Assembly: GCF_900112705.1 (NCBI RefSeq)
Contig: NZ_FOMR01000011.1
Location: 1-64,000 of the forward strand
Direction: 5' to 3'
From: Lentibacillus persicus
GTDB taxonomy: Bacteria; Bacillota; Bacilli; Bacillales; Amphibacillaceae
Length of the DNA: 64,000 nt
In this document: positions 1 to 64,000 of the stretch, in pieces
Position numbering within the stretch: position 1 is the first letter of the stretch
How the letters are laid out: every line of letters begins with the position of its first letter
Position numbers and translations under genes: made by a program
Notes under the pieces: model-generated
The model's database searches: none
The model's input: only the letters and a program-made list of their open reading frames with translations
What the model was told of the DNA's origin: nothing

Positions 1-373
1 TGCGCATCGACACCCCGTACTATACCAAGGGGACTCTTTTTGTATCAAACCTCAAATACCCTCAAATTTTTTCAATACAGGAATGCTCCTTTTGTAGATT
101 CATTTCGGATAAGAGAAGGCATTTTCTTTTTTGACATCATATGTGTTATAATGACAAAAATATTAATGTAAACGCTAACAAAATGGCCTTATAACACACC
201 GTCGACTGCGTGCCCAATCTCTTATCCGATTGAACAATTAAATCGTAGCATGTTTAAATTAGAAAAAAATCCTATAAAAAATAGCAATTTTTTATTTTTT
301 TAACGTGAAAAATTTTAAAATATTCAAATCGACCGTCCGTTAGTATTGAAAAAAGCTAAAGAGGTGGATGTTC
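1..373. other. Non-coding leader region upstream of the aromatic-pathway regulator
   Basis: No convincing reading frame was found. The region is A+T rich. It holds the 12-bp inverted repeat and extended -10 element listed separately, and an A/T-rich run at 265-320 just upstream of the regulator ribosome binding site. It presumably carries the promoter of the regulator gene. Confidence 0.6.
105..229. repeat. Widely spaced 12-bp inverted repeat around a promoter-like segment
   Basis: TCGGATAAGAGA at 105-116 recurs as its exact reverse complement TCTCTTATCCGA at 218-229. The roughly 100 bp between them contain an extended -10 sequence (TG-N-TATAAT at 144-152), pointing towards the regulator gene that starts at 374. 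The arms could be two operator half-sites, the ends of a small mobile or invertible segment, or chance. No recombinase is in the window. Confidence 0.4.
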
Positions 374-2209
374 ATGGAGATTAAACGGGAGGACACAAAG
401 TTGACTGATATATTTGAATTGCCAAAAGACGAAGCGTTGAAAACGTTTTATGAGCGTATGATTACAATTCCAATTACAGCAATTGAATCTTTAAAACAGG
501 AGCTCACCACAATGGTGGGAGAAGAGCGTTCTAAAGGTATTTTTATTCGTTATGGCTGGCATAATGGCGTGAGTGATGGCCAAACAGCTAAAACGTTTCA
601 ATGGGAAAGTGAACGCGATTTGATTAATGCAGGTCCTGAATTGCATATGCTGCATGGCTACCTCGATTACGTGAGGATTGATGATATTGATTATGATGAA
701 GCAGGTGACTTGGCATCAATTGATGTCTCCTGGTTCAATTCATTTGAAGTGGAGAAGTTTTTAAAGAGTGAAAATTACAGTGAAGAGCCAATTTGTCATA
801 CACTGTGCGGCTATGCAAGCGGGTATTTGTCAACCGTTCTGGAACGGCCGATTCTTGTAAAAGAAACCAAGTGCAGGGCGATGGGGTATGATCATTGTGA
901 AGTTGTGTGCATCCCAATGGAAAAGTGGGGTGACGAGCTGGAAAATGAATATCACTACTATCAATCCACCAGTATGATTCAGGAATTGGATGAAGTAACC
1001 GCCAAATTAAAGGTCGAACGGGACCATTTGAATAAAACATATGAAATACACCGGAGATTAATAAAAGAACTTCTTTCAAAGCAAGGACTTCAACGAATTG
1101 TAAATGTGCTTTATCAATCGACGGGGCGTCCGATATTTATTGAAAATGAAGATCACAAGCTTATGGCCAAGTCTGATGAGGTGACGGTTGATTTTGACCT
1201 GGAAGACCTTAACACCGACACGACCAACTTTATAAAACTATCAGAAGATACCGGGCTTCTTCGTACACCGATTTATCTTGAACAACAAATCAAAGGTTAC
1301 TGTACTTTTCTTTTTGAAAATGGCAGCACTCCCAATAATTTGGAGTATATGATTATTGATCAAGCTTCCATAACGTCATCGATTATATTGTTAAATGAAA
1401 ACATTAAAATTAACACCGAACAAAACATCAGACGTGGTTTTTTAAGTGACATACTGGATGGAAGGATGGATCAGGAAGAATTATATAAAACCGCCTACTA
1501 CCTTAATTTTAATCCGAATGATTCATATTGGATGCTGACGATTGAGCGTGAAAACGAGAATCCGGATATGAGCCGGAAAATTGAAGTGAATGAAGCATTG
1601 ATCAACCATATTAACAGTCTTTTAAGAGAAAGATATATTAATGCGATCGTGTCGCAAAAATCAGGAAAAATTATTGTATTAATTGACCACGCGTCGTTCA
1701 AAGAAGTTTACGTCAACCAATTACGTTTTATTAAACAACTTATCAAAGACTGTTCACGCCGTTTTTCCAAACAAGCATTTTATGCGGGGGTCAGTTCATG
1801 TGTTCAAACGATTGATCAAGTGCCCGCTTTGTATGATGAGACGCTTGCGGCGTTAAAAGCGAGAAATCCGAATGAAAAAGTTCATTATTTCGAAGACTTG
1901 GGGATTGAAAGTCTTTTGTTCCAAATACCTGATGAAACATTAATTAATCGTTTTGTGGACAAACAGGTGGGAGAGTTACTCGAAGTTGACAAAAATGATG
2001 ATTTAATTCAGACGTTTTATGCGTATGTGGAGAATGGGGTCAATATTAACAATACGGCTAAAGCGATTTCGATGTCGATAAGCGGTCTGAGATACCGTTT
2101 ATCAAAGATCAGTGAAACACTGGATATTGACCTGGATGATACTAAAAGCGTTTTTTCGGTCTATATGGCTTTAAACGTGTTAAAAGCAAAAGGCCGCATT
2201 AGCATTTAG
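374..2209 (+). CDS. XylR_N/V4R sensor fused to PucR-type C-terminal HTH (transcriptional regulator of aromatic catabolism)
   Basis: This 611-residue regulator has an XylR N-terminal ligand-sensing domain (about residues 15-130) and a V4R domain (about 135-195) with the expected Cys/His pattern (CHTLCGYASGY, then CRAMGYDHCEV). A coiled-coil linker follows (about 205-240), then a PucR/CdaR-type C-terminal half ending in an HTH_30 helix-turn-helix (NNTAKAISMSISGLRYRLSK). XylR and DmpR bind aromatic effectors with this N-terminal module but carry a sigma-54 AAA+ domain, which is absent here. GAGGTGG at 361-367 abuts an ATG at 368 and lies 6 nt before the ATG at 374, so 374 is taken as start. It lies directly upstream of the meta-cleavage genes and is probably their phenol- or catechol-responsive activator; the effector is inferred. 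Confidence 0.88.
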   Translation: MEIKREDTKLTDIFELPKDEALKTFYERMITIPITAIESLKQELTTMVGEERSKGIFIRYGWHNGVSDGQTAKTFQWESERDLINAGPELHMLHGYLDYVRIDDIDYDEAGDLASIDVSWFNSFEVEKFLKSENYSEEPICHTLCGYASGYLSTVLERPILVKETKCRAMGYDHCEVVCIPMEKWGDELENEYHYYQSTSMIQELDEVTAKLKVERDHLNKTYEIHRRLIKELLSKQGLQRIVNVLYQSTGRPIFIENEDHKLMAKSDEVTVDFDLEDLNTDTTNFIKLSEDTGLLRTPIYLEQQIKGYCTFLFENGSTPNNLEYMIIDQASITSSIILLNENIKINTEQNIRRGFLSDILDGRMDQEELYKTAYYLNFNPNDSYWMLTIERENENPDMSRKIEVNEALINHINSLLRERYINAIVSQKSGKIIVLIDHASFKEVYVNQLRFIKQLIKDCSRRFSKQAFYAGVSSCVQTIDQVPALYDETLAALKARNPNEKVHYFEDLGIESLLFQIPDETLINRFVDKQVGELLEVDKNDDLIQTFYAYVENGVNINNTAKAISMSISGLRYRLSKISETLDIDLDDTKSVFSVYMALNVLKAKGRISI

Positions 2210-2226
2210 CTTATTGATTGCCACAC

Positions 2227-2277
2227 AACAACCTTGGTAAAGCAGTTACGATAACTGTTTCCCAAGGTTGTTTTTTT
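2227..2277 (+). terminator. Rho-independent terminator after the PucR-type regulator
   Basis: An 11-bp perfect outer stem (AACAACCTTGG at 2227-2237 with CCAAGGTTGTT at 2262-2272) encloses an inner hairpin (CAGTTA/TAACTG) and is followed by a T run. It separates the regulator transcript from the catabolic operon. Confidence 0.9.
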
Positions 2278-2504
2278 GTCGATTGAATGATCCGGACACC
2301 ATGTTATACAAGGTTATTGAAACGCCTTTTCTCACACGTTTTCTGCTGGGGTCAGCAAAATGATTTCACATATAAAATTTGAAAAAAATAAAATTTTGAT
2401 ATTTTTAATAGCTATATTAATTAATTTCAGGCTAATATACTAACAATTAATCAAGCAATTGCTGATTATAATGATAACGTTTTCAACTATGAGGAGGAAT
2501 CACA

Positions 2505-3713
2505 TTGGCAATTAATTTAGAAGTCGAGCAGGAAACTGTGAATAGAGAACAGTTGCTTGAAAGAGCACGTGAAGTGGGAAGACTGGCAGAAGAACACGCA
2601 TTGCAGGCAGATGTTGATGCAAAATTACCGGATGTTGTCATTGAAAAAATCAAGGAAGCCGGTTTTCATAAACTTCACCGGCCAAAAGCGTACGGCGGCC
2701 AGCATCTGGATTTCTTTACGTTTGGCGATATTGTTCGCACGGTTGCGAATTACAGCGTCCCGGCTGCATGGATTACGTATTTCGCAATTATTCATGAAAC
2801 ATGGCCGGCATTTTTACCTAAACAAGGCCGTGAAGAATTATACAATAGCGGTTCGCTGATGGCCGATGTCTTTGCCCCGGTTGGTAAAGTGACCAATGAT
2901 TCTGACGGCGAAGGTTATCGGCTTAGCGGACAATGGAATTTCTGCAGTGGTGTACTATGGTGTGACTGGATTGCACTGGGTGCGATTCACCAATTACGCG
3001 ATGGATCGGAACCGGAACTCAGCTTATTTATCGTCCATAAAAAAGATGCTGAGATTATTGATAATTGGGATCCTATCGGGCTGCGCGGCACAGGCAGTAA
3101 TGCTGTCAAACTTGATGATGTGTATATACCACCGCACTATGTCTTTCCGGTGAAGCGAGTTGTTGGAGGAGCCACTGCACCGGATGGCAACTATGAAGAA
3201 GACTATCAGTTGTTTAATGTACCATATTTGGTTTACTTCTTATCCGGATTTCCTCAGATTGCCATCGGCGGTCTGGAGCGTCTGGTGAATGATTTTGAAG
3301 AAAAAACAAAAGGACGCGTCCGCATTTACAACAAAAATGCAAAAGAAAAAGACGGCAGCAGTGCCCAGCGCACGCTCGGCGAATTTAAAATGCAATTAAC
3401 GTCCTTAAAATCGATCGCAAAAGAATATATGGAGAAATTAAGTAATTACGAGAAAAACGGCACGCGAGTTCTTGATGAAGAAGAGCGTGAGCAGCTGTTC
3501 GCGATGCGCGGGCATATTTCGAAAACCGCGGCAGAACTGGGAACTCGAATCTTGACGACACTCGGCGGCAATGCCATCTACCGTGAAGGCCATTCGGAGC
3601 GTTTTGTCCGTGACTTGATTGCTGTTTCAGCGCACCCTTCACATTTATATGAAGATGCGATGGTTGGTTACGGTAAAGCAAGTCTTGGGTTGGATGGACA
3701 CCCAATGTGGTAA
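2505..3713 (+). CDS. Flavin-dependent aromatic monooxygenase, acyl-CoA dehydrogenase fold (HsaA/HpaH-like oxygenase component)
   Basis: This 402-residue protein is of the acyl-CoA-dehydrogenase-fold, two-component flavin monooxygenase group (HsaA, C2-type 4-hydroxyphenylacetate 3-hydroxylase). These enzymes ortho-hydroxylate a phenol to a catechol using reduced flavin from a separate reductase. The N-terminal helices, the central beta segment (GEGYRLSGQWNFCSGV, WDPIGLRGTGSNAVKLDDV) and the C-terminal helical domain (TTLGGNAIYREG) fit the family. The start is TTG with GAGGAGG upstream. It is first in the catabolic operon, 45 bp before the ring-cleavage dioxygenase, which supports a role making a catechol. 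No flavin reductase gene is in the window, so it must be supplied from elsewhere. The substrate cannot be read from the sequence; a true acyl-CoA dehydrogenase is less likely in this context. Confidence 0.85.
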   Translation: MAINLEVEQETVNREQLLERAREVGRLAEEHALQADVDAKLPDVVIEKIKEAGFHKLHRPKAYGGQHLDFFTFGDIVRTVANYSVPAAWITYFAIIHETWPAFLPKQGREELYNSGSLMADVFAPVGKVTNDSDGEGYRLSGQWNFCSGVLWCDWIALGAIHQLRDGSEPELSLFIVHKKDAEIIDNWDPIGLRGTGSNAVKLDDVYIPPHYVFPVKRVVGGATAPDGNYEEDYQLFNVPYLVYFLSGFPQIAIGGLERLVNDFEEKTKGRVRIYNKNAKEKDGSSAQRTLGEFKMQLTSLKSIAKEYMEKLSNYEKNGTRVLDEEEREQLFAMRGHISKTAAELGTRILTTLGGNAIYREGHSERFVRDLIAVSAHPSHLYEDAMVGYGKASLGLDGHPMW

Positions 3714-3758
3714 ATAAAGTGTTTGACTGATTAAAATAATTGGGGGAGGAACCTTATA

Positions 3759-4739
3759 ATGGAAAAAGAACCGATTTTTGATATTGCCCATTTGGCACAC
3801 ATTGAAATTTACAGCCCTAAATTAGAAGAAACAGTGACATTTTTTAAAGACATTTTGGGGATGGATGAAGCAGAACGCCAAGGAAAATCCGTTTATATGC
3901 GGGCGTACGAAGATCATTACCATAACACATTGGTTATTACGGAAAATCATGAAGCGGGCCTGGGTCATTTTTCTCTACGAACCACCTCGCCACAGGCACT
4001 TGAGCGCCGTGTAGCCGAAATTGAAAAAATGGGTTACGGCATCGGCTGGATTGAGGGTGACATTGGGCATGGTCCTGCTTATCAGTTCAATTCACCGGAC
4101 GGTCATAAAATGGAAATTTTCTGGGAAGTTGACTATTTTCAGGCACCTGAGGAGCAGAAAACGGCATTGTTAAACCGTCCGCAAAGACGTCCGAATCGTG
4201 GTGTCCCGGTCCGCCGTTTAGATCATATTAATCTGCTGGCAAAAGAAACCAATGAAAATGTTGAATTTTTGGAAGAAGCATTGGGCTTTAAGGTTCGCGA
4301 GCGGATTTTGGATGACGACGATAAAGATATTGCTGCGTGGCTAAGTGTGACGAACCTGGCGCATGACATTGCGATTATGGGCGATGCATTAGGCGAAGAA
4401 GCGCGTCTTCATCACATTTGCTACTGGTATGGCTACCCGCAGCATTTAACAGACGTTGCAGAATTACTTGTGGAAGCTGGTCACGAGATTGAAGTGGCCC
4501 CAATCAAACATGGCATCTCCCAGGCGCAGTGTATGTATGTTTACGAACCGGGCGGTAATCGTGTCGAATTATTCGGTGATTCAGGCTATCTCATTTTTGA
4601 TCCGGATTGGAAAACGGTCGAATGGAAAGGTGAAGATGCGGCCCAGGCTATTCTGTGGCATGGCGGCTCGAATCTACCTGCCGACTTTTTCGAATATGGC
4701 ACACCGGTAAGGGTTAAGGAGCCAGTTAAAAATTCATAG
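3759..4739 (+). CDS. Catechol 2,3-dioxygenase (type I extradiol, two VOC domains)
   Basis: This 326-residue protein would cleave catechol, or a substituted catechol, next to its hydroxyls to give a 2-hydroxymuconate semialdehyde-type product. Two vicinal-oxygen-chelate domains span about residues 10-125 and 152-275. The iron ligands of the family are visible as His156 (LDHINLL), His218 or 219 (LHHICYW) and Glu270 (GGNRVELFG), within the extradiol signature that starts at His251 and runs through YEPGG. The length matches metapyrocatechase-type enzymes (about 300-330). GGGGGAGG precedes the ATG. It lies between the monooxygenase and the ring-fission hydrolase, as in known meta pathways. Confidence 0.95.
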
Positions 4740-4771
4740 CTGTAAATGATGGTGGCGCTTACTGTAAAAGT

Positions 4772-4980
4772 AAGAGGCTGGGACATAAGGGTAAAAGTAA
4801 ATAAAAAACCGACAAAAATTAGGAAGGGTAGCGGGATATACCGCTCCGGAAATATGCTGCGCTTTCCGCGGGCGGCTGATGAGCCCTCTCGTGTCAAGGC
4901 ATTTCGAGGTCTCATCCAGGCCTCTGTTCCCGCAGGAGTCTCCGCATATTTCCTCCGCTAACCCTTGTTAAAGTCAGCTT
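4772..4980 (+). repeat. Dispersed imperfect-palindrome repeat, copy 1
   Basis: This non-coding element begins near AGAGGCTGGGACATAA. It carries outer arms CCGCTCCGGAAATATGC (from about 4841) and GCATATTTCCTCCGCT (about 4944-4959), with a GC-rich centre (CGCGGGCGGCTGATGAGCC ... CCCGCAGGAGTCTCC). A closely similar sequence lies in reverse orientation at 32041-32365, and a short form lies at 19524-19672. It fills the gap between the dioxygenase and hydrolase genes and would be transcribed within the operon. Confidence 0.75.
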
Positions 4981-5108
4981 TTTATATTGAAGTTATAAGT
5001 AATTTTCCAGCCTCCGTTTTCAGCTGCCTTAATCAAGATTTGCAATGTATTTATTGAGCAATTAAGAGACGTAATCGCCCTGGATAAGAAGGGACTGGAG
5101 GGATATGG

Positions 5109-5930
5109 TTGGAAATCAGTTCGAAGCATATGAAAGTAAACGGGATTAATACACATTATCACGAGGAAGGATCAGGAAATGAAAAAATAGTATTGATACA
5201 CGGGTCAGGCCCCGGGGTTTCGGCATTTGCAAACTGGCGGTTGGTTATCCCGCGATTAAGTGAGTCGCTTCATGTTTATGCTCCCGATATTGTTGGGTTC
5301 GGCAGTACAGATAAAGTTGCCAAAGAGGATTATACCCTCGACCTTTGGGTGAATCATTTGATTGGCTTTATCGAAGAAGTAGCCGATGAACCGGTTTATT
5401 TAGTGGGGAATTCGTTCGGAGGCGCTTTGTCAATGCACGTGGCACATCGAAGACCTGACTTGGTAAAGAAATTAATTTTAATGGGGACCGTTGGTATCGA
5501 GCATAAGATTTCATACGGCTTGGATCGTGTTTGGGGATATGAACCAAGTCTTGAAACCATGCGTGAATTGATCGGTTTATTCTCATACAGTGATGCGGCT
5601 AAGAATAATGAAGAACTGGTGCGTTTGCGGTATGAAGCCAGTATCGAGCCCGAAACACGTGATGCGTTTAAAGAAATGTTTTTTGATAAGCGGCAGGAAA
5701 GGCTGGATGAGCTGGCGCTACCGGAATCGGAAATTAAAAACATTAAGATTGAGACATTATTATTTCATGGTTTAGAGGATCAAGTGATTCCATTTGAAGA
5801 GACGAGCTATCAACTAATCCAGTTATTGCCGCATGCTGAGCTGCACTTATTTAATGAGTGCGGTCACTGGACACAAATTGAAAAAACAGACGAGTTTATT
5901 AACCACATTTTTGCTTATATTAACACCTGA
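5109..5930 (+). CDS. Meta-cleavage product hydrolase (2-hydroxymuconate semialdehyde hydrolase type, alpha/beta hydrolase)
   Basis: This 273-residue alpha/beta hydrolase is of the XylF/DmpD/BphD/HsaD family, which splits the C-C bond of the ring-fission product into a carboxylate and 2-hydroxypenta-2,4-dienoate. The family oxyanion-hole sequence HGSGPGVSAFANWR (residues 31-44) is present. The catalytic triad is Ser102 (GNSFGG), Asp224 (HGLEDQ) and His253 (ECGHW). The start is a TTG 7 nt after GGAGGG; an ATG at 5105 is out of frame. It follows a repeat element downstream of the dioxygenase. A hydrolase rather than a semialdehyde dehydrogenase suggests substrates giving ketone-type ring-fission products, which is inference. 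Confidence 0.9.
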   Translation: MEISSKHMKVNGINTHYHEEGSGNEKIVLIHGSGPGVSAFANWRLVIPRLSESLHVYAPDIVGFGSTDKVAKEDYTLDLWVNHLIGFIEEVADEPVYLVGNSFGGALSMHVAHRRPDLVKKLILMGTVGIEHKISYGLDRVWGYEPSLETMRELIGLFSYSDAAKNNEELVRLRYEASIEPETRDAFKEMFFDKRQERLDELALPESEIKNIKIETLLFHGLEDQVIPFEETSYQLIQLLPHAELHLFNECGHWTQIEKTDEFINHIFAYINT

Positions 5931-6114
5931 ATTTTTTATTTATCATGATGATTTCAGTGATGACGAGGTTGATTTGATAGTTTAAATAACATTTCGGTCC
6001 ATAAGAGCGTGAGAACATAAATAACTTGCGCTCTTTATTTGTGAAAAAAATCGTTGGAAATTTCGTTTTACTGTTTTGCCAGTGCGTTGAGAAGTCGAAA
6101 GGAGAGGTGAAAAT
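5931..6114 (+). other. Gap between hydrolase and acetaldehyde dehydrogenase genes, with a hairpin
   Basis: In most meta-cleavage operons the 2-hydroxypenta-2,4-dienoate hydratase gene would sit near here. No frame resembling it remains in these 184 bp. A hairpin with 7-bp arms (AAGAGCG at 6002-6008 and CGCTCTT at about 6030-6036), followed by TTATTTG, could act as a weak terminator or an mRNA processing or stabilising structure. Confidence 0.45.
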
Positions 6115-7014
6115 ATGTCACAGAAAAAAATTAAATGTGCCATTATTGGCTCGGGCAACATTGGAACGGATTTAATGTACAAATTATTGCGGAGCGATAA
6201 GCTTGATGTAACGGCATTAATCGGTATTGATCCGGAATCCAAAGGGCTGCAAAGAGCAAAGGAAAACGGGGTAAAAGCGATCGATAACGGAATCGATGGT
6301 TTAAAAGAGCAACCGGAACTCGCGGATATCGTCTATGAAGCGACTTCCGCAAAAGCGCATCTGACCAATGCTCCTATTTTAAAAGATATGGGGAAAAAGG
6401 TGATTGACTTAACACCAGCTGCAGTCGGGCCATTTCTGGTGCCTTCTGTTAATTTGAAAGAGGACGAAATTCCGTATCTTGAAAATGTAAACATGGTTAC
6501 TTGCGGTGGCCAGGCAACGATTCCGATGGTCAAAGCGATTTCTGATGTGGCAGCTGTTGATTATGCTGAGATTGTCGCTTCCATTTCCAGTAAGAGTGCA
6601 GGACCAGGGACAAGGCAAAATATTGATGAATTTACTGTAACGACGGCTGAAGCCCTATGCGAAGTTGGCGGGGCAAAGGACTCAAAAGCGATTATTACGC
6701 TTAACCCGGCAGATCCCCCGATTCTTATGCGGAATACCATTCATGTAAAAACAGCAGAAAATGTGGAGGATAAAGAAGAAGACATTATAAAATCACTCGA
6801 TGCCATGCTTCACGCTGTTCAAGGCTACGTAAAAGGCTATCGGTATAAAGCAGTTCCCGTTGTAAAAGGGGATGTTGTGACGGTATCAGTTGAAGTGGAA
6901 GGGGTCGGTGACTTTTTACCGAAATATGCAGGTAATCTGGATATTATTACGGCCGCTGCCACAAAGACCGGTGAAGTCATAGCGGAAAGTCTGTTGAAAG
7001 GGGAGACGGTTTGA
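6115..7014 (+). CDS. mhpF: Acetaldehyde dehydrogenase (acylating), meta-pathway type
   Basis: This 299-residue enzyme would convert acetaldehyde plus CoA and NAD to acetyl-CoA, channelled from the aldolase encoded next. It shows an N-terminal Rossmann motif (GSGNIG, residues 12-17), the catalytic Cys130 in VTCGGQATIPM, and the family segment VASISSKSAGPGTRQNIDEFT. The length is typical of MhpF/DmpF (about 300-315). AGGAGAGG precedes the ATG. The stop overlaps the aldolase start (TGATG), as expected for a pair that forms one bifunctional complex. Confidence 0.96.
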   Translation: MSQKKIKCAIIGSGNIGTDLMYKLLRSDKLDVTALIGIDPESKGLQRAKENGVKAIDNGIDGLKEQPELADIVYEATSAKAHLTNAPILKDMGKKVIDLTPAAVGPFLVPSVNLKEDEIPYLENVNMVTCGGQATIPMVKAISDVAAVDYAEIVASISSKSAGPGTRQNIDEFTVTTAEALCEVGGAKDSKAIITLNPADPPILMRNTIHVKTAENVEDKEEDIIKSLDAMLHAVQGYVKGYRYKAVPVVKGDVVTVSVEVEGVGDFLPKYAGNLDIITAAATKTGEVIAESLLKGETV

Positions 7015-8033
7015 TGAGCAATGAATATGTAACCATAAATGATGTAACATTGCGGGACGGCATGCATGCAATTCGCCATCAATATACGAAGGAGCAAATT
7101 GCTGAAGTGACCAGATTAATTGATGCCTCCGGTGCCGATATTATTGAAGCCACGCATGGGGACGGTCTGGGCGGCAGTTCCATTCAATTTGGTTTCTCAA
7201 AGGAAACTGAAAAAGATATCATTACAACTGCCGTGGACAATGCCAAAAACGCAAAAGTCAGTGTTCTTCTGTTACCTGGAATCGGCACGATCGATCATTT
7301 GAAACGGGCAAATGAGTGGGGAGCGCAAGTCGTTCGCGTGGCAACGCATTGCACGGAAGCTGATGTGTCTGAGCAGCACATTAAAACAGCAAATGAGCTT
7401 GGTATGGAAACCGTCGGATTTTTAATGATGGCACACCGGACATCGCCTGAAAATTTGCTGAACGAAGCCAAAAAGATGGCGTCATATGGTGCAACGACCA
7501 TCTACGTGGTTGATTCTGCCGGTGCGCTCACGATGGATGATACACGGCGCAGAATTTCTTTATTTAAGGAAAACCTGGACACGGAAATTGGTTTTCATGG
7601 TCACAATAATCTATCATTGGGGGTGGCCAATTCAATTGCTGCATATGAAGAAGGTGCCACCCGAATTGATGCAAGTCTTGCAGGAATGGGAGCAGGAGCC
7701 GGAAACACGGCAACAGAGCAATTAGTCGCTGTGCTAAACAAGTTGGAAATTGCCAATGGTGTGGATTTATACAAATCCATGGATGCGGCGGAAAATGTTA
7801 TAAAGCCAATAATGGAGCGTCCTGTACAAATCGATAGTTTAAGCTTAACATTAGGGTATACAGGCGTTTATTCAAGTTTCCTGCTATTTGCCGAACGAGC
7901 GGGGAAAGAGTATGGCGTAGATCCACGGGATATCTTAGTGGAAATTGCAAATATGGGAGCAGTCGGTGGTCAGGAAGATTGGATTATCGGCGTTGCACAG
8001 GATTTGGCTAAAAAGCAAAAGGTTTATGCCTAA
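7014..8033 (+). CDS. mhpE: 4-hydroxy-2-oxovalerate aldolase
   Basis: This 339-residue HMG-CoA-lyase-like TIM-barrel aldolase would split 4-hydroxy-2-oxovalerate (or the six-carbon homologue) into pyruvate and acetaldehyde or propanal. The family motif TLRDGMHAIRHQ (residues 12-23) has the catalytic Arg and metal-binding Asp, HGHNN supplies the two metal-binding histidines, and a DmpG communication domain follows. The ATG at 7014 overlaps the TGA of the dehydrogenase gene; a TTG three bases earlier is less likely. It is the last gene of the operon, closed by a strong terminator. Confidence 0.96.
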   Translation: MSNEYVTINDVTLRDGMHAIRHQYTKEQIAEVTRLIDASGADIIEATHGDGLGGSSIQFGFSKETEKDIITTAVDNAKNAKVSVLLLPGIGTIDHLKRANEWGAQVVRVATHCTEADVSEQHIKTANELGMETVGFLMMAHRTSPENLLNEAKKMASYGATTIYVVDSAGALTMDDTRRRISLFKENLDTEIGFHGHNNLSLGVANSIAAYEEGATRIDASLAGMGAGAGNTATEQLVAVLNKLEIANGVDLYKSMDAAENVIKPIMERPVQIDSLSLTLGYTGVYSSFLLFAERAGKEYGVDPRDILVEIANMGAVGGQEDWIIGVAQDLAKKQKVYA

Positions 8034-8042
8034 TACAACATT

Positions 8043-8077
8043 AAGAAGGCTCGGTACAGTCCCCGAGCCTTCTTTTT
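8043..8077 (+). terminator. Rho-independent terminator of the meta-cleavage operon
   Basis: A perfect 12-bp stem (AAGAAGGCTCGG at 8043-8054, CCGAGCCTTCTT at 8063-8074) is followed by a T run on the + strand. It lies between the convergent aldolase and TetR genes. Confidence 0.95.
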
Positions 8078-8094
8078 AATGGTAAGTATTCGGG

Positions 8095-8619
8095 TTATTC
8101 TTGTTCCGTTTGTGTTAATTGAAATAACCTTTCCAAAAGGTCTTTTCGAAGTTCACCTTCTGGTGGGGCCAATCCAAACAAATCGCAAAACCACAGACCA
8201 TCAATTGTAAGTCTCACAATAGTTGCTAAAACCGGATCCAAGCCATCTTCTTCAATCTTGCCTTGCCAATTTTGGTAATGATCTTGTATAGGTTGCAGCA
8301 GCTCCGGATTTGTCGAAATCGCAGCCAAAAGACCTGAAGTCAGCTGCTGTGGGTTATTAAGCGACACTTCAGCATAGCTTCTCAAAAAGTGGCCGTTTTG
8401 AGTATCTTGAGAATTGAGATTTTCCATTTCTTTTGCATAATTTTCCAGTACGCCCTTTATTCCCCCTTCAATTAGCGCGTTCTTATTTGGGTAGTGATAA
8501 AGTAGCCCTCCTTTACTCATTCCTGCTTCTTTTGCTATATTTTCTAAAGTTAAATGCGATACGCCTCTCGAGTTAATAATACGTTGTGCTGCTTCAAACA
8601 GCTCCATTTTTTTATCCAC
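8095..8619 (-). CDS. TetR/AcrR family repressor of the acetone-carboxylase-type locus
   Basis: This repressor of about 174 residues has an N-terminal TetR HTH (LENIAKEAGMSKGGLLYHYPNK, about residues 24-45) and a C-terminal ligand domain with late aromatic residues (DGLWFCDLFGL). GTG at 8619 is chosen because it sits 8 nt after AGGAGG; an upstream in-frame TTG at 8625 is too close to it. Its promoter at about 8639-8673 holds the palindrome CCGTC-N2-GACGG between -35 and -10. The same arrangement precedes the carboxylase operon at 12.7 kb, so it very likely represses itself and that operon. The ligand is unknown. Confidence 0.9.
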   Translation of the reverse strand: MDKKMELFEAAQRIINSRGVSHLTLENIAKEAGMSKGGLLYHYPNKNALIEGGIKGVLENYAKEMENLNSQDTQNGHFLRSYAEVSLNNPQQLTSGLLAAISTNPELLQPIQDHYQNWQGKIEEDGLDPVLATIVRLTIDGLWFCDLFGLAPPEGELRKDLLERLFQLTQTEQE

Positions 8620-8638
8620 GCTCAATACCTCCTGTTAC

Positions 8639-8673
8639 CAATAACATTAACCGTCCAGACGGAATTCTGTCAA
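8639..8673 (-). promoter_or_regulatory. Autoregulated promoter and operator of the TetR gene
   Basis: Read on the minus strand, TTGACA (8673-8668) is followed after 17 bp by TTAATG (8650-8645). The palindrome CCGTCTGGACGG (8662-8651) fills the spacer next to the -10. The 16-mer CCGTCTGGACGGTTAA is identical to the one in the promoter at 12.72 kb, with the same offset from TTGACA. This geometry fits steric repression by the TetR protein encoded immediately downstream. Confidence 0.8.
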
Positions 8674-8723
8674 TAAAAGTCATAAATATTTGTTAAAAGT
8701 ATTTAAATGACTCTATTAAATTA

Positions 8724-8738
8724 TATCGTCGGACGATA
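8724..8738. promoter_or_regulatory. 15-bp perfect palindrome upstream of the TetR gene
   Basis: TATCGTC-G-GACGATA is a perfect odd-length palindrome about 60 bp upstream of the TetR operator. It shares the CGTC/GACG core with that operator but has a 1-bp rather than 2-bp centre. It may be a second TetR site or the operator of another regulator. Confidence 0.5.
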
Positions 8739-8853
8739 ACATTTTGGAATGGATAACCGGTATTAGTCATGAGTTTGGTGGACAAAGTTTATACCAGGAG
8801 TATCTTTTTAAGGTGAAAAAGCAAACCTTGAAAATTTCACCATGTTTACTGAT

Positions 8854-9627
8854 TCAGTGCTTTGCACCTATACCGCCATCAATGCGATACTGGCTACCGC
8901 TGATAAAGCTGCTTTCATCGGAAGCAAGGAAAAGGACAAGATTTGATATCTCGTGTGTTTCACCATAGCGTCCCAAAGGTATTTCATTCGTGAGGTCTTC
9001 CTTTGCTTTAGAGTCATCTTCAGGATTTACGCCTGATTCTATAGAACGCATCATGCGTGTATTCACTGAAGTGGGATGAATAGAGTTTACACGAACATTA
9101 TTACTAGCAACTTCTAAGGCGGCTGTTTTAGTGAATCCAACAACTGCATGTTTTGATGCTGCATAAGGGGCAATACCAGGATCTCCGGACAACCCTGCAT
9201 CAGAGGATGTGTTGATAATACTGCCACTTTTTTGCCGGCTCATGACAGGAAGTACATGTTTCAGTCCCAGGAAAACCCCATGTACATTCACTTTTAACAC
9301 TTTATCTACAACTTCTATTTCCTGATCGACAATAGGAGCAACCTTTCCTTCAATACCAGCGTTGTTAAAGAAGATGTTAATGTGTCCAAATTTTTCCACC
9401 GTTTCATTAACATAGTTTTTCACATCATCCTCACTCGTAACATCAGCTTTAATCGCGATCACTTCTCCAAGGTGTTGGAGGTTAGATTTTGCCGTATTAA
9501 GTAATTCTTCATTCATATCTACAAGTACAACTTTAGCCCCTTCTTTTAAAAATGTCTCGCTTGTTTTTTGGCCAATACCCCCTGCTCCACCTGTGACAAT
9601 GGCGACCTTGCCTTCTAATCTTCCCAT
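8854..9627 (-). CDS. Short-chain dehydrogenase/reductase (SDR, classical)
   Basis: This classical SDR of 257 residues should oxidise a secondary alcohol or reduce a ketone with NAD(P). The cofactor motif TGGAGGIG (about residues 12-19), the NNAG motif and the catalytic set (NTSSDAG, then YAASK) are all present, as is the C-terminal SGSQYRIDGG segment. The start at 9627 has GGAAGGAG upstream; an ATG at 9645 lacks a suitable site. It lies 63 bp downstream of the betaine-binding lipoprotein gene on the same strand and is probably co-transcribed with it. Context suggests it acts on an imported quaternary-ammonium alcohol or a ketone precursor of the nearby carboxylase; this is inference. Confidence 0.88.
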   Translation of the reverse strand: MGRLEGKVAIVTGGAGGIGQKTSETFLKEGAKVVLVDMNEELLNTAKSNLQHLGEVIAIKADVTSEDDVKNYVNETVEKFGHINIFFNNAGIEGKVAPIVDQEIEVVDKVLKVNVHGVFLGLKHVLPVMSRQKSGSIINTSSDAGLSGDPGIAPYAASKHAVVGFTKTAALEVASNNVRVNSIHPTSVNTRMMRSIESGVNPEDDSKAKEDLTNEIPLGRYGETHEISNLVLFLASDESSFISGSQYRIDGGIGAKH

Positions 9628-9690
9628 GTTTGTTTCTCCTTCCATTACTTGAATTTATTTACTGATGTAGGGATAAAAGTATGTAATCAG

Positions 9691-10599
9691 TTATTCCCCC
9701 TTCATTTTGTCAATCTTATCCTGGTTATTATCAATCCATGTCTGTGCAACTTCTTCGGGGTTTTCTCCATTGTCAATTTTAGTGATCATTTCTTCGAGGT
9801 CATCAATTGGCATACTCCAATTACTTATAAATTCATAGGCCTCAGGCGCTTCTTTTTCCAATTCCTTATTGGCAACAACATGAACAGCTGAGCTACCTAA
9901 AACTTCTGGGATTTTTTCATTTGTTAATAATTTAATATCAAATTTATTAAACATGCTGTGGGGGCGCCATCCAAACAGAACAACTGGTTCTTCATTTTTG
10001 ATTTTCTCTTCAGTCGCCGCCAGCATTGCCGCCTCTGAGGAATTGATCATCTCCAAGTCCAAATTATATGCATCAACAGCTTTGGGAATATCCTTAACAG
10101 CTGGATCACTTTCTTCTATCGCCAACACTTCGTTATTTACCGAATCTTCCTTCCCTTTCAAATCTCCAACATCATTGATGTCTTCCATATATTCAGGAAC
10201 CGCCATTCCCCAATCCGCATCTCCATAACTTGTGGATACAATCTTTACTGAATCGGAATATTTCTCTAGATACTGTTCGTGTTGAGGTTCCCAGTAATCC
10301 ATAAAGATGTTCACATCATTTTCTGATAACCCCGTAAACACAACTCCAAGATTGGCCTCTTTTTCATTTACTGTATAACCCATATCTTCCAAAATTATTT
10401 TAGCTATTTCTGTTGGGGGAACAGTGCTTGTCCACGGTGTTTTGCCAAAAGTTAACGTTGGTTTTTCCGCTTGGCTATCACCCGACTCGTTCGACGCCTC
10501 GCTGTCATCGCTTGCACCTTCTGACTCATTGCTTGACGTGCAACCGTACATAACGACTGCTAATAGAATCGCAGCCAGAAGAAAAAGCATTTTCTTCAT
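9691..10599 (-). CDS. OpuAC-type glycine betaine/carnitine-like substrate-binding lipoprotein (orphan)
   Basis: This lipoprotein of 302 residues is of the OpuAC/ProX-type quaternary-ammonium binding family. The signal peptide MKKMLFLLAAILLAVVMYGC ends in a lipobox-like Cys20, followed by a Ser/Glu/Asp-rich linker, then the binding domain with Trp residues typical of betaine aromatic boxes (TPWTSTVPPTEI, DYWEPQH, LFGWRPHSMF). The start at 10599 is set by AGGAGG 7 nt upstream and the signal peptide. No ATPase or permease gene adjoins it. It is divergent from a CaiT-like BCCT carrier and upstream of an SDR. It may serve a remote ABC permease or act as a scavenger; the exact ligand is unknown. 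Confidence 0.88.
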   Translation of the reverse strand: MKKMLFLLAAILLAVVMYGCTSSNESEGASDDSEASNESGDSQAEKPTLTFGKTPWTSTVPPTEIAKIILEDMGYTVNEKEANLGVVFTGLSENDVNIFMDYWEPQHEQYLEKYSDSVKIVSTSYGDADWGMAVPEYMEDINDVGDLKGKEDSVNNEVLAIEESDPAVKDIPKAVDAYNLDLEMINSSEAAMLAATEEKIKNEEPVVLFGWRPHSMFNKFDIKLLTNEKIPEVLGSSAVHVVANKELEKEAPEAYEFISNWSMPIDDLEEMITKIDNGENPEEVAQTWIDNNQDKIDKMKGE

Positions 10600-10951
10600 T
10601 TTATCTCCTCCTATAAATTGGATATTCCTATGATGACTGATCGGTGCTGACTTTAATAAAAGATACCGTACCATAAAGATAAATAATCCACAAATGACAA
10701 TTTTCGAGTAATTTCGCGGAATATTGACATAAACAAAGATATGGCGTTATAAAGTATGATTTTTATAAAGTGAATGGAGGATTTGAACTGTACAAACATT
10801 TTATACAGTTACAAATTTACGATATTTTAGATTATGTGGTTATGTTGGATGAGTGCTGCAAAGGTTGCGGGAACTGGAATTTAATGTAATAGGAGGGGTG
10901 AACTAAGCAACAAGTGTAAGCTTGAAAATAATTTTATAAGGAGTGTATGTT
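10600..10951. promoter_or_regulatory. Divergent intergenic region between the opuAC-like and BCCT genes, with inverted repeat
   Basis: The 352-bp spacer must hold the divergent promoters. An inverted repeat AACTGTA-N11-TACAGTT spans 10786-10810 and is a candidate regulator site. The CCGTC/GACGG operator of the nearby TetR is not present. A possible frame of about 39 codons from a GTG at 10770 has no support beyond being open. Confidence 0.5.
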
Positions 10952-12562
10952 TTGAAGGATTTGAATGTAGAACATAAAGTACTATGGCCTGTTTTGCTGA
11001 TTTTACTGGCAGGGTTAGTTCCTGTTGGGCTAAACCCTTCAGCTGCGGCAGACGTTGTAGGCACCATCCTGAGTTTTATTACTGGTAATTTTGGATGGAT
11101 TTTCGTGTTGTTCCCGTTTATGATACTTATTTTTTTCTCCTGGTTGGTTTTTGGGAGATTTGGTCAGATCAAATTGGGAGATCCTGACAGCAAGCCTGAA
11201 TTCTCAAACTTTAGTTGGTTTGCAATGATTTTCACAACGGGGATTGGTGCAGAAATCATGTATCAGTCGGTGATTGAACCAATTACTTATACAACCGGGC
11301 CTCCCTTTGGTTTGGAACCAGGAACAATAGGTGCAGCGGAGTGGGCTATACCTTATGGTTTTTTTCATTGGGGTATACTCGCGTGGGCAATCTATGCGCT
11401 TCCCAGTATCCCTATGGCATATGCACTCTATGTAAAAAAAGTACCCTATTTCAGGCTTAGTGCCGCCTGTAAACCAATACTGGGTAAACATTCAGAAGGT
11501 TTGCCGGGTAAAATTGTCGATGTTGCCATGATGATCGGGTTGATTGGGGTAGTGGGAACAAGTATCGGATTGGTTGCTCCCATGATAGCTGAACTATTGA
11601 GTGAAATGTTTAATATTCCCGTTACATTAGGGTTAATGGTCATTGTTATCGCGCTATGGGTGGCGATATTTGGTGGAAGTGTCTACCTGGGGCTTGAGAA
11701 AGGGATTAAAAGGTTATCAAACTTCAATATCGTTATTGTAGCTGCAATAACAGCTTTTGTATTCCTTGTTGGTCCAACCATATTTATGTTGAATAATAGT
11801 ATACAAGGTTTAGGCAGGATGTTTAACGATTTCTTTGAGATGGGCCTGAATCTTGGAACGATCAGTGGTGGAAGTTTTCCGCAAGATTGGACCGTGTTTT
11901 ATTGGGCATGGTGGATTGGTTATGCGTCTTTAATAGGTTTGTTTACGGCCAGGATTTCGAAAGGACGTACGATCAAGCAAGTCATCATTACTCAATGTTT
12001 AATAGGACCGGTGGGGTGCTGGGTGTTTTTTGGCGTTTTCGGAAATTATGCACTAAACATCCAAATGTCCAATTTAATTCCAGTTGATTCAATGATGGCA
12101 GAAAGTGGTCAAACGGGCGTTATAATGGCGGTTATTAACACATTGCCGCTCAGTGCGATTATCATTCCACTATTAGTCATCGCCTATCTCATATTCTCTG
12201 CAACGACATTTGATACCGCTTCATTGATTTTATCATCTGTCGCGAGTAAAAAACTTGATAAAACGGGACAGCCGCCGCGTCTCTACAGGTTATTCTGGGC
12301 GTTAATTCTTGGAGGAGTCGGTATCGTTATATTGGTAATAGGCGGGCTTCAGGCAGTTCAACTGTCGTCAGTTATTGTAGGGGTGCCGATGATTTTGGTT
12401 TTTGTGTTAATGACTATTTCGTTTATTAAGTCTGTCAAAGAAGACTTTGGAGAAGAAAAATCAACATTGGTAAGATATTCCGAAATTCCTGCATCGGAAA
12501 CTCAAGGTAATCAGATGTCTGCAGACAATGAAGATGTTCTTTTAAAAAAGGATGAGACATAG
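10952..12562 (+). CDS. BCCT family transporter, CaiT-like (quaternary-ammonium carrier)
   Basis: This 12-TM betaine/carnitine/choline transporter family protein has about 536 residues. Several stretches match the CaiT carnitine/gamma-butyrobetaine antiporter branch rather than BetP-type importers: PPFGLEP after TM3-4, FPQDWTVFYWAWWIGYA, NTLPLSA, and the C-terminal TISFIKSVK. The Trp-Trp-x-x-Tyr pattern equals that of the CaiT substrate site. The BetP/OpuD sequence GMGIGLMFWGVAEP is replaced by GIGAEIMYQSVIEP. TTG at 10952 is preferred because AAGGAG lies 8 nt before it; a GTG at 10943 overlaps that site. It is divergent from the OpuAC-like gene and precedes the carboxylase operon. Exchange of a carnitine-like substrate for a product is plausible but unproven. 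Confidence 0.88.
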   Translation: MKDLNVEHKVLWPVLLILLAGLVPVGLNPSAAADVVGTILSFITGNFGWIFVLFPFMILIFFSWLVFGRFGQIKLGDPDSKPEFSNFSWFAMIFTTGIGAEIMYQSVIEPITYTTGPPFGLEPGTIGAAEWAIPYGFFHWGILAWAIYALPSIPMAYALYVKKVPYFRLSAACKPILGKHSEGLPGKIVDVAMMIGLIGVVGTSIGLVAPMIAELLSEMFNIPVTLGLMVIVIALWVAIFGGSVYLGLEKGIKRLSNFNIVIVAAITAFVFLVGPTIFMLNNSIQGLGRMFNDFFEMGLNLGTISGGSFPQDWTVFYWAWWIGYASLIGLFTARISKGRTIKQVIITQCLIGPVGCWVFFGVFGNYALNIQMSNLIPVDSMMAESGQTGVIMAVINTLPLSAIIIPLLVIAYLIFSATTFDTASLILSSVASKKLDKTGQPPRLYRLFWALILGGVGIVILVIGGLQAVQLSSVIVGVPMILVFVLMTISFIKSVKEDFGEEKSTLVRYSEIPASETQGNQMSADNEDVLLKKDET

Positions 12563-12718
12563 CAAACCGGAAATGTGTCATTGATTAAGAAAGATTGTTA
12601 AAAGAATCTATTTGTCAACCCAAATTGAATAGTGTTGCGACTGGTTGCGTGAGTACTTCAAAACCACCAGTTTCAATAGGGCGAAGAACAATTTTGAAAA
12701 AAATCATTTTTTTTAGTA

Positions 12719-12747
12719 TTGACAACAAACCGTCTGGACGGTTAAGC
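12719..12747 (+). promoter_or_regulatory. TetR-type operator inside the promoter of the carboxylase operon
   Basis: TTGACA (12719-12724) and TTAAGC (12742-12747) are 17 bp apart. The 16-bp palindrome AACCGTC-TG-GACGGTT (12728-12743) lies between them, reaching the first two bases of the -10. The 16-mer CCGTCTGGACGGTTAA is shared exactly with the TetR gene promoter at 8.65 kb. This is a clear candidate for repression by that TetR protein. Confidence 0.85.
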
Positions 12748-12850
12748 TATCTACTAGAAAGAATCACAGGGGTGCAAAATTTTACTCATGGTTTTCGTGC
12801 CCTTGAAATCAAGATTAAATCGAAGAAATCATCGAAGGAGGAGCAGTGCC

Positions 12851-15022
12851 ATGAAAAAGACTAAACCACTTGTGCTCGGCATTGATGCTGGCGGCACAAT
12901 GACTGACACGATTCTCGTGGATCAAGAAGGCAATTTTGCTGTCGGCAAGGCACCGACCACACCTAATTACGAATCGGAAGGGTTTATTGAATCAGCGCGC
13001 GACGCGACAAATATCTGGGATCTGGACATCAACCAAACCTTTGAAGAACTGGCGGTAGTTCTTTATTCGGGTACAGGCATGCTGAATACGTTGTTATCAA
13101 GGACCGGCAAACGCATCGGTCTGATTGTGACACGAGGCATGGAAGACGCCATCCTCATGGGGAGAGGACTTCAATCATGGGCAGGTTATTCTTATGAGGA
13201 CCGTTTGCATGCCGTTACACATGCTTTTCCTGAGCCTCTCGTTCCCCTCAGCCGGGTGCGTGGCGTGACTGAGCGGATTGACCAGTTTGGGCAAGTCGTT
13301 ATCCCAGCGTATGAACACGAGGCAATCAGCAGTGTAGAAGAGCTTTTAGAGCAAGACATTGAGGCGCTGTGTATCTGTACCATGTATTCACACGTTAACC
13401 CTGAGCATGAAATAAAAATTGGCGAAGCGGCGAAGAAAGTACTGGCTGAACATAACGTCGACATCCCGATTTACTTCAGTCATCAAGTTCGTCCGATTAT
13501 CCGCGAACAGTCCCGGTTAAACAGCACGCTTATTGAAGCCTATGCAACAGCCAGAGGCCGCGAACAGCTATTGGGTGTTGAAGCGGCTGCTAAAGAACAT
13601 GGTTTCCCGCACAGCATGCAAACAATGCTTTCATACGGTGGACTTGCGGATGTACGCTATCCACGTCTGCACGAAACGATGATCTCAGGCCCGGTCGGAG
13701 GGCTTTTGGGAGCTAAGCATGTCGGTGAGTTGGTTGGGGCAGATTCAGTAATTGTCAGTGATATGGGTGGTACAAGCTTTGATATTGGAGCAATCACCCG
13801 CGGCAAAGTGCCGATTGAAGATGAACCGACATTAGCCCGGTTTAAGCTGAATTTGCCGACGTTGGCTATGGATACCATCGGCGCCGGCGGCGGTACGATT
13901 GTTAAAGTGGACCCCTCCACAGGCAAGGTGAGTCTGGGCCCGGAAAGCGCTGGTTCTGTTCCAGGTCCGGTAGCTATGGATATGGGCGGCACAGAGCCGA
14001 CAATTGCTGACTGTGATGCCATAATGGGTCGCTTGAATCCTGATAACTTCCTCGGTGGCAAGGTCAAACTTAATATCGAGAAGGCAACACAGGTGCTGAA
14101 AGAAAAAGTTGCCGATCCTTTGGGCGTTGATGTTTATGAAGCAGCCGAAGGAATGGTGAATATGCTGGAGATGGAAGCTAAGTCTTCCATTGAATCCATT
14201 ATCTCAACGCGTGGGGTCGATCCAGGGGAGTACCATTTGATGGCTTACGGCGGCTCCGGACCGCTTCACATGGCTGAGTACAGCCGCGGGCTTGGTTTTA
14301 AAGGTATTTTGACATTTCCGTTTGCGGCAGCATTTTCAGCCTTTGGTTGTACAACGGCGGATTATTTGCACAGACACAGTCAATCCGTCCATATTATGAC
14401 CGGCCCTGATTCCTCGGATAAGGACCGGGTAGAAGCACGACGTCAGATTAATGAAATCTGGAGTGAACTTGATAAGAAAGCACGCTCGGAGTTTGTCTCT
14501 GAGGGTCATGATGCGGATGCAGTCGTATGTGAGCCATTTGCTATGATGCGCTTCACCGGCCAACTTGAAGATGTTGAAGTGGCAGCGCCAATGGCCAGAT
14601 TAGAGTCAAATGAAGACTTGGATAAGCTTACACAAGCATTTGAAGAATTGTACGAAACGATTAATCGCAGTGTCTCCGGTTATGGTACAGCCGGTTATAC
14701 AATTATGGAACTCGGCTTAAACGCCCGTGTGGAAAAAGTGAAGCCGGAGTTGAGCCGCCGTCCTTTGGGGTCCAAGACTCCTGATCCTGAAGCGAGCAAA
14801 GGAAAGCGTTCCATGTATTACAATCGTGAATGGCAGGAGGCGCAACTTTGGGAAATGGATATGCTGAAACCTGGAAACGTTCTTGAAGGCCCTGCCATTG
14901 TCGAGCACCCTGCTACGACCTTGGTGATCCCCGAGGGGGACCGGGTCCGTGTAGATGAATGGACGATTCTTCACTACGAACACGGCGAAGACACGAAAAA
15001 TTCAGCTGGAAACGTATTGTAG
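12851..15022 (+). CDS. Hydantoinase A/acetone carboxylase beta-type subunit (AcxA/HyuA family)
   Basis: This 723-residue ATP-binding subunit is of the HyuA/AcxA family. It has an N-terminal ASKHA-like phosphate loop (GIDAGGTMTDTILVD, about residues 10-24), a second one (DMGGTSFDIG) and the family core DTIGAGGGTIVKVDP...LGPESAGSVPGPV. In acetone carboxylase this subunit helps activate ketone and bicarbonate with ATP; in hydantoinases it drives ATP-dependent ring opening. ATG at 12851 follows GAAGGAGGAG. An AcxC-type gamma subunit two genes downstream argues for ketone carboxylation rather than hydantoin hydrolysis. The operon sits behind a TetR-type operator. Confidence 0.88.
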   Translation: MKKTKPLVLGIDAGGTMTDTILVDQEGNFAVGKAPTTPNYESEGFIESARDATNIWDLDINQTFEELAVVLYSGTGMLNTLLSRTGKRIGLIVTRGMEDAILMGRGLQSWAGYSYEDRLHAVTHAFPEPLVPLSRVRGVTERIDQFGQVVIPAYEHEAISSVEELLEQDIEALCICTMYSHVNPEHEIKIGEAAKKVLAEHNVDIPIYFSHQVRPIIREQSRLNSTLIEAYATARGREQLLGVEAAAKEHGFPHSMQTMLSYGGLADVRYPRLHETMISGPVGGLLGAKHVGELVGADSVIVSDMGGTSFDIGAITRGKVPIEDEPTLARFKLNLPTLAMDTIGAGGGTIVKVDPSTGKVSLGPESAGSVPGPVAMDMGGTEPTIADCDAIMGRLNPDNFLGGKVKLNIEKATQVLKEKVADPLGVDVYEAAEGMVNMLEMEAKSSIESIISTRGVDPGEYHLMAYGGSGPLHMAEYSRGLGFKGILTFPFAAAFSAFGCTTADYLHRHSQSVHIMTGPDSSDKDRVEARRQINEIWSELDKKARSEFVSEGHDADAVVCEPFAMMRFTGQLEDVEVAAPMARLESNEDLDKLTQAFEELYETINRSVSGYGTAGYTIMELGLNARVEKVKPELSRRPLGSKTPDPEASKGKRSMYYNREWQEAQLWEMDMLKPGNVLEGPAIVEHPATTLVIPEGDRVRVDEWTILHYEHGEDTKNSAGNVL

Positions 15023-15054
15023 ACGAGGTTGAATCTAAAAAAAGGAGGATCCTT

Positions 15055-17247
15055 ATGAGCAACGTATCTGAAAATATAGCAATAGGAATTAAGGAACAGC
15101 TGCTTGAGAATGATCGTAAATTCAAAGAAACAGGCTGTTATGCAGGCATAACGGAATTGAAATCCCGAGAGCAGGATCCACTGCGCTATGAAAGCCTGCA
15201 CACAAAGCTTCGATCAATGACGATAGCATCACGGGAGATGGCCAGAAGCATTTCGGCTTCTCCTGGTGTGCGCGAGGTAGGAGAAATGGTTGTAGCGTTA
15301 TACACTCCGGAAGGCGATGCAATTAGCCTTTCCACTGGGATTATGGTTCACGTACATACGATGAGCCGATTTATCAAATGGATGATTCAAAATGGATACG
15401 AGGACTCACCTGGTATTTGCCCAGGCGATGTTTTCGCTAATAACGATGCTTTTATCGGCACAGTCCAAGTGCCGGACGTTATGGTTGTTATACCAATTTT
15501 TCATAATGATGAGCTGGTCGGCTGGGCCGGCACAGTTGCTCACGAATTGGAGGTCGGCGGTATCACCCCAGGCGGTGACGTCTACTTGGCACAAGAACGT
15601 TTTACCGAAGGCTTGTTTGTTTGCGCAGAAAAAGTGGGTGAGAAAGACGAACTGCGCCGGGATTATCTAATCCGGTTGGAGCGGAACCTCCGCATGCCTA
15701 TCTATTGGATGTTCGACGATAAAGCAAAATTGGCAGCTAACCTGGAATTGCGCGAACAAGTGAAACAGCTTATTGATGAAGTCGGTTTAGACTACTACAA
15801 ACGGGCTACACGCGAATTCATTGAAGAAGGGCGCCGTGCGCAGCTTTCCAAAGTTCAACAGCTTATGGTGCCAGGTCGCTACAGAGGGCACACGTTTTAT
15901 GGCCACCTCACTGAGGGTAAACCCGGGATCCTGCCTTTAGGCGATGAAAACTTACTGTATTCGATCCCGCTTGAACTGGATGTGGGCAGCGATGGACAAA
16001 TGCATTTGGATTTTGAAGGAACCGGTTCCTGGGGTTACCACTCGATGAACTGTACACCAGCTGGTATGGACGGCGGATTATTTGTTACCTTGACTCAGTC
16101 AATGAACTTTGAAGGTAAAGTGAATGACGGAGCCTGGCTTGCTACAGATATGAATTTACCATCGGGAACTTGGACGAACCCGGACCGGCACACTGTGGCA
16201 ACGGCCACGTCCTGGGCACTGCTGTTACCGGCCTTTGGCATTTTTCAGCGATTGCTCAGCCGGGGTTTTGTCAGCCGGGGATTCAAAGAAGAAGCGTTTG
16301 TCGGCCAGGTAAACAGTCCAATGGTGGAAATGGGCGGCCAAAGCCAGTACGGCAGCCAGTTTGGGATGGCTATGTTTGAGTGTTCCGCAGCCGGCAGTGG
16401 CGCTCTTGGTATAAAAGACGGGATCGATAACGGTTATGTCGGCTGGAATCCTGAATCTGACATGGGCAACATGGAGGTTTGGGAGCAGGGCATACCAATG
16501 CTCTACTTGGGGCGAAGTATCGCGACTGATTCGGGCGGTGCAGGCCGCAACCGTGGCGGGACAGCTTTCACGTCACTTTGGCTTGTCCACAATACAGACG
16601 AAGTGACGATTGCGACGTCCGAACATTCAAGTCGTGTGTTTGATAACGCCGGCATGTGCGGAGGCTATCCGGCGCCAACAGCCCATAGACACTTTACTGT
16701 GCGGGACAGCAATATCCAGGAAAGGATTAAAGAGCAGAAGCCTTTACCACACTCGTTGGGTAAAGACCCGTATACGACCGACTTGGAGCGGTTGGTTGAA
16801 GGCGAGAAAAAAGAGATTGAAGGACCGCATATAGACAAACCACTGCAATCCGGAGATCTGTTTGCGCACTCATATAATGGGGGCGGCGGTTATGGCGACC
16901 CCATCGAACGTGACCCGCTGGATGTTGTCCGGGATGTGGAGAATGGCTATGTGACGCCGGAAATCGCTCAAAGAACCCATGCTGTCGTGCTTGAATATGA
17001 CGAGGAACGTAACGCATGGCGTGTCAACTCAGAAGCAACTGAAGCTCGACGCACTGAAACCCGAAATGCCCGGTTAAAGAAGGCCATGCCTGTTAAAAAT
17101 TGGATTGCCTCTGAACGTGAGCGCGTGTTGGAAAAAGACTTTGTTACCGAAGTGTATAAAATGTATCAGGATACAATGGGCATTTCCAGCCAGTTTGCCA
17201 AAGAGTTCCGTGAATTCTGGCAGCTGCCGGAAAACTTTACAATGTAA
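15055..17247 (+). CDS. Hydantoinase B/acetone carboxylase alpha-type subunit (AcxB/HyuB family)
   Basis: This HyuB/AcxB family subunit of 730 residues pairs with the preceding protein. Recognisable segments include the N-terminal SPGVREVGEMVVALYTPEG, PGDVFANNDAFIGTVQVPD, the domain around VGWAGTVAHELEVGG, and a glycine-rich C-terminal part (RNRGGTA, GGGGYGDPIERDPLDVVRDV). In acetone carboxylase the alpha subunit carries the metal active site. ATG at 15055 is preceded by AAAGGAGGAT, 32 bp after the A-subunit stop. The length is near that of other family members. The substrate could be a small or aromatic ketone or a quaternary-ammonium ketone; the sequence alone does not decide. Confidence 0.88.
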   Translation: MSNVSENIAIGIKEQLLENDRKFKETGCYAGITELKSREQDPLRYESLHTKLRSMTIASREMARSISASPGVREVGEMVVALYTPEGDAISLSTGIMVHVHTMSRFIKWMIQNGYEDSPGICPGDVFANNDAFIGTVQVPDVMVVIPIFHNDELVGWAGTVAHELEVGGITPGGDVYLAQERFTEGLFVCAEKVGEKDELRRDYLIRLERNLRMPIYWMFDDKAKLAANLELREQVKQLIDEVGLDYYKRATREFIEEGRRAQLSKVQQLMVPGRYRGHTFYGHLTEGKPGILPLGDENLLYSIPLELDVGSDGQMHLDFEGTGSWGYHSMNCTPAGMDGGLFVTLTQSMNFEGKVNDGAWLATDMNLPSGTWTNPDRHTVATATSWALLLPAFGIFQRLLSRGFVSRGFKEEAFVGQVNSPMVEMGGQSQYGSQFGMAMFECSAAGSGALGIKDGIDNGYVGWNPESDMGNMEVWEQGIPMLYLGRSIATDSGGAGRNRGGTAFTSLWLVHNTDEVTIATSEHSSRVFDNAGMCGGYPAPTAHRHFTVRDSNIQERIKEQKPLPHSLGKDPYTTDLERLVEGEKKEIEGPHIDKPLQSGDLFAHSYNGGGGYGDPIERDPLDVVRDVENGYVTPEIAQRTHAVVLEYDEERNAWRVNSEATEARRTETRNARLKKAMPVKNWIASERERVLEKDFVTEVYKMYQDTMGISSQFAKEFREFWQLPENFTM

Positions 17248-17256
17248 GGAGTGATC

Positions 17257-17778
17257 ATGATGGCAAGTTATGATAAGGAAGTAATTCGTGATTTAATTGA
17301 CGGTAAACTGCCTTGGCAGACAACGAAATCAATTATGAGTCAGTATAAAGACGATGATCGGTTTTTCAAATATATTGATATCCTTCAAGATCAGGTAAAA
17401 TTTAACGACCAGATACTGCTGCCGATTGGAGAGCATTTGTATATCGTTGCCAGGAATAGTGAGCCTCAAGGCGAGCGGGTTGTTAAATGTGGCTGTGGTC
17501 ATGAGTTTGGTCATTACACCAACAACTGGAAGTTAAATGCTGTTATTAATGTTCGAAATGAAGAAGAAGAGATTGCTGAAATCTATCCTGGACGTCATAG
17601 CTATGATCCGGACTGGATGGAAATCCGCGAGTTTATTTGTCCAGGTTGTGCCACCCTGTTGGAAGTGGAAGCGGCTGCACCGGGTTACCCGATCGTATTT
17701 GATTTCTTGCCGTATTTAGAGACTTTTTACCGTGATTGGCTCGGTCGGGAGTTACCGCCTGAGATTGGGAGAAGTTAA
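17257..17778 (+). CDS. Acetone carboxylase gamma-like subunit (zinc-binding)
   Basis: This small subunit of about 173 residues is of the acetone carboxylase gamma family. CGCGHEFGHYTNNWKLNA (about residues 73-90) and CPGC (about 128-131) form a likely four-Cys zinc site, and a C-terminal DWLGRELPP segment is typical of the family. It starts 9 bp after the alpha subunit stop with AAGGAG overlapping the intergenic region; ATG at 17260 is an equally possible start. Its presence distinguishes a three-subunit ketone carboxylase from simple two-subunit hydantoinases. Confidence 0.88.
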   Translation: MMASYDKEVIRDLIDGKLPWQTTKSIMSQYKDDDRFFKYIDILQDQVKFNDQILLPIGEHLYIVARNSEPQGERVVKCGCGHEFGHYTNNWKLNAVINVRNEEEEIAEIYPGRHSYDPDWMEIREFICPGCATLLEVEAAAPGYPIVFDFLPYLETFYRDWLGRELPPEIGRS

Positions 17779-17791
17779 TTAAAACGTAATT

Positions 17792-17816
17792 GGGCCGTGT
17801 CAGCGGCCCTTTTTCT
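17792..17816 (+). terminator. Rho-independent terminator of the carboxylase operon
   Basis: GGGCCG (17792-17797) pairs with CGGCCC (17804-17809), followed by TTTTTCTTTT. It closes the three-gene operon. Confidence 0.9.
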
Positions 17817-18002
17817 TTTCAGCTATGTTTTTTTCGCGTCCTTCATTAACAACCTTACTATAGATTGCTTTGATACTGTATGATTTCATTCCATACGTTA
17901 ATAATACGGCTTAGGATTAAATTTTAATGAGTAAACCTGGCTGAACATGCATTTATTGAAGTAATTAGACAGGTGATAAGTTAATGGAAGGGGCGATATC
18001 AA

Positions 18003-18425
18003 ATGAATGAGCAGGAATTGAGAGAGACCGTTGAACAGATTGTTGATACGCACGCTGTCGGTACGATGGCGACGGTTAAACAAAACAAACCGCACTCACG
18101 CTATATGACGTTTATTCGAAAAGAATTAACACTCTATACGGCAACAAGCAGCGAAACACATAAAGCAGAAGAAATAGAAGAAAATCCAAGCACCCATATT
18201 TTGTTAGGTTATGAAGGAGAAGGGTTTGGTGATGAATATGTGGAATATGAAGGAAAAGCTGAAATTAACAGCAGCCCTGAACTTAAACAAGAACTATGGA
18301 CGTCGTATATGGAGAACTGGTTTAATGGACCGGATGATCCCAACTTTATTGTGCTGAAAGTGTCGCCGGTCACAATACGGGTTATGAACAAAAAAGGTGC
18401 TGCGCCAAAAACGTTAGAATTATAG
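18003..18425 (+). CDS. Pyridoxamine 5'-phosphate oxidase-like general stress protein (split-barrel flavin-binding family)
   Basis: This 140-residue protein has the split beta-barrel of the pyridoxamine phosphate oxidase superfamily, close to Bacillus general stress protein 26-like proteins (YdaG/YzzA type). The N-terminal part (HAVGTMATVKQNKPHSRYMTFI) and a central barrel strand (LTLYTATSSETHKAEEI) are visible, ending in VSPVTIRVMNKKGAAPKTLEL. It may bind FMN or heme-type cofactors and act in redox stress; no catalytic role can be assigned. It stands alone between two terminators, with GGAAGGGGCGAT before the ATG. Confidence 0.8.
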   Translation: MNEQELRETVEQIVDTHAVGTMATVKQNKPHSRYMTFIRKELTLYTATSSETHKAEEIEENPSTHILLGYEGEGFGDEYVEYEGKAEINSSPELKQELWTSYMENWFNGPDDPNFIVLKVSPVTIRVMNKKGAAPKTLEL

Positions 18426-18470
18426 CCAGTTGTTATGTACCAAACAGTTAAAAATGAATGTGATTTACCG

Positions 18471-18505
18471 AATAAAACCGGCTCATTGAGGCCGGCTTTA
18501 TTTTT
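18471..18505. terminator. Rho-independent terminator after the stress protein gene
   Basis: AATAAAACCGGC (18471-18482) pairs with GCCGGCTTTATT (18491-18502) around an 8-nt loop and is followed by T residues. It may act in both directions. Confidence 0.85.
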
Positions 18506-18607
18506 ACATATTTTCAATGCTTTCTCCTCAATACATAGATGGTATTTCCTGATACAATCATATTATATATATGAAAAGCTTAATCCCAACTGTTCAGGAG
18601 GGCGCAT

Positions 18608-19462
18608 ATGACTCAGAAAATCGGTATTATTATTCTGCATGGTGCCGGCTCGCCCGATGAAAATTTTGCCGATGGTTTTATTCAAAAGTTGTCAGAAGGT
18701 TTCGGTAAGCAGCTGAAAAACTATAACCCGAAAAAGGAACTCGTCTTTCAATCGGTCTTCTGGTCATCGGTATTTGAAGATAAGGCGAAAGCGTTATGGG
18801 AAAGAATGGAGACAGGAGCGGATTTGGATTACAATTTCTTGCGGCGATTTGCTGTTAATTTCCTGGCCGATGCTGTTGCATATCAACCGACACCGGACTC
18901 TGACCACAACTATGACAACGTCCATGCGCTTTTAGCACAGTGCTTGAACCGACTCCAAACAAAAGCAGGCGCACGGGCACCTTTATGTGTTATTAGCCAT
19001 AGTCTTGGTTCGGTCGTAGCGAGTAATTATTTTCTTGATTTACAGGTGAAACAGCGCAATATTGGTATAAACACAAAACGGCACACAAGCAATACGCCTT
19101 TGGAAAAGGGTGAAACACTTTCTTTATTTTACACGTTGGGAAGTCCGCTTGCTTTATGGTCGTTAAGGTATACTGATTTTGGCGTGCCGGTAAGTGTTCC
19201 GTCACCATCATTGCATCGTTATCACACCAACGTAACCGGCGAATGGCTAAACTTTTACGATAAAGATGATATTCTTGCCTATCCGCTTAAAAACCTCAAC
19301 AAAAACTATCAAAATGCTGTGACCGAGGATGTACAAGTGAACGTTGGCGGTCTCCTGACGAAATGGAATCCTTTATCACATTCCAAGTATGACAACGATA
19401 ATGCAGTGATTGCTCGAATTGTGGAAGGGCTGGTTCGTACATGGAGGGCCGTTAATCATTAG
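18608..19462 (+). CDS. Alpha/beta hydrolase, putative lipase/esterase-like protein
   Basis: This 284-residue protein has the alpha/beta hydrolase pattern: a first strand with HGAG (IIILHGAGSPDENF, residues 6-19) and a nucleophile elbow SHSLGS around residue 137. The acid is probably the Asp of DKDDILAYP and a late His (around HSKYDNDN) may complete a triad. There is no signal peptide, so it is probably cytosolic. GGAGGGCGCAT precedes the ATG. It is monocistronic and upstream of a repeat element that probably terminates it. Substrate unknown. Confidence 0.75.
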   Translation: MTQKIGIIILHGAGSPDENFADGFIQKLSEGFGKQLKNYNPKKELVFQSVFWSSVFEDKAKALWERMETGADLDYNFLRRFAVNFLADAVAYQPTPDSDHNYDNVHALLAQCLNRLQTKAGARAPLCVISHSLGSVVASNYFLDLQVKQRNIGINTKRHTSNTPLEKGETLSLFYTLGSPLALWSLRYTDFGVPVSVPSPSLHRYHTNVTGEWLNFYDKDDILAYPLKNLNKNYQNAVTEDVQVNVGGLLTKWNPLSHSKYDNDNAVIARIVEGLVRTWRAVNH

Positions 19463-19523
19463 TCAATTGTAACGCAGGCAGATTTAAAAAGGCGAAAACA
19501 TTACGATTAAATTCAAAGGAAGA

Positions 19524-19672
19524 GACGAACGATAATAGGAAGGGTCCGGGACAGGCCGCTCTGGAAATATGCGTCGCCTTTTTCTGCAGTGGTTTTCGCA
19601 TATTCCCTTCGCCAGCCAAACTTGTCGTTCGTTTTTTTGTATATTAAAATCAAATGTTATGTCCCGGACTTT
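19524..19672. repeat. Dispersed imperfect-palindrome repeat, short copy 2, with terminator-like stem
   Basis: An outer stem (ACGAACGA near 19525-19532, TCGTTCGT near 19624-19631) followed by seven T residues encloses a core (AGGAAGGGTCCGGGACA ... CCGCTCTGGAAATATGCG ... CGCATATTCCCTTCG). The core is related to copy 1 at 4.8 kb. The right edge ends in TTATGTCCCGGAC, the complement of the GGGACATAA found in copy 1. It lies between the convergent hydrolase and tenA genes and probably serves as a terminator. Confidence 0.7.
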
Positions 19673-19675
19673 TCA

Positions 19676-20368
19676 TTAATTTTTTACAATATCAGCGTTT
19701 TTCAAGCTCGAAAGCCATGTTTCAAACGTATAAGACATTTCCCAGAATGCCAGTTCATATTCTTTTGCGATTACAAACTGCTCTTTCATCTTTTCCTTTT
19801 CGTTTTCGCTTGCTTCGTCAGCTAATTTATTAAGCAGATCGATCATTTCTTGAGTGGCGTTTTGAAACCAATCACTCGCATACATTTGAATCCAATTGGC
19901 ATATAATTTTTCCGCGGGTTTTGCATCTTGATAAGTGATACCAATGTCGGCGTACAGCCAATAGCATGGCAGCATTGCTGCTACAATTTGTCCCAGGCTG
20001 CCGGACAACGAAGCCCTGTACAAATGAGACGTATAGCCATACGCAGTAGGTGCCGGTTTAAAGTTGTTTATTTCTTCATCGGTAATATTTAAAATTTGAG
20101 CATGCTCTTTATGCACTGTGAGCTCTGCTTCGGCCGTGTTTTTCGCTTTGTCTGCAAGCGTTGCGGAGACGCTGAAATCATCTGCATGAGCCGCTGCGAA
20201 CGCATGCACTTTGCCGTAATGCTTTAAATAGTAGATATCCTGCATAATATAGTTTTTAAATGTTTCAAGCGGTAAATCGCCTCGGGCAATCTCTTTAACA
20301 AACGGATGGTTTAAACTCAACTCCCAGCTTTGTTTTGTTGCTTCTTTCAACTCGTCTGTGAAACGCAT
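19676..20368 (-). CDS. tenA: Aminopyrimidine aminohydrolase / thiaminase II TenA
   Basis: This 230-residue all-helical TenA protein would hydrolyse aminopyrimidine products of thiamine breakdown (and thiamine itself weakly), salvaging the pyrimidine for thiamine synthesis. The catalytic Cys135 (AMLPCYWLYADIG) falls at the position known for B. subtilis TenA, and YYLKHYGKVHAFAAA and NWIQMYAS segments fit the family. It is the last gene of the tenI-thiO-thiS-thiG-thiF-tenA operon, 51 bp after thiF, under the TPP riboswitch at 24.3 kb. Confidence 0.95.
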   Translation of the reverse strand: MRFTDELKEATKQSWELSLNHPFVKEIARGDLPLETFKNYIMQDIYYLKHYGKVHAFAAAHADDFSVSATLADKAKNTAEAELTVHKEHAQILNITDEEINNFKPAPTAYGYTSHLYRASLSGSLGQIVAAMLPCYWLYADIGITYQDAKPAEKLYANWIQMYASDWFQNATQEMIDLLNKLADEASENEKEKMKEQFVIAKEYELAFWEMSYTFETWLSSLKNADIVKN

Positions 20369-20419
20369 GAAAATCTCTCCTTATTGTTAAGCTTACAGTT
20401 CCCAATTTATATCAATCGT

Positions 20420-21436
20420 TTAACCGATGTACCGGTGATAAAGTGACTTCGCCTGGGCGGTATCATTGGTCCCATGAACAAGCACACGACCGTCCTGAAA
20501 AAGAACCAGGCGATTGGAGTCAATGGCAACCGATAACAGAAAAGGGTTTTGTTCGACTGTACCTACTTGAGCTAACTGGTCAGCCACTTTGGGCAAATCC
20601 GGTTTTTCAGTCGTTTCAGGACGGATTTGAACGGTATCCCGGCCGCACAAAACAGCGGTCTTCGTTTGATTCTCGTAATTCAGAAAAGGATATGACGGTG
20701 ATTTGCCGCAAGAAGAACAGTTGTCGCTTTTTAACGGGTCAACTTTAATTGATGATTGATTGTTCGTCCAAATATCGAATGAGACGAGTGTGTTTCTCAG
20801 TGCGTCCCGGTTTTCTGTCAATATCTTTAATGCTTCCGCGGTCTGGTGTGCTGTTACCAGTTGAACGATGGGGCTTATAACCCCGGCTGTATCACACGTT
20901 AACCCGCCAATCGGTACTTGTTCCATCAAGCAATGCAGACAAGGTGTTTCATTCGGTATAATCGTGTAGCTGATGCCATAACTGCTGACAATAGCACCGT
21001 ATATCCAGGGAATGTTGAATTTCTGAGCCGTATCATTCATTATCATGCGAATGTCAAAATTGTCTGTGGCGTCGAGCATAAGGTCAACGCCATCCACCAG
21101 CTGCTCCATTTTCTCCGGCGTAACATCAGTCACCTCAGCTTCAAGTACGACGTCCCGATTGATGGCCTGCAGTTTTCTCTTTGCAACAATCGCTTTAGGC
21201 ATCCGGTTGATCGCATCTTCCTCGGTATAGAGCTGTTGGCGCTGGAGATTGCTCCATTCAACATAATCACGATCTGCAATGGTTATTTTGCCTGTTCCGG
21301 CACGTGTGAGCATTTCAGCAATGCTCGTTCCCAGTGCTCCGGCACCGATGATTAAAACGTGTTTACGGCGCAAGTGGCGCTGGCCTTCACTGCCAATTGG
21401 CGAAAATAATATTTGTCTGGAATAACGTTCTTCCAT
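20420..21436 (-). CDS. thiF: ThiF/MoeB-family sulfur-carrier adenylyltransferase
   Basis: This 338-residue E1-like enzyme would adenylylate the C-terminal Gly of ThiS so that sulfur can be loaded for thiazole synthesis. The ATP-binding Rossmann motif (IIGAGALGTS, about residues 29-38), the catalytic Arg/Asn helix (WSNLQRQQLY), the DATDNF loop and a C-terminal zinc Cys pair (CSSCG, with CLHC earlier) are visible. Its ATG overlaps the thiG stop by one base. The C-terminal tail of about 90 residues after the CSSCG motif is longer than in minimal ThiF proteins. Confidence 0.93.
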   Translation of the reverse strand: MEERYSRQILFSPIGSEGQRHLRRKHVLIIGAGALGTSIAEMLTRAGTGKITIADRDYVEWSNLQRQQLYTEEDAINRMPKAIVAKRKLQAINRDVVLEAEVTDVTPEKMEQLVDGVDLMLDATDNFDIRMIMNDTAQKFNIPWIYGAIVSSYGISYTIIPNETPCLHCLMEQVPIGGLTCDTAGVISPIVQLVTAHQTAEALKILTENRDALRNTLVSFDIWTNNQSSIKVDPLKSDNCSSCGKSPSYPFLNYENQTKTAVLCGRDTVQIRPETTEKPDLPKVADQLAQVGTVEQNPFLLSVAIDSNRLVLFQDGRVLVHGTNDTAQAKSLYHRYIG

Positions 21437-22200
21437 CAGATACTTATCCCTTCTTGCGGGCTGCTCGCTGTCGCGTATGATTTTTTTGGAATACGGCCCG
21501 CTTCATAACCAAGTCTGCCTGCTTCAACAGCACGTTTCATAGCTTCAGCCATTTTGACAGGGTCATTTGCGCCAGATACAGCGGTGTTTAATAGAATCCC
21601 GTCCGCGCCTAGTTCCATCGCATAAGCAGCATCTTTCGGTGAACCGATTCCCGCATCGACAATAACGGGGACGTTTGATTGTTCAATAATAAAGCTTAAA
21701 TTAATCGGGTTGATAATGCCTTGTCCTGACCCGATCGGTGATGCACCAGGCATAATGGCATGCGCGCCCATTTCTTCCAATTTTCTTGCCAGTACGACAT
21801 CATCTGATGTGTATGGAAGCACGATGAAACCTTCTTTCAGCAGCTCTTCTGTTGCATTCAGTGTTTCAACAGGGTCGGGCAGCAGTGTTTTTTTATCCCC
21901 GATCACTTCGACTTTGATCATGTCACATAGGCCGGATGCGCTTGCGAGTTTAGCCGTTCGTACAGCTTCTTTTGCCGTGTATGCACCTGCTGTGTTTGGT
22001 AATAAGTCATAGTTATGGATATCAATTTTTTCCAATAGATTGGGCTGGGATGATTCGAAAATATCCATTCGGCGTACAGAAAAAGTTAAAATATCCGTTT
22101 CCGATACATCGACCGCTTTTTTTTGTATGTCAACATTCGGGTATTTCCCGGTCCCTAACAGTAATCGGGACTGGAAAGTCTTTTCGCCAATTGTCAGCAT
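21436..22200 (-). CDS. thiG: Thiazole synthase ThiG
   Basis: This 254-residue TIM-barrel thiazole synthase would condense 1-deoxyxylulose 5-phosphate, dehydroglycine and ThiS thiocarboxylate to the thiazole phosphate. Family segments are [12 protein letters not shown], the Schiff-base Lys region (MIKVEVIGD), [42 protein letters not shown] and [15 protein letters not shown] at 22200 lies 8 nt after AGGAGG; a GTG three codons upstream is less likely. It immediately follows thiS. Confidence 0.97.
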
Positions 22201-22201
22201 A

Positions 22202-22405
22202 TCAGCCACCTCCTACAAAATGTACAAATTCCAGTTTATCACCATCCGCCACTTCTCTTGTGGAATGGGACGTCTTATCGATGATGTCACCGTTATGCTC
22301 GACGATGACAACCGGCGGATCATCAAAAAAATGAAGAATGACATCAGAAACCGTGGTTACATGCGCTGGTAAATCAATCGTTGATCCATTGATATAAAGA
22401 CTCAT
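22202..22405 (-). CDS. thiS: Sulfur carrier protein ThiS
   Basis: This 67-residue ubiquitin-fold protein carries sulfur as a C-terminal thiocarboxylate. It starts with the beta-grasp pattern [12 protein letters not shown] and ends FVHFVGGG, with the Gly-Gly tail needed for adenylylation by ThiF; one extra Gly is present compared with the usual GG end. The ATG overlaps the thiO stop by 4 nt (ATGA). Confidence 0.95.
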
Positions 22406-23523
22406 AAATGTACCTCCTTGTGTGTTCGGCGCTGAAAGCCAAAAGCTTTATCAACAGGCTTGCCTTCGATATAATCAGCCATCAGCAAACCGGTAAGCGG
22501 CGCTAATAAAATCCCGTTTCGAAAATGCCCGGAAGCCAGCCACAATCCTTGTATCTCAGGGTGCTCATCCATATATGGCAGGCTGTCCGCGGTTTGTGGG
22601 CGATGACCGCTCCATGCTGTTTCCCATTTGGCATGTTTGAGTTCAGGGACAAGCTGAAGGGCGCTTGTCATCAATGAATGGAGCCCCTCGAGTGGTACGG
22701 ATTGATCCATATTATGGGGCCTTTGCGTTGCGCCAACAATAACTCTTCCACCTGCTTTCGGTACGAGGTAGCATGATTCTGAAAAAATACTCGACGTTAT
22801 CAGATGTTCATTCCCACGGATGGAAAAGCATTCGCCTTTTACCGGGTAAAGATCCAGTGGAACACTGGTTTTCTCCCAAAGCCAATTGCTCCACGCACCA
22901 CCCGCTGTTATCACGGTATCGGCAAGAAATGTCCCGTTGGTTGTATTGACGCCGGTAATGTGATTATTTTCAGTCAAAAACTCCTGTACTTCGGTATATT
23001 CAAGAATATCTGCCCCTAAACTGACTGCTGACTGGGCAAGTGCTTTTGTGAAGAGCGGTGCATTGACTTGCCCGTCGTTTGCCATATAAAGACCGCCTGT
23101 TATGGCATTGTTAATGGCTGGTTCTTTTTCTTTCACTTGTTCGCCGGACAGCCATAATGCTTCTTCTCCGGATTCCTGTTGGTGTGCAAAAGCCTGCTTT
23201 AATCGGGTGGATTCCGATTTGGTTTGGGCAATCCTGAGAATCCCGCTTTGAAGCAGTTCGATATCTATCCCGCTGAGTGATTTGAGTTCTTCTGCTAAGG
23301 CTGGAAACATCGCTCTGCTTTGAAGTGATAGGGATGAAAGCGGGCTGTCACTTTTCAATTCATTTTGCGCTCCTAACATCCCCGCTGCTGCCCGGGACGC
23401 CTTTTGGCCAATTTCGTCTTTTTCAATAATAAGCACCTGATAATCGCGCTTGCTCAATTGAAAGGCAATGGAGCTGCCAATGACACCGCCGCCGACTATA
23501 ATGACATCATACACGTCGTTCAC
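22402..23523 (-). CDS. thiO: Glycine oxidase ThiO
   Basis: This FAD-dependent amine oxidase of about 373 residues would oxidise glycine to dehydroglycine for the thiazole ring, replacing ThiH of other bacteria. The N-terminal dinucleotide-binding motif DVIIVGGGVIGSSIA is next to the start; AGMLGAQNE, a C-terminal GHRPQTADSLPYM and ASGHFRNGILLAP segments match ThiO/DAO proteins. GTG at 23523 follows GGAAAGG and gives the usual length; the frame is open further upstream inside tenI but without family similarity. It overlaps the end of tenI by 17 bp. Confidence 0.93.
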   Translation of the reverse strand: MNDVYDVIIVGGGVIGSSIAFQLSKRDYQVLIIEKDEIGQKASRAAAGMLGAQNELKSDSPLSSLSLQSRAMFPALAEELKSLSGIDIELLQSGILRIAQTKSESTRLKQAFAHQQESGEEALWLSGEQVKEKEPAINNAITGGLYMANDGQVNAPLFTKALAQSAVSLGADILEYTEVQEFLTENNHITGVNTTNGTFLADTVITAGGAWSNWLWEKTSVPLDLYPVKGECFSIRGNEHLITSSIFSESCYLVPKAGGRVIVGATQRPHNMDQSVPLEGLHSLMTSALQLVPELKHAKWETAWSGHRPQTADSLPYMDEHPEIQGLWLASGHFRNGILLAPLTGLLMADYIEGKPVDKAFGFQRRTHKEVHL

Positions 23524-24154
23524 CACCTTTCCGTAATGCGTTGTTATAAGCTGCTGCTTTTTGCAAAGGGTTCTCTGCCAGTAATACACCGGATAATACA
23601 GCAATTCCGCTGGCGCCCGTTTCCATGACATCCGTTGTGTTTTCCGGTGTAATCCCGCCTATCGCCAACACAGGTATGTCTACCTGCTGAACGACGTTTT
23701 TGAGTGCTGTGAGTCCTTTAGGTTCCAAATCGGGTTTTGACCGCGTTTCAAATACATGACCGAAGATTAAATAATCGGCACCTTTTTTGCAGGCGTTTAT
23801 GGCTTCTTCGGTCGAATGCACAGAAGCGCCGATATGCAGTTCTGGATATGCATGACGGGTAGTCGCTATATCTTTGCTGGCATGCGTTAATTGCACGCCT
23901 TTTGCTCCAACGTTATGAGCAACTGCTGCCCGGTGGTTAATCATTATTTTTTCAAGTGGCACGCCTTTGGCCTGAAGCTTACTGACGGTTTGGGTTAATT
24001 GTTTATCGGTCCATGATTTTTCCCGCAGATGAATCGCGTCAGCATAGTGTATAATTTGTTCGGAAATGGCTGCCAGTTGTTCCGGCGTCTGCTGTCCGGT
24101 TGAGATGACATGAAATGCGTCTGAATCTGGAGAAGTCATCTTAGCACGGTCCAT
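23507..24154 (-). CDS. tenI: Thiazole tautomerase TenI (ThiE-like fold)
   Basis: This 215-residue ThiE-like TIM barrel more closely resembles B. subtilis TenI than thiamine phosphate synthase. The stretch GASVHSTEEAINACKKGADYLIFGHVFET and VLAIGGITPENT correspond to TenI, and ThiE pyrophosphate-binding residues are less evident. TenI aromatises the ThiG product. It is the first gene of the operon, with ATG at 24154 after GGGAGGT, directly downstream of the TPP riboswitch terminator. A ThiE activity cannot be fully excluded. Confidence 0.88.
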   Translation of the reverse strand: MDRAKMTSPDSDAFHVISTGQQTPEQLAAISEQIIHYADAIHLREKSWTDKQLTQTVSKLQAKGVPLEKIMINHRAAVAHNVGAKGVQLTHASKDIATTRHAYPELHIGASVHSTEEAINACKKGADYLIFGHVFETRSKPDLEPKGLTALKNVVQQVDIPVLAIGGITPENTTDVMETGASGIAVLSGVLLAENPLQKAAAYNNALRKGGERRV

Positions 24155-24195
24155 TGCTAACTACCTCCCGGGCTTGGCATCTTAACAACATAAAA

Positions 24196-24224
24196 AACCA
24201 CTTCCCTAATGTAAGGAAAGTGGT
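24196..24224 (-). terminator. Riboswitch-controlled terminator before tenI
   Basis: On the minus strand ACCACTTTCC pairs with GGGAAGTGGT around an 8-nt loop and is followed by six T residues. It lies between the TPP aptamer and the tenI start, so TPP binding can stop transcription of the operon. Confidence 0.88.
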
Positions 24225-24262
24225 TGTGAACGTTACGTTTATAGATTGGCATTATTCGTTCG

Positions 24263-24358
24263 TCACTTCCCTTCGCCGGTATGAGCCGTGTCAGGTTCAA
24301 AGGGTCTCAAAGTACATTGCTTTGATCTCAGCCTTCTATAAAGGCACCCCTAGTGCTG
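24263..24358 (-). ncRNA. TPP riboswitch (THI element)
   Basis: Read on the minus strand, the aptamer shows all the conserved blocks in order: AGGGGTGCC, GGCTGAGAT, GAGACCCTTTGAACCTGA, then a variable stem, and CCGGCGAAGGGAAG. This is the THI-box. With the downstream terminator it controls the tenI-thiOSGF-tenA operon by transcription termination when thiamine pyrophosphate is abundant. Confidence 0.97.
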
Positions 24359-24588
24359 TCGTTATTTAATTGTTATGTTAATTATAACATCGATTAAATT
24401 ATTGTCAATCGTTTAATTTTTCTTTCATTTTAAAATACCCGGTAGCCGCTAAGGCAGAAGGAACTTGTTTATAGTGATACCCGTATAAGCAGTTCATTAC
24501 GACTCGATTAAGGATACATGATATGTTAAGCAGAATATGTTTTAATTGGCAGTATGCCGAGCCGAATGAGTGAAAGGAGAGCAAGCGA

Positions 24589-25998
24589 ATGACTTCGACG
24601 AATGATTTATCACGTTTACATCGACGCCTAATTGTGGCAACCACATTATCTGCTTCTTTTTTATCTGTTCTGACGCAGTTTTTGCTCATTACGGCTTTTC
24701 CAAAAATAATGACTGAATTTAATATTGATTCAAGTGAGGTTCAATGGCTGACAACAAGCTTTATGTTAACAGTTGCCGTGCTTATCCCGATTACGGGTTA
24801 TTTCATCGACAGGTTTAAAACAAGGACATTAATGACGAGCGCGATGACCTTGTTTTTTATAGGGACGTTGATTGGCTTAATTGCGCCTTCTTTTTCCATT
24901 TTAATTGTTGGTCGTATTGTTCAAGGCATCGGTTCCGGCATTATGATACCGTTAATGCAAACAATCATGTTCTTAAGCTATCCGAGAGAAAAACGGGGGT
25001 TTGCCATGGGGCTGGCCGCGCTCGTCATTAACGTTGCCCCTGCGGTGGGTCCGCCGATATCCGGTTTGTTGATTGAGTATTTCGAGTGGCGCGGGTTGTT
25101 TCTTTTAACGCTTCCGGTTGCTGCAATTATTCTGCTTTTAGTTTATCTGTTCATGCGTAATATTACCGAGCAACGGAAAACAGCAATTGACTACTTATCA
25201 ATCATTTTTTCCACCGTCGGTTTTGGCGGCATCCTTTATGGTTTCAACAGAATAGAGGAGGCTGGCTTAACTGATGCAGGGGCCCTCGTGAGTTTGACTG
25301 GAGGCATTATAGCGCTAGGTTTATTTGTATTTCGGCAGTTGCGGCTGGAGACGCCAATTCTTGAATTGCGTGTGCTAAAAGTACCTGTTTTTGCACTTGT
25401 GGCCTTTATTTCAATTCTTTCGTTCAGTTTATTGATTTCAATCGAAACCATTTTGCCGATGTATGTTCAAAATGCGCAGCAGCTTTCTGCTTATTACGGC
25501 GGATTGATTGTCATGCCCGGCGCACTGACACTTGCTGTTATGTCCCTTTTTGCAGGAAGATTGTTTGATAAATACGGCGGGAAAACGATTGCGATAATCG
25601 GTTTTGTTTTGCTCTGTTTAAGCACCCTTGGTTTTTATTTTGTGATTGACCTTGATACACCTTTCTTTGTAGCGATGGTTTTATTCATGGTGCCAATGGC
25701 AGGTGTTGCTCTGATTAACATGCCGATTATGACGGCTGGCATTAATGCGTTGCCGGATGCTTTAATTCCTCATGGGACGGCAGTCATTAATACGGCTCGT
25801 CAATTTGGAGGATCGTTAGGGTTAACGTTTATTATTTCCTTTATCAGCAGGGCAGCGGGTGACTCCGGCCCCGTGAACCCGATTAATTATCTGAGCGGGG
25901 TGAAAACAGCTTTTTTCGTTGCTTTCCTATTTGCAATTACTGGACTGGTTCTCTCATGCTTTTTGAAAAAGAGTAATTCAATGGAGGAAGCATTTTAA
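24589..25998 (+). CDS. MFS multidrug exporter, DHA2 (EmrB/QacA) type
   Basis: This 469-residue major facilitator protein of the drug:H+ antiporter-2 kind has about 14 predicted TM segments. FPKIMTEFNIDSSEVQWLTTSFMLTVAVLIPITGYFIDRF and GIGSGIMIPL are typical of Bacillus LmrB/MdtP-like exporters. ATG at 24589 follows GAAAGGAG. It is divergent from the thiamine operon and 81 bp upstream of a TetR gene on the same strand, but the TetR operator lies after this gene, so co-regulation is not certain. Substrate unknown. Confidence 0.85.
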   Translation: MTSTNDLSRLHRRLIVATTLSASFLSVLTQFLLITAFPKIMTEFNIDSSEVQWLTTSFMLTVAVLIPITGYFIDRFKTRTLMTSAMTLFFIGTLIGLIAPSFSILIVGRIVQGIGSGIMIPLMQTIMFLSYPREKRGFAMGLAALVINVAPAVGPPISGLLIEYFEWRGLFLLTLPVAAIILLLVYLFMRNITEQRKTAIDYLSIIFSTVGFGGILYGFNRIEEAGLTDAGALVSLTGGIIALGLFVFRQLRLETPILELRVLKVPVFALVAFISILSFSLLISIETILPMYVQNAQQLSAYYGGLIVMPGALTLAVMSLFAGRLFDKYGGKTIAIIGFVLLCLSTLGFYFVIDLDTPFFVAMVLFMVPMAGVALINMPIMTAGINALPDALIPHGTAVINTARQFGGSLGLTFIISFISRAAGDSGPVNPINYLSGVKTAFFVAFLFAITGLVLSCFLKKSNSMEEAF

Positions 25999-26039
25999 TG
26001 GGTTGACGGCAAGGTGTTTGTGCTGATAAGCTATCTGGA

Positions 26040-26055
26040 TAGAAAAGTCATTCTA
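26040..26055. promoter_or_regulatory. Putative TetR operator upstream of the TetR gene
   Basis: TAGAAAAGTCATTCTA has TAGAA/TTCTA arms around a 6-bp centre. A near-identical site is at 26651-26666 before the next gene. The pair flanks a TetR gene, a usual arrangement for autoregulation and control of a neighbouring exporter. Confidence 0.75.
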
Positions 26056-26079
26056 TCTAGTTGAAGGAGAAATGATTAC

Positions 26080-26634
26080 ATGAGTCGATCCTTAAAACGA
26101 GACACATTACTTGAAGTAGCTGAACGATTATTTTATGAACATGGCTTCCGCGGGGTAGGCTTAAAGCAAATAATCAGTGAAGCGAATGTAGCTACGATGA
26201 CGCTTTATAATCATTTCCCGTCCAAGGATAATCTCGTGGAAGAAGTACTTAAGCTGCGCGAAGAACGCTACTGGTCTTATTTGGACTCCCATGTAGAAAT
26301 GGATTCGGATTCCCCGTTTATTTTGGCTGTGGAAGCCCATGGTCGCTGGTTAAAGGAACAATCTTACCAGGGTGATATGTTTTTAAGAGCAATAGAAGAT
26401 TACAGTGGAACAGATAATGATATTGAAAATATTGCAAGGGGCCATAAATCCAAATTACTTCGATATTTTCAGCGATTGGCTCAAAGGAAAGGGAAAGATA
26501 ATGAACGTGATTTAGCACATCAATTCACATTGCTGCTGGAAGGAACCACTTCCATGACGACATTAATTGGTGCAGAGAAAGCAACCGAACATTCAATTGC
26601 GATGGCGAGGACAATTGTCCGGCAAACATCGTAA
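26080..26634 (+). CDS. TetR/AcrR family regulator
   Basis: This 184-residue repressor has an N-terminal HTH (GLKQIISEANVATMTLYNHFPSKDNL) and a C-terminal domain with LLLEGTTSMTTLIG typical of one TetR subgroup. GAAGGAGAAATG precedes the ATG region. Operators of the form TAGAAARGTCRTTCTA lie before it and before the downstream MFS gene, so it probably controls itself and that transporter. Confidence 0.9.
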   Translation: MSRSLKRDTLLEVAERLFYEHGFRGVGLKQIISEANVATMTLYNHFPSKDNLVEEVLKLREERYWSYLDSHVEMDSDSPFILAVEAHGRWLKEQSYQGDMFLRAIEDYSGTDNDIENIARGHKSKLLRYFQRLAQRKGKDNERDLAHQFTLLLEGTTSMTTLIGAEKATEHSIAMARTIVRQTS

Positions 26635-26650
26635 TTTTTTTAATCAGAAG

Positions 26651-26666
26651 TAGAAAGGTCGTTCTA
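26651..26666. promoter_or_regulatory. Putative TetR operator upstream of the YbfB-like MFS gene
   Basis: TAGAAAGGTCGTTCTA matches the site before the TetR gene at 14 of 16 positions. It sits between the TetR stop and the MFS start. Confidence 0.75.
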
Positions 26667-26694
26667 TATAATTTTAGGCGGTTAGGGTGATACC

Positions 26695-27855
26695 ATGAAA
26701 TTTTCAAGGTTAGTGCTGCCCGGAGTGACGATGGTCGCTGTTACCTATGGTTTGGCGAGGTTTAGCTATGGGTTGCTTCTGCCGGATATTAATGCCTCGC
26801 TTAATATGTCTGAGTTTTTGTCAGGAGCAACATCGTCGCTGTTTTATTTAGCTTACTGTGTCACGATTGTTCTTTCAACTGTGATAACAACACAAGAAGG
26901 CCCAAGAAGAATGATCCTCCTGGCTGGACTGTCGGCGTTTGTGGGAATGTTGATGATGGCAGTCACGCCGAATGCATGGGTCCTCGCGTTTGGTGTGTTG
27001 TTGGCCGGAGGGAGCACAGGGTTGGTTTCTCCTCCATACGGTGCGGCGATATCACTATGGATCCAAGAAGAGAAGCAAGGCAAGGCAAATACGTGGATTA
27101 ACTCAGGAACAAGCTTGGGCATCGTCCTTTCAGGAGCGGGTGCTTATTTTTTAACACCAAATTGGAGGCTGACATATTTAATTTATGCGGTTCTGACTTT
27201 ACTGATATTGGTGTGGAATTACAAAGCGATTCCAAAAGGCAGAATGGGTTCAAGATTGAGGTTTAAGAAAGGAAACTATTCAATACGAGGTGTGAAAGAA
27301 GCTAAGCCTTTAATTGCGGCATCTCTTATTCTTGGAATTTCCACCGCGGCGTTCTGGACGTTTTCCAGATCTTTTGTTGAAGTGGCTGGTGATTATAGTG
27401 ATTGGCAGCTTTCCGGCTTTTGGGTTGTGATTGGACTGTTTGGTGTGCTGGGGGGGTTTTCCGGGTCGTTAATCGAAAAGGGAGGCTTGCCATTCGCTTA
27501 TAAATTAGGCAGTTTATCCATTGCCTCAGCTTCAATTATTCTGGCTGTTGCACCAGGGAATTGGTTGATGTCTTACTTATCGGCTGGAATCTTTGGTTGT
27601 TCCTATATTTTCCTGACGGGTGTTCTGCTTGTCTGGGGAATTCGCGTGTTTATTGCGAATGCGTCGCTGGGCATTGGCGTTCCGTTTTTACTTCTGGCGG
27701 TCGGGCAAGTAATCGGTTCAATACTTGCCGGATGGCTCGTTGGGTCATGGGGCTATGCTGCGTCGTTTATGATACATGGTGTATTGGGCTTGACAGCTCT
27801 CCTTATGGGTCCCGGAAAGCGTCAAAATGAGATGGCGAATATTACCTCAGATTAA
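26695..27855 (+). CDS. MFS transporter, YbfB/YjiJ-like
   Basis: This 386-residue, 12-TM major facilitator protein begins VLPGVTMVAVTYGLARFSYGLLLPDI, which resembles the YbfB/YjiJ family. SLFYLAYCVT, GGSTGLVSPPYGAAISLW and GQVIGSILAGWL segments fit MFS helices 2, 4-5 and 11. TTAGGGTGAT lies before the ATG. It is 60 bp after a TetR gene with a TetR-type operator in the gap, suggesting substrate-induced export; the substrate is unknown. Confidence 0.83.
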   Translation: MKFSRLVLPGVTMVAVTYGLARFSYGLLLPDINASLNMSEFLSGATSSLFYLAYCVTIVLSTVITTQEGPRRMILLAGLSAFVGMLMMAVTPNAWVLAFGVLLAGGSTGLVSPPYGAAISLWIQEEKQGKANTWINSGTSLGIVLSGAGAYFLTPNWRLTYLIYAVLTLLILVWNYKAIPKGRMGSRLRFKKGNYSIRGVKEAKPLIAASLILGISTAAFWTFSRSFVEVAGDYSDWQLSGFWVVIGLFGVLGGFSGSLIEKGGLPFAYKLGSLSIASASIILAVAPGNWLMSYLSAGIFGCSYIFLTGVLLVWGIRVFIANASLGIGVPFLLLAVGQVIGSILAGWLVGSWGYAASFMIHGVLGLTALLMGPGKRQNEMANITSD

Positions 27856-27948
27856 ATTAAGCAGTTGAATAATTGACGCTTAAAGTGCTATGTTTAAACA
27901 TGGCTGGAAACTTATATAAAAAGATAAAATCAAAAAGGGAGAGAAGCA

Positions 27949-28548
27949 TTGATTTGGGAAGTGCTTAACGTTGTCGGCACCATCGCATTTGCAGTCAGTG
28001 GTGCCATTATTGCGACACAAGAGGACTATGATATTTTAGGGGTATATGTGTTAGGGTTCGTAACAGCATTTGGGGGAAGTACAATCCGTAACTTACTAAT
28101 TGGTATACCGATTGAAAACATTTGGACTCAAGGTAATTTATTCATCGTCGTCTTCTCGGTGATTACGGTTGTTTTTCTATTGCCAAACCCCTGGCTTCAA
28201 TATTGGAATAAATGGGGAATTCTTTTCGATGCGATTGGTTTGGCGTCATTTGCCATTCAAGGAGCTTTAAGTGCTGTACAGGTCGATGCACCGCTGAGTG
28301 CAGTTCTTGTTGCGGCAACCTTGACCGGATCAGGCGGCGGTATGCTTAGGGATGTGCTTGCAGGACGCAAGCCGATGATTTTCCGCGAGGAGATTTATGC
28401 ACTTTGGGCCACATTGGGAGGCTTAGCCATAGGACTCGGTGTGATCAGCGGTCCCTGGACAACAGGTATTCTGTTTGTCGCAATCGTGACGTTGAGGATG
28501 TGTTCGGTGCGTTTTAATTGGCGCCTTCCTCGGCACCCAATATGGTGA
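27949..28548 (+). CDS. TRIC-type cation channel / UPF0126 membrane protein
   Basis: This 199-residue membrane protein has two copies of the UPF0126 glycine-rich domain (FAVSGAIIATQEDYDILGVYVLGFVTAFGG..., then SFAIQGALSAVQVDAPLSAVLVAATLTGSGGG). This is the arrangement of prokaryotic trimeric intracellular cation (TRIC) channels, with about seven TM helices. The start is TTG after AAAGGGAGAG. Monocistronic; its physiological role in bacteria is not settled. Confidence 0.88.
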   Translation: MIWEVLNVVGTIAFAVSGAIIATQEDYDILGVYVLGFVTAFGGSTIRNLLIGIPIENIWTQGNLFIVVFSVITVVFLLPNPWLQYWNKWGILFDAIGLASFAIQGALSAVQVDAPLSAVLVAATLTGSGGGMLRDVLAGRKPMIFREEIYALWATLGGLAIGLGVISGPWTTGILFVAIVTLRMCSVRFNWRLPRHPIW

Positions 28549-28561
28549 GATACTAAAGAAA

Positions 28562-28597
28562 AAGAGAACAGGTTTATCCGCTTGCCCCTGTTCTCTT
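28562..28597 (-). terminator. Rho-independent terminator, bidirectional
   Basis: AAGAGAACAGG (28562-28572) pairs with CCTGTTCTCTT (28587-28597). The T tract is stronger on the minus strand (after the DUF3231 gene), but it also lies at the end of the TRIC gene on the + strand. Confidence 0.88.
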
Positions 28598-28603
28598 ACA
28601 CGA

Positions 28604-29116
28604 TCATCGGTCGCTTGCTTTACTATAATGCAATGGCGGTGACACTAACCAGCCTTTCTCTTTGGTAAGCCTGAGAACTTTAGCTCCGAGTTGTGCCTTT
28701 TGTGTATGGAATTGGCCATACATCATTGCAATATCTTCTCGTACTGATTCACCAATCATCTTACTGCATGAAACTAATCCTGCTGCAATTTCTGTGGATA
28801 GGGCCGCTGCTATTTCCGCATCCTGAAAACGTGCTCCCGCTGGAATATCCTCCGGAGAGGCGTTCGGACGTTCCGGTGGTGTTGGCGGCAGACCAATCCC
28901 GTGCTCCTTCAAGAGCTTTTCAACCTGCTGACTTTCCTGTTGAGCAGCTTGAATCGCTTCCTCAAGCAATTTCCGTAAATCTTCATCACCTGCATGATTA
29001 AGTTGTGTCTGATTACCGGCAATAACTGCTTTTGCACCGCTCAAATACATCCATGCGCCATATACTTCACCATAGTGCATTGGTTCATCTTTGGGATTTC
29101 CGCTTAGTATGCCCAT
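28604..29116 (-). CDS. DUF3231 family protein
   Basis: This protein of 170 residues matches DUF3231, a family common in spore-forming Bacillaceae with a ferritin-like/CotF-like helical make-up. It starts MGILSGNPKDEPMHYGEVYG, has a helical segment rich in Gln/Glu, then PPTPPERP and a second half EIAAALSTEIAAGLVSCSKMIG...YGQFHTQKAQLGAKVLRLTKEKGWLV. ATG at 29116 is set by GGAGG 6 nt upstream; an in-frame ATG at 29152 lacks a site. Function unknown, perhaps spore-associated. Confidence 0.85.
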   Translation of the reverse strand: MGILSGNPKDEPMHYGEVYGAWMYLSGAKAVIAGNQTQLNHAGDEDLRKLLEEAIQAAQQESQQVEKLLKEHGIGLPPTPPERPNASPEDIPAGARFQDAEIAAALSTEIAAGLVSCSKMIGESVREDIAMMYGQFHTQKAQLGAKVLRLTKEKGWLVSPPLHYSKASDR

Positions 29117-29260
29117 TCGAATCCTCCTTAAAAATTCATTTAATGGTATCATCTTTCCAATTATTAAACTGCCCTGGGGACATCAAATTATTCAACTTAG
29201 CAGAGAACTCGTTCAAGCAAATCGTTAAGTTTGGTTCCATTCAGGTGAGCAGCGCGCCCA

Positions 29261-30205
29261 TCAAGGACAGCTGTTCAACGTGCAGACAATAATGTAAAGA
29301 AAAGGGATGGAAATAATACATAGCAGTGTCGTTAGAAGCACCCCGATTGATGGAAAAACCGTATCCCCTCCGTATTTTTGTGAATAAAGTGAAATCGTTG
29401 GAGCAGAAGGCATTCCCGAAACTAATACAGCAATCAGAACTGCGTGAGACGGCGCAGGCAAGGCAATAAATGGAAGTAGGAGACATGGGATGATGATTAG
29501 CCTGGCGAGTGCTGCTTTCCATATATAAGTATTTTTAATAAATGACGCAAAATTCTTGTATGCCACGTTTGCGATTAGAATTCCTATCATCATCATGGAA
29601 AGCGGAATCGTCATTTTACCGACTGTTTCAAGTCCTGTCGATAACATTGCGGGCCATCCGATGGGAAGTAAAAAAACTGCCAGCCCGATAATGGTGGACA
29701 GAAAACCAGGGTTTAAGAAGATATTTTTCCATGTAATGGTTGCTGTATTTTTTCCAAACAGATAAATTCCGTACGTCCATATGAGTATGAGGTAACATAA
29801 ATTAAAAATGGTCAAATAAATGATCCCTTGCTCTCCCAGCAGAATAAAACTGACAGCATAGCCGATAAACCCTTGATTGCCGAAAATAATGAGCCCTTCA
29901 TAGGGGCTTTTTTGTTTCTCCGGAAGCTTGGCATGCTGACGCATCCAGTATGCCAGAAAACATGCAAAGATAAGGATGTATACAGACATAACAAAAAGCC
30001 ATACAAATTCTTTTAACAAACTTAAGGAAAACGAAATATCAAGCGAATATAAAATGAGAGCTGGCAATGTAATATAAAGAACGAGCTGTGTTAAAACGTC
30101 ATTTGCATTTTCATTTAAGATACTTGCCTTTCTGGCCGCAAACCCTATACCGGCTATTCCATAAAGTATTAGCATTTCTTGTATAAACGCACTTGCGGAC
30201 CCCAT
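29261..30205 (-). CDS. AEC family transporter (auxin efflux carrier/malonate carrier-like)
   Basis: This 314-residue membrane protein of the AEC family has about 10 TM helices. The N-terminal GIAGIGFAARKASILNENANDVLTQLVLYITLPALILYSLDI and the C-terminal SGMPSAPTISLYSQKYGGDT are characteristic family segments. Substrates of bacterial members include malonate and other carboxylates, unassigned here. GGAGGG precedes the ATG. Monocistronic. Confidence 0.87.
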   Translation of the reverse strand: MGSASAFIQEMLILYGIAGIGFAARKASILNENANDVLTQLVLYITLPALILYSLDISFSLSLLKEFVWLFVMSVYILIFACFLAYWMRQHAKLPEKQKSPYEGLIIFGNQGFIGYAVSFILLGEQGIIYLTIFNLCYLILIWTYGIYLFGKNTATITWKNIFLNPGFLSTIIGLAVFLLPIGWPAMLSTGLETVGKMTIPLSMMMIGILIANVAYKNFASFIKNTYIWKAALARLIIIPCLLLPFIALPAPSHAVLIAVLVSGMPSAPTISLYSQKYGGDTVFPSIGVLLTTLLCIISIPFLYIIVCTLNSCP

Positions 30206-30287
30206 AATTATCCCTCCGCTTTACTGTATGAGAGGAGGAATTGAGTGGTTAATATCATAAGTTCAGAAAGCAGTTCCAAATGAAAAG

Positions 30288-30326
30288 CGGCAGTCCCTCT
30301 GACTTATTGGAGAGACTGCCGTTTTA
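30288..30326. terminator. Rho-independent terminator-like hairpin
   Basis: CGGCAGTC at 30288-30295 pairs with GACTGCCG at 30314-30321; flanking CCTC/GGAG bases extend the stem. TTTT follows on the + strand and CTTTTC on the minus strand. By context it ends the DUF378 gene on the minus strand. Confidence 0.7.
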
Positions 30327-30396
30327 TTTGAACATCAGATTGTCTCATACAGTGCGGAAAGCTATGATGGTATTTGTTCAGTGGTTATTACCGCTA

Positions 30397-30702
30397 TTAT
30401 TTATCGCGTTTTTCAGTATCCGACAGGTCTGTTTCTTCACCAAATTCGGTTCCATACTTTAACCTGCCGGACTCCATTCCGTCACGGTTTTTTTCTCTAT
30501 ATTCCTCGTGGTCAGGCTCGAACAAAAGTGTTAAACAATATAAACTGCTTAAACCGACTAAAGCATAAACAATTCTGGCAAGCATGCCATCCTGGCCGCC
30601 AAAAATTGCCGCAACCAAATCAAACTGAAAGAATCCAATCAGACCCCAGTTTATCCCGCCTATAATTGTTAACAGAAGCGCGAAACGTTTAAGTCCATCC
30701 AT
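30397..30702 (-). CDS. yuzA: DUF378 family membrane protein (YuzA-like)
   Basis: This 101-residue protein has two TM helices with the DUF378 pattern (LLLTIIGGINWGLIGFFQFDLVAAIFGG, then ARIVYALVGLSSLYCL) and a charged C-terminal tail of about 40 residues. It is a common small membrane protein in bacilli of unknown role. AGGAGGTGA lies just before the start. Confidence 0.88.
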   Translation of the reverse strand: MDGLKRFALLLTIIGGINWGLIGFFQFDLVAAIFGGQDGMLARIVYALVGLSSLYCLTLLFEPDHEEYREKNRDGMESGRLKYGTEFGEETDLSDTEKRDK

Positions 30703-30889
30703 AAATATTCACCTCCTCATTCAATTAAGAAACCCTGGCAATTTTATTTTTTGTAACAACTTATCATTTATGCGTATGCTTTTTTATATACTGATTAATG
30801 TTGCAATGTTTCTTTTTTGGAGAAAGAAGTGCTTCAGCTTAAATTGGATAATTGATGGGCAAAATTCAGTAAGCAGGATTTTTAAAAAG

Positions 30890-30922
30890 GCAAAAAAAAT
30901 CGCCCCTGAGACAAAGGGGCAA
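30890..30922 (-). terminator. Rho-independent terminator of the Cys-rich protein gene
   Basis: On the minus strand GCCCCT pairs with AGGGGC and is followed by ATTTTTTTT. It lies 77 bp after the copper-binding-type gene. Confidence 0.88.
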
Positions 30923-30998
30923 TTTTAAGGTATAAATTAAGAGGCTTGGGGATAATTAATCGTTTATGTGGGGGAAGAAAGAAAACTCCCCTATTATA

Positions 30999-31319
30999 TT
31001 ACGCAGCCATTTCACGGCAAACTTTCGCACAGCGGTGGCATGCTTCTGCACAATCCTGGCAATGTTGATGCTCATGTTTCGCACACTCATCACCACATGC
31101 CTGGCAAATTTCAGCGCATAGACCGCAGATTTGCTGTGCAAATGGGCTGTTGCTTTGCATTGCCTTGGCAGCAAACGCGCACATATCGGCACATTCACGG
31201 TCCAGCCTGATACACTCGGTCATCATTTTCACGTTGTCCTCGTTTAAACAGTCATTGTAACATTTGTTGCATTGCTCCATGCAGTTCAGGCATTCTTTAA
31301 TACATTCTTCATAAGTCAT
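30999..31319 (-). CDS. Four-helix bundle Cys-rich copper-binding protein (Csp/DUF326, YhjQ-like)
   Basis: This protein of 106 residues has Cys pairs spaced 3-4 residues apart along four helices (ECIKECLNCMEQCNKCYNDC, CIRLDRECADMC, CGLCAEICQACGDEC, CQDCAEACHRCAKVC). This is the pattern of Csp-type copper storage proteins and B. subtilis YhjQ. There is no signal peptide, so a cytosolic copper buffer (Csp3-like) is the best guess. ATG at 31319 is preferred over 31382 because it follows AAAGGGTG. Copper binding is inferred from family membership. Confidence 0.88.
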   Translation of the reverse strand: MTYEECIKECLNCMEQCNKCYNDCLNEDNVKMMTECIRLDRECADMCAFAAKAMQSNSPFAQQICGLCAEICQACGDECAKHEHQHCQDCAEACHRCAKVCREMAA

Positions 31320-31488
31320 GCTATTCACCCTTTCTGTATTTAGTGGCTGCATATTCATAAATAGTCTACCCAACAAAGACAAACGAAAAACTTCTCATAT
31401 CATATGCCTGTCTTCAATCTGGGTTATATGTACATATTCAGGGTTACGTGCATAGACTATGGCGACTATGCTTGAAAGGGATGAGCAA

Positions 31489-32025
31489 ATGAATTATAAG
31501 CCGTTTATGTATCCAAACTGTCCTTGCTTTGATGGCTGGTCAATGTACCCATCCGGTCATCAGCCTGCACACCCTGGTAATCCATACGGGATGAGTTATG
31601 ACATGCAACAGCCGTATATGGAGTGTCGGGACTATGGCCGTCAACCCTTCACGGTTAATATTAAACAGAGAGCTGAAGCAAATCGAACCTACCGGACAGC
31701 CATATGGACTGGTAAATATCTTCAGGTTACAGTAATGAGCATTAATCCTGGGGAAGATATTGGCCTCGAAGTACATCCATCCACTGATCAGTTTCTGCGT
31801 GTTGAAGCAGGACGCGGATTAGTCAGGATGGGCGAAAATCAGTACAATCTGGATTATGAAATGCACGTCCAGGAAAATGATGCGATTATGGTTCCTGCCG
31901 GTAAATGGCACAACCTGATTAACATCGGCCATACGCCATTGAAACTTTATACAATTTATGCGCCGCCTGAGCACCCATTCGGTACTGTTCACATGACGAA
32001 ACATGAGGCAATGGAAGACGAATAG
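31489..32025 (+). CDS. Cupin domain protein
   Basis: This protein of 178 residues has a Tyr/Pro/Met-rich N-terminal part (YPNCPCFDGWSMYPSG) reminiscent of coat-associated proteins, then a single cupin domain (about residues 60-165). The cupin metal motifs are partial: PGEDIGLEVHPSTDQFLRVEAG (His and Gln in place of the second His) and VPAGKWHNLIN (His). ATG at 31489 is chosen because GAAAGGG lies upstream; an in-frame ATG at 31459 has no site. Role unknown. Confidence 0.82.
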   Translation: MNYKPFMYPNCPCFDGWSMYPSGHQPAHPGNPYGMSYDMQQPYMECRDYGRQPFTVNIKQRAEANRTYRTAIWTGKYLQVTVMSINPGEDIGLEVHPSTDQFLRVEAGRGLVRMGENQYNLDYEMHVQENDAIMVPAGKWHNLINIGHTPLKLYTIYAPPEHPFGTVHMTKHEAMEDE

Positions 32026-32040
32026 AGGTACTGTCGGAAA

Positions 32041-32365
32041 AGGGGCTTGGACATAACTCAAAAGAGCATTTTGAAAGATGAACAAAGCGTATGTCAGCGG
32101 AAGAAATATACGGAGACTTCTGCGGGACTAGAGGCATAGGTGAGACCCCGCAGGGCGCAGCCCGAGGAGGCTCACCAGCCGCCCGCGAAAAGCGACGAGC
32201 AAAGCTTCCACCGAGTCAGCTGCGAGTTGCGAGGAGTGCTGCTGCACCGAGTTCACTGGCAACACGACGAGCACCCAAGTATATTTCTGGAGCGGGTCAT
32301 TTGCACCCCCGTTTACTTGGTTAGTTCATTTTCCTTCAACTAAAGCTCTTTTGTCCCAGCCGATC
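32041..32365 (-). repeat. Dispersed imperfect-palindrome repeat, long copy 3
   Basis: The reverse complement aligns with copy 1 at 4.8 kb (CCGCTCCRGAAATAT ... CGCGGGCGGCTGRTGAGCC ... GGTCTCA ... CCCGCAGRAGTCTCCG ... TATTTCYTCCGCT). About 80-90 extra bases follow the left arm. The outer ends are themselves an inverted repeat (GGCTTGGACATAACTCAAAAGAGC at the left, GCTCTTTTGTCCCAGCC at the right). It fills the gap between the cupin and MMPL genes; apparent short frames inside it are not real genes. Confidence 0.8.
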
Positions 32366-32421
32366 TTTCCGGCGTTTTATGCATTTTGGGGCATTGTTTC
32401 GAATTGTTAATACAGGGTAAG

Positions 32422-32450
32422 TTGACATGTGGATCGTTTTGCGAAATACT
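32422..32450 (+). promoter_or_regulatory. Likely sigma-A promoter of the MMPL gene
   Basis: TTGACA at 32422-32427 and AATACT at 32445-32450 are 17 bp apart, about 55 bp upstream of the start codon. The -35 is perfect and the -10 weak. Confidence 0.55.
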
Positions 32451-32505
32451 AAAAAATAAAGGGTATACTGTTTTGTTAAAACGCTTTACGAAGGGGGCTA
32501 CATAC

Positions 32506-34605
32506 ATGAATCGACCATTGCAGTCAATCACTGATCGTGTTTCAACCAGGAAAGGGATGTGGCTTACACTGACCATTTGGCTGGCTGGAACATTGATGCT
32601 TGCACTTTTTGCACCGAGCGCTCAAGACTATCAGGTGACCAGCATCGATTCAATACCGGAGGATGCTCAATCGTCCGTCGCTCAGTCTAAAATAGATCAT
32701 TATTTCGGCGATAATGATGGCATTTCGGCGATTATGGTGTTTCAGGCTGATAATAAAGAGGCCGGGCTGGCGGAAATCCCGGCTTTTTTGGAGGCCATTA
32801 AAGAAGAAAATATCTCGGGTATCAAGAATATTGTACCACTGGGGGAAATGCCGCCTCAGGCTGCAGCGCAGTTCTATTCTGAGGATGAAACAACCACGAT
32901 GGTGCCGATGACACTTGATGCGTCTTTGGATTCTGATGAGATAAAATCCACAATCGATAAAGTTTATGAATTGCAACAGGATGCTCGTGTCACGATGAAG
33001 ATTACCGGTCCGGCTGCTATCGGGGCTGATACCACAGAGTTGTTTTCAAGAGCGGATATCGTTTTGATCCTGTCGACTGTAGGCATTATTCTTGTACTTC
33101 TTGTTGTGATATACCGTTCACCGTTTTTGGCGTTGATTCCACTACTGGGTGCCGCGTTCGTTTATGAAGTGGTGAATCAAATACTGGGTCTGATGGGGAT
33201 GGCAGGACTGGATATCGGACAGCAGTCGTTTTCAATTATGACGATTTTATTGTTTGCTGCACTTATTGATTATTCACTTTTTGTATTTTCGCGGTATAAT
33301 GAAGAACTGAAGCAGCATGAAAGTAAGCATGAAGCGATGAAGCTTGCCATGAGAGGCACGGGTGTTCCGATCTTTTACTCGGGGGGGACCGTGTTTGCTG
33401 CGATGCTTGTGTTGTTCTTTGCTGAGTTTGCTGAATACCGCAATTTTGCCCCGATTTTTGGTACAGCTGTTATTGTCGTTTTAATTGCTTCACTGACATT
33501 AGTGCCGGCAATGTTTACCTTGTTCGGGCGGAAGGCTTTTTGGCCGAAAGTGCCGCATGTCGGTGACAAACAAGTTAAAAAAAGCTCATTCTGGGCAAAA
33601 GTCGGACGGCTTGTAACACAATCACCGGTTAATTCAGTGGCCATTATTGTGATAATTTTATTAGGCTCGGCTTTCAATATCGTCAATCTTGAGTATGAGT
33701 TCAATACGATGAAATCCTTCCCTGAGGATATGCCATCCAGAGAAGGGTATGAAATGCTGGAAGAAAAGTTTGAACCGGGCGATTTGGCACCTGCTTCTGT
33801 ACTGCTTGAAGCAGATGGTTCGGTCAATGAAGAAAAGCGTCAGGAACTTGCGGCTGACCTTTCTGATCAGCCGCTTGTTGAAAGCGTCCGTGTGCAGAAT
33901 ATGACCGATGATCAGGAGGCGATCTCCTATCAAATGACGTTTGGGGCAAACCCTTATTCAAAGGAAACAATGGATGCACTTGAGGGTATAATAAATGACT
34001 CGGAAAGTATCTTGGCTGACAGTAATCTTAATGGTGACTTATACTTTGCAGGGGAGACGGCTGTATCTGTTGATGACCGCTCATTGAATAACCGGGACTT
34101 AATTGTAATTGTCACACTGGAGACGCTGCTGATTTTCGGTATGCTTATCTTTTTAACCAGATCGTTCAAAATGCCATTGTACATGATGGGGACGATTCTT
34201 GTTTCGTTTGTGGCAGCACTCGGACTGGGCACATTAATGACAGATCTTTTCTTTGGTATAGATACCGTGAGCAACCGTGTGCCGCTTTATGCTTTTGTTT
34301 TCCTTGTTGCATTGGGCATCGACTATAATATCATGCTCGTTTCACGCTTTATGGAGGAGCGGGAGATGTATCCGGTAAGAGAAGCAGTGGAAAAAGCTGT
34401 AGCGAATACAGGCGGTGTTATTTCCTCTGCAGGTATCATTCTTGCAGCGACATTCAGTGTGCTCATGACTCAGCCCATACAACTTTTGTTTGTATTTGGG
34501 TTTATTGTCGCAGTGGGGATTCTGATGGATACATTCCTGATCAGGGGCGTTTTGCTGCCGGGATTGCTTGTTTTATTTGAGAAAGATAAGAAACGAAACC
34601 AGTAA
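32506..34605 (+). CDS. MMPL family (RND superfamily) transporter, YdfJ-like
   Basis: This transporter of 699 residues has two repeats of one TM helix, an extracytoplasmic domain and five TM helices (domains roughly at 35-170 and 390-530). The RND TM4 motifs with the conserved Asp-Tyr are visible in both halves (LIDYSLFVFSRYNEEL, LGIDYNIMLVSRFMEE). Bacillus relatives (YdfJ) export lipids or drugs. ATG at 32506 after AAGGGGG is chosen over an in-frame ATG 40 codons upstream, which precedes the promoter-like sequence. Confidence 0.92.
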   Translation: MNRPLQSITDRVSTRKGMWLTLTIWLAGTLMLALFAPSAQDYQVTSIDSIPEDAQSSVAQSKIDHYFGDNDGISAIMVFQADNKEAGLAEIPAFLEAIKEENISGIKNIVPLGEMPPQAAAQFYSEDETTTMVPMTLDASLDSDEIKSTIDKVYELQQDARVTMKITGPAAIGADTTELFSRADIVLILSTVGIILVLLVVIYRSPFLALIPLLGAAFVYEVVNQILGLMGMAGLDIGQQSFSIMTILLFAALIDYSLFVFSRYNEELKQHESKHEAMKLAMRGTGVPIFYSGGTVFAAMLVLFFAEFAEYRNFAPIFGTAVIVVLIASLTLVPAMFTLFGRKAFWPKVPHVGDKQVKKSSFWAKVGRLVTQSPVNSVAIIVIILLGSAFNIVNLEYEFNTMKSFPEDMPSREGYEMLEEKFEPGDLAPASVLLEADGSVNEEKRQELAADLSDQPLVESVRVQNMTDDQEAISYQMTFGANPYSKETMDALEGIINDSESILADSNLNGDLYFAGETAVSVDDRSLNNRDLIVIVTLETLLIFGMLIFLTRSFKMPLYMMGTILVSFVAALGLGTLMTDLFFGIDTVSNRVPLYAFVFLVALGIDYNIMLVSRFMEEREMYPVREAVEKAVANTGGVISSAGIILAATFSVLMTQPIQLLFVFGFIVAVGILMDTFLIRGVLLPGLLVLFEKDKKRNQ

Positions 34606-34676
34606 ACCCAGTAGAAGTTTAAATTGGTATGAACTCAGGAAAACATAAACCATACTTAAAATTGAGGTGAGATGAA

Positions 34677-35411
34677 ATGGAATTGAAGAATAAGACCGTT
34701 GTCATCACCGGGGCAAGCAGCGGAATTGGTGAATCGACCGCTGAACGGTTTGTCAAAGAAGGTGCCAATGTCGTTCTTGCCGCAAGACGACAAGAGCGCC
34801 TGGAGGAAATCAAAAAACGGCTGGATGCGTACGAAGGCAAAATTGCCATCAAAACGACCGATGTCACATCGCGTCAAGAAGTGGAAGACCTTATTCAGTA
34901 TGCCATTGGTGAATTCAATCAAGTGGACGTATTGTTCAATAATGCCGGTTTAATGCCGCTCAGTTACATGAAAAATACGAAAGTGGACGAATGGGAGCGC
35001 ATGGTTGATGTTAATGTGAAAGGCGTACTTTATGGTATTGGAGCAGTTCTGCCGCATATGATTGAACGGAATGAAGGGCATATTTTAACAACATCATCTG
35101 TTGCCGGACATGAAGTTTTTCCAACGGGGGCTGTCTATAGCGGAACGAAATTTGCAGCACGCGTCATTATGGAAGGCCTTGCGAAAGAAGTGAAAAATAC
35201 CGACGTCCGTACCACGTCGATTTCCCCGGGTGTCGTCGATACGGAATTGATGACGACCATTACCGACGAAGAAGTATTGAATAAACAGAAAGGCGGCATG
35301 CCGTTCACCCCGCTTAAAGGAACCGATATTGCCGAAGCCGTTTACTACGCTGTCAGCCAGCCGAAAAATGTTGATATTAATGAAGTCATCGTCCGTCCAA
35401 ATAATCAATAA
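34677..35411 (+). CDS. Short-chain dehydrogenase/reductase (YdfG-like)
   Basis: This 244-residue classical SDR has the cofactor motif TGASSGIG (residues 11-18), Arg residues after strand 2 (ARRQERL) suggesting NADP preference, NNAG, and catalytic TSSVAGHEVFPTGAVYSGTK with Tyr and Lys. It resembles the YdfG-like oxidoreductases (serine/3-hydroxy acid dehydrogenases), but the substrate is not assignable. GAGGTGAGATGAA surrounds the start. It ends at a strong terminator. Confidence 0.88.
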   Translation: MELKNKTVVITGASSGIGESTAERFVKEGANVVLAARRQERLEEIKKRLDAYEGKIAIKTTDVTSRQEVEDLIQYAIGEFNQVDVLFNNAGLMPLSYMKNTKVDEWERMVDVNVKGVLYGIGAVLPHMIERNEGHILTTSSVAGHEVFPTGAVYSGTKFAARVIMEGLAKEVKNTDVRTTSISPGVVDTELMTTITDEEVLNKQKGGMPFTPLKGTDIAEAVYYAVSQPKNVDINEVIVRPNNQ

Positions 35412-35423
35412 ATTGCCTGTTAC

Positions 35424-35457
35424 AGCTCCTTTCCAATCAAATGGGAAGGAGCTTTTA
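35424..35457 (+). terminator. Rho-independent terminator after the SDR gene
   Basis: AGCTCCTTTCC (35424-35434) pairs with GGGAAGGAGCT (35443-35453), followed by TTTT. Confidence 0.88.
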
Positions 35458-35610
35458 AGTTAAGTCAGTAAAATTACTTAATTCTGCCACATTTCCACCA
35501 ACCCCGTGCCAATATTTATTTGTAACATAAAAAATACTCCCCCTTAAGATAGAGGAGTTAAGAGATTTACCCATCCATCCATTCAAAAACCATACGAAGG
35601 GAGAGATGCA

Positions 35611-35817
35611 ATGTTTAAACCGGACCAAAAAAAGGCCAAGCCTGGTGACATCATTGAGTTTGAACAAAATGGTATCTTGGTGCAGGGGGAAGTCCTGCCA
35701 TCACGAACACAGAATTGTTCAGTGGTTGATATCACTCGCACAAAAAACTATGCCGCATTAAACCATGGATACCCGAACACCGTGGTTGACCACAAAAGTT
35801 ACAGAATTATTCAATGA
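35611..35817 (+). CDS. ykvS: DUF2187 family small protein (YkvS-like)
   Basis: This 68-residue protein matches the YkvS/DUF2187 family of bacilli: KPGDIIEFEQNGILVQGEVLPSRTQNCSVVDIT...LNHGYPNTVVDHKSYRII, a small SH3-like/KOW-like beta protein. GGGAGAGATGCA precedes the ATG. Monocistronic. Function unknown. Confidence 0.9.
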   Translation: MFKPDQKKAKPGDIIEFEQNGILVQGEVLPSRTQNCSVVDITRTKNYAALNHGYPNTVVDHKSYRIIQ

Positions 35818-35908
35818 TCAGCAACATGCGTTTACTGCCGAATGAGTTAAAAAAGTGCTTAGAATGATCCCATTTGTAAAATAACCCTTCCTTTATAATA
35901 GAACGAAA

Positions 35909-35965
35909 AAAAGAGGCAGGATCCGAGGAAAATATTTTCTTGGATCATGCCTCTTTTTGTTTGTG
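35909..35965 (+). terminator. Rho-independent terminator after ykvS
   Basis: A long stem (AGAGGCAGGATCCGAGG with CTTGGATCATGCCTCT, one mismatch) ends in TTTTTG. Confidence 0.88.
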
Positions 35966-36103
35966 ACAGTTTTTGAAAGGTAATGTTACAGAAAATCCAT
36001 AAACTGTGATTTATTTCAATCCTGATTGTTAAAAAAGTGCAAAATGTCGAACATGGTCGAAAACCGGAGAAATATACAGGAATTCTAAGATGGATCCCTT
36101 ATG

Positions 36104-36133
36104 AAATCTATACAATAAAAATTGTATAGATTT
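36104..36133. promoter_or_regulatory. Perfect 13-bp inverted repeat upstream of opuCA
   Basis: AAATCTATACAAT (36104-36116), a 4-bp AAAA loop and ATTGTATAGATTT (36121-36133) form a perfect A/T-rich palindrome about 100 bp before opuCA. A regulator operator in the carnitine importer promoter is the likeliest reading; a weak hairpin in a leader is the alternative. Confidence 0.6.
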
Positions 36134-36163
36134 TTGAAATTGTACAGACTTAAATGCTTGTTT

Positions 36164-36206
36164 GTTTAAACACTTCTATCCTCTATACTTAGAAAAGTGT
36201 TCAAAC
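36164..36206. promoter_or_regulatory. Second inverted repeat (GTTTAAACACTT / AAGTGTTCAAAC) next to opuCA
   Basis: GTTTAAACACTT at 36164-36175 and AAGTGTTCAAAC at 36195-36206 match as an inverted repeat with one mismatch, 19 bp apart. A similar half-site, GTAAACACTTC, occurs at about 39696 just upstream of the GbsR-like gene. This suggests a shared operator for that regulator. Confidence 0.5.
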
Positions 36207-36232
36207 GGAAAGCAATAATGGAGGTGCAAACA

Positions 36233-37387
36233 TTGTTAGAGTTTAAAAATGTTACGAAAAAATACTCAGACGGCACAACTGCTGTCAAAGATTTAAATTT
36301 AAAAGTTGATACAGGAGAATTCGTTTGCTTCATCGGTCCCAGTGGATGTGGGAAAACCACAACAATGAAAATGGTGAACCGTTTAATTGACATAACGGAA
36401 GGGTCGATTCTTGTCGACGATAAAGATATTAAAGAACAGGATGCGGTTGAATTGCGACGGTCGATGGGCTATGTCATCCAGCAAATCGGTCTGATGCCGC
36501 ATATGACGATAAAAGAAAATATTGTCCTTGTCGGGACATTATTACAGTGGCCAAAAGAGAGAAAAGATGAACGTGCACGTGAACTGCTGAAGCTTGTAAA
36601 CATGCCCGAGGATTACTTGGACAAATACCCGCATGAACTTAGCGGCGGCCAGCAGCAGCGTATTGGTGTTTTGCGGGCACTTGCTGTTAACCCGCCACTT
36701 ATTTTGATGGATGAGCCTTTCGGAGCTCTTGATCCGATTACTAGGGACTCACTCCAGGAAGAATTTAAAAAGCTTCAGAAAGAACTTAATAAAACAATTA
36801 TTTTTGTAACACACGACATGGATGAGGCACTTAAGCTGGCAGATAGAGTGGTAATCATGCGCGATGGTGAAATTGTGCAGGCAGATACGCCTGAAAATAT
36901 TGTTCGGCATCCTGCGAATGAATTCGTTGAAGAATTTCTCGGTAAAGATCGATTGATTCAGGGACGACCTGACGTGACGACTGTTGAACAGATCATGGAA
37001 GGTTTTCCGGTTACAGTGACAACAAAAACCACATTGAAATCAGCCATCTCAACCATGCGTGACAAACATGTGGATTCATTGCTTGTGGTTGATTCAGACA
37101 ATGTGCTAAAGGGTTATATCGATATCGAAGCGATTAACCTTAACTATAAAAAAGCGAATAACGTAGATGACGTTATGGAAACTGAAGTATTTTCAGTGCT
37201 TGGTGACAGTTTGTTGCGTGATACCGTTCATAAAATTTTGCGTCGGGGTGCCAAATACGTGCCTGTGGTCGATGAAGGTAACCATCTGGCAGGGATTGTT
37301 ACGCGGGCAACTCTGGCAAACCTTGTTTATGACACGATTTGGGGCGACGGAATGGAACTTGAAGATACTGCGGCGGCAGGAGAATAG
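36233..37387 (+). CDS. opuCA: Osmoprotectant/carnitine ABC importer, ATP-binding subunit OpuCA type
   Basis: This ATPase of 384 residues belongs to the quaternary-ammonium ABC importers. It has Walker A (GPSGCGKTT), Q-loop (VIQQIGLMPHMTI), signature LSGGQQQR, Walker B (LILMDEPF) and the switch His (FVTHDMDEA), followed by two CBS domains (from about residue 255), which in OpuCA/OpuA sense ionic strength or cyclic-di-AMP. TTG at 36233 is preferred: GGAGGTG lies 6 nt upstream and the protein then begins LEFKNVTKKY as in other OpuCA proteins. It is the first gene of the importer operon next to carnitine-degradation genes. Confidence 0.94.
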   Translation: MLEFKNVTKKYSDGTTAVKDLNLKVDTGEFVCFIGPSGCGKTTTMKMVNRLIDITEGSILVDDKDIKEQDAVELRRSMGYVIQQIGLMPHMTIKENIVLVGTLLQWPKERKDERARELLKLVNMPEDYLDKYPHELSGGQQQRIGVLRALAVNPPLILMDEPFGALDPITRDSLQEEFKKLQKELNKTIIFVTHDMDEALKLADRVVIMRDGEIVQADTPENIVRHPANEFVEEFLGKDRLIQGRPDVTTVEQIMEGFPVTVTTKTTLKSAISTMRDKHVDSLLVVDSDNVLKGYIDIEAINLNYKKANNVDDVMETEVFSVLGDSLLRDTVHKILRRGAKYVPVVDEGNHLAGIVTRATLANLVYDTIWGDGMELEDTAAAGE

Positions 37388-37399
37388 GAGGCAGATAAC

Positions 37400-38044
37400 A
37401 TGATGGAATTTTTTGCAGAAAATGGGAATGAGCTGCTTTTTAAAACATGGGAGCATTTTTACATTTCACTGGTAGCTATTGTACTCGGTGTGATTGTTGC
37501 TGTACCGCTTGGTGTACTGCTGTCGAGGGTGCCCAAATTCGCCGACCGGTTTATTTCGTTTATCGGTGTTCTACAGACTATCCCAAGTCTGGCTATCCTT
37601 GCTTTCTTTATTCCAATTGTTGGCATTGGTAAAATACCGGCTATTTTGGCTTTGTTTTTCTACTCACTGCTTCCAATATTACGTAACACGTATATTGGCG
37701 TTCGTGATGTTGACCGTGGTGTTGTCGAAGCCGGAAGAGGTATGGGGATGAGTAATTGGCAGTCAATTATCAGCATGGAACTTCCGTTGTCAATCCCGGT
37801 AATTATGGCAGGCATCCGGCTCTCTACGGTTTATTTGATCGGATGGGCAGCACTTGCTGCATTTATCGGCGGTGGCGGTCTTGGTGATTTCATTTTCGAC
37901 GGATTGAATTTGTATCAGCCATCACTGATTCTCGCAGGAACGATACCGGCCACAATTTTAGCAGTCATAGCCGATCGTTCATTGGCACTATTGGAAAATA
38001 AACTTACGCCTGAAGGATTAAAAGATAGTTATGAAACAGCGTAA
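37400..38044 (+). CDS. opuCB: Osmoprotectant/carnitine ABC importer, permease OpuCB type
   Basis: This 214-residue permease has about five to six TM helices and the BPD-type EAA loop ([31 protein letters not shown]). It would form the membrane channel with the second permease encoded 0.9 kb downstream. It begins 12 bp after opuCA, with TAGGAGG upstream. Confidence 0.94.
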
Positions 38045-38061
38045 TGGTGGAGGTGAAAAGG

Positions 38062-38985
38062 ATGTTAAGACGAGGAGTTAAAAGCATGCTGGCTTGTTTC
38101 CTGATTTTAATGCTTGCAGGCTGTTCATTGCCGGGTCTCGCTGGCACGTCTCAGCACACAATCAAGATTGGATCACTGACGCAATCTGAATCAGAAACGA
38201 TGGCGCAGATGCTGGCTATTATGATTGAGAGGGAGACCGATGCGAAAACGGAACTTGTGACGAAACTTGGATCATCAATTGTGCAGCATCAGGGGATGCA
38301 ACGTGGGGATATCGATATATCCAGCACACGCTACACTGGAACTGATATCGCAGGGGCTCTCGGCATGGAACCTATTAAAGATCCGGAAGAAGCTCTTCAA
38401 ACGGTAAAGCATGAATTCCAGCAGCGCTATAATCAGACGTGGGCAGAGACATACGGCTTTGAAAATAGTTATTCAATTGCTGTTACGCAGGAATTTGCCA
38501 AGGAAAACAATATTGAAACAATCTCTGATCTCGAACCTTATGCAGAAGATTTAGATTTTGGAGTTGATAATGCCTGGGTTAATCGGAAAGGTGATGGCTA
38601 TGATGGATTTAAAGAGGCTTATTTCGCGTTTGGGGAAGTATTTCCAATGAATCTTGGACTTGTCTATCAAGCTGCGGCAACGGGAAACATGGATGTTGTT
38701 CTTGCTTATTCATCTGATGGACGAATTCAGGAATTCGATTTAAAAGTGTTGGAGGATGATCAGCAATTCTTCCCGCCATATGATGCATCACCGGTTATTA
38801 ATAATGAACTTCTGGAAAAATACCCGGAGATCAAAGAAATTACGCAGCGTCTCAGTAACGAGATCTCGACAGAAGAGATGCAGCAATTGAATTACATGGC
38901 GGATGTTGAGCGTATCAACCCGCGAAAAGTAGCCAAGCAATTCCTGGAAGCGAACAACTACTTTGAGGATGGAGGAGGGGATTGA
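38062..38985 (+). CDS. opuCC: Osmoprotectant/carnitine-binding lipoprotein OpuCC type
   Basis: This lipoprotein of 307 residues has a signal peptide ending in the lipobox LAGC (Cys22 of the preprotein) and an OpuCC/OpuBC-type binding domain (IKIGSLTQSESETMAQMLAIMIE, ETYGFENSYSIAVTQEFA, NLGLVYQAAATGNMDVVLAYSSDGRI). Such proteins bind choline, carnitine or betaine through aromatic cages. ATG at 38062 is chosen because GGAGGTG lies 7 nt upstream; the in-frame ATG at 38044 overlaps opuCB's end. Context points to carnitine as a main substrate. Confidence 0.93.
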   Translation: MLRRGVKSMLACFLILMLAGCSLPGLAGTSQHTIKIGSLTQSESETMAQMLAIMIERETDAKTELVTKLGSSIVQHQGMQRGDIDISSTRYTGTDIAGALGMEPIKDPEEALQTVKHEFQQRYNQTWAETYGFENSYSIAVTQEFAKENNIETISDLEPYAEDLDFGVDNAWVNRKGDGYDGFKEAYFAFGEVFPMNLGLVYQAAATGNMDVVLAYSSDGRIQEFDLKVLEDDQQFFPPYDASPVINNELLEKYPEIKEITQRLSNEISTEEMQQLNYMADVERINPRKVAKQFLEANNYFEDGGGD

Positions 38986-38986
38986 T

Positions 38987-39634
38987 ATGGAAACAATACA
39001 GCAATTCACCGATTATGTCAGTGCCAATGGCGGTTATATCTGGACCGAGTTTTACAGACATTTTCTGATGTCAGTTTATGGTGTCCTGTTTGCGGCAGTC
39101 ATATCAGTCCCGCTGGGCATTCTGATAGCAAAATACAGTAAATTGAGCGGCTGGGTGCTCGCTGCAGGCAGTATCATTCAAACGATACCGGCATTGGGAG
39201 CTATGGCTGTTATCATGCTTGTCATGGGTCTTGGGACGAATACAGCAATTGTGACTTTAATGCTTTATTCAATTTTACCGATTACCCAAAACACTTACGT
39301 TGGCATGAAGAATGTTGATCAGACGGTTATTGAAGCGGGCCATGCTTCCGGTATGACCAGATTTCAGTTATTAAGAATGGTTGAACTTCCGCTTGCAGTC
39401 AGTGTGATTATGGCAGGAATCAGAACTGCCCTGGTGATCGGGATTGGAATTGTAGCTATTGGAGCTTTTATCGGGGCTGGCGGTCTTGGTGCGATTATCG
39501 TGACAGGAACCAATGCGACCGATGGAACTGCTATTATTCTTGCCGGTGCTATTCCAACCGCCATTATGGCCATTATTGCTGATGTAGTTATGGGCTGGAT
39601 TGAACGCAGGCTTCAGCCGGGTCAATCGGCTTAA
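38987..39634 (+). CDS. opuCD: Osmoprotectant/carnitine ABC importer, permease OpuCD type
   Basis: This second BPD-type permease of 215 residues has the EAA loop EAGHASGMTRFQLLRMVELPLAVSVIMAGIR. ATG at 38987 follows GGAGGAGGGG and is one base beyond the opuCC stop. It completes the opuCA-CB-CC-CD order of B. subtilis. Confidence 0.94.
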   Translation: METIQQFTDYVSANGGYIWTEFYRHFLMSVYGVLFAAVISVPLGILIAKYSKLSGWVLAAGSIIQTIPALGAMAVIMLVMGLGTNTAIVTLMLYSILPITQNTYVGMKNVDQTVIEAGHASGMTRFQLLRMVELPLAVSVIMAGIRTALVIGIGIVAIGAFIGAGGLGAIIVTGTNATDGTAIILAGAIPTAIMAIIADVVMGWIERRLQPGQSA

Positions 39635-39723
39635 GCATCCGTGGAGAAGGCCCGGCAAAACCTTTTAATAGTACGCCCTGATATGATAAAGTTCAGTAAA
39701 CACTTCATGCAAAGGGGTTTGAA

Positions 39724-40278
39724 ATGAGTCACACAGAAAAAATTGAAGATATTAAAACACAATTTGTTGAAAAAATAACCGATAATATGAATGCTTTTGG
39801 AGCCCCGACAAGCGTCGGCCGCGTGCTGGGGATTATTCACATGAATCGTGAACCAATGACTTTGGATGAGCTGGCAGACGAAACTGGGATGAGCAAAACC
39901 CGTATGAGCCAGCTCGTCCGGGAAATGATAGATATGAATATTGCTGAACGTGTATTTAAAAAGGGTGTCCGGAAAGACTTGTATCAAGTGGAAGAAGATT
40001 ATTACCAGACGTTTATTTCACTTTTTACATCGACATGGCAAAGAGCCATTAGTCGCAGCCGGCACTTTGAACAGCGGCTTATGAAAAAAATTAATGACTT
40101 AAAGCAGGAGCCGGCATTGACTGAAGACAATGAACAGGCTATTAATGAATTGCTGGCTGAACTTCACGAATGGATGGAATACTATGACTGGATTCGCCGG
40201 CTAAACGACTTTTTCGAAAGCGGCGAAATTTTTGAGCATGTACCTAAACAACCTACAGGAGGCGGTAAAGATGAATAA
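39724..40278 (+). CDS. GbsR/MarR-type regulator of carnitine uptake and catabolism
   Basis: This 184-residue regulator is of the GbsR family (GbsR, OpcR), which responds to choline-type ligands in B. subtilis. The winged HTH is at about residues 38-75 (EPMTLDELADETGMSKTRMSQLVREMIDMNIAERVFKKGVRKDLYQV), followed by a helical dimer/ligand domain with several Trp/Tyr (FTSTWQRAI, WMEYYDWIRRLNDFF) suited to a cation-binding aromatic pocket. It lies between the importer and the degradation genes and overlaps the next start by 8 nt. Carnitine or a breakdown product is the likely inducer (inference). Confidence 0.9.
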   Translation: MSHTEKIEDIKTQFVEKITDNMNAFGAPTSVGRVLGIIHMNREPMTLDELADETGMSKTRMSQLVREMIDMNIAERVFKKGVRKDLYQVEEDYYQTFISLFTSTWQRAISRSRHFEQRLMKKINDLKQEPALTEDNEQAINELLAELHEWMEYYDWIRRLNDFFESGEIFEHVPKQPTGGGKDE

Positions 40279-41149
40279 AAAAGTAATATTATCTTGTGCA
40301 GTAACAGGGGCAGGAGACACAACGTCGAAAAGCCCGCACGTACCTATTACCCCGAAAGAAATTGCAGATTCAGCAATTGAAGCAGCTAAAGCCGGTGCGA
40401 CGATTGCTCATATCCATGCGCGCGATCCGGAGACAGGTGGATTAAGCCATGATGTAAATTTGTTTCAAGAAACCGTGGAGCGCATCCGTGAGTCAGAAAC
40501 AGATGTCATAATTAATATTACGTCCGGTGGCGGCGGTGATTGGGTTCCAAGTGAAGACGATCCGACACGAGGCGGGGAAGGCACTGACATCCAAACACCC
40601 GAGGAGCGTCATGAACCAGTTGGTAAGCTGTTGCCGGAGATGTGTACACTTGATTGCGGCAGCACCAACTTTGGCAACATGTTGTATGTCAGCCCGACTG
40701 ACTGGCTTCGCAGACAGGCCAAATTGGTGCAGGAAAGCGGTGTGAAACCTGAACTTGAATGCTTTGATACAGGCCATGTCCGTTTTGCCAATCAATTAAT
40801 CAACGAAGGTTTGATTGACGGCGATCCACTGTATCAGTTCTGTCTTGGTATTCCGTGGGGAGCGGCAGCCGATGCTGAAACACTGTCTTATATGAAGAGC
40901 CGTATCCCGGAAAACGGCAGATGGGCGGCATTTGGAATTGGACGGATGCAAATGCCGATTGTTGCCGAGTCCGTGTTGCAAGGCGGGAATATTCGAGTTG
41001 GTCTGGAAGATAATCTATATCTTAAAAAAGGACAGCTGGCAACAAATGCACAGCTTGTTGATAAAGCAGCCGGGATTGTTGAATCGCTCGGGTCTGATAT
41101 TATGACACCGGCTGAAGCACGTAAAGAATTAAATCTGTTGAACCCATAG
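40271..41149 (+). CDS. cdhC: 3-dehydrocarnitine cleavage enzyme (BKACE/DUF849 family, CdhC type)
   Basis: This beta-keto acid cleavage enzyme of 292 residues would condense 3-dehydrocarnitine with acetyl-CoA to give betainyl-CoA and acetoacetate. The family Zn-binding histidines are His47 and His49 (AHIHARDP), with ITSGGGGDW and GIGRMQMPIVAES typical of DUF849. ATG at 40271 follows AGGAGGCGG; an upstream in-frame ATG lies inside the regulator gene. Its neighbours, an L-carnitine dehydrogenase and a thioesterase, give the same three-gene set as Pseudomonas cdhC-cdhA-cdhB and justify the assignment within a family of varied substrates. Confidence 0.92.
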   Translation: MNKKVILSCAVTGAGDTTSKSPHVPITPKEIADSAIEAAKAGATIAHIHARDPETGGLSHDVNLFQETVERIRESETDVIINITSGGGGDWVPSEDDPTRGGEGTDIQTPEERHEPVGKLLPEMCTLDCGSTNFGNMLYVSPTDWLRRQAKLVQESGVKPELECFDTGHVRFANQLINEGLIDGDPLYQFCLGIPWGAAADAETLSYMKSRIPENGRWAAFGIGRMQMPIVAESVLQGGNIRVGLEDNLYLKKGQLATNAQLVDKAAGIVESLGSDIMTPAEARKELNLLNP

Positions 41150-41165
41150 GGAAAGGACGACTAGC

Positions 41166-42137
41166 ATGACAACACCAAATGAAGCAATCAAGCATATAAC
41201 CGTTGTCGGAACAGGTGTGATCGGCAACGGTTGGATTACACGTTTTTTGGCAAACGGCTATCGTGTGACAGCTTCTGATTTAGACCCGGAAGCTGAAGAA
41301 CGAACGCGTGAAGCGGTTAAAAGGGCATGGCCAAAAATGGAAGAAATGGGGCTGGCGGAAGGTGCTTCCCAACAGAATCTTTCGTTTGAAACCGATTTGG
41401 CCACAGCTTTGGAAAATGCGGACTTTATCCAGGAAAACGTTCCAGAACGAGAAGAACTAAAACGCAGTGTGATCGCTAATATTGATAAACATGCACCAAA
41501 GGAAGCGGTTATTGCATCAAGCACTTCCGGGATATTACCGAGCACGCTGCAGGCGGATTGTGAGCACCATCCTGAGCGGGTAATCGTTGCACATCCATTT
41601 AACCCGGTTTATCTGATGCCGCTCGTTGAACTTGTCGGCGGTGATAAAACCGAAGACCACTATATTGAAAAAGCGAAGAATTTCTATGACAGCTTGGAAA
41701 TGAAGCCACTTGTTGTGCGTCATGAAATCGAAGGGCATATCGCTGACCGCCTGATGGAAGCTGTTTGGCGTGAATCGTTGCACATTGTTAATGATGGTGT
41801 GGCAACAACCGAAGAAGTCGATGCCTCGATTATTTATGGCCCCGGACTTCGATGGGCATTAATGGGACCATTTATGACACTTCACATGGGTGGCGGCAAA
41901 GCAGGGATGCGTCATTTGCTGACACAATTTGGCCCTGCTCTCAAATTGCCATGGACAAAGCTTGAGGCACCTGAGCTGACAGACGAACTGGCGGAAAAGG
42001 TGGTTACCGGGAGTGAAACACAAACCGGAGACGCCGAAATGGAAAAACTTGAAGAACGACGTGACCAATTTTTGATCGAGCTGCAGCAACTGTTGGAAAA
42101 GTATTGGCCCGGAGCCAACCTGGAAGGCAGATTATAA
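41166..42137 (+). CDS. cdhA: L-carnitine dehydrogenase (CdhA type)
   Basis: This 323-residue enzyme is of the 3-hydroxyacyl-CoA dehydrogenase superfamily and would oxidise L-carnitine to 3-dehydrocarnitine with NAD. The NAD-binding motif GTGVIGNGW starts at residue 15; IQENVPEREELKR and SSTSGILPS follow, and HPFNPVYLMPLVELV carries the catalytic His of the family. GIT-type sequences GPGLRWALMGPF and LHMGGGKAGMRH match carnitine dehydrogenases rather than fatty-acid enzymes. It is 16 bp after cdhC. The product is chemically unstable, so tight coupling to CdhC is expected. Confidence 0.93.
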   Translation: MTTPNEAIKHITVVGTGVIGNGWITRFLANGYRVTASDLDPEAEERTREAVKRAWPKMEEMGLAEGASQQNLSFETDLATALENADFIQENVPEREELKRSVIANIDKHAPKEAVIASSTSGILPSTLQADCEHHPERVIVAHPFNPVYLMPLVELVGGDKTEDHYIEKAKNFYDSLEMKPLVVRHEIEGHIADRLMEAVWRESLHIVNDGVATTEEVDASIIYGPGLRWALMGPFMTLHMGGGKAGMRHLLTQFGPALKLPWTKLEAPELTDELAEKVVTGSETQTGDAEMEKLEERRDQFLIELQQLLEKYWPGANLEGRL

Positions 42138-42160
42138 TAAATTGTTGAGGAGGAATACGC

Positions 42161-42634
42161 TTGGGTGAGCCAAAAGTAATTCTTCAGCATAAGGTCCCTG
42201 AAGAATGGATTGATTATAATGGTCATATGAATGATGCCGAATATTTTCGCGCATTCAGCTGGGGTGTTGACAGCTTCATGAAGCTGATCGGCTTAACAGA
42301 TGAATTTCGTGAATCACAGCAGTACACGATCTATACGATGGAGACGCACGTATGCTATTTGGATGAGATGAAACTCGGTGAGCCATTTGAGGTAAACATG
42401 CAAATTCTTGATTATGATGCCAAACGTGCTCATGTGTTTTTTGAATTGTTCGGTGCGAATGGCAAACGCTCAGCAACAAGTGAGCAAATGCTGATGGGCA
42501 TTGACCAATCAGCCGGCAAAGCTGCCCCATTTCCGGAAGCTGTTTCTGCACGCCTGCAAGAGCTTGCGGAAAATCACACACCGGCTGAGAAGCCAAAAGA
42601 AGCCGGACGTGTCATCGGCATCAGACGCAAATAA
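42161..42634 (+). CDS. cdhB: Betainyl-CoA thioesterase (hot-dog fold, CdhB type)
   Basis: This 157-residue 4HBT-type thioesterase would release glycine betaine from betainyl-CoA. The motif DYNGHMNDAEYFRAF (residues 18-32) contains the family active-site Asn/Asp pattern. The start is TTG 8 nt after GAGGAGGA. It is the last gene of the operon, closed by a strong terminator. The release of betaine supplies an osmoprotectant as well as acetoacetate for carbon use. Confidence 0.92.
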   Translation: MGEPKVILQHKVPEEWIDYNGHMNDAEYFRAFSWGVDSFMKLIGLTDEFRESQQYTIYTMETHVCYLDEMKLGEPFEVNMQILDYDAKRAHVFFELFGANGKRSATSEQMLMGIDQSAGKAAPFPEAVSARLQELAENHTPAEKPKEAGRVIGIRRK

Positions 42635-42659
42635 ACCACGTCCATTCTATAAACGAAAA

Positions 42660-42697
42660 AGCCGCTGATGGTGAGAGAACATCAGCGGCTTTTTTTG
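42660..42697 (+). terminator. Rho-independent terminator of the carnitine operon
   Basis: A perfect 11-bp stem AGCCGCTGATG/CATCAGCGGCT (42660-42670, 42680-42690) is followed by seven T residues. Confidence 0.96.
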
Positions 42698-42732
42698 ATG
42701 TGAGGGGATGGGGTGTATCAGTGAAGCATCAG

Positions 42733-42952
42733 CATATGTTCCTGAGCGGCGAAATATGTTCCGGAAAAGCAGCGTATGTTCCGGAGCGACTATATATGTG
42801 CCGGAAAAGCAGCGTATGTTCCGGAACGGCGGAATATGCGCCGGCAAAGCAGAGTATGTTCCGGAACGGCAAAATATGTGCCGCAAGTCCAGAATATGTT
42901 CCGGAACGGCAAAATATGTGCCGCAAATCCAGAACATGTACCGGAACGAGCC
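42733..42952. repeat. Tandem array, exact 20-bp period, 11 units
   Basis: Eleven units follow each other with the anchor ATGTT/ATGTG/ATGCG at 42736, 42756, 42776 and so on to 42936, with no change of phase. Two unit types tend to alternate: ATGTTCCGGAACGGC-like, which contains the palindrome TTCCGGAA, and ATGTGCCGCAAGTCCAG-like. Because 20 is not a multiple of 3 the array leaves open frames in several phases, none credible as genes. It lies between convergent genes (carnitine operon and fetB). Confidence 0.93.
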
Positions 42953-42973
42953 AGAAGCTCTCCGCCGGCACAT

Positions 42974-43735
42974 CTAATCCTGGTCTGAAACGCCCACGAG
43001 CTGCATGCGTTCGTTAAACAGGGTCGGGTACGACAAATACCCGAGCATAATGCTGGTGACGACAGCGGTAGTCAGCAAAAGGAAAAGAATGAGCAATTGT
43101 AACAGAACCGCTTGTACCGGATCTGCGCCGGCAATAATTTGACCGCTCATCATTCCCGGGAGTTGCACAAGTCCGATTGTTTTCTGACTTTCAATGGTCG
43201 GGATCGTACTCGCCTGGATCGACTTTATAAGCTGAGAATGAATCGCCTGTTTGGGGGTGCCGCCCAGTGACAGGATCAGTTCAGTTTCGTTATGATGATC
43301 CTCAAGCTCAGAGGTGAAGCGATTCAGAAACAGAATGGCCAGGACCATCGAGTTACCGACCACCATGCCGCTGATTGGAATAATAAATTGTGCAGTAGCC
43401 GGTGTTATATTCAGTCCCAGCAAAATGGCTTGCGTGAGAACTTCCACGAAAATAAATGTTACAATAAGTTTCCAGATGATGCCTTTAATTGCAGCGCCTT
43501 TCCGCTGGGCATTGTGGGTTGCGGCAGCGATCATAAGCACAATCATCAACACAATGTAGATCATATTTTCCGAATCAAAGACAAACTGAAGGACATAGCC
43601 GACAGCAAGCAACTGGATGATCGAGCGAACAGCGGCGATAATCGTATCTTTTTCGAGTCCCAAGTTAAGTGTTTTTGATAAAACGATCGGAATAATTACG
43701 AATAATAGCGAGATTGCTAATGCCAGAAAGCTCAC
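42974..43735 (-). CDS. fetB: ABC transporter permease, FetB/YbbM family (metal export)
   Basis: This 253-residue membrane protein of the FetB (YbbM) family has about seven TM helices. Family segments include the start FLALAISLLFVIIPIVLSKTLNLGLEKDTIIAAVRSIIQLLAVGYVL, ISGMVVGNSMV, and TIGLVQLPGMMSGQIIAGADPVQAVLLQLLI. In E. coli FetAB exports iron under stress. It overlaps the ATPase gene by 4 nt. Confidence 0.92.
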   Translation of the reverse strand: MSFLALAISLLFVIIPIVLSKTLNLGLEKDTIIAAVRSIIQLLAVGYVLQFVFDSENMIYIVLMIVLMIAAATHNAQRKGAAIKGIIWKLIVTFIFVEVLTQAILLGLNITPATAQFIIPISGMVVGNSMVLAILFLNRFTSELEDHHNETELILSLGGTPKQAIHSQLIKSIQASTIPTIESQKTIGLVQLPGMMSGQIIAGADPVQAVLLQLLILFLLLTTAVVTSIMLGYLSYPTLFNERMQLVGVSDQD

Positions 43736-44460
43736 TCAATTTCACCTCGCACAAATTGTTTGACTCTCTCGTGTTGTGGGTCCTTCAAAAAGCTGCTTTC
43801 TCCTTCTTCTACAAGTTCACCGTCCATCATGACCCATGTCTGATGTCCGATTTCCATCGCCTGCTGGAGACTGTGTGTAATCCATAAAATGGTTGTGCCG
43901 TATTCCTGATTAATGCGGCTGATAAGCTTTTCGATATCCTGGCGGGACACGCTGTCCAAAGAAGATGTAATCTCATCAAGCAGGAGAATATCCGGCTGAT
44001 TCACGAGTGTTCGGGCTATGGATAACTTTTGCTGCTGCCCCCCGGATAAATCCTTTGTTTTTTTATCGAGAGCGATATCGTTTAAGCTAACAAGGCTGAG
44101 CAATTCTATTGCACGTTTATCTGATAATGACTCTCCACGCAGTTTTAACGGAAGGTCAAGGTTTTCCCGGACGGTTCCACTGACCATGGTCGCATTTTGA
44201 AGTGCAATGCCAACTTTTCGGCGCAATTGAACGGGTTCATAGCTGTCGATTGGGTTTCCGTGGACTTTAATACTGCCGGAGTCGGGTGATTGAAGCCCGT
44301 TGCACAACTTAAAGAGCGTTGTTTTCCCGGCACCTGATGGACCGACAACGGTAGTGATTTTCCCTTCCAGAACCTCGCCTGAAACATTCTTTAAGATATG
44401 TACACCGTCAGTTGTATAGTTTACATTGTTGAGCGTTATAGCGCTTGTTGCATCCTTCAT
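43732..44460 (-). CDS. fetA: ABC transporter ATP-binding protein, FetA/YbbL family
   Basis: This ATPase of 242 residues pairs with the FetB-like permease. Walker A is GPSGAGKTT, the signature LSGGQQQKLSIARTL, Walker B LLLDEIT and the switch His is in LWITHSLQQ. ATG at 44460 is preferred over a GTG at 44469, which sits too close to the AAGGATG site. A role in iron (or other metal) export is inferred from the family. Confidence 0.91.
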   Translation of the reverse strand: MKDATSAITLNNVNYTTDGVHILKNVSGEVLEGKITTVVGPSGAGKTTLFKLCNGLQSPDSGSIKVHGNPIDSYEPVQLRRKVGIALQNATMVSGTVRENLDLPLKLRGESLSDKRAIELLSLVSLNDIALDKKTKDLSGGQQQKLSIARTLVNQPDILLLDEITSSLDSVSRQDIEKLISRINQEYGTTILWITHSLQQAMEIGHQTWVMMDGELVEEGESSFLKDPQHERVKQFVRGEIE

Positions 44461-44575
44461 CCGTGTCACATCCTTTAGTATGTCCTGGATAATTCCTTCC
44501 CTATTATATCTAATCCATAACGGTTTTGCTTATATAAAATAAACATGGAAGGCCAATGCAGCTGCTGAAGCACGT

Positions 44576-45076
44576 TCAGGCAAAGTTTTCTTCATTATTA
44601 TTAAATTTTTTTAACAGCAACAATCGGATGATATTGCCGATAATCAGCCCTGCCGGCAGTCCCCCGGCCATAGGAAGCCACATAGGGCCAATCAGCTGGC
44701 CGAAAAGGGTAAAAGTTGGTGAGAAGATTAGTCCAACGGTCACAAAATAGGCAGAAAATACAAAAGGCACGTACGCATAGGGCTTGCTTTCGCCTCTCCC
44801 ATCCTTATACGCATCCCACATTGCAAAGAAATAAAGACATGGATAGAACATCAGCCATCCATAGTTCGTCTGGTTGACAGCTTCTTGAATTTGACCGTTA
44901 AAACTTAATAAAATGATGGTGTTGAAATTTCCCATAACATTTACAATAAATTCGAGTGTAATAAACAGAATGCCCTTAATATACCGCTCATTCAGTAGCT
45001 GACCAAACCCGGGCAGTGCGATACTCCATAGCAGCAATTCAAGTTTGCCTCTGTCTTTTCCTCTAAATTTTTCCAT
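44576..45076 (-). CDS. Multi-pass membrane protein with TM2-like motif
   Basis: This protein of 166 residues has about four TM helices. The segment WSIALPGFGQLLNERYIKGILFITLEF is like the Pro-Gly...Gly-Gln...Tyr pattern of TM2-type domains. A second hydrophobic half contains GGLPAGLIIGNIIRLL. ATG at 45076 is chosen from GAGAGGTAG 4-5 nt upstream. No function can be given. Confidence 0.75.
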   Translation of the reverse strand: MEKFRGKDRGKLELLLWSIALPGFGQLLNERYIKGILFITLEFIVNVMGNFNTIILLSFNGQIQEAVNQTNYGWLMFYPCLYFFAMWDAYKDGRGESKPYAYVPFVFSAYFVTVGLIFSPTFTLFGQLIGPMWLPMAGGLPAGLIIGNIIRLLLLKKFNNNEENFA

Positions 45077-45385
45077 TTGTCTACCTCTCGGAGCAAAAAT
45101 TTTTCCGGATAAAAAGTATAAATCCGGGTGACGTTGATACATACGAAGAGTGTCTGATTTAGCATATTAAGGAGGGCAAAACTGAGGAATCATTATGTAT
45201 TCTCCTTTCATACGATGGCGCCATTCAGACAGTTGTACCGATCATTTAAAAATGTTTCTGCACGATTAGTTTGGCATTAATGACAACTCCTATACTAATT
45301 AGACGAGCAAAACATTGGATTGGGATATGACAACATCGGCAATACCGGGACAGCATGATACAATAAACAGAAGGAATGAAAATAG
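45077..45385. other. Intergenic region between membrane protein and amidase genes
   Basis: No convincing gene was found in these 309 bp. A 23-codon frame from an ATG at about 45195 follows AAGGAGGG, but it shows no recognisable sequence. TATACT at about 45291 could be the -10 of the amidase promoter. Confidence 0.45.
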
Positions 45386-46876
45386 ATGAATTTGAAAACA
45401 TATATGACAATGGACGCAACCGATATCGCGGAACTTATTCGGATGAAAGAAGTCACACCAGGGGAATTTCTTAAACTTGCTTTCCGGCGGCTTGAGGAGG
45501 TCAATCCCGAATTGAATGCTGTCGTTCATGGCCGCAGAGAGAGGGTTATGATTGAGTCTGAAAGGTATAGGGAAAATCAGCCTTTTTCAGGTGTCCCGAT
45601 GCTCCTGAAAAATCTTTCGCAGGGCGTTGCGGGGGAATATATGACGTCTTCCTCGAAATTAATGAAAAATGTGATCAGTCAGCACGATTCGAACTTTGTC
45701 AGAAAATTGCGTGATGCCGGATTTTTGTTTATGGGGCATACGAATACACCCGAATTCGGCTTAAAAAATATAACAGAGCCTGAAGTTTACGGTCCGACAC
45801 ACAATCCGTGGAACACGGCTCATTCACCGGGAGGATCCAGCGGTGGTGCAGCCGCCGCAATTGCGTCAAGTGTTGTGCCGGTTGCCGGTGCAAGTGATGG
45901 AGGCGGCTCAATTCGCATACCTGCTTCATTTACCGGTTTGTTCGGCCTGAAACCAACGCGCGGAAGAACACCTGTAGGGCCTGGTTCAGGCCGGCAATGG
46001 CAAGGTGCGGCTATTGGATTCGTGCTGAGCCGGAGCGTCCGTGACAGTGCAGCACTGCTTGATATTTTGCAGACAGTACAGCCTGAAGCAGCATTCCAGA
46101 CACCGCTATTTCCAGGGAAGTATACAACGCATGCTCAACTCCCATTTGATAAACCTGTCAGAATTGCTTATACGACAAAATCCCCCGTCGGCACGCCGGT
46201 TTCAAATGACGCGCGTGAAGCGGTTCTTAAAACAGTAAACTGGCTGGAAAAAGAGGGTTATAACGTGGAAGAAAAAGAGCACGATGTTGACGGGGTAACG
46301 CTAATGAAAGATTATTACATGATGAACAGTGGCGAGATTTCGGCCCTCACAGCACAGTTGGAACACTCACTCGACAGAACTCTGACCCCTGATGATGTCG
46401 AACTGGAAACGTGGCTGCTTCACAAAGCGGGTAAGTCCGTGTCGGCAGCCGACTTTTCACGAAGTCTTGCCTCATGGGATGCTGCAGCGGCAAAAATGGA
46501 AGCATTTCACCGTACATATGACTTTTTTATCACGCCTGCTTCGGCATACACAGCACCGAAAGTAGGTGAGCTCACGTATTCACAGTCTGAACAGGCTGAG
46601 TGGCGAGATAAAATGGAGCGAGCGGATAAAGACAAACAGCAAACTATTATCTGGGATCTCTTTTTGCCGAGTCTCACGTATACACCATATACACAGCTTG
46701 CTAATCTAACAGGTCAGCCGGCAATGTCTGTTCCTGTACATAAAGCTTCCAATGGCCTGCCGTTAGGCGTCCAGGTGGTAGCGTCGAAAGGGAAAGAGGA
46801 CATGCTGTTAAAGCTTGCCCGCCAAATGGAACAATCTGATTTATGGGAAGGCTTAAAAGGGCTTCTGCCTTATTAA
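45386..46876 (+). CDS. Amidase (amidase signature family)
   Basis: This 496-residue amidase-signature enzyme has the Ser-cisSer-Lys triad: Lys75 (GVPMLLKNL), Ser151 (or 152) in PGGSSGGAAAAIAS and Ser175 in DGGGSIRIPAS. The residue after Lys75 is Asn rather than the common Asp. The C-terminal LANLTGQPAMSVPV segment is typical. It hydrolyses a carboxamide of unknown nature; a GatA role is unlikely because gatB and gatC are absent. GAAGGAATG precedes the start region. It ends at a terminator before the proteasome-like gene. Confidence 0.9.
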   Translation: MNLKTYMTMDATDIAELIRMKEVTPGEFLKLAFRRLEEVNPELNAVVHGRRERVMIESERYRENQPFSGVPMLLKNLSQGVAGEYMTSSSKLMKNVISQHDSNFVRKLRDAGFLFMGHTNTPEFGLKNITEPEVYGPTHNPWNTAHSPGGSSGGAAAAIASSVVPVAGASDGGGSIRIPASFTGLFGLKPTRGRTPVGPGSGRQWQGAAIGFVLSRSVRDSAALLDILQTVQPEAAFQTPLFPGKYTTHAQLPFDKPVRIAYTTKSPVGTPVSNDAREAVLKTVNWLEKEGYNVEEKEHDVDGVTLMKDYYMMNSGEISALTAQLEHSLDRTLTPDDVELETWLLHKAGKSVSAADFSRSLASWDAAAAKMEAFHRTYDFFITPASAYTAPKVGELTYSQSEQAEWRDKMERADKDKQQTIIWDLFLPSLTYTPYTQLANLTGQPAMSVPVHKASNGLPLGVQVVASKGKEDMLLKLARQMEQSDLWEGLKGLLPY

Positions 46877-46923
46877 TTAAGAATCCTGACAGTCCCCCGT
46901 CCGGCCCGATTCGATTGGGACAC

Positions 46924-46957
46924 ACACTACGCTTTGTTTGCGCGTAGTGTCTTTTTG
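46924..46957 (+). terminator. Rho-independent terminator after the amidase gene
   Basis: ACACTACGC (46924-46932) pairs with GCGTAGTGT (46942-46950) and is followed by CTTTTTG. Confidence 0.9.
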
Positions 46958-47009
46958 TTTTATTAAGCGTTTAATGTGATACACATCCACTAAGGAGGAT
47001 GTGAGCGAA

Positions 47010-48251
47010 ATGACAGCAGAAGTAGCTATATTGAATAAGTCAGGTCTCGCACTTGCAGCGGACAGCGCAATCACAAGTGGAAAAGACGGCGTACGAAAAA
47101 TATATAATTCAGCTAATAAATTATTTTCGCTTTCCAGAAACCATTCTGTTGGTGTTATGGTTTACGGCGCCGCCTCCTTTATGGAAGTGCCCTGGGGCGT
47201 GATTATTAAAGCGTACCGGGATTATTTAGGAGAGCGGACATTCGATTATCTGCCACACTATGTGGATGATTTTTTGGATTTTCTCCGTAAAGATGATAGA
47301 TTCAGAAAACCCGAGATTGAAGAGATTATCGTTTATCGATCTTTCTCTGACTTATTAAAACGGATTGTTAGAGAAACGGAAGAAGAATTGGCTCCGGACG
47401 AAGAACCGGTTCGATCAACGCAGCTGTTGATGAAGAAGGTCCAGCATCAGCTTGATACCTTTAAGCAGCAACAGGATTGGCTGGACCTGGAATTTCCGTC
47501 GTTTCGAGAATCATTTATGTCGGTCATCAGGGAAGTAAGGGAAGAGGTCATCCTGCATGAAACGGCTGATGATTTTGACGAGATGTTGTGTGAACTTGCC
47601 TTTGAAACGGTTAAATCGGATTATTTCAGTCTTGGAAGTACAGGGCTCGTTTTTACTGGTTATGGAGAGCAAGAGATTTTCCCTCATTTGGTGAATTACC
47701 GTCTGGAGGGATTTATAAATGGCCAATTAAAGTATAAAGAATTAAACGATAAAGAAATCAGTTATACGTCAGATGATAAGGCCGGCACTGCTGCTGTATT
47801 ACCGTTTGGCCAGCGTGAAATGGTGGATTCTTTTATGTATGGAATTGAGCCGGCTATAGCGGATACTATTTTTAGTATTGTCAGAGAGGTGCTGGATGAT
47901 TATCCGCAGCAAATGAAACGCTATCTTAATATTGATTTAACAGATGAGCAAGTTAATGCCCAAAAAGAATTGGGTAAAGACATATATGATTCGATTCAGA
48001 CAGCCGTATCTGAATATCAGCAGGCCAACTATATAGAACCTTTATTGGGGATTGTACGGTCTTTGCCCAAAGAGGAACTGGCCGAAATGGCTGAAGCCCT
48101 TATCAATCTTACGTCTTTCAAGCGGCGTCTGAGCAGGGTTACCGAATCTGTCGGCCCTCCTATTGATGTAGCAGTCATAACGAAAGGAGATGGTTTCATT
48201 TGGATGAAACGAAAACATTATATCGATGCTGAAATCAATGCATATGATTAA
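47010..48251 (+). CDS. Proteasome-like Ntn-hydrolase-fold protein, extended, uncharacterised
   Basis: This 413-residue protein begins Met-Thr-Ala-Glu-Val. With the Met removed, Thr1 is followed by LNKSGLALAAD, placing Asp at 17, as in proteasome beta subunits and HslV (Thr1, Asp17, Lys33). RKIYNSANKLF supplies the Lys (residue 29) in the KIF/KIY context of Lys33, with a 4-residue shortening. GVMVYGAASFM matches the next strand. The fold seems split by a charged helical insertion (about 85-200) and resumes at LGSTGLVFTGYG, ending with VGPPIDVAVITKGDGFIWMKRKHY. Classical subunits have about 180-240 residues. ATG at 47010 is chosen because it exposes Thr; AAGGAGG is 11 nt upstream, and a GTG at 47001 lies too near. 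Peptidase activity is inference. A 56-codon gene follows after 32 bp. Confidence 0.8.
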   Translation: MTAEVAILNKSGLALAADSAITSGKDGVRKIYNSANKLFSLSRNHSVGVMVYGAASFMEVPWGVIIKAYRDYLGERTFDYLPHYVDDFLDFLRKDDRFRKPEIEEIIVYRSFSDLLKRIVRETEEELAPDEEPVRSTQLLMKKVQHQLDTFKQQQDWLDLEFPSFRESFMSVIREVREEVILHETADDFDEMLCELAFETVKSDYFSLGSTGLVFTGYGEQEIFPHLVNYRLEGFINGQLKYKELNDKEISYTSDDKAGTAAVLPFGQREMVDSFMYGIEPAIADTIFSIVREVLDDYPQQMKRYLNIDLTDEQVNAQKELGKDIYDSIQTAVSEYQQANYIEPLLGIVRSLPKEELAEMAEALINLTSFKRRLSRVTESVGPPIDVAVITKGDGFIWMKRKHYIDAEINAYD

Positions 48252-48283
48252 ATAGCGCTATTAGCGAAGGGAGGCGGGAAGGC

Positions 48284-48454
48284 ATGGCGAAAAAGGAGAG
48301 ACCGGATAAGCAGACGTTCTTCAATCTGACAGGACAAGACCGTTTGGAATTTGATCTGGAGGACGAGCCCAAGCACAAAAAGGATGAAGCGATTGACAGG
48401 GTGTTTCGGAAATTGCACGAAAAGTTTGAGGAAACCAGGGATAAGGATGTTTAA
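48284..48454 (+). CDS. Small hydrophilic protein of 56 residues, unknown
   Basis: This small frame codes a charged protein (MAKKERPDKQTFFNLTGQD, then LEFDLEDEPKHKKDEAID, RVFRKLHEKFEETRDKDV). It has a short conserved-looking core and a predicted C-terminal amphipathic helix. GGGAGGCGGG lies just upstream of the ATG, and the gap to the proteasome-like gene is only 32 bp, so the two are probably co-transcribed. No family was recognised. It could be a partner or regulator of the upstream protein; this is inference from position only. Confidence 0.6.
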   Translation: MAKKERPDKQTFFNLTGQDRLEFDLEDEPKHKKDEAIDRVFRKLHEKFEETRDKDV

Positions 48455-48620
48455 AAATTAAATACCGTGGTATCCCACCTGCAGGATGGTTTCATCCAAG
48501 CCAATTATAAAGGGGTTTTTCTATTAGCTGGAAATAGAATCGGGAGTTTAAAAAGAGCTTAGAAGTGAAATTAGTCTACTGCAGGCCGAAAGAAAAGAAC
48601 TCTGAAAGGAGATGTTAAAG

Positions 48621-48851
48621 ATGGCTAAGAAGAACAATAATAAAAACAACAACAAAATGTCTCTGGAAGAAGCAGGACAAAAAGGCGGCAACACAACAGC
48701 TCGCAACCACGATCAGGAATTTTATGAAGAGATTGGCCAAAAAGGCGGGAAAACAACATCCCGCAATCATGACCAGGAATTCTATGAAGAGATTGGCCAA
48801 AAGGGCGGCAATGAACGTGCCCGACAAAATAACAACAACAATTCCAAATAA
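48621..48851 (+). CDS. KGG-repeat general stress protein, short paralogue (GsiB/YciG-like)
   Basis: This hydrophilic protein of 76 residues has three GQKGG motifs about 20 residues apart (SLEEAGQKGGNTTARNHDQE, FYEEIGQKGGKTTSRNHDQE, FYEEIGQKGGNERARQ). This is the stress-induced KGG repeat of GsiB and YciG, thought to be LEA-like and disordered, with roles in desiccation or osmotic protection. ATG at 48621 lies 9 nt after AAAGGAG, the same spacing as in its neighbour; the ATG at 48612 abuts the site. An Asn/Lys-rich head and tail flank the repeats. Confidence 0.9.
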   Translation: MAKKNNNKNNNKMSLEEAGQKGGNTTARNHDQEFYEEIGQKGGKTTSRNHDQEFYEEIGQKGGNERARQNNNNNSK

Positions 48852-48918
48852 CATGTTTAAAACACTCGATAGATTTGGAATGGTTAAGTAGAAATTGAAT
48901 TGAAAGGAGCGATTAAAG

Positions 48919-49383
48919 ATGGCTAAGAACAATGAGAAGAATAACAGAATGAGTCGTGAAGAAGCAGGTCAAAAGGGCGGAAACACAACAGCTCGCAACC
49001 ACGATCAGGAATTTTATGAAGAGATCGGTCAAAAAGGCGGGAAAACAACGTCCCGCAACCATGATCAGGAATTCTATGAAGAGATTGGCCAAAAAGGCGG
49101 AAACACAACATCCCGCGAACATGATCAGGAATTCTATGAAGAGATTGGCCAAAAAGGCGGAAACACAACATCCCGCGAACATGACCAGGAATTCTATGAA
49201 GAAATTGGTCAAAAAGGCGGAAACACAACATCCCGCAATCATGACCAGGAATTCTATGAAGAGATCGGTCAAAAAGGCGGGGAAACAACATCCCGCGAAC
49301 ATGACCAGGAATTCTATGAGGAAATTGGTCAAAAAGGTGGGGAAAGAAGGTCCCGCCAATCAAAGAGTAATAGAAACTCCTAA
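48919..49383 (+). CDS. KGG-repeat general stress protein, long paralogue (GsiB-like)
   Basis: This 154-residue protein has seven GQKGG motifs at an exact 20-residue period (unit of the type RNHDQEFYEEIGQKGGNTTS). The encoding DNA repeats every 60 bp from about 48960 to 49345 with very few changes, so copy number can change by slippage or recombination. It is a paralogue of the gene 67 bp upstream, with a nearly identical start region. GTTTAA at about 48854 with GGAATG 16 bp further is a weak resemblance to a sigma-B promoter. LEA-like stress protection is inferred from the family. Confidence 0.92.
   Translation: MAKNNEKNNRMSREEAGQKGGNTTARNHDQEFYEEIGQKGGKTTSRNHDQEFYEEIGQKGGNTTSREHDQEFYEEIGQKGGNTTSREHDQEFYEEIGQKGGNTTSRNHDQEFYEEIGQKGGETTSREHDQEFYEEIGQKGGERRSRQSKSNRNS
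48960..49345 (+). repeat. 60-bp near-identical direct repeats within the long KGG gene
   Basis: Six to seven consecutive 60-bp units, each encoding one 20-residue KGG repeat, differ at only a few positions, for example in GCAACC, GCAATC or GCGAAC codons. Two related units lie in the short paralogue at 48.68-48.80 kb. Confidence 0.92.
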
Positions 49384-49419
49384 TATCTAGAAAGTAACAG
49401 AAGATTAATATTAAGTCAA

Positions 49420-49451
49420 GAAGGAAGGGGATTTTCTCTCCTTCCTTTTTT
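49420..49451 (+). terminator. Rho-independent terminator after the KGG genes
   Basis: AAGGAAGGGGA pairs with TCTCCTTCCTT and is followed by TTTTTG. It closes the stress-protein transcript. Confidence 0.9.
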
Positions 49452-49585
49452 GTATTGTATAAACGTTTGGGAGCCGGGTATAATTGATAAGAATAGGTTA
49501 TAAAAACATTAAGGATGTTTTTACTTCACACACTATTTCTAGTATAGTTAAAAATGAATAGTTCATTGGGAGGAGCAGACTGGAT

Positions 49586-50548
49586 ATGCAGGATACTGCC
49601 ATAAATAATGAAAAGATTAAAAGAGTTCTGGATAATATAAATAAAGTCATGATTGGCAAAGAGGAAGAAGCGATGCTCAGTCTTGTAGCATTGCTGGCTC
49701 AAGGGCATGTTCTGCTTGAAGATGTGCCGGGTGTCGGTAAAACGATGCTCGTCCGGACACTGGCTAAATCATTAGACTGTGATTTTAGAAGAATACAATT
49801 CACCCCCGATTTACTCCCGGCGGATGTAACGGGAGTATCGATTTATAATCCCAAAGAGATGGAATTCGAGTTTCGCTCAGGTCCGATTCTCGGCAATATT
49901 GTACTGGCGGATGAAATTAACCGGACTTCCCCAAAAACACAATCAGCATTGCTTGAAGGCATGGAGGAGAATAATGTCACGGTTGATGGCAATACGATTC
50001 CCCTGAAAAAGCCTTTCTTTGTTATGGCAACACAAAATCCGATTGAATATGAAGGAACATACCCGCTGCCGGAAGCTCAACTTGATCGATTTATTTTAAA
50101 AATGAAAATGGGGTATCCGACAGCTGAACAGGAAATGAATATGCTTGAGCGGACATCCAAAAGCCATCCAATAGACAGCATATCGGCAGTAATGGACCGT
50201 GAGGAGTTAATAGCGGTTCAGGAAGCAATCAAAGATGTTTATATCGATTGGAGCGTCCAGCGTTATATTATTAATCTAGTAACTGCCACAAGAGAAGATA
50301 GTGCGGTCTATTTAGGTGTCAGTCCACGTGGTTCAATCGCATTGATGAAAACAGCAAAAGCCTATGCCTATGTCCAGGGCCGTGATTATGTGTTGCCGGA
50401 TGACGTTAAATATTTAGCGCCATACGTGTTGGCACACCGGCTTATTTTAAATGCTGAGGCTAAATATGATGGTCTGACACCTGATTCAGTCATTGAAAAT
50501 ATCATCCAACTGACACATATCCCAATTCGAAGGGAATTTAATTCATGA
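49586..50548 (+). CDS. MoxR-family AAA+ ATPase (YeaC-like)
   Basis: This 320-residue AAA+ ATPase of the MoxR group has Walker [10 protein letters not shown] (about residues 46-54), Walker B ILADEINR, sensor 1 ATQNP and a C-terminal lid with [10 protein letters not shown]. MoxR proteins act as chaperones with DUF58/VWA partners. It is the first gene of a three-gene set (MoxR, DUF58, transglutaminase) whose order upstream of guaA equals yeaC-yeaD-yebA of B. subtilis. GGGAGGAG precedes the start; it overlaps the next gene by 4 nt. Confidence 0.94.
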
Positions 50549-51813
50549 ACGGCACCATTCGATTCATTGGTAAACTGAGCTTTGTCGTATTTATGCTGCT
50601 GCTGTTATTTTCATTTGCGATGTTTCAGGGCGGCTTTGTCAGCTGGTTTCTTTTTTATGGTTCACTGCCAATTTTTTTATATCATATCGGCCTGTTGCTT
50701 TACCCGGTCAAAAAGTGGCATGTGAGCCGTACGCTCTCCCGCTATGTTGTGCGATCGGGTGACCGCGTACAGGTAACCCTTCGAATCAAACGCACCTTTC
50801 CATTCCCGTTATATTATTGTGTTATTGAAGAAATATTGCCTGATACATTACAACGAACTGATCACCCCGATGAAAGGTACCGTTATTTGGGCCGGCCTGA
50901 AAGAATGCATACAACCCGTCGTGTTAAAAAGATTACCTTCCCGGGATTTCGCCGAATGATTGAAATACCGTACGAAATAGAGGGCATCCCGAGAGGCGAA
51001 CATCAACTGCGGGCAGTCCGGATGCGGACCGGGGACGTATTCGGGATAGTGGCCAAAGAACATATTTTTCAAGTGGAAGATCAGATTGCAGCGTTTCCTA
51101 ACGAGCGTCCAGTTTCGATTTCAGAGCGGATTAACAGCTATGATCAAGGAGCCGCCTCTTCAAGGGCCATGAATTTAAAAAACACAAATGTTGCTTCCGG
51201 GATACGGGAATATACACCAGGCGATAAATTTTCCTGGATAGACTGGAAGCAGACTGCAAAGAAAAATACGGTCATCACGAAGGAATTTGAACAGGAAAAA
51301 AGCACGGATACATTAGTAGTGCTGGATGCCTGTTATAATGAAAGAATTAATGAACTGGCGTTTGAAAGCAGTGTTGAATTGACAATGTCACTTTTAGAAT
51401 CGATTCAACGACAGACTTCGCAGGCAAGCTTTTTGTCAATCGGGAGGGAGACCATTTATTTTCCACTCGATCATGACCCTGCCAAGAAAGATTGGATCAG
51501 AAGGCATTTAACTCGAATACAGCCGGGCGGTGAGGTTCCTTTTTCGGTTAAATTGCGCGAAGAAATCATGAAAATCGGTACAGGCGCCAATATGCTGCTT
51601 ATAACAACACAGATGGATCATGAATTTCCGAGGACAGTTAAACAGGTCAAGCTGCGGACGAAACAATTGGTTGTTATTTTTATTCAGGCACGCGAACTAA
51701 TATCACGAGACGAACAGGCTATGATTCGGCAGTTGCGGGGTGAGGGTACGGTTGTCAATGTGCTGTCTGAGGACGAATTGGCCCGTAAACTAATTGAGGT
51801 GAACATTGTATGA
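50545..51813 (+). CDS. DUF58 domain membrane protein (YeaD-like)
   Basis: This 422-residue protein has two N-terminal TM helices, a beta-rich domain and the DUF58/VWA-like core ([35 protein letters not shown], about residues 210-245, followed by VVLDA). It partners the MoxR ATPase encoded upstream. Start and stop overlap its neighbours by 4 nt each (ATGA type), showing tight translational coupling. Confidence 0.93.
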
Positions 51814-54005
51814 ATACTAAAACACCAATTTTTCACACCTCACTTTTATATATTTGTGCCTTTATATTATTTATGGAGTGGCTTTATCCGGTCAATCAGA
51901 TAGGTGAAGTCACAAACATGACGGTGTTTATTTTATATACCATTTATTGCTTCTTTATTTCATTGCTGGGTATTAAATGGTGGCTTTCAATCCCTTTGAA
52001 AGGGCTGGGCCTCCTTTTTATAATTGACAGCCTGTATATGGCGCCGGCAATCTTAAGTGTAACATGGCTGACACAGTTTATGGCCGAAGTTGGTTTTAAT
52101 ATTAATGCTTTATTTTCGCAGCAATGGTATGCACTGACACCGTTGTTCCGAAGCATGCTGTTTTTAGTTCTGATTTGGATGCTGAGTTACTTATTGTATT
52201 ACTGGTTTATTGTGATGAAGCGCGTCTTTATTTTTTCGCTTCTGACCTTCATTTATTTAAGCTTGCTTGATACATTTACACCCTATGAAGCAAATGCGGC
52301 CATTGTCCGGACGTTTATCGTTTCATTTGCTGCCTTAGGTCTGTCGAACTTTTCCAAAGAGATTGGTAAGGAAGCTATCCATTTTTCGTGGGCAAAAAGA
52401 GCGCCTATGTGGGCGATACCACTTGTCTCTGTTGTGTTATTTTCAACGTTGATTGGTTACGCCGCACCTAAATTGGAGCCGCAGTGGCCTGACCCGGTCC
52501 CGTTCATCCAAAGCGCTGCCGAGAATGCCGGCGGTCCCGGAAACGGCGGAGGCATTCAAAAGGTCGGGTATGGCGAAAATGACAGTCAATTGGGCGGTTC
52601 GTTCGTGCAGGATTATACGCCTGTTTTTCAAGCAGCTGCCAAAGATGAGCATTATTGGCGTGTTGAAACAAAAGATGTCTATACCGGAAAAGGCTGGGAA
52701 AAATCGAGGGATCCACAGTTTGAGCCGCAGTACGATGGCAATATCACGTTAAGTACATTTGCTAATGACGTTGAAACGGAAGAACTGGAGACCATGCTTG
52801 ATTTTCAGGAAAATAGTCAAATGGAAAAGCTTGTTTACCCTTATGGGATTGACCGTGTTGAAGTTGACCAAAGTGAACGTGTTGATTTGCAGCTCGACCC
52901 GGAATATGGCGAAATTCAAACGCAGCGTAATGGGAACAGCATGCGGCTTGATCAGTATACCATTCATTATAATAAACCGTCATTTGCAATTGATGAGCTG
53001 CGTGAGGTTAAACCTGGAGACGATCCGCAAGAGCTGAAGGACCACTATACTCAGCTGCCTGAAACACTGCCCGAACGCGTTTCTGAACTGGCGGAAGACA
53101 TTACGGAAGATGAAGAAAACCGCTACGATAAGGCGCGTTCGATAGAATCGTATTTTGGCAGAAACGGATTTACGTACCAGATTAGCAATGTCCCTGTACC
53201 TGAAGAAGAACAGGATTATGTTGATCAGTTTTTGTTTGAATCACAAGCAGGCTATTGTGATAATTACTCGACTTCGATGGTCGTTATGCTGCGTTCACTG
53301 GATATCCCGGCACGCTGGGCCAAGGGGTTCACTAGCGGAGAAGTTATCCAAAGCGGTGATACACCGGATGATTACGATATTTATGAAGTGACGAACGCCA
53401 ACGCCCATTCCTGGGTGGAAGTGTATTTTCCAGGCGAGGGCTGGGTCCCGTTCGAACCAACGCAAGGCTTTTCGAATCTGACAGATTTCCATATGAATAT
53501 GGATGAAACTGATGAGGAAGGTGCACTTGAACCTGAAGAAGATGACGCAGCACAGGGTCAGCAGGAAGAAGTTCCGGAAGAGGAAGAAAATGAAGCAGCG
53601 GCAGCCCAAAATGACGGGAATTCAGGAAGTTTTGAAATAAATTGGTGGTATGTGTTAATAGGTGCTTTGGCGGCTGGCTTACTGGTGTGGCTTATTTACC
53701 GGACGAGGTTCCGCTGGCGTACAGCTTATATATCCCGCAAGCTGCAGCGGAGGCAAGATGCGAAAACTTTTCAGGAAGCTTATCATTGGCTCCTGTCACT
53801 GTTGAAGCAGAAAGAATTTGGCAAAGCACCGGGTCAGACTTTGCGGGAATATGCGAAACAAGTGGACTTCCACTATGATACCTATACAATGAATCACCTG
53901 ACAAATTATTATGAACGCATGTTGTATAACAATGAAACGAACACCATGGATATCAACCAAGTGAACGAATCGTGGAAAAATTTAATAAAGAAAATCATGG
54001 CTTGA
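51810..54005 (+). CDS. Transglutaminase-like membrane protein (TgpA/YebA-like)
   Basis: This 731-residue protein has about six N-terminal TM helices (TgpA N domain, to about residue 215) and an extracellular transglutaminase-like domain. The latter has Cys in QAGYCDNYSTSMVVMLRSLDIPARW, His in NANAHSWVEVYFPGEGWVPFEPT and a following Asp/Asn. An acidic Glu-rich linker, one more TM helix and a C-terminal DUF4129 part (EAYHWLLSLLKQKEFGKAPGQTLREYAKQV) follow. It is the third partner of the MoxR-DUF58 set, probably acting at the envelope. The acidic linker fits a halotolerant lifestyle. Confidence 0.93.
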   Translation: MNTKTPIFHTSLLYICAFILFMEWLYPVNQIGEVTNMTVFILYTIYCFFISLLGIKWWLSIPLKGLGLLFIIDSLYMAPAILSVTWLTQFMAEVGFNINALFSQQWYALTPLFRSMLFLVLIWMLSYLLYYWFIVMKRVFIFSLLTFIYLSLLDTFTPYEANAAIVRTFIVSFAALGLSNFSKEIGKEAIHFSWAKRAPMWAIPLVSVVLFSTLIGYAAPKLEPQWPDPVPFIQSAAENAGGPGNGGGIQKVGYGENDSQLGGSFVQDYTPVFQAAAKDEHYWRVETKDVYTGKGWEKSRDPQFEPQYDGNITLSTFANDVETEELETMLDFQENSQMEKLVYPYGIDRVEVDQSERVDLQLDPEYGEIQTQRNGNSMRLDQYTIHYNKPSFAIDELREVKPGDDPQELKDHYTQLPETLPERVSELAEDITEDEENRYDKARSIESYFGRNGFTYQISNVPVPEEEQDYVDQFLFESQAGYCDNYSTSMVVMLRSLDIPARWAKGFTSGEVIQSGDTPDDYDIYEVTNANAHSWVEVYFPGEGWVPFEPTQGFSNLTDFHMNMDETDEEGALEPEEDDAAQGQQEEVPEEEENEAAAAQNDGNSGSFEINWWYVLIGALAAGLLVWLIYRTRFRWRTAYISRKLQRRQDAKTFQEAYHWLLSLLKQKEFGKAPGQTLREYAKQVDFHYDTYTMNHLTNYYERMLYNNETNTMDINQVNESWKNLIKKIMA

Positions 54006-54084
54006 CCGCAGTTGTATTGCTTTGTAGAATAAAGTGATCGACTCTAAATGTGGTAAATTAAATGATGAGAACGCCATTCATATA

Positions 54085-54165
54085 TCCTCGATAATATGGA
54101 TTGAGAGTTTCTACCGGAGTGCCGAAAACACTCTGACTATGAAGGCGGATTTCAATAGGTTTTGT
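54085..54165 (+). ncRNA. Purine riboswitch, guanine type, before guaA
   Basis: The conserved core is present: CATATATCCTCGATAATATGG, GTTTCTACC, a P3 stem with CGGAGTGCCGAAAACACTCTG, and GACTATG closing P1. The Y74 specificity base is C (GACTATG), as in guanine riboswitches, not U as in adenine ones. It is followed by a long terminator at 54173-54234, so guanine should reduce transcription into guaA. Confidence 0.93.
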
Positions 54166-54172
54166 GACGTAT

Positions 54173-54234
54173 AACCTGGATTTCTGCCTTCGTACAGCTT
54201 TTGTCTGTGTACGGGCAGGGTCCAGGTTTTTTTA
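54173..54234 (+). terminator. Riboswitch-controlled terminator before guaA
   Basis: AACCTGGA pairs with TCCAGGTT at the base, CTGCC with GGCAG and CGTACAG with CTGTGTACG above, followed by TTTTTTT. The stem is unusually long and stable. Confidence 0.93.
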
Positions 54235-54257
54235 CAGGTGGGAGCGACGGGTTGAGT

Positions 54258-54441
54258 TTGAGCAGGAAAGAGATGGACTCGAGTGAGCATCCCCTGAACT
54301 TGAGCGGAAATGTGCAGATCTTGAGCGGGAATTACCTAAACTTGAGCGAGAATGCAGCAGACTTGAGCGAAAAATGCCCGTACTTGAGCGTGGTATTCAT
54401 AAACGCGTGCAGGAGACCATCGAACTAGAGCGAGATGCCCA
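54258..54441. repeat. Tandem array, 21-bp period, core CTTGAGC, in the guaA leader
   Basis: TTGAGC or a variant occurs at 54258, 54279 (degenerate), 54300, 54321, 54342, 54363, 54384 and, after one degenerate unit, 54426, always in phase with 21 bp. The units are diverged outside the CTTGAGCG core. It lies between the riboswitch terminator and the guaA start, so it becomes part of the guaA mRNA leader upon read-through. The same core and period recur at 60.8 kb. Confidence 0.9.
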
Positions 54442-54481
54442 CATGAATTAAACGTAATACGTAAAAGAGGAGCGTGAACTA

Positions 54482-56017
54482 ATGGAGCAGAGCGAAATGA
54501 TTTTAGTGCTTGATTTTGGCAGCCAGTATAACCAACTGATTACACGTCGTATCAGAGAACATGGTGTTTACAGTGAACTGCACTCACACAGGATAACCGT
54601 CGAAAAGGTAAAGGAAATGAACCCAAAAGGTATTATTCTCTCGGGTGGTCCGCACAGCGTCTATGATGCGACGAGTTTTCGCTGTGACCCGGCTATTTTT
54701 GAGTTAGGAGTACCTGTTCTCGGGATTTGTTATGGCATGCAGCTGATGGCGCTTCATTATGGCGGGGAAGTCTCAGGCACGACTAATCGTGAATATGGCA
54801 AAGCGGAAATAAATTTGAACCAGATAAGCGATGTGTTTGCAGGTACGCCTGAAAGCCAGACCGTCTGGATGAGCCATGGAGATAAAGTGATCCAGCCGCC
54901 TGAAAATTTCACAACAGATGCCACGAGTCCTTCAACACCGATTGCTGCTATGAGTGATGCGAACCGCGGGTTGTATGGTGTCCAATTTCATCCTGAAGTC
55001 CGTCACTCAGAATATGGCCATAGAGTGCTGAGAAACTTTGTTTACGATGTGTGTGGCTGTGAAGGCGATTGGACGATTGAGAATTTCATCGAGATGGAAG
55101 TTGCTAATATCCGTCAGCAGGTCGGGGACCGGAAAGTGCTTTGCGCGTTAAGCGGCGGTGTTGATTCATCCGTTGTCGCTGCACTCATTCATAAAGCTAT
55201 CGGTAAGCAGTTGACATGTATATTTGTTGATCACGGTCTGCTCAGGAAAAATGAAGCAGAGGAAGTGACGGCAACTTTTCAGGATGATTTTGACATGAAT
55301 TTTATAAAAATCGACGCAGCTGACCGGTTTTTGTCAAAATTAAAAGGTGTCGATGATCCCGAACAGAAACGGAAGATTATCGGCAACGAATTCATTTATG
55401 TTTTTGATGATGAAGCAGATAAAATAAAAGATATCGATTTTTTGGCACAGGGAACGCTTTACACCGACGTCATCGAAAGCGGAACCGAAACGGCCCAGAC
55501 GATTAAGTCACATCATAATGTCGGCGGACTGCCGGAGGATATGCAATTTGACTTGATTGAACCGCTGAACACATTGTTTAAAGATGAAGTGAGAGAGCTT
55601 GGGCTGCAGCTTGGATTGCGGGAAAATATTGTATGGCGGCAGCCGTTTCCGGGTCCGGGACTTGCTATCCGGGTTCTTGGTGAAGTAACTGAAGAGAAAC
55701 TTAAAATTGTTCGTGAATCGGATGCGATTTTACGCGAAGAAATTGCAGCTGCCGGGCTGGAGCGGGACATCTGGCAATACTTCACGGTTCTTCCTGACAT
55801 TCGCAGCGTCGGCGTCATGGGAGATGCACGCACATACGATTACACAATTGGCATCAGAGCAGTGACATCCATTGATGGCATGACATCAGACTGGGCGCGC
55901 ATTCCGTGGGATGTTTTGGAAAAAATATCAACGCGCCTTGTAAATGATGTCGAGCATATTAACCGTGTCGTGTATGATGTGACGAGCAAACCGCCGGCAA
56001 CAATCGAGTGGGAATAA
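54482..56017 (+). CDS. guaA: GMP synthase (glutamine-hydrolysing)
   Basis: This 511-residue enzyme converts XMP to GMP with ATP and glutamine. The class I glutamine amidotransferase domain (residues 1-195) has the nucleophile Cys in [10 protein letters not shown] and His-Glu in FHPEV; the ATP pyrophosphatase domain has SGGVDSSV; and the C-terminal dimerisation domain ends KPPATIEWE. The length and sequence are typical. AAAGAGGAGCG precedes the ATG. It is controlled by a guanine riboswitch about 320 bp upstream. Confidence 0.98.
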
Positions 56018-56104
56018 CGAATGATATGTATAAAAACATAAATAATGTTCGTTTTTTCGTTGACGATGTCGAATTTTTGTAGTACAGTGACACTATAATT
56101 AAAT

Positions 56105-56190
56105 AAATGCGTATAATTTGGGGAATATGGCCCAAGAGTTTCTACCGGACCACCGTAAATGGTCTGACTACGCAGGATCGAGCCATGAAG
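56105..56190 (+). ncRNA. Purine riboswitch, guanine type, before pbuG
   Basis: TAATTTGGGGAATATGGCCCAAGAGTTTCTACC, a P3 stem with ACCGTAAATGGTCTG, and GACTACGCA closing P1 with ATGCGTATAA show the full core. Y74 is C, which indicates guanine/hypoxanthine recognition. A terminator at 56239-56270 follows. Confidence 0.95.
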
Positions 56191-56238
56191 TTGAGTGTTT
56201 TATACCTCTTCTGATTGCTTTTTCTTGCTTGTTTTTAC

Positions 56239-56270
56239 AATACTCTTGCCCCTGGCAGGAGTATTTTTTA
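56239..56270 (+). terminator. Riboswitch-controlled terminator before pbuG
   Basis: AATACTC (56239-56245) pairs with GAGTATT (56259-56265), with an inner GCC/GGC stem, followed by a T run. Confidence 0.9.
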
Positions 56271-56352
56271 TTTTGAGGAAAAAAGCTTTTGAAGCGGCGT
56301 CCAGAAAGAACAACATTTAAAGAAAAGCTTGAAAAGGTTTGGAGGAGACATA

Positions 56353-57687
56353 ATGAAAAATTATTTTCGCTTTCAGGAATTAGGCACGAATTACAGACAG
56401 GAATTCATGGCGGGAATGACAACGTTTTTGGCGATGGCTTATATCTTATTTGTGAACCCGTCAACACTTGCATTAGTCGGTGTCGAGGAACTGCCTGAAG
56501 GTGTCACGCGTATTGATCAGGGGGCAGTGTTTACGGCTACTGCAATTGCTGCTGCTGTCGGGACATTAATTATGGGGGTTTTTGCTAAATATCCGATTGC
56601 GCTTGCACCCGGGATGGGTTTGAACGCATTTTTCTCCTATACCGTGATACTCGGATTTGGTATTCCTTGGGAAACTGCACTGGCCGGTGTTTTAGCTTCA
56701 GGACTTATTTTTATTGTATTAACATTGACCGGCTTGCGACAGAAAGTGATTGACGCTATTCCGGGGAATCTGAAAATGGCAGTAGGTGCCGGGATTGGTG
56801 TCTACATTGCTTTTATCGGTTTTCAGAATGCCGGCATTATTGTAGGGGACGATGCAACGTTAGTCGCTTTGGGTAATTTAACGTCACCGACTGTGCTATT
56901 GGCCATTTTTGGCATTTTTGTCTCCGTTATTTTACTGAGCCTGAATATTAAAGGCGGCATTTTTTACGGCATGATCATTACAGCCATTGCCGGTATGGTC
57001 ACGGGGTTGATTGAACCGCCGTCAGGTATTGGCGGAATCGTAGGCGAGGTGCCAAGTGTGGCGCCAACATTCGGTCAGGCATTCATCCATTTTGGTGATA
57101 TTTTTACCATTGAGATGCTCGTCGTTATTTTGACATTTCTATTCGTTGACTTCTTTGATACGGCAGGAACACTTGTGGCCGTGGCTAACCAAGCTGGTCT
57201 GATGAAAGATAATAAATTGCCGCGGGCCGGAAAAGCGTTGTTCGCGGATTCAGCTGCTACAGTGGCGGGAGCGGCAATCGGTACCTCAACAACAACGTCA
57301 TATATCGAATCAACGGCAGGCGTTGGCGCGGGTGGACGTACCGGATTTGCTTCGGTTGTGACGGCAGGATTTTTCATTTTGGCCTTGTTCTTCTCCCCGC
57401 TGTTAAGCGTTGTTACTGCAGAAGTGACGGCGCCTGCGTTAATTATCGTAGGGGTCATGATGGCGGCTTCGTTGAAAGATATTGACTGGGATCAGTTTGA
57501 AATTGCTGTACCCGCATTTTTGACGGTTATCACAATGCCGCTCGCATACAGTATTGCAACCGGTATCGCCCTAGGTTTCATTTTCTACCCGATTACGATG
57601 ATTTTAAAGGGGCGCATTAAAGAAGTCAATCCGATCATGTACCTTCTGTTTGTCATATTTATACTGTACTTTATTTTCTTGAGCTAA
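56353..57687 (+). CDS. pbuG: Guanine/hypoxanthine permease PbuG (NCS2/AzgA type)
   Basis: This permease of 444 residues is of the AzgA-like group of NCS2/NAT transporters, with about 12-14 TM helices. FMAGMTTFLAMAYILFVNPSTL, ALAPGMGLNAFFSYTV, FVDFFDTAGTLVAVANQAGL and IGTSTTTSYIESTAGVGAGGRTG are family hallmarks. ATG at 56353 lies 5 nt after GGAGGAG. The guanine riboswitch upstream and its position after guaA support PbuG as in B. subtilis. Confidence 0.96.
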   Translation: MKNYFRFQELGTNYRQEFMAGMTTFLAMAYILFVNPSTLALVGVEELPEGVTRIDQGAVFTATAIAAAVGTLIMGVFAKYPIALAPGMGLNAFFSYTVILGFGIPWETALAGVLASGLIFIVLTLTGLRQKVIDAIPGNLKMAVGAGIGVYIAFIGFQNAGIIVGDDATLVALGNLTSPTVLLAIFGIFVSVILLSLNIKGGIFYGMIITAIAGMVTGLIEPPSGIGGIVGEVPSVAPTFGQAFIHFGDIFTIEMLVVILTFLFVDFFDTAGTLVAVANQAGLMKDNKLPRAGKALFADSAATVAGAAIGTSTTTSYIESTAGVGAGGRTGFASVVTAGFFILALFFSPLLSVVTAEVTAPALIIVGVMMAASLKDIDWDQFEIAVPAFLTVITMPLAYSIATGIALGFIFYPITMILKGRIKEVNPIMYLLFVIFILYFIFLS

Positions 57688-57876
57688 CAATGAAATAACC
57701 GTATGTTTTCGGGTGTAACTAAACTTAAACCAGCTAATCATTATCCAATGGTTAGCTGGTTTTTGAACTTGTTTCACTTTGGGGAGCACATTGTTTCAGA
57801 AATATATAAGAGAATATATTTAATTTAAATGTAAATAATATATACAGTTTGTAAATTTGATGAGGAATGATTGGCC

Positions 57877-58401
57877 ATGCATATCATCTATAACTTATTA
57901 ATTTTATTGGCTGGCTGGCGATGGGGTGACTGGCGAAATTGGGAAAAATATTATCCAACTATACTTTTTTTTATTGTAAATGATCTCCTATATAATTTTA
58001 TAACGTATAATCATCCGTTTTGGGATTTTAATGAAAATGTATTTCGAGTGCAATTCTTTAATCATACAACGTTGTCGTTATTAATAATGTTTGTTAGTTA
58101 TCCAGTAACCATTTTGATTTATCTGAAAAAATTCTTCGGGACGACCAAGTGGAACGTAAGGCTATTTCATTTCATGCTTTGGGTAATAATCTATCTTGCA
58201 GTCGAACACATTAATTTGCACATTGGTTTAATTTCTCATCATAATGGTTGGAGTATGTGTTATTCGGTGCCATTTGTTATTGCCATGTTTATTATATTTC
58301 CAATCCATTACAGGAATCCCTTGTTGGCATGGCTGATAACATTAGGAATTTTAATTTTGCTTACAATTCCATTCGATTTTCCATTGGACAAAATGAAATA
58401 A
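57877..58401 (+). CDS. CBO0543 family membrane protein, first copy
   Basis: This membrane protein of about 174 residues resembles the CBO0543 family of Firmicutes: WRWGDWRNWEKYYPTILFFIVNDLLYNFI, then FFNHTTLSLLIMFVSYPVTILIYL and EHINLHIGLISHHNGWS. About five TM helices are predicted. ATG at 57877 or TTG at 57871 may start it. Base composition is more A/T-rich than the guaA-pbuG genes. A second family member follows. Function unknown. Confidence 0.8.
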   Translation: MHIIYNLLILLAGWRWGDWRNWEKYYPTILFFIVNDLLYNFITYNHPFWDFNENVFRVQFFNHTTLSLLIMFVSYPVTILIYLKKFFGTTKWNVRLFHFMLWVIIYLAVEHINLHIGLISHHNGWSMCYSVPFVIAMFIIFPIHYRNPLLAWLITLGILILLTIPFDFPLDKMK

Positions 58402-58460
58402 TACCAGCGTGATGGGAATTTCAAGTGTGATCAAATATGCAATTGTGTCGGGGTGTATAT

Positions 58461-58940
58461 ATGGAAATCATTTTATGGTGGATCGCATTTTTTATCGGCA
58501 TTGTCTTATTATGGTTTAGCTTAAGAAAGCTGCCTTTTAAAGAATGGATTTTAGTTTATTTATTAACCTCTTATTTTTCGATCATTCTTGGTACGATTGT
58601 TGTGGAAGAAAATATGCTGCATTACCCTGAAAAAGTTTTGGATAAACATTTTGAATCGAGCATCCTTTTTGAATACCTTATGTTACCTGCTGCGAATATT
58701 TATTTCTATTACACTACATATCAATCCAAGTTACCCGGCATGTTGATTCAAAGTTTAATTTATTCTTCGCTTTTAACGATGATCGAAGTGCCTTTAGAAA
58801 AATATACCGATTTGATTGAGTATCATACATGGACATGGATGTATACGTTTATCAGTCTCTTTTTATTTTTTATTTTTATTCGTATTCTAATGCAATTAAT
58901 TAACAAGGCCGGCGCTTGTGCCGTTTCTCGCGGCAAATGA
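58461..58940 (+). CDS. CBO0543 family-like membrane protein, second copy; 3' end fused to an SDR remnant
   Basis: This protein of 159 residues has about five TM helices (IILWWIAFFIGIVLLWFSL, LLTSYFSIILGTIVVEENMLHYPEKVL, LFEYLMLPAANIYFYY). It resembles its upstream neighbour in pattern. ATG at 58461 follows GGGGTG. The last dozen residues (INKAGACAVSRGK) are read from DNA that in another frame looks like the C-terminal part of an SDR gene (PFLAANETG), so the original C-terminus has probably been replaced through a deletion. Confidence 0.72.
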   Translation: MEIILWWIAFFIGIVLLWFSLRKLPFKEWILVYLLTSYFSIILGTIVVEENMLHYPEKVLDKHFESSILFEYLMLPAANIYFYYTTYQSKLPGMLIQSLIYSSLLTMIEVPLEKYTDLIEYHTWTWMYTFISLFLFFIFIRILMQLINKAGACAVSRGK

Positions 58941-59009
58941 GACTGGATTATCACAGGACAGGTGTATATGGTGGACGGCGGTAGAATGGCTAAGTTGAAT
59001 CTTCCTTAA
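58905..59009 (+). pseudogene. 3' remnant of a short-chain dehydrogenase gene
   Basis: In one frame the DNA reads ALVPFLAANETG (58912-58947). After a shift of frame it reads ITGQVYMVDGGRMAKLNLP followed by a stop at 59007-59009. Together these reproduce the usual SDR C-terminus (FLASNE...ITGQ...VDGG). Nothing else of the gene remains. It is a decayed fragment left by a deletion that joined it to the preceding membrane-protein gene. Confidence 0.75.
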
Positions 59010-59041
59010 GGAAGGCTTTAATACCTACCAACCAGCACTTT

Positions 59042-60205
59042 TTATATTCCGCGCCTTCGCGTTCTCATGTTCATCGTATGGTAAATGATTAACAACAGCG
59101 TGCCGATAGCTGAAGAAACACCTAGTACTGCATACAGGGTACCGCCGCCATACGTTTCAATAAGCGCTCCGCCAAGCAGGGACCCGATAATACCTGATAT
59201 ACCAAAAAATACAGCGTAAAATAACAGATGTCCGGTTGATTGAAGGAGCTTTGGAATCAAGCGTGTGACGTAATCAAGGGCTGCCAGATAAAAAATGCCA
59301 AAGGTGAGTCCGTGTAAAAATTGCAGGGCAATGATAAACAGCGGGTCGTTGGCCGCAGCATATAAAAACCAGCGTACACTGTAAACAATACCGGCAAAAA
59401 TGACAAAAATTAAGGTGTGATAATTGCGGAACCAGCGGCCGGCAAATGCAAAAATAAGTGCCTCACTTGCAACACCGACAAACCATGCGATTCCTACGAG
59501 TCCCTCATTTCCACCAAGCTGTTTGATATACAGACCGATAAAACTATCGCTTGTCCGGTGGGTCATTGTGATAAACATGATGAAAAACAAAAAAAGCAGA
59601 AAAGGTTTATTCCGGATAAGCTTGTTAACATCTTTAAGCTGGACCGGTTCATTCGCAACTTTTACATCAGTGAGCTTGAAGGTGACAATAAGCGCCATTA
59701 TCCCGAAAAGCAAGTAAGGCCAAATCATATATTGAATACCGGCGGCGCTTAAAAATTGGCCGATGACGAGTGACGAAATCGCAAAACCAATCGATCCCCA
59801 CGTCCGGATCGTTCCGAACGAAATATTCAACGCATCAGCACGGCGCTGACCGAGACTGTCACCAAGCCCGCCGATTGGTGATGTAAAAAAGTAAAAGACA
59901 AACCCCGCCAGCAAGATAGCGACAAGACTGTTCATCTGGAAAAATAAGATACTGCTGATGAGAAGGCCGATAATACAGATTAATAGAATGTACTTGACGG
60001 TTTTATATTTGTCACTCATGTATCCCCAGAATGGCTGGGCAATAATGGCTGCCAATGGTCCCACGGCGAGAACCCAGCCGATTTCAGTTCCATTTAATCC
60101 TTTGTATTCCAAATAAAGCGGCAAAAAACTGAGAATAATCGTATTTGTAGCATGAAAGCTGAATAACAGCATTTTTAATGGTGTAAGTGACGGTTCGTTT
60201 GACAT
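59042..60205 (-). CDS. MFS transporter, phenylpropionate-permease-like (YwbF-like)
   Basis: This 387-residue, 12-TM protein of the PPP/MFS_1-like group (HcaT, YwbF) starts with LKMLLFSFHATNTIILSFLPLYLEYKGLNGTEIGWVLAVGPLAAIIAQPFWGYMSDK and carries SFGTIRTWGSIGFAISSL. Such carriers take up aromatic acids or nucleosides or act as exporters; the substrate is not assignable. GAGGAGCGAGC precedes the ATG. Monocistronic. Confidence 0.85.
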   Translation of the reverse strand: MSNEPSLTPLKMLLFSFHATNTIILSFLPLYLEYKGLNGTEIGWVLAVGPLAAIIAQPFWGYMSDKYKTVKYILLICIIGLLISSILFFQMNSLVAILLAGFVFYFFTSPIGGLGDSLGQRRADALNISFGTIRTWGSIGFAISSLVIGQFLSAAGIQYMIWPYLLFGIMALIVTFKLTDVKVANEPVQLKDVNKLIRNKPFLLFLFFIMFITMTHRTSDSFIGLYIKQLGGNEGLVGIAWFVGVASEALIFAFAGRWFRNYHTLIFVIFAGIVYSVRWFLYAAANDPLFIIALQFLHGLTFGIFYLAALDYVTRLIPKLLQSTGHLLFYAVFFGISGIIGSLLGGALIETYGGGTLYAVLGVSSAIGTLLLIIYHTMNMRTRRRGI

Positions 60206-60387
60206 GTTGCTCGCTCCTCTATGGTTCTTGGCGATTCCGGAAAGTGTTGCCTACAGCAGTATACGCCACTTTGGCAATGTAAACAAGCCATGCGTATGAT
60301 GAGTGCTTATACCACTTTTGTGATATGATGACAGCAATCTATGCCAGGTATGTAGATGACGAAAAGTTTCAGAAAGGACGTGTCAAC

Positions 60388-60693
60388 ATGGCATATATCT
60401 TACAAGTGGATTTTGAATTGGATGGCCCTTTTGGTCAAGAGATGGCAGAGGAATTTTCTGATCTGGCAAAAAGCATTAATGAAGAGGAAGGCTTTATATG
60501 GAAGATTTGGACTGAAGATAGTGAAGCGAAGGAAGCGGGCGGTATTTATCTGTTTCAGTCAAAAGAATCAGCACAAAATTATTTAACGATGCACACTGAA
60601 CGGTTAAAGCAGTTTGGTATAGAGCCGGTTAACGGGAAAATATTTGAAGTGAATGAAACGTTAACTCAAATTAATAATGGTCCAATTAAATAA
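60388..60693 (+). CDS. YdhR-like monooxygenase-fold protein (ABM superfamily)
   Basis: This protein of 101 residues is of the YdhR family (MAYILQVDFELDGPFGQEMAEEFSDLAKSINEEEGFIWKIWTED, AGGIYLFQSKESAQNYLTMHTERLKQFGI), a dimeric ferredoxin-like alpha/beta-barrel fold. Some relatives are cofactor-free oxygenases, but the role is unknown. ATG at 60388 follows AAAGGACGTG; an earlier in-frame ATG at 60325 lacks a ribosome site. Confidence 0.87.
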   Translation: MAYILQVDFELDGPFGQEMAEEFSDLAKSINEEEGFIWKIWTEDSEAKEAGGIYLFQSKESAQNYLTMHTERLKQFGIEPVNGKIFEVNETLTQINNGPIK

Positions 60694-60772
60694 CTTAAAA
60701 GCTCGGGGCGAGAACAAGATGTGCCAGCTGCGTTTTATGGCAGCTGGTATGGTCAGTCACATTTAATTGTGA

Positions 60773-60884
60773 ACTTCAGCGAAAAAACTGTAAACTTGAG
60801 CCGATTTTGTGACAACTTAAGCCGAATCTCGTTGAGTTTGAGCCGAAACTGTAACAATTTGAGCGAACGGACCTGCCCCTGAAG
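60773..60884. repeat. Tandem array, 21-bp period, core ACTTGAGCC, six units
   Basis: ACTTCAGC, ACTTGAGCC, ACTTAAGCC, GTTTGAGCC, ATTTGAGCG and a degenerate unit occur at 60773, 60794, 60815, 60836, 60857 and 60878, exactly 21 bp apart. The core matches the array at 54.3 kb. It lies between the convergent YdhR-like and msrA genes. Confidence 0.88.
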
Positions 60885-60904
60885 TTTCCCCACGTTTAGT
60901 GAAC

Positions 60905-61432
60905 TTATTTCCAAACTTTCTCAATAAACGCATCCCGGCCGGATTGGGCGCGGTCTTTTTTATAATGCTCGGCATGCTTTTTATAGAAGTCCTGGTGATA
61001 TTCTTCGGCTGGATAGAAAGTCGATGCCGGCAAAATTTGTGTCACAATCGGGTCGTTAAATTTGCCGCTTTCTGCAAGTGCTTGCCTCGATTGTTCAGCG
61101 AGATCGCGCTGTTCTTCATTATGGTAAAAAATTGCGGTCCGGTATGAATCGCCACGATCGTGAAATTGGCCGCCATCATCGGTTGGATCAATTTGACGCC
61201 AGTAAATAGCAAGAATTTCATTATAAGGCATGACTTCCGGATCGTATGTGATCTCAACAGCTTCAAAATGGCCGCTGTTACCGCTTTTTACATCTTCATA
61301 TGAAGGGTTTGTCATATGGCCGCCGGTATAGCCTGACAAAACACCATGGATGCCGCTCCATTGGTCAAATGGCTTAACCATACACCAGAAACACCCTCCT
61401 GCAAAGGTTGCTTTTCTCAGTTGATTTATCAT
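60905..61432 (-). CDS. msrA: Peptide methionine sulfoxide reductase MsrA
   Basis: This 175-residue enzyme would reduce methionine-S-sulfoxide in proteins. The active-site motif [11 protein letters not shown] starts at residue 12 (catalytic Cys14), with [41 protein letters not shown]-type and AEEYHQDFY segments. The usual FWCTE is FWCMV here, so the conserved Glu after the catalytic Cys motif is replaced. GGAGG lies upstream. MsrB is not adjacent. Confidence 0.95.
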
Positions 61433-61507
61433 GTTCCTTTCCTCCTGTCGATAACCGTTTCGTCATTATAACATAGGTGCCGGCAACAAGGTTAAGTGTG
61501 CTGCATT

Positions 61508-63064
61508 TTACAAAAAGTACGGGCCGAAAAAGACTGCAACCATTAGTGCGTGAGTGCCTGCAAAATAAACAATCCTGGAAGGTGCATGCCAGTCACGTGT
61601 TACTTTTGCCGACTGGGCTGCAATATAGGCAATTACTGCTGAAACCAGGATAAACACATAGGAGCTTCCAGTGAACGTTAAGTAATCAGGTGCGCGTGCG
61701 AAAATGTCATCAATGAACACCATGTCCTGGAACAGGAATACTGCCAGCATGTAAATGGCAATTCCCGCACAAAAAAACCATGACCGCTCTTCATCCAGTT
61801 TACGCCCTTTAATGACATACATCAGGACAACGAACAGCACCGGCCACATCAGCCAGATAGTCGTGACAAGAAGCGTAATCAGCACTTTGGCAAGCATGCC
61901 GAACGTTTTGCCCAATGCCCGCAGCCAGTCATCCTGATCAAGACCGGCAGCCTTTTCGATAATTGAAGCGTTGCTAGATGAAATATAAACGTTTTTCGAT
62001 TCACCGCTTTGTTCAAGCCACATAACTGTCGAGTCATTTACCCATTGTGGGTACGTTCCCGCTTTTGGGGTGTTGCTTTTACGAAAGGTTTTGACCTCGC
62101 CGCTATTTGTAATGGTCGCGGAATAGACATTGAAGGCCCGGTTATTCTGGTATTTCGTTTCGGTATAGCCGCCCGCACTGAACAAAAGATGCGGTTTACC
62201 ATTCTGATAAGAAATCGTTATCGTGTTCGCTTCGCTTAGGGCGCCTCCGCCGGCAGGATCAGGGAAAGATAGTGGCTCGAGCGCTGGCGCTCGGTTGCTC
62301 CCTACGGAGGTCTCACTCATATAAGTATAGGATTGCGGTGAACCCTGCGACTGTTTTTGCACCGTTTCCATAATATAAGCGATTTTTCCGTCATGAATGG
62401 CAAAGTCCATATCTTCAACGGTTTGCATTGGGTCAATTTGAAACGATTCCTGGTGAATCATTTCGGCGTTATGATCGGCCAGTTCATAAATACTTAACGC
62501 CACGTCGTTGTTAAGCGAAATCTCTGTCATAAAATATACGTGGTCTTCTCCCTGGAACGGGATGATGTCATCCAGGTTATCTTCCAATTGCATGATCTTG
62601 GAAGAATTGTTGCTTGACGGGTCAAGTTCATATAATGTGTTTTTCTTGATGTAAAGTGCCGTATTGTCGAGTGGATAAAAACGATCGGCATCAGGCACAA
62701 TCACATTGCCTTCACGATCACGGATATCGCTGTAATCATGATAAATCAGTTCGTCGCCATTGAGAAAGACTTGAGTCCATTTATCGAGCGGAATATCGTA
62801 TGATGTTTCATCAAGCAGTTCGAATTTCCGGTTAAACGTTTTTACCTTGAGCAGGTCTGGTTCATATGTTTGCAAAACATATTGACCTTCTGATGTTTCC
62901 TTGACAGGAAGTCTTTTATCCACAGGGGTTTCCCCAATTTTCAACCCCCTGCTCCAATCCTTTTCAGGCCGTTCAGTCACGTCGGCAATGCCTTCATTCA
63001 GCATAAGCAAAACACCTAACAGAATCACAATAGAAGGCAAAACCCAAAATAAATGCTTTTTCAT
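61508..63064 (-). CDS. Large membrane-anchored protein of unknown function
   Basis: This protein of about 518 residues has one N-terminal TM helix (about 6-23), a long probably extracytoplasmic beta-rich domain (about 30-375) with repeated short strands like a propeller (LYELDPSSNNSS, HVYFMTEISLN, KIAYIMETV, KPHLLFSAGGY, VMWLEQSGESKNVYIS), then about four TM helices (395-515). ATG at 63064 follows GGGGGG; TTG at 63070 is too close to it. No family was recognised; a sensor or signalling-related surface protein is possible. Confidence 0.75.
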   Translation of the reverse strand: MKKHLFWVLPSIVILLGVLLMLNEGIADVTERPEKDWSRGLKIGETPVDKRLPVKETSEGQYVLQTYEPDLLKVKTFNRKFELLDETSYDIPLDKWTQVFLNGDELIYHDYSDIRDREGNVIVPDADRFYPLDNTALYIKKNTLYELDPSSNNSSKIMQLEDNLDDIIPFQGEDHVYFMTEISLNNDVALSIYELADHNAEMIHQESFQIDPMQTVEDMDFAIHDGKIAYIMETVQKQSQGSPQSYTYMSETSVGSNRAPALEPLSFPDPAGGGALSEANTITISYQNGKPHLLFSAGGYTETKYQNNRAFNVYSATITNSGEVKTFRKSNTPKAGTYPQWVNDSTVMWLEQSGESKNVYISSSNASIIEKAAGLDQDDWLRALGKTFGMLAKVLITLLVTTIWLMWPVLFVVLMYVIKGRKLDEERSWFFCAGIAIYMLAVFLFQDMVFIDDIFARAPDYLTFTGSSYVFILVSAVIAYIAAQSAKVTRDWHAPSRIVYFAGTHALMVAVFFGPYFL

Positions 63065-63176
63065 TTTCAACCCCCCTGTACATATAATAATTTTACCATA
63101 AATAGGAAGAGGGGAGGTTTTTGTTTATGCTCGATTAAAGGTACAATATAATATAGAAGAAGGGAGTGGGAGGCTA

Positions 63177-63887
63177 ATGGCAACGCCGTTTGTTAATAAG
63201 ATTTTGACGGGGAAAGTTAAACGTATGGGGACGCCTGGCGCGAAATCGCCGATGGAGCGGGAATGGGAAAGCGGTATTTTCAAGAATATCACGGTTGGAC
63301 CGCAGTGGATTGGAACTGAAGGGTTCTCAACTGACGAAATAGCGGACAAAAAAGCACATGGCGGTCCGGAAAAAGCCGTTTTTGCCTATCCATCAAAACA
63401 TTACCGTTATTGGCGGGATGATGTGAACATAATGGAAATGGGCATCGGCGCGATGGGGGAGAACTTATCCCTTGAAAACGCTGATGAATCAACGGTTTGT
63501 ATTGGTGATACGTATCGGCTCGGTGACAGCATTGTTCAGGTCTCCCAGCCAAGACGGCCGTGCTGGAAACCGGCAAGACGCTTTCGTGTGATAGATCTGG
63601 CATTAAGAATCCAAAACAGCGGGCGGACAGGCTGGTATTTTCGTGTTTTGCAGGAAGGCTATGCAGAGAGCGGCAAAGAAATGGAACTGATCGAACGTCC
63701 GTATCCGGAATGGACCATTGCTGCCTGCAATGACGTCATGTATGTGAAAAAGAGAGACCTCAAACTGGCAGAGCAGTTGGCATCGTGTGAATTGCTTGCC
63801 CCCAATTGGAAAAAATCGCTGGAAAAAAGATTGCAAGGCAAACAATCATCCGACGCCAAACGCGTCTACGGCCCCAATAAGGATTAG
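63177..63887 (+). CDS. MOSC domain protein (YiiM-like)
   Basis: This 236-residue protein has a MOSC domain (about residues 45-165) with the core KAHGGPEKAVFAYPSKHYRYW, GIGAMGENLSLEN, IGDTYRLGDSIVQVSQPRRPCWKPARR, in which Cys in PRRPCWK is the probable Moco-sulfur ligand. YiiM-type proteins reduce N-hydroxylated compounds with molybdenum cofactor. GGAGTGGGAGG precedes the ATG. Divergent from the membrane-protein gene. Confidence 0.9.
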   Translation: MATPFVNKILTGKVKRMGTPGAKSPMEREWESGIFKNITVGPQWIGTEGFSTDEIADKKAHGGPEKAVFAYPSKHYRYWRDDVNIMEMGIGAMGENLSLENADESTVCIGDTYRLGDSIVQVSQPRRPCWKPARRFRVIDLALRIQNSGRTGWYFRVLQEGYAESGKEMELIERPYPEWTIAACNDVMYVKKRDLKLAEQLASCELLAPNWKKSLEKRLQGKQSSDAKRVYGPNKD

Positions 63888-63986
63888 GGACGAGGGGACG
63901 GGATCGTTGTCCCGCATTAAAAGTTATATGCTGAACGAATGGAATCATGAAATGGTTACGGGCTGTAACCGGCGGGAGGTAAAAAA

Positions 63987-64000
63987 GTGCTCAGTAATGC
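63987..64000 (+). CDS. Possible start of a further gene, cut by the window end
   Basis: GGGAGGT at 63974-63980 is followed 6 nt later by GTG CTC AGT AAT. The ribosome site is good, but only four codons are visible, so nothing can be said of the product. Confidence 0.3.

Follow-up and report, generated by a model that had tools for sequence, protein, structure and literature searches.

A PMI-4-type proteasome-like Ntn protein of Lentibacillus persicus and a candidate small partner protein

A 64,000-nucleotide stretch of the Lentibacillus persicus genome (contig NZ_FOMR01000011.1, positions 1 to 64,000; hereafter the window) encodes a proteasome-like Ntn protein that fits the published description of PMI-4. 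The best explanation of the evidence as a whole, in which we place slightly better than even confidence, is that PMI-4-type Ntn hydrolases are the large subunit of an often mobile two-gene cassette. Its mobile setting, together with a small partner that evolves faster than the enzyme, points to regulated activity in the service of phages and other elements; exclusion of competitors is our first guess, with addiction and stress proteolysis as rivals. PMI-4 is the largest PMI group, and the analysis adds concrete, testable handles beyond the survey that named it, namely a conserved small partner that is absent jointly with the enzyme's C-terminal tail, as well as a strong association with KGG-repeat genes in one bacterial family. 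If the enzyme proves to be a protease or ligase that phages carry together with a dedicated peptide regulator, this would add a proteasome-derived tool to phage–bacteria conflict.

The gene and the elements that define its start and putative active site are as follows.

47010..48251, + strand: PMI-4-type proteasome-like Ntn protein, 413 aa (from translation, conservation in 87 sequences, an AlphaFold2 model, PDB matches and phrog_5990)
46992..46998, + strand: Shine–Dalgarno sequence AAGGAGG, 11 nt 5' of the ATG at 47010 (read directly from the sequence)
47013–47015, 47061–47063 and 47118–47120, + strand: codons for Thr2, Asp18 and Lys37 of the PMI-4 gene

The frame is uninterrupted from the ATG at 47010 to the stop ending at 48251. 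We prefer this start to the GTG at 47001 chosen by the ORF caller because the latter allows no ribosome site. Translation places a Thr directly after the start Met, as the original prediction had it; removal of the Met makes this Thr the first residue of the mature chain and puts Asp at position 17, the second position that had been foreseen. Thr or Ser at position 2, Asp18 and Lys37 are each invariant in 87 of 87 homologues, a count in which position 2 is biased towards Thr or Ser at minus-strand genome loci, where the start finder demanded [MLV][TS]A, and unaffected at plus-strand loci. The set leaves out five loci with no fitting start, four of which begin MTS or MTL (the fifth is L135), and also excludes the partial or broken loci L008, L009 and L011–L013, together with L038. 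Because full-length homologues span several phyla with these three residues invariant, the observation is more than chance.

A profile comparison with the Thermoplasma acidophilum β-subunit (1PMA_B) brings Thr1 and Lys33 into register, with an E value of 0.0019 for the whole match and weak support for its separate stretches. The counterpart of proteasome Lys33 in this alignment is Lys36 of the mature chain, within NKLF. The original prediction had instead nominated the Lys of an RKIY motif; that residue is kept in 85 of the 87 homologues, but it is Lys36, conserved in all 87, that aligns with Lys33, and we reject the RKIY Lys as a catalytic residue. The proposed closing strand of a proteasome fold at the C terminus was well placed, GGPIDVAVISKGDGF aligning on SGGMIDVAVITRKDGY of the T. 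acidophilum β-subunit. The earlier reading therefore holds for the frame, the Thr, the Asp, the closing strand and the helical middle described below, and fails for the Lys.

The AlphaFold2 monomer model has a predicted four-layer Ntn fold of the proteasome type, on which Foldseek and VIA-align concur, so that the structure prediction and fold search proposed at the outset returned the expected architecture. Identity to the proteasome β-subunit entries among the PDB matches is 13–18%. Single-sequence searches of Pfam, NCBIfam, PDB and PADLOC with the 413-residue protein gave only matches that we take for chance; the best hit to any PADLOC 2.0.0 model, none of which was matched, had an E value of 0.0068, to Cas13a. 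Taken together, the predicted fold and the aligned residues make catalysis by Thr1 likely. Three further parts of the chain stand out.

47292..47633, + strand: first helical insertion, approximately residues 95–208, past H2, with four helices in approximately 101–202 (secondary structure of the model)
47901..48062, + strand: second helical insertion, approximately residues 298–351, at the H3/H4 junction (secondary structure of the model)
48210..48239, + strand: C-terminal tail, residues 401–410, with R401, K402, Y404 and N410 conserved (conservation in 13 and in 34 sequences)

The first of these is the long helical insertion noticed earlier, and the model agrees with it. The second insertion was recognised here, and so were the partner ORF that follows the gene, its KGG-repeat neighbours and the mobile setting.

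A survey by Fuchs, Alva and Lupas (2021; PMC8665760) introduced 22 relatives of the proteasome and, in the available part of its text, names two of them, PMI-3 and PMI-4, for insertions at both sites seen here (after H1/H2, and H3/H4). PMI-4, for proteasome homolog with multiple insertions 4, comprises 501 sequences at 90% identity (cluster example HDY66466.1) and is listed there for Firmicutes, Bacteroidetes, Proteobacteria, phages and others, whereas the listing for PMI-3 is without Firmicutes or phages (PMC8665760). The model helices at 101–202 and 298–351 match the survey's sites and our homologues come from Proteobacteria, Firmicutes, Bacteroidetes and phages, so that the window protein fits PMI-4 as assigned by features, in a comparison with the published description only. 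The protein also matches phrog_5990, a full-length phage family with no assigned function, at an E value of 1.3e-107. With a phage family model and a published group in place, the notion of an undescribed branch finds no support. Nor does that of a Bacillaceae speciality, because the family is also found in Bacteroidota, Pseudomonadota, phages, satellites and plasmids. Searches of the openly licensed literature returned nothing on PMI-4 function or on a partner.

The protein differs from each of its better-known relatives. It is about twice as long as the 20S proteasome β-subunit, from which it is also distinguished by the two helical insertions and by having no propeptide, and its 413 residues compare with 228–241 in the Anbu chains among the PDB matches, well away from a subunit of approximately 240 residues. 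Connectase is likewise a proteasome relative with a helical insertion, which controls substrate, but the available text places that insertion at an S3/S4 site unlike those of PMI-4 (PMC8665760). HslV (CodW) is a Thr1 hydrolase of the same clan, and the window's genome encodes it separately, as anticipated: its gene, on another contig, is the only PF00227 match of the genome, a search that did not reach the PMI-4 protein, and a profile comparison of HslV with PMI-4 by hhalign was not significant (probability 2.4).

The shared fold and catalytic residues, one predicted from the model and the others read from the alignment, would suit an HslV-like self-compartmentalised protease partnered by an ATPase unfoldase. 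We consider this very unlikely, since no AAA+ gene recurs near PMI-4 (AAA_5 was matched by 2 of 112 neighbours, among the best 25 of 143 families) and the insertions lie at the pore-loop and H3/H4 sites. The available part of the survey likewise reports neither an AAA+ partner nor a function-suggesting genomic context for the relatives, and states that insertions at both sites could hinder ring assembly, allowing another angle for one of them (PMC8665760). The MoxR gene that flanks the window's locus was tried as a dedicated unfoldase and rejected, as 11 congeners have MoxR at this very site but no PMI-4 there.

A small ORF follows the PMI-4 gene, a feature for which the available text of the survey reports no counterpart (PMC8665760).

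48284..48454, + strand: ORF of the small partner, 56 aa, which begins 32 nt past the PMI-4 stop and has a TFFNL aromatic motif and a C-terminal helix

A strict rule (ATG plus ribosome site) finds such an ORF behind 55 of 82 homologues, compared with 65 of 548 control genes, and a looser rule behind 74 of 82, compared with 200 of 548. The 82 are the 87 homologues minus five with too little flank, and the controls are non-overlapping ORFs, superseding an earlier set of 457 that could hold shadow ORFs (53 strict, 160 loose); at L001 and L007 the selection rule took an ORF other than the likely partner. One BLAST cluster takes in the +1 ORF at 18 of the 33 loci that could be parsed (8 of 41 could not), that of the window among them, in differing neighbourhoods. 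The small proteins average 54 residues; they are divergent as well as charged, and 46 of 71 contain an aromatic dyad. AlphaFold2 on the small protein, with seven sequences, gave a single helix at residues 30–55 and little else (pLDDT 69, pTM 0.30).

That the ORF arises by chance or is a leader, with no protein partner encoded, we regard as extremely improbable. The sequences are very divergent, PHROG offered no convincing family for ten of them and Pfam none for six, and the loose rule is satisfied by many control genes too; against this stand the enrichment over the controls, the amino-acid similarity across loci and a dN well under dS in the few usable pairs. In those pairs the median dN/dS is 0.11 for the small ORF and 0.07 for PMI-4, from five usable pairs among 80, most of them saturated, that were sampled from 387.

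The small ORF is absent jointly with the tail. In PMI-4 proteins without the HYF-type tail (L028, L029, L030, L203, L205, L206 and L215) the small ORF is found in 0 of 7 within the span of the rule, against 74 of 78 of the others, and genome G927 carries both PMI-4 types, the first accompanied by the small ORF and KGG genes and possessing the tail, the second with none of the three. No small ORF was found near the tail-bearing L024, L042, L058 and L063; the genome of L024 has a similar ORF approximately 400 bp downstream. In G445 the interval between PMI-4 and its small ORF measures approximately 400 bp (L182, approximately 10690–11100), and Rfam gave no match in L182. The scan did not show a small ORF in G993, and L159 has one despite a shortened tail. 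The tail is conserved, it falls in the final two blocks of the AlphaFold2 monomer model, where confidence is low (pLDDT 53 and 37), and members that lack it have no small ORF, from which we infer that it may be the docking site of the small partner. Alternatively, because most tail-less members are kin, a single event may have removed both the tail and the ORF.

The two genes lie close together, with a median gap of 12 nt and a gap of zero or less in 12 of 71 cases. Such a short-spaced, co-directional pair, carried by plasmids and satellites, recalls toxin–antitoxin-like addiction, in which the free Ntn enzyme would be toxic and the small protein its antidote. We think this distinctly unlikely, given that the small gene is the downstream one and that tail-less members exist without it. 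We know of no toxic phenotype for PMI-4.

The distribution of PMI-4 across genome samples is patchy. With the single protein as query, 3 of 299 genomes were positive in a phylum-level sample; 15 of 299 were positive at the level of the order and 25 of 119 at that of the family, each count including the window's own genome. In the phylum of a Chryseobacterium, 9 of 296 genomes were positive, five of them strongly and the central genome included. The first relatives came from nine loci (two partial) in Bacillota, Bacteroidota and Pseudomonadota. Partial DNA matches occur in 22 of 5,426 E. coli genomes, and homologues in 10 plasmid records and in 13 phage records, Streptococcus satellite phages among them. 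Viral contigs scanned with a single sequence gave no relative, whereas a profile picked out 153 in IMG/VR among 173 candidate stretches; 80 of the 153 were retained.

Phage or prophage copies make up 48 of the 87 sequences in the tree grouping, a share that reflects where we searched. The window gene lies in a 17-sequence clade from genomes of its family and Oceanobacillus (support 100/100), nested in a 27-row group that includes eight viral-contig copies (99/99); the tree was rooted at the midpoint for drawing purposes only. Among 150 neighbours of viral copies are 10 Q antiterminators, 9 repressors and several holins and endolysins. The upstream co-directional neighbours, 20 tested of the 25 that exist among 40 viral representatives, comprise five proteins of lysis, three repressors, two proteins for heads or packaging, an excisionase, and nine that have no assignment or no known function. 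In E. coli Res13-Sevr-PER07-33 the gene comes after a prophage helix-turn-helix regulator, and in strain 120899 it sits between a methyltransferase and a Q gene. It lies at or near the right end of the satellites Javan468 and Javan103, approximately 3 kb from the right end of Javan421, and is the last gene of phage Javan85.

These settings bear on the possibility, which we rate somewhat below even, that PMI-4 provides anti-phage exclusion. The small protein would restrain the enzyme until infection upsets the complex, whereupon an invader protein or a host factor would be cut. Consistent with this are the proximity to repressor, Q or lysis genes, the right-end positions in Javan468, Javan103 and Javan85, a place between two opposite-strand genes in 10 of 40 viral representatives, the patchy distribution and a partner that evolves faster than the enzyme. 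Some copies nevertheless lie within head or packaging regions, such as that among the structural genes of a Porphyromonas phage, and the copies in host genomes of the window's family form a single, well-supported clade. The protein also belongs to no PADLOC family, and PADLOC on 112 neighbours, in a scan without a control set, revealed no clear defence island: 93 families were matched, the commonest among the best 25 of them (mad3) in five neighbours, and we judge the matches mostly generic.

In the window, the PMI-4 gene belongs to a block that also contains two KGG-repeat genes.

46839..49518, no strand: block with PMI-4, the small ORF and both KGG genes, which the closest congener lacks or has replaced (flank alignment with L235)
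46924..46950, + strand: hairpin followed by a T tract, 3' of the upstream amidase gene (seen by eye, outside the pattern scan)
48621..48851, + strand: KGG-repeat gene 1, approximately 76 aa, with a 60-bp tandem repeat
48919..49383, + strand: KGG-repeat gene 2, 154 aa, with six KGG stretches (PF10685, E 1.4e-27)
49418..49450, + strand: terminator-like hairpin past the last KGG gene (pattern scan)

Sequence shared with the closest congener (L235) stops near 46839 and restarts near 49518. All 11 other genomes of the genus have the site, flanked by the amidase and MoxR genes, and in none were PMI-4, the small ORF or KGG genes found, the KGG absence resting on a query with KGG gene 2, the short gaps and six sampled congeners without a match. 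The empty-site gaps are 132–791 bp in ten congeners and 1,821 bp in one; the long gap (L236, 5470–7290) holds transposase-like ORFs and is presumably a transposon. The same amidase–MoxR site carries the module in five genomes of three other genera. Given this sharing of one site, old presence followed by loss and repeated insertion at a hot spot are both possible. Rfam gave nothing in 44000–51000.

Across the 119 genomes of the family sample, KGG genes occur in 23 of the 25 that have PMI-4 and in 7 of the 94 that do not (Fisher p 2e-16, with no correction for kinship), and by genus in 12 of 13 against 3 of 33 (p 1e-7). The query here was the KGG protein itself in place of PF10685, which was positive in 0 of 26 genomes at E 1e-6, the window's own KGG-bearing genome included, a cut-off too strict for a 22-position model. 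Both PMI-4 genomes that lack KGG genes (G949 and G957) have the tail-less type only. KGG-repeat proteins (PF10685) resemble GsiB. The enzyme of the window's family might serve stress or dormancy proteolysis by processing these proteins, for example at glycine pairs, a reading that would draw on the co-occurrence, on KGG genes within 2 kb of PMI-4 in 16 of 23 genomes and in several gene neighbourhoods, and on a pattern scan that found no + strand terminator-like site between the window's PMI-4-to-KGG genes. We nonetheless find it unlikely. Co-inheritance at shared sites may account for part of the link, and because seven genomes have KGG genes without PMI-4 and none was seen in the phage and Bacteroidota loci read, KGG proteins are not a general substrate; the proteobacterial loci read showed none either. 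The link looks like a local addition. No connection between KGG repeats and a proteasome homologue came up in a search of openly licensed papers.

Our preferred reading remains that of a two-gene cassette with PMI-4 as its large subunit. In this cassette, methionine aminopeptidase would bare Thr1, which with Asp17 and Lys36 would attack a peptide bond, as a peptidase or as a connectase-like transpeptidase, while the two helical insertions would stand in for a large closed barrel by limiting or presenting the substrate. The small protein, probably disordered for the most part but with an aromatic motif and a terminal helix, would dock on the conserved C-terminal tail and act as an adaptor, an inhibitor or a dedicated substrate. 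Phages, satellites and plasmids carry many of the relatives as accessory genes, in several cases next to a repressor, an antiterminator Q or a lysis gene, and the likeliest beneficiary would be the lysogen or the element, for instance through the exclusion of rival phages. In the window's family, one lineage resides in host genomes and is tied to KGG-repeat genes, its possible client or cargo. A bolder version, which we offer as a long shot, is that a proteasome subunit has given rise, in PMI-4 with its tail-docking protein, to a new class of mobile system for immunity or exclusion, domesticated in the window's family for cutting or joining KGG proteins at glycine pairs, and that copies near rhizobial ubiquitin-like operons may mark a proteasome-like arm of these ubiquitin-like conjugation systems.

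Several observations stand apart. On the rhizobial plasmids L040, L041, L246 and L042, PMI-4 lies 1–2 kb from an operon encoding multiubiquitin, E2 and ThiF (E1) proteins, with one arrangement in three related loci and another in Mesorhizobium; the Rhizobium leguminosarum copy (L246, 8001–9238) aligns in two overlapping pieces and is probably broken. SmpB was matched by 3 of 112 neighbours, assigned by inspection to L216, L217 and L208, and may mark an insertion hot spot. Within the window, a 40-bp tandem repeat of 5.5 copies occupies 42730–42948, between two convergent genes.
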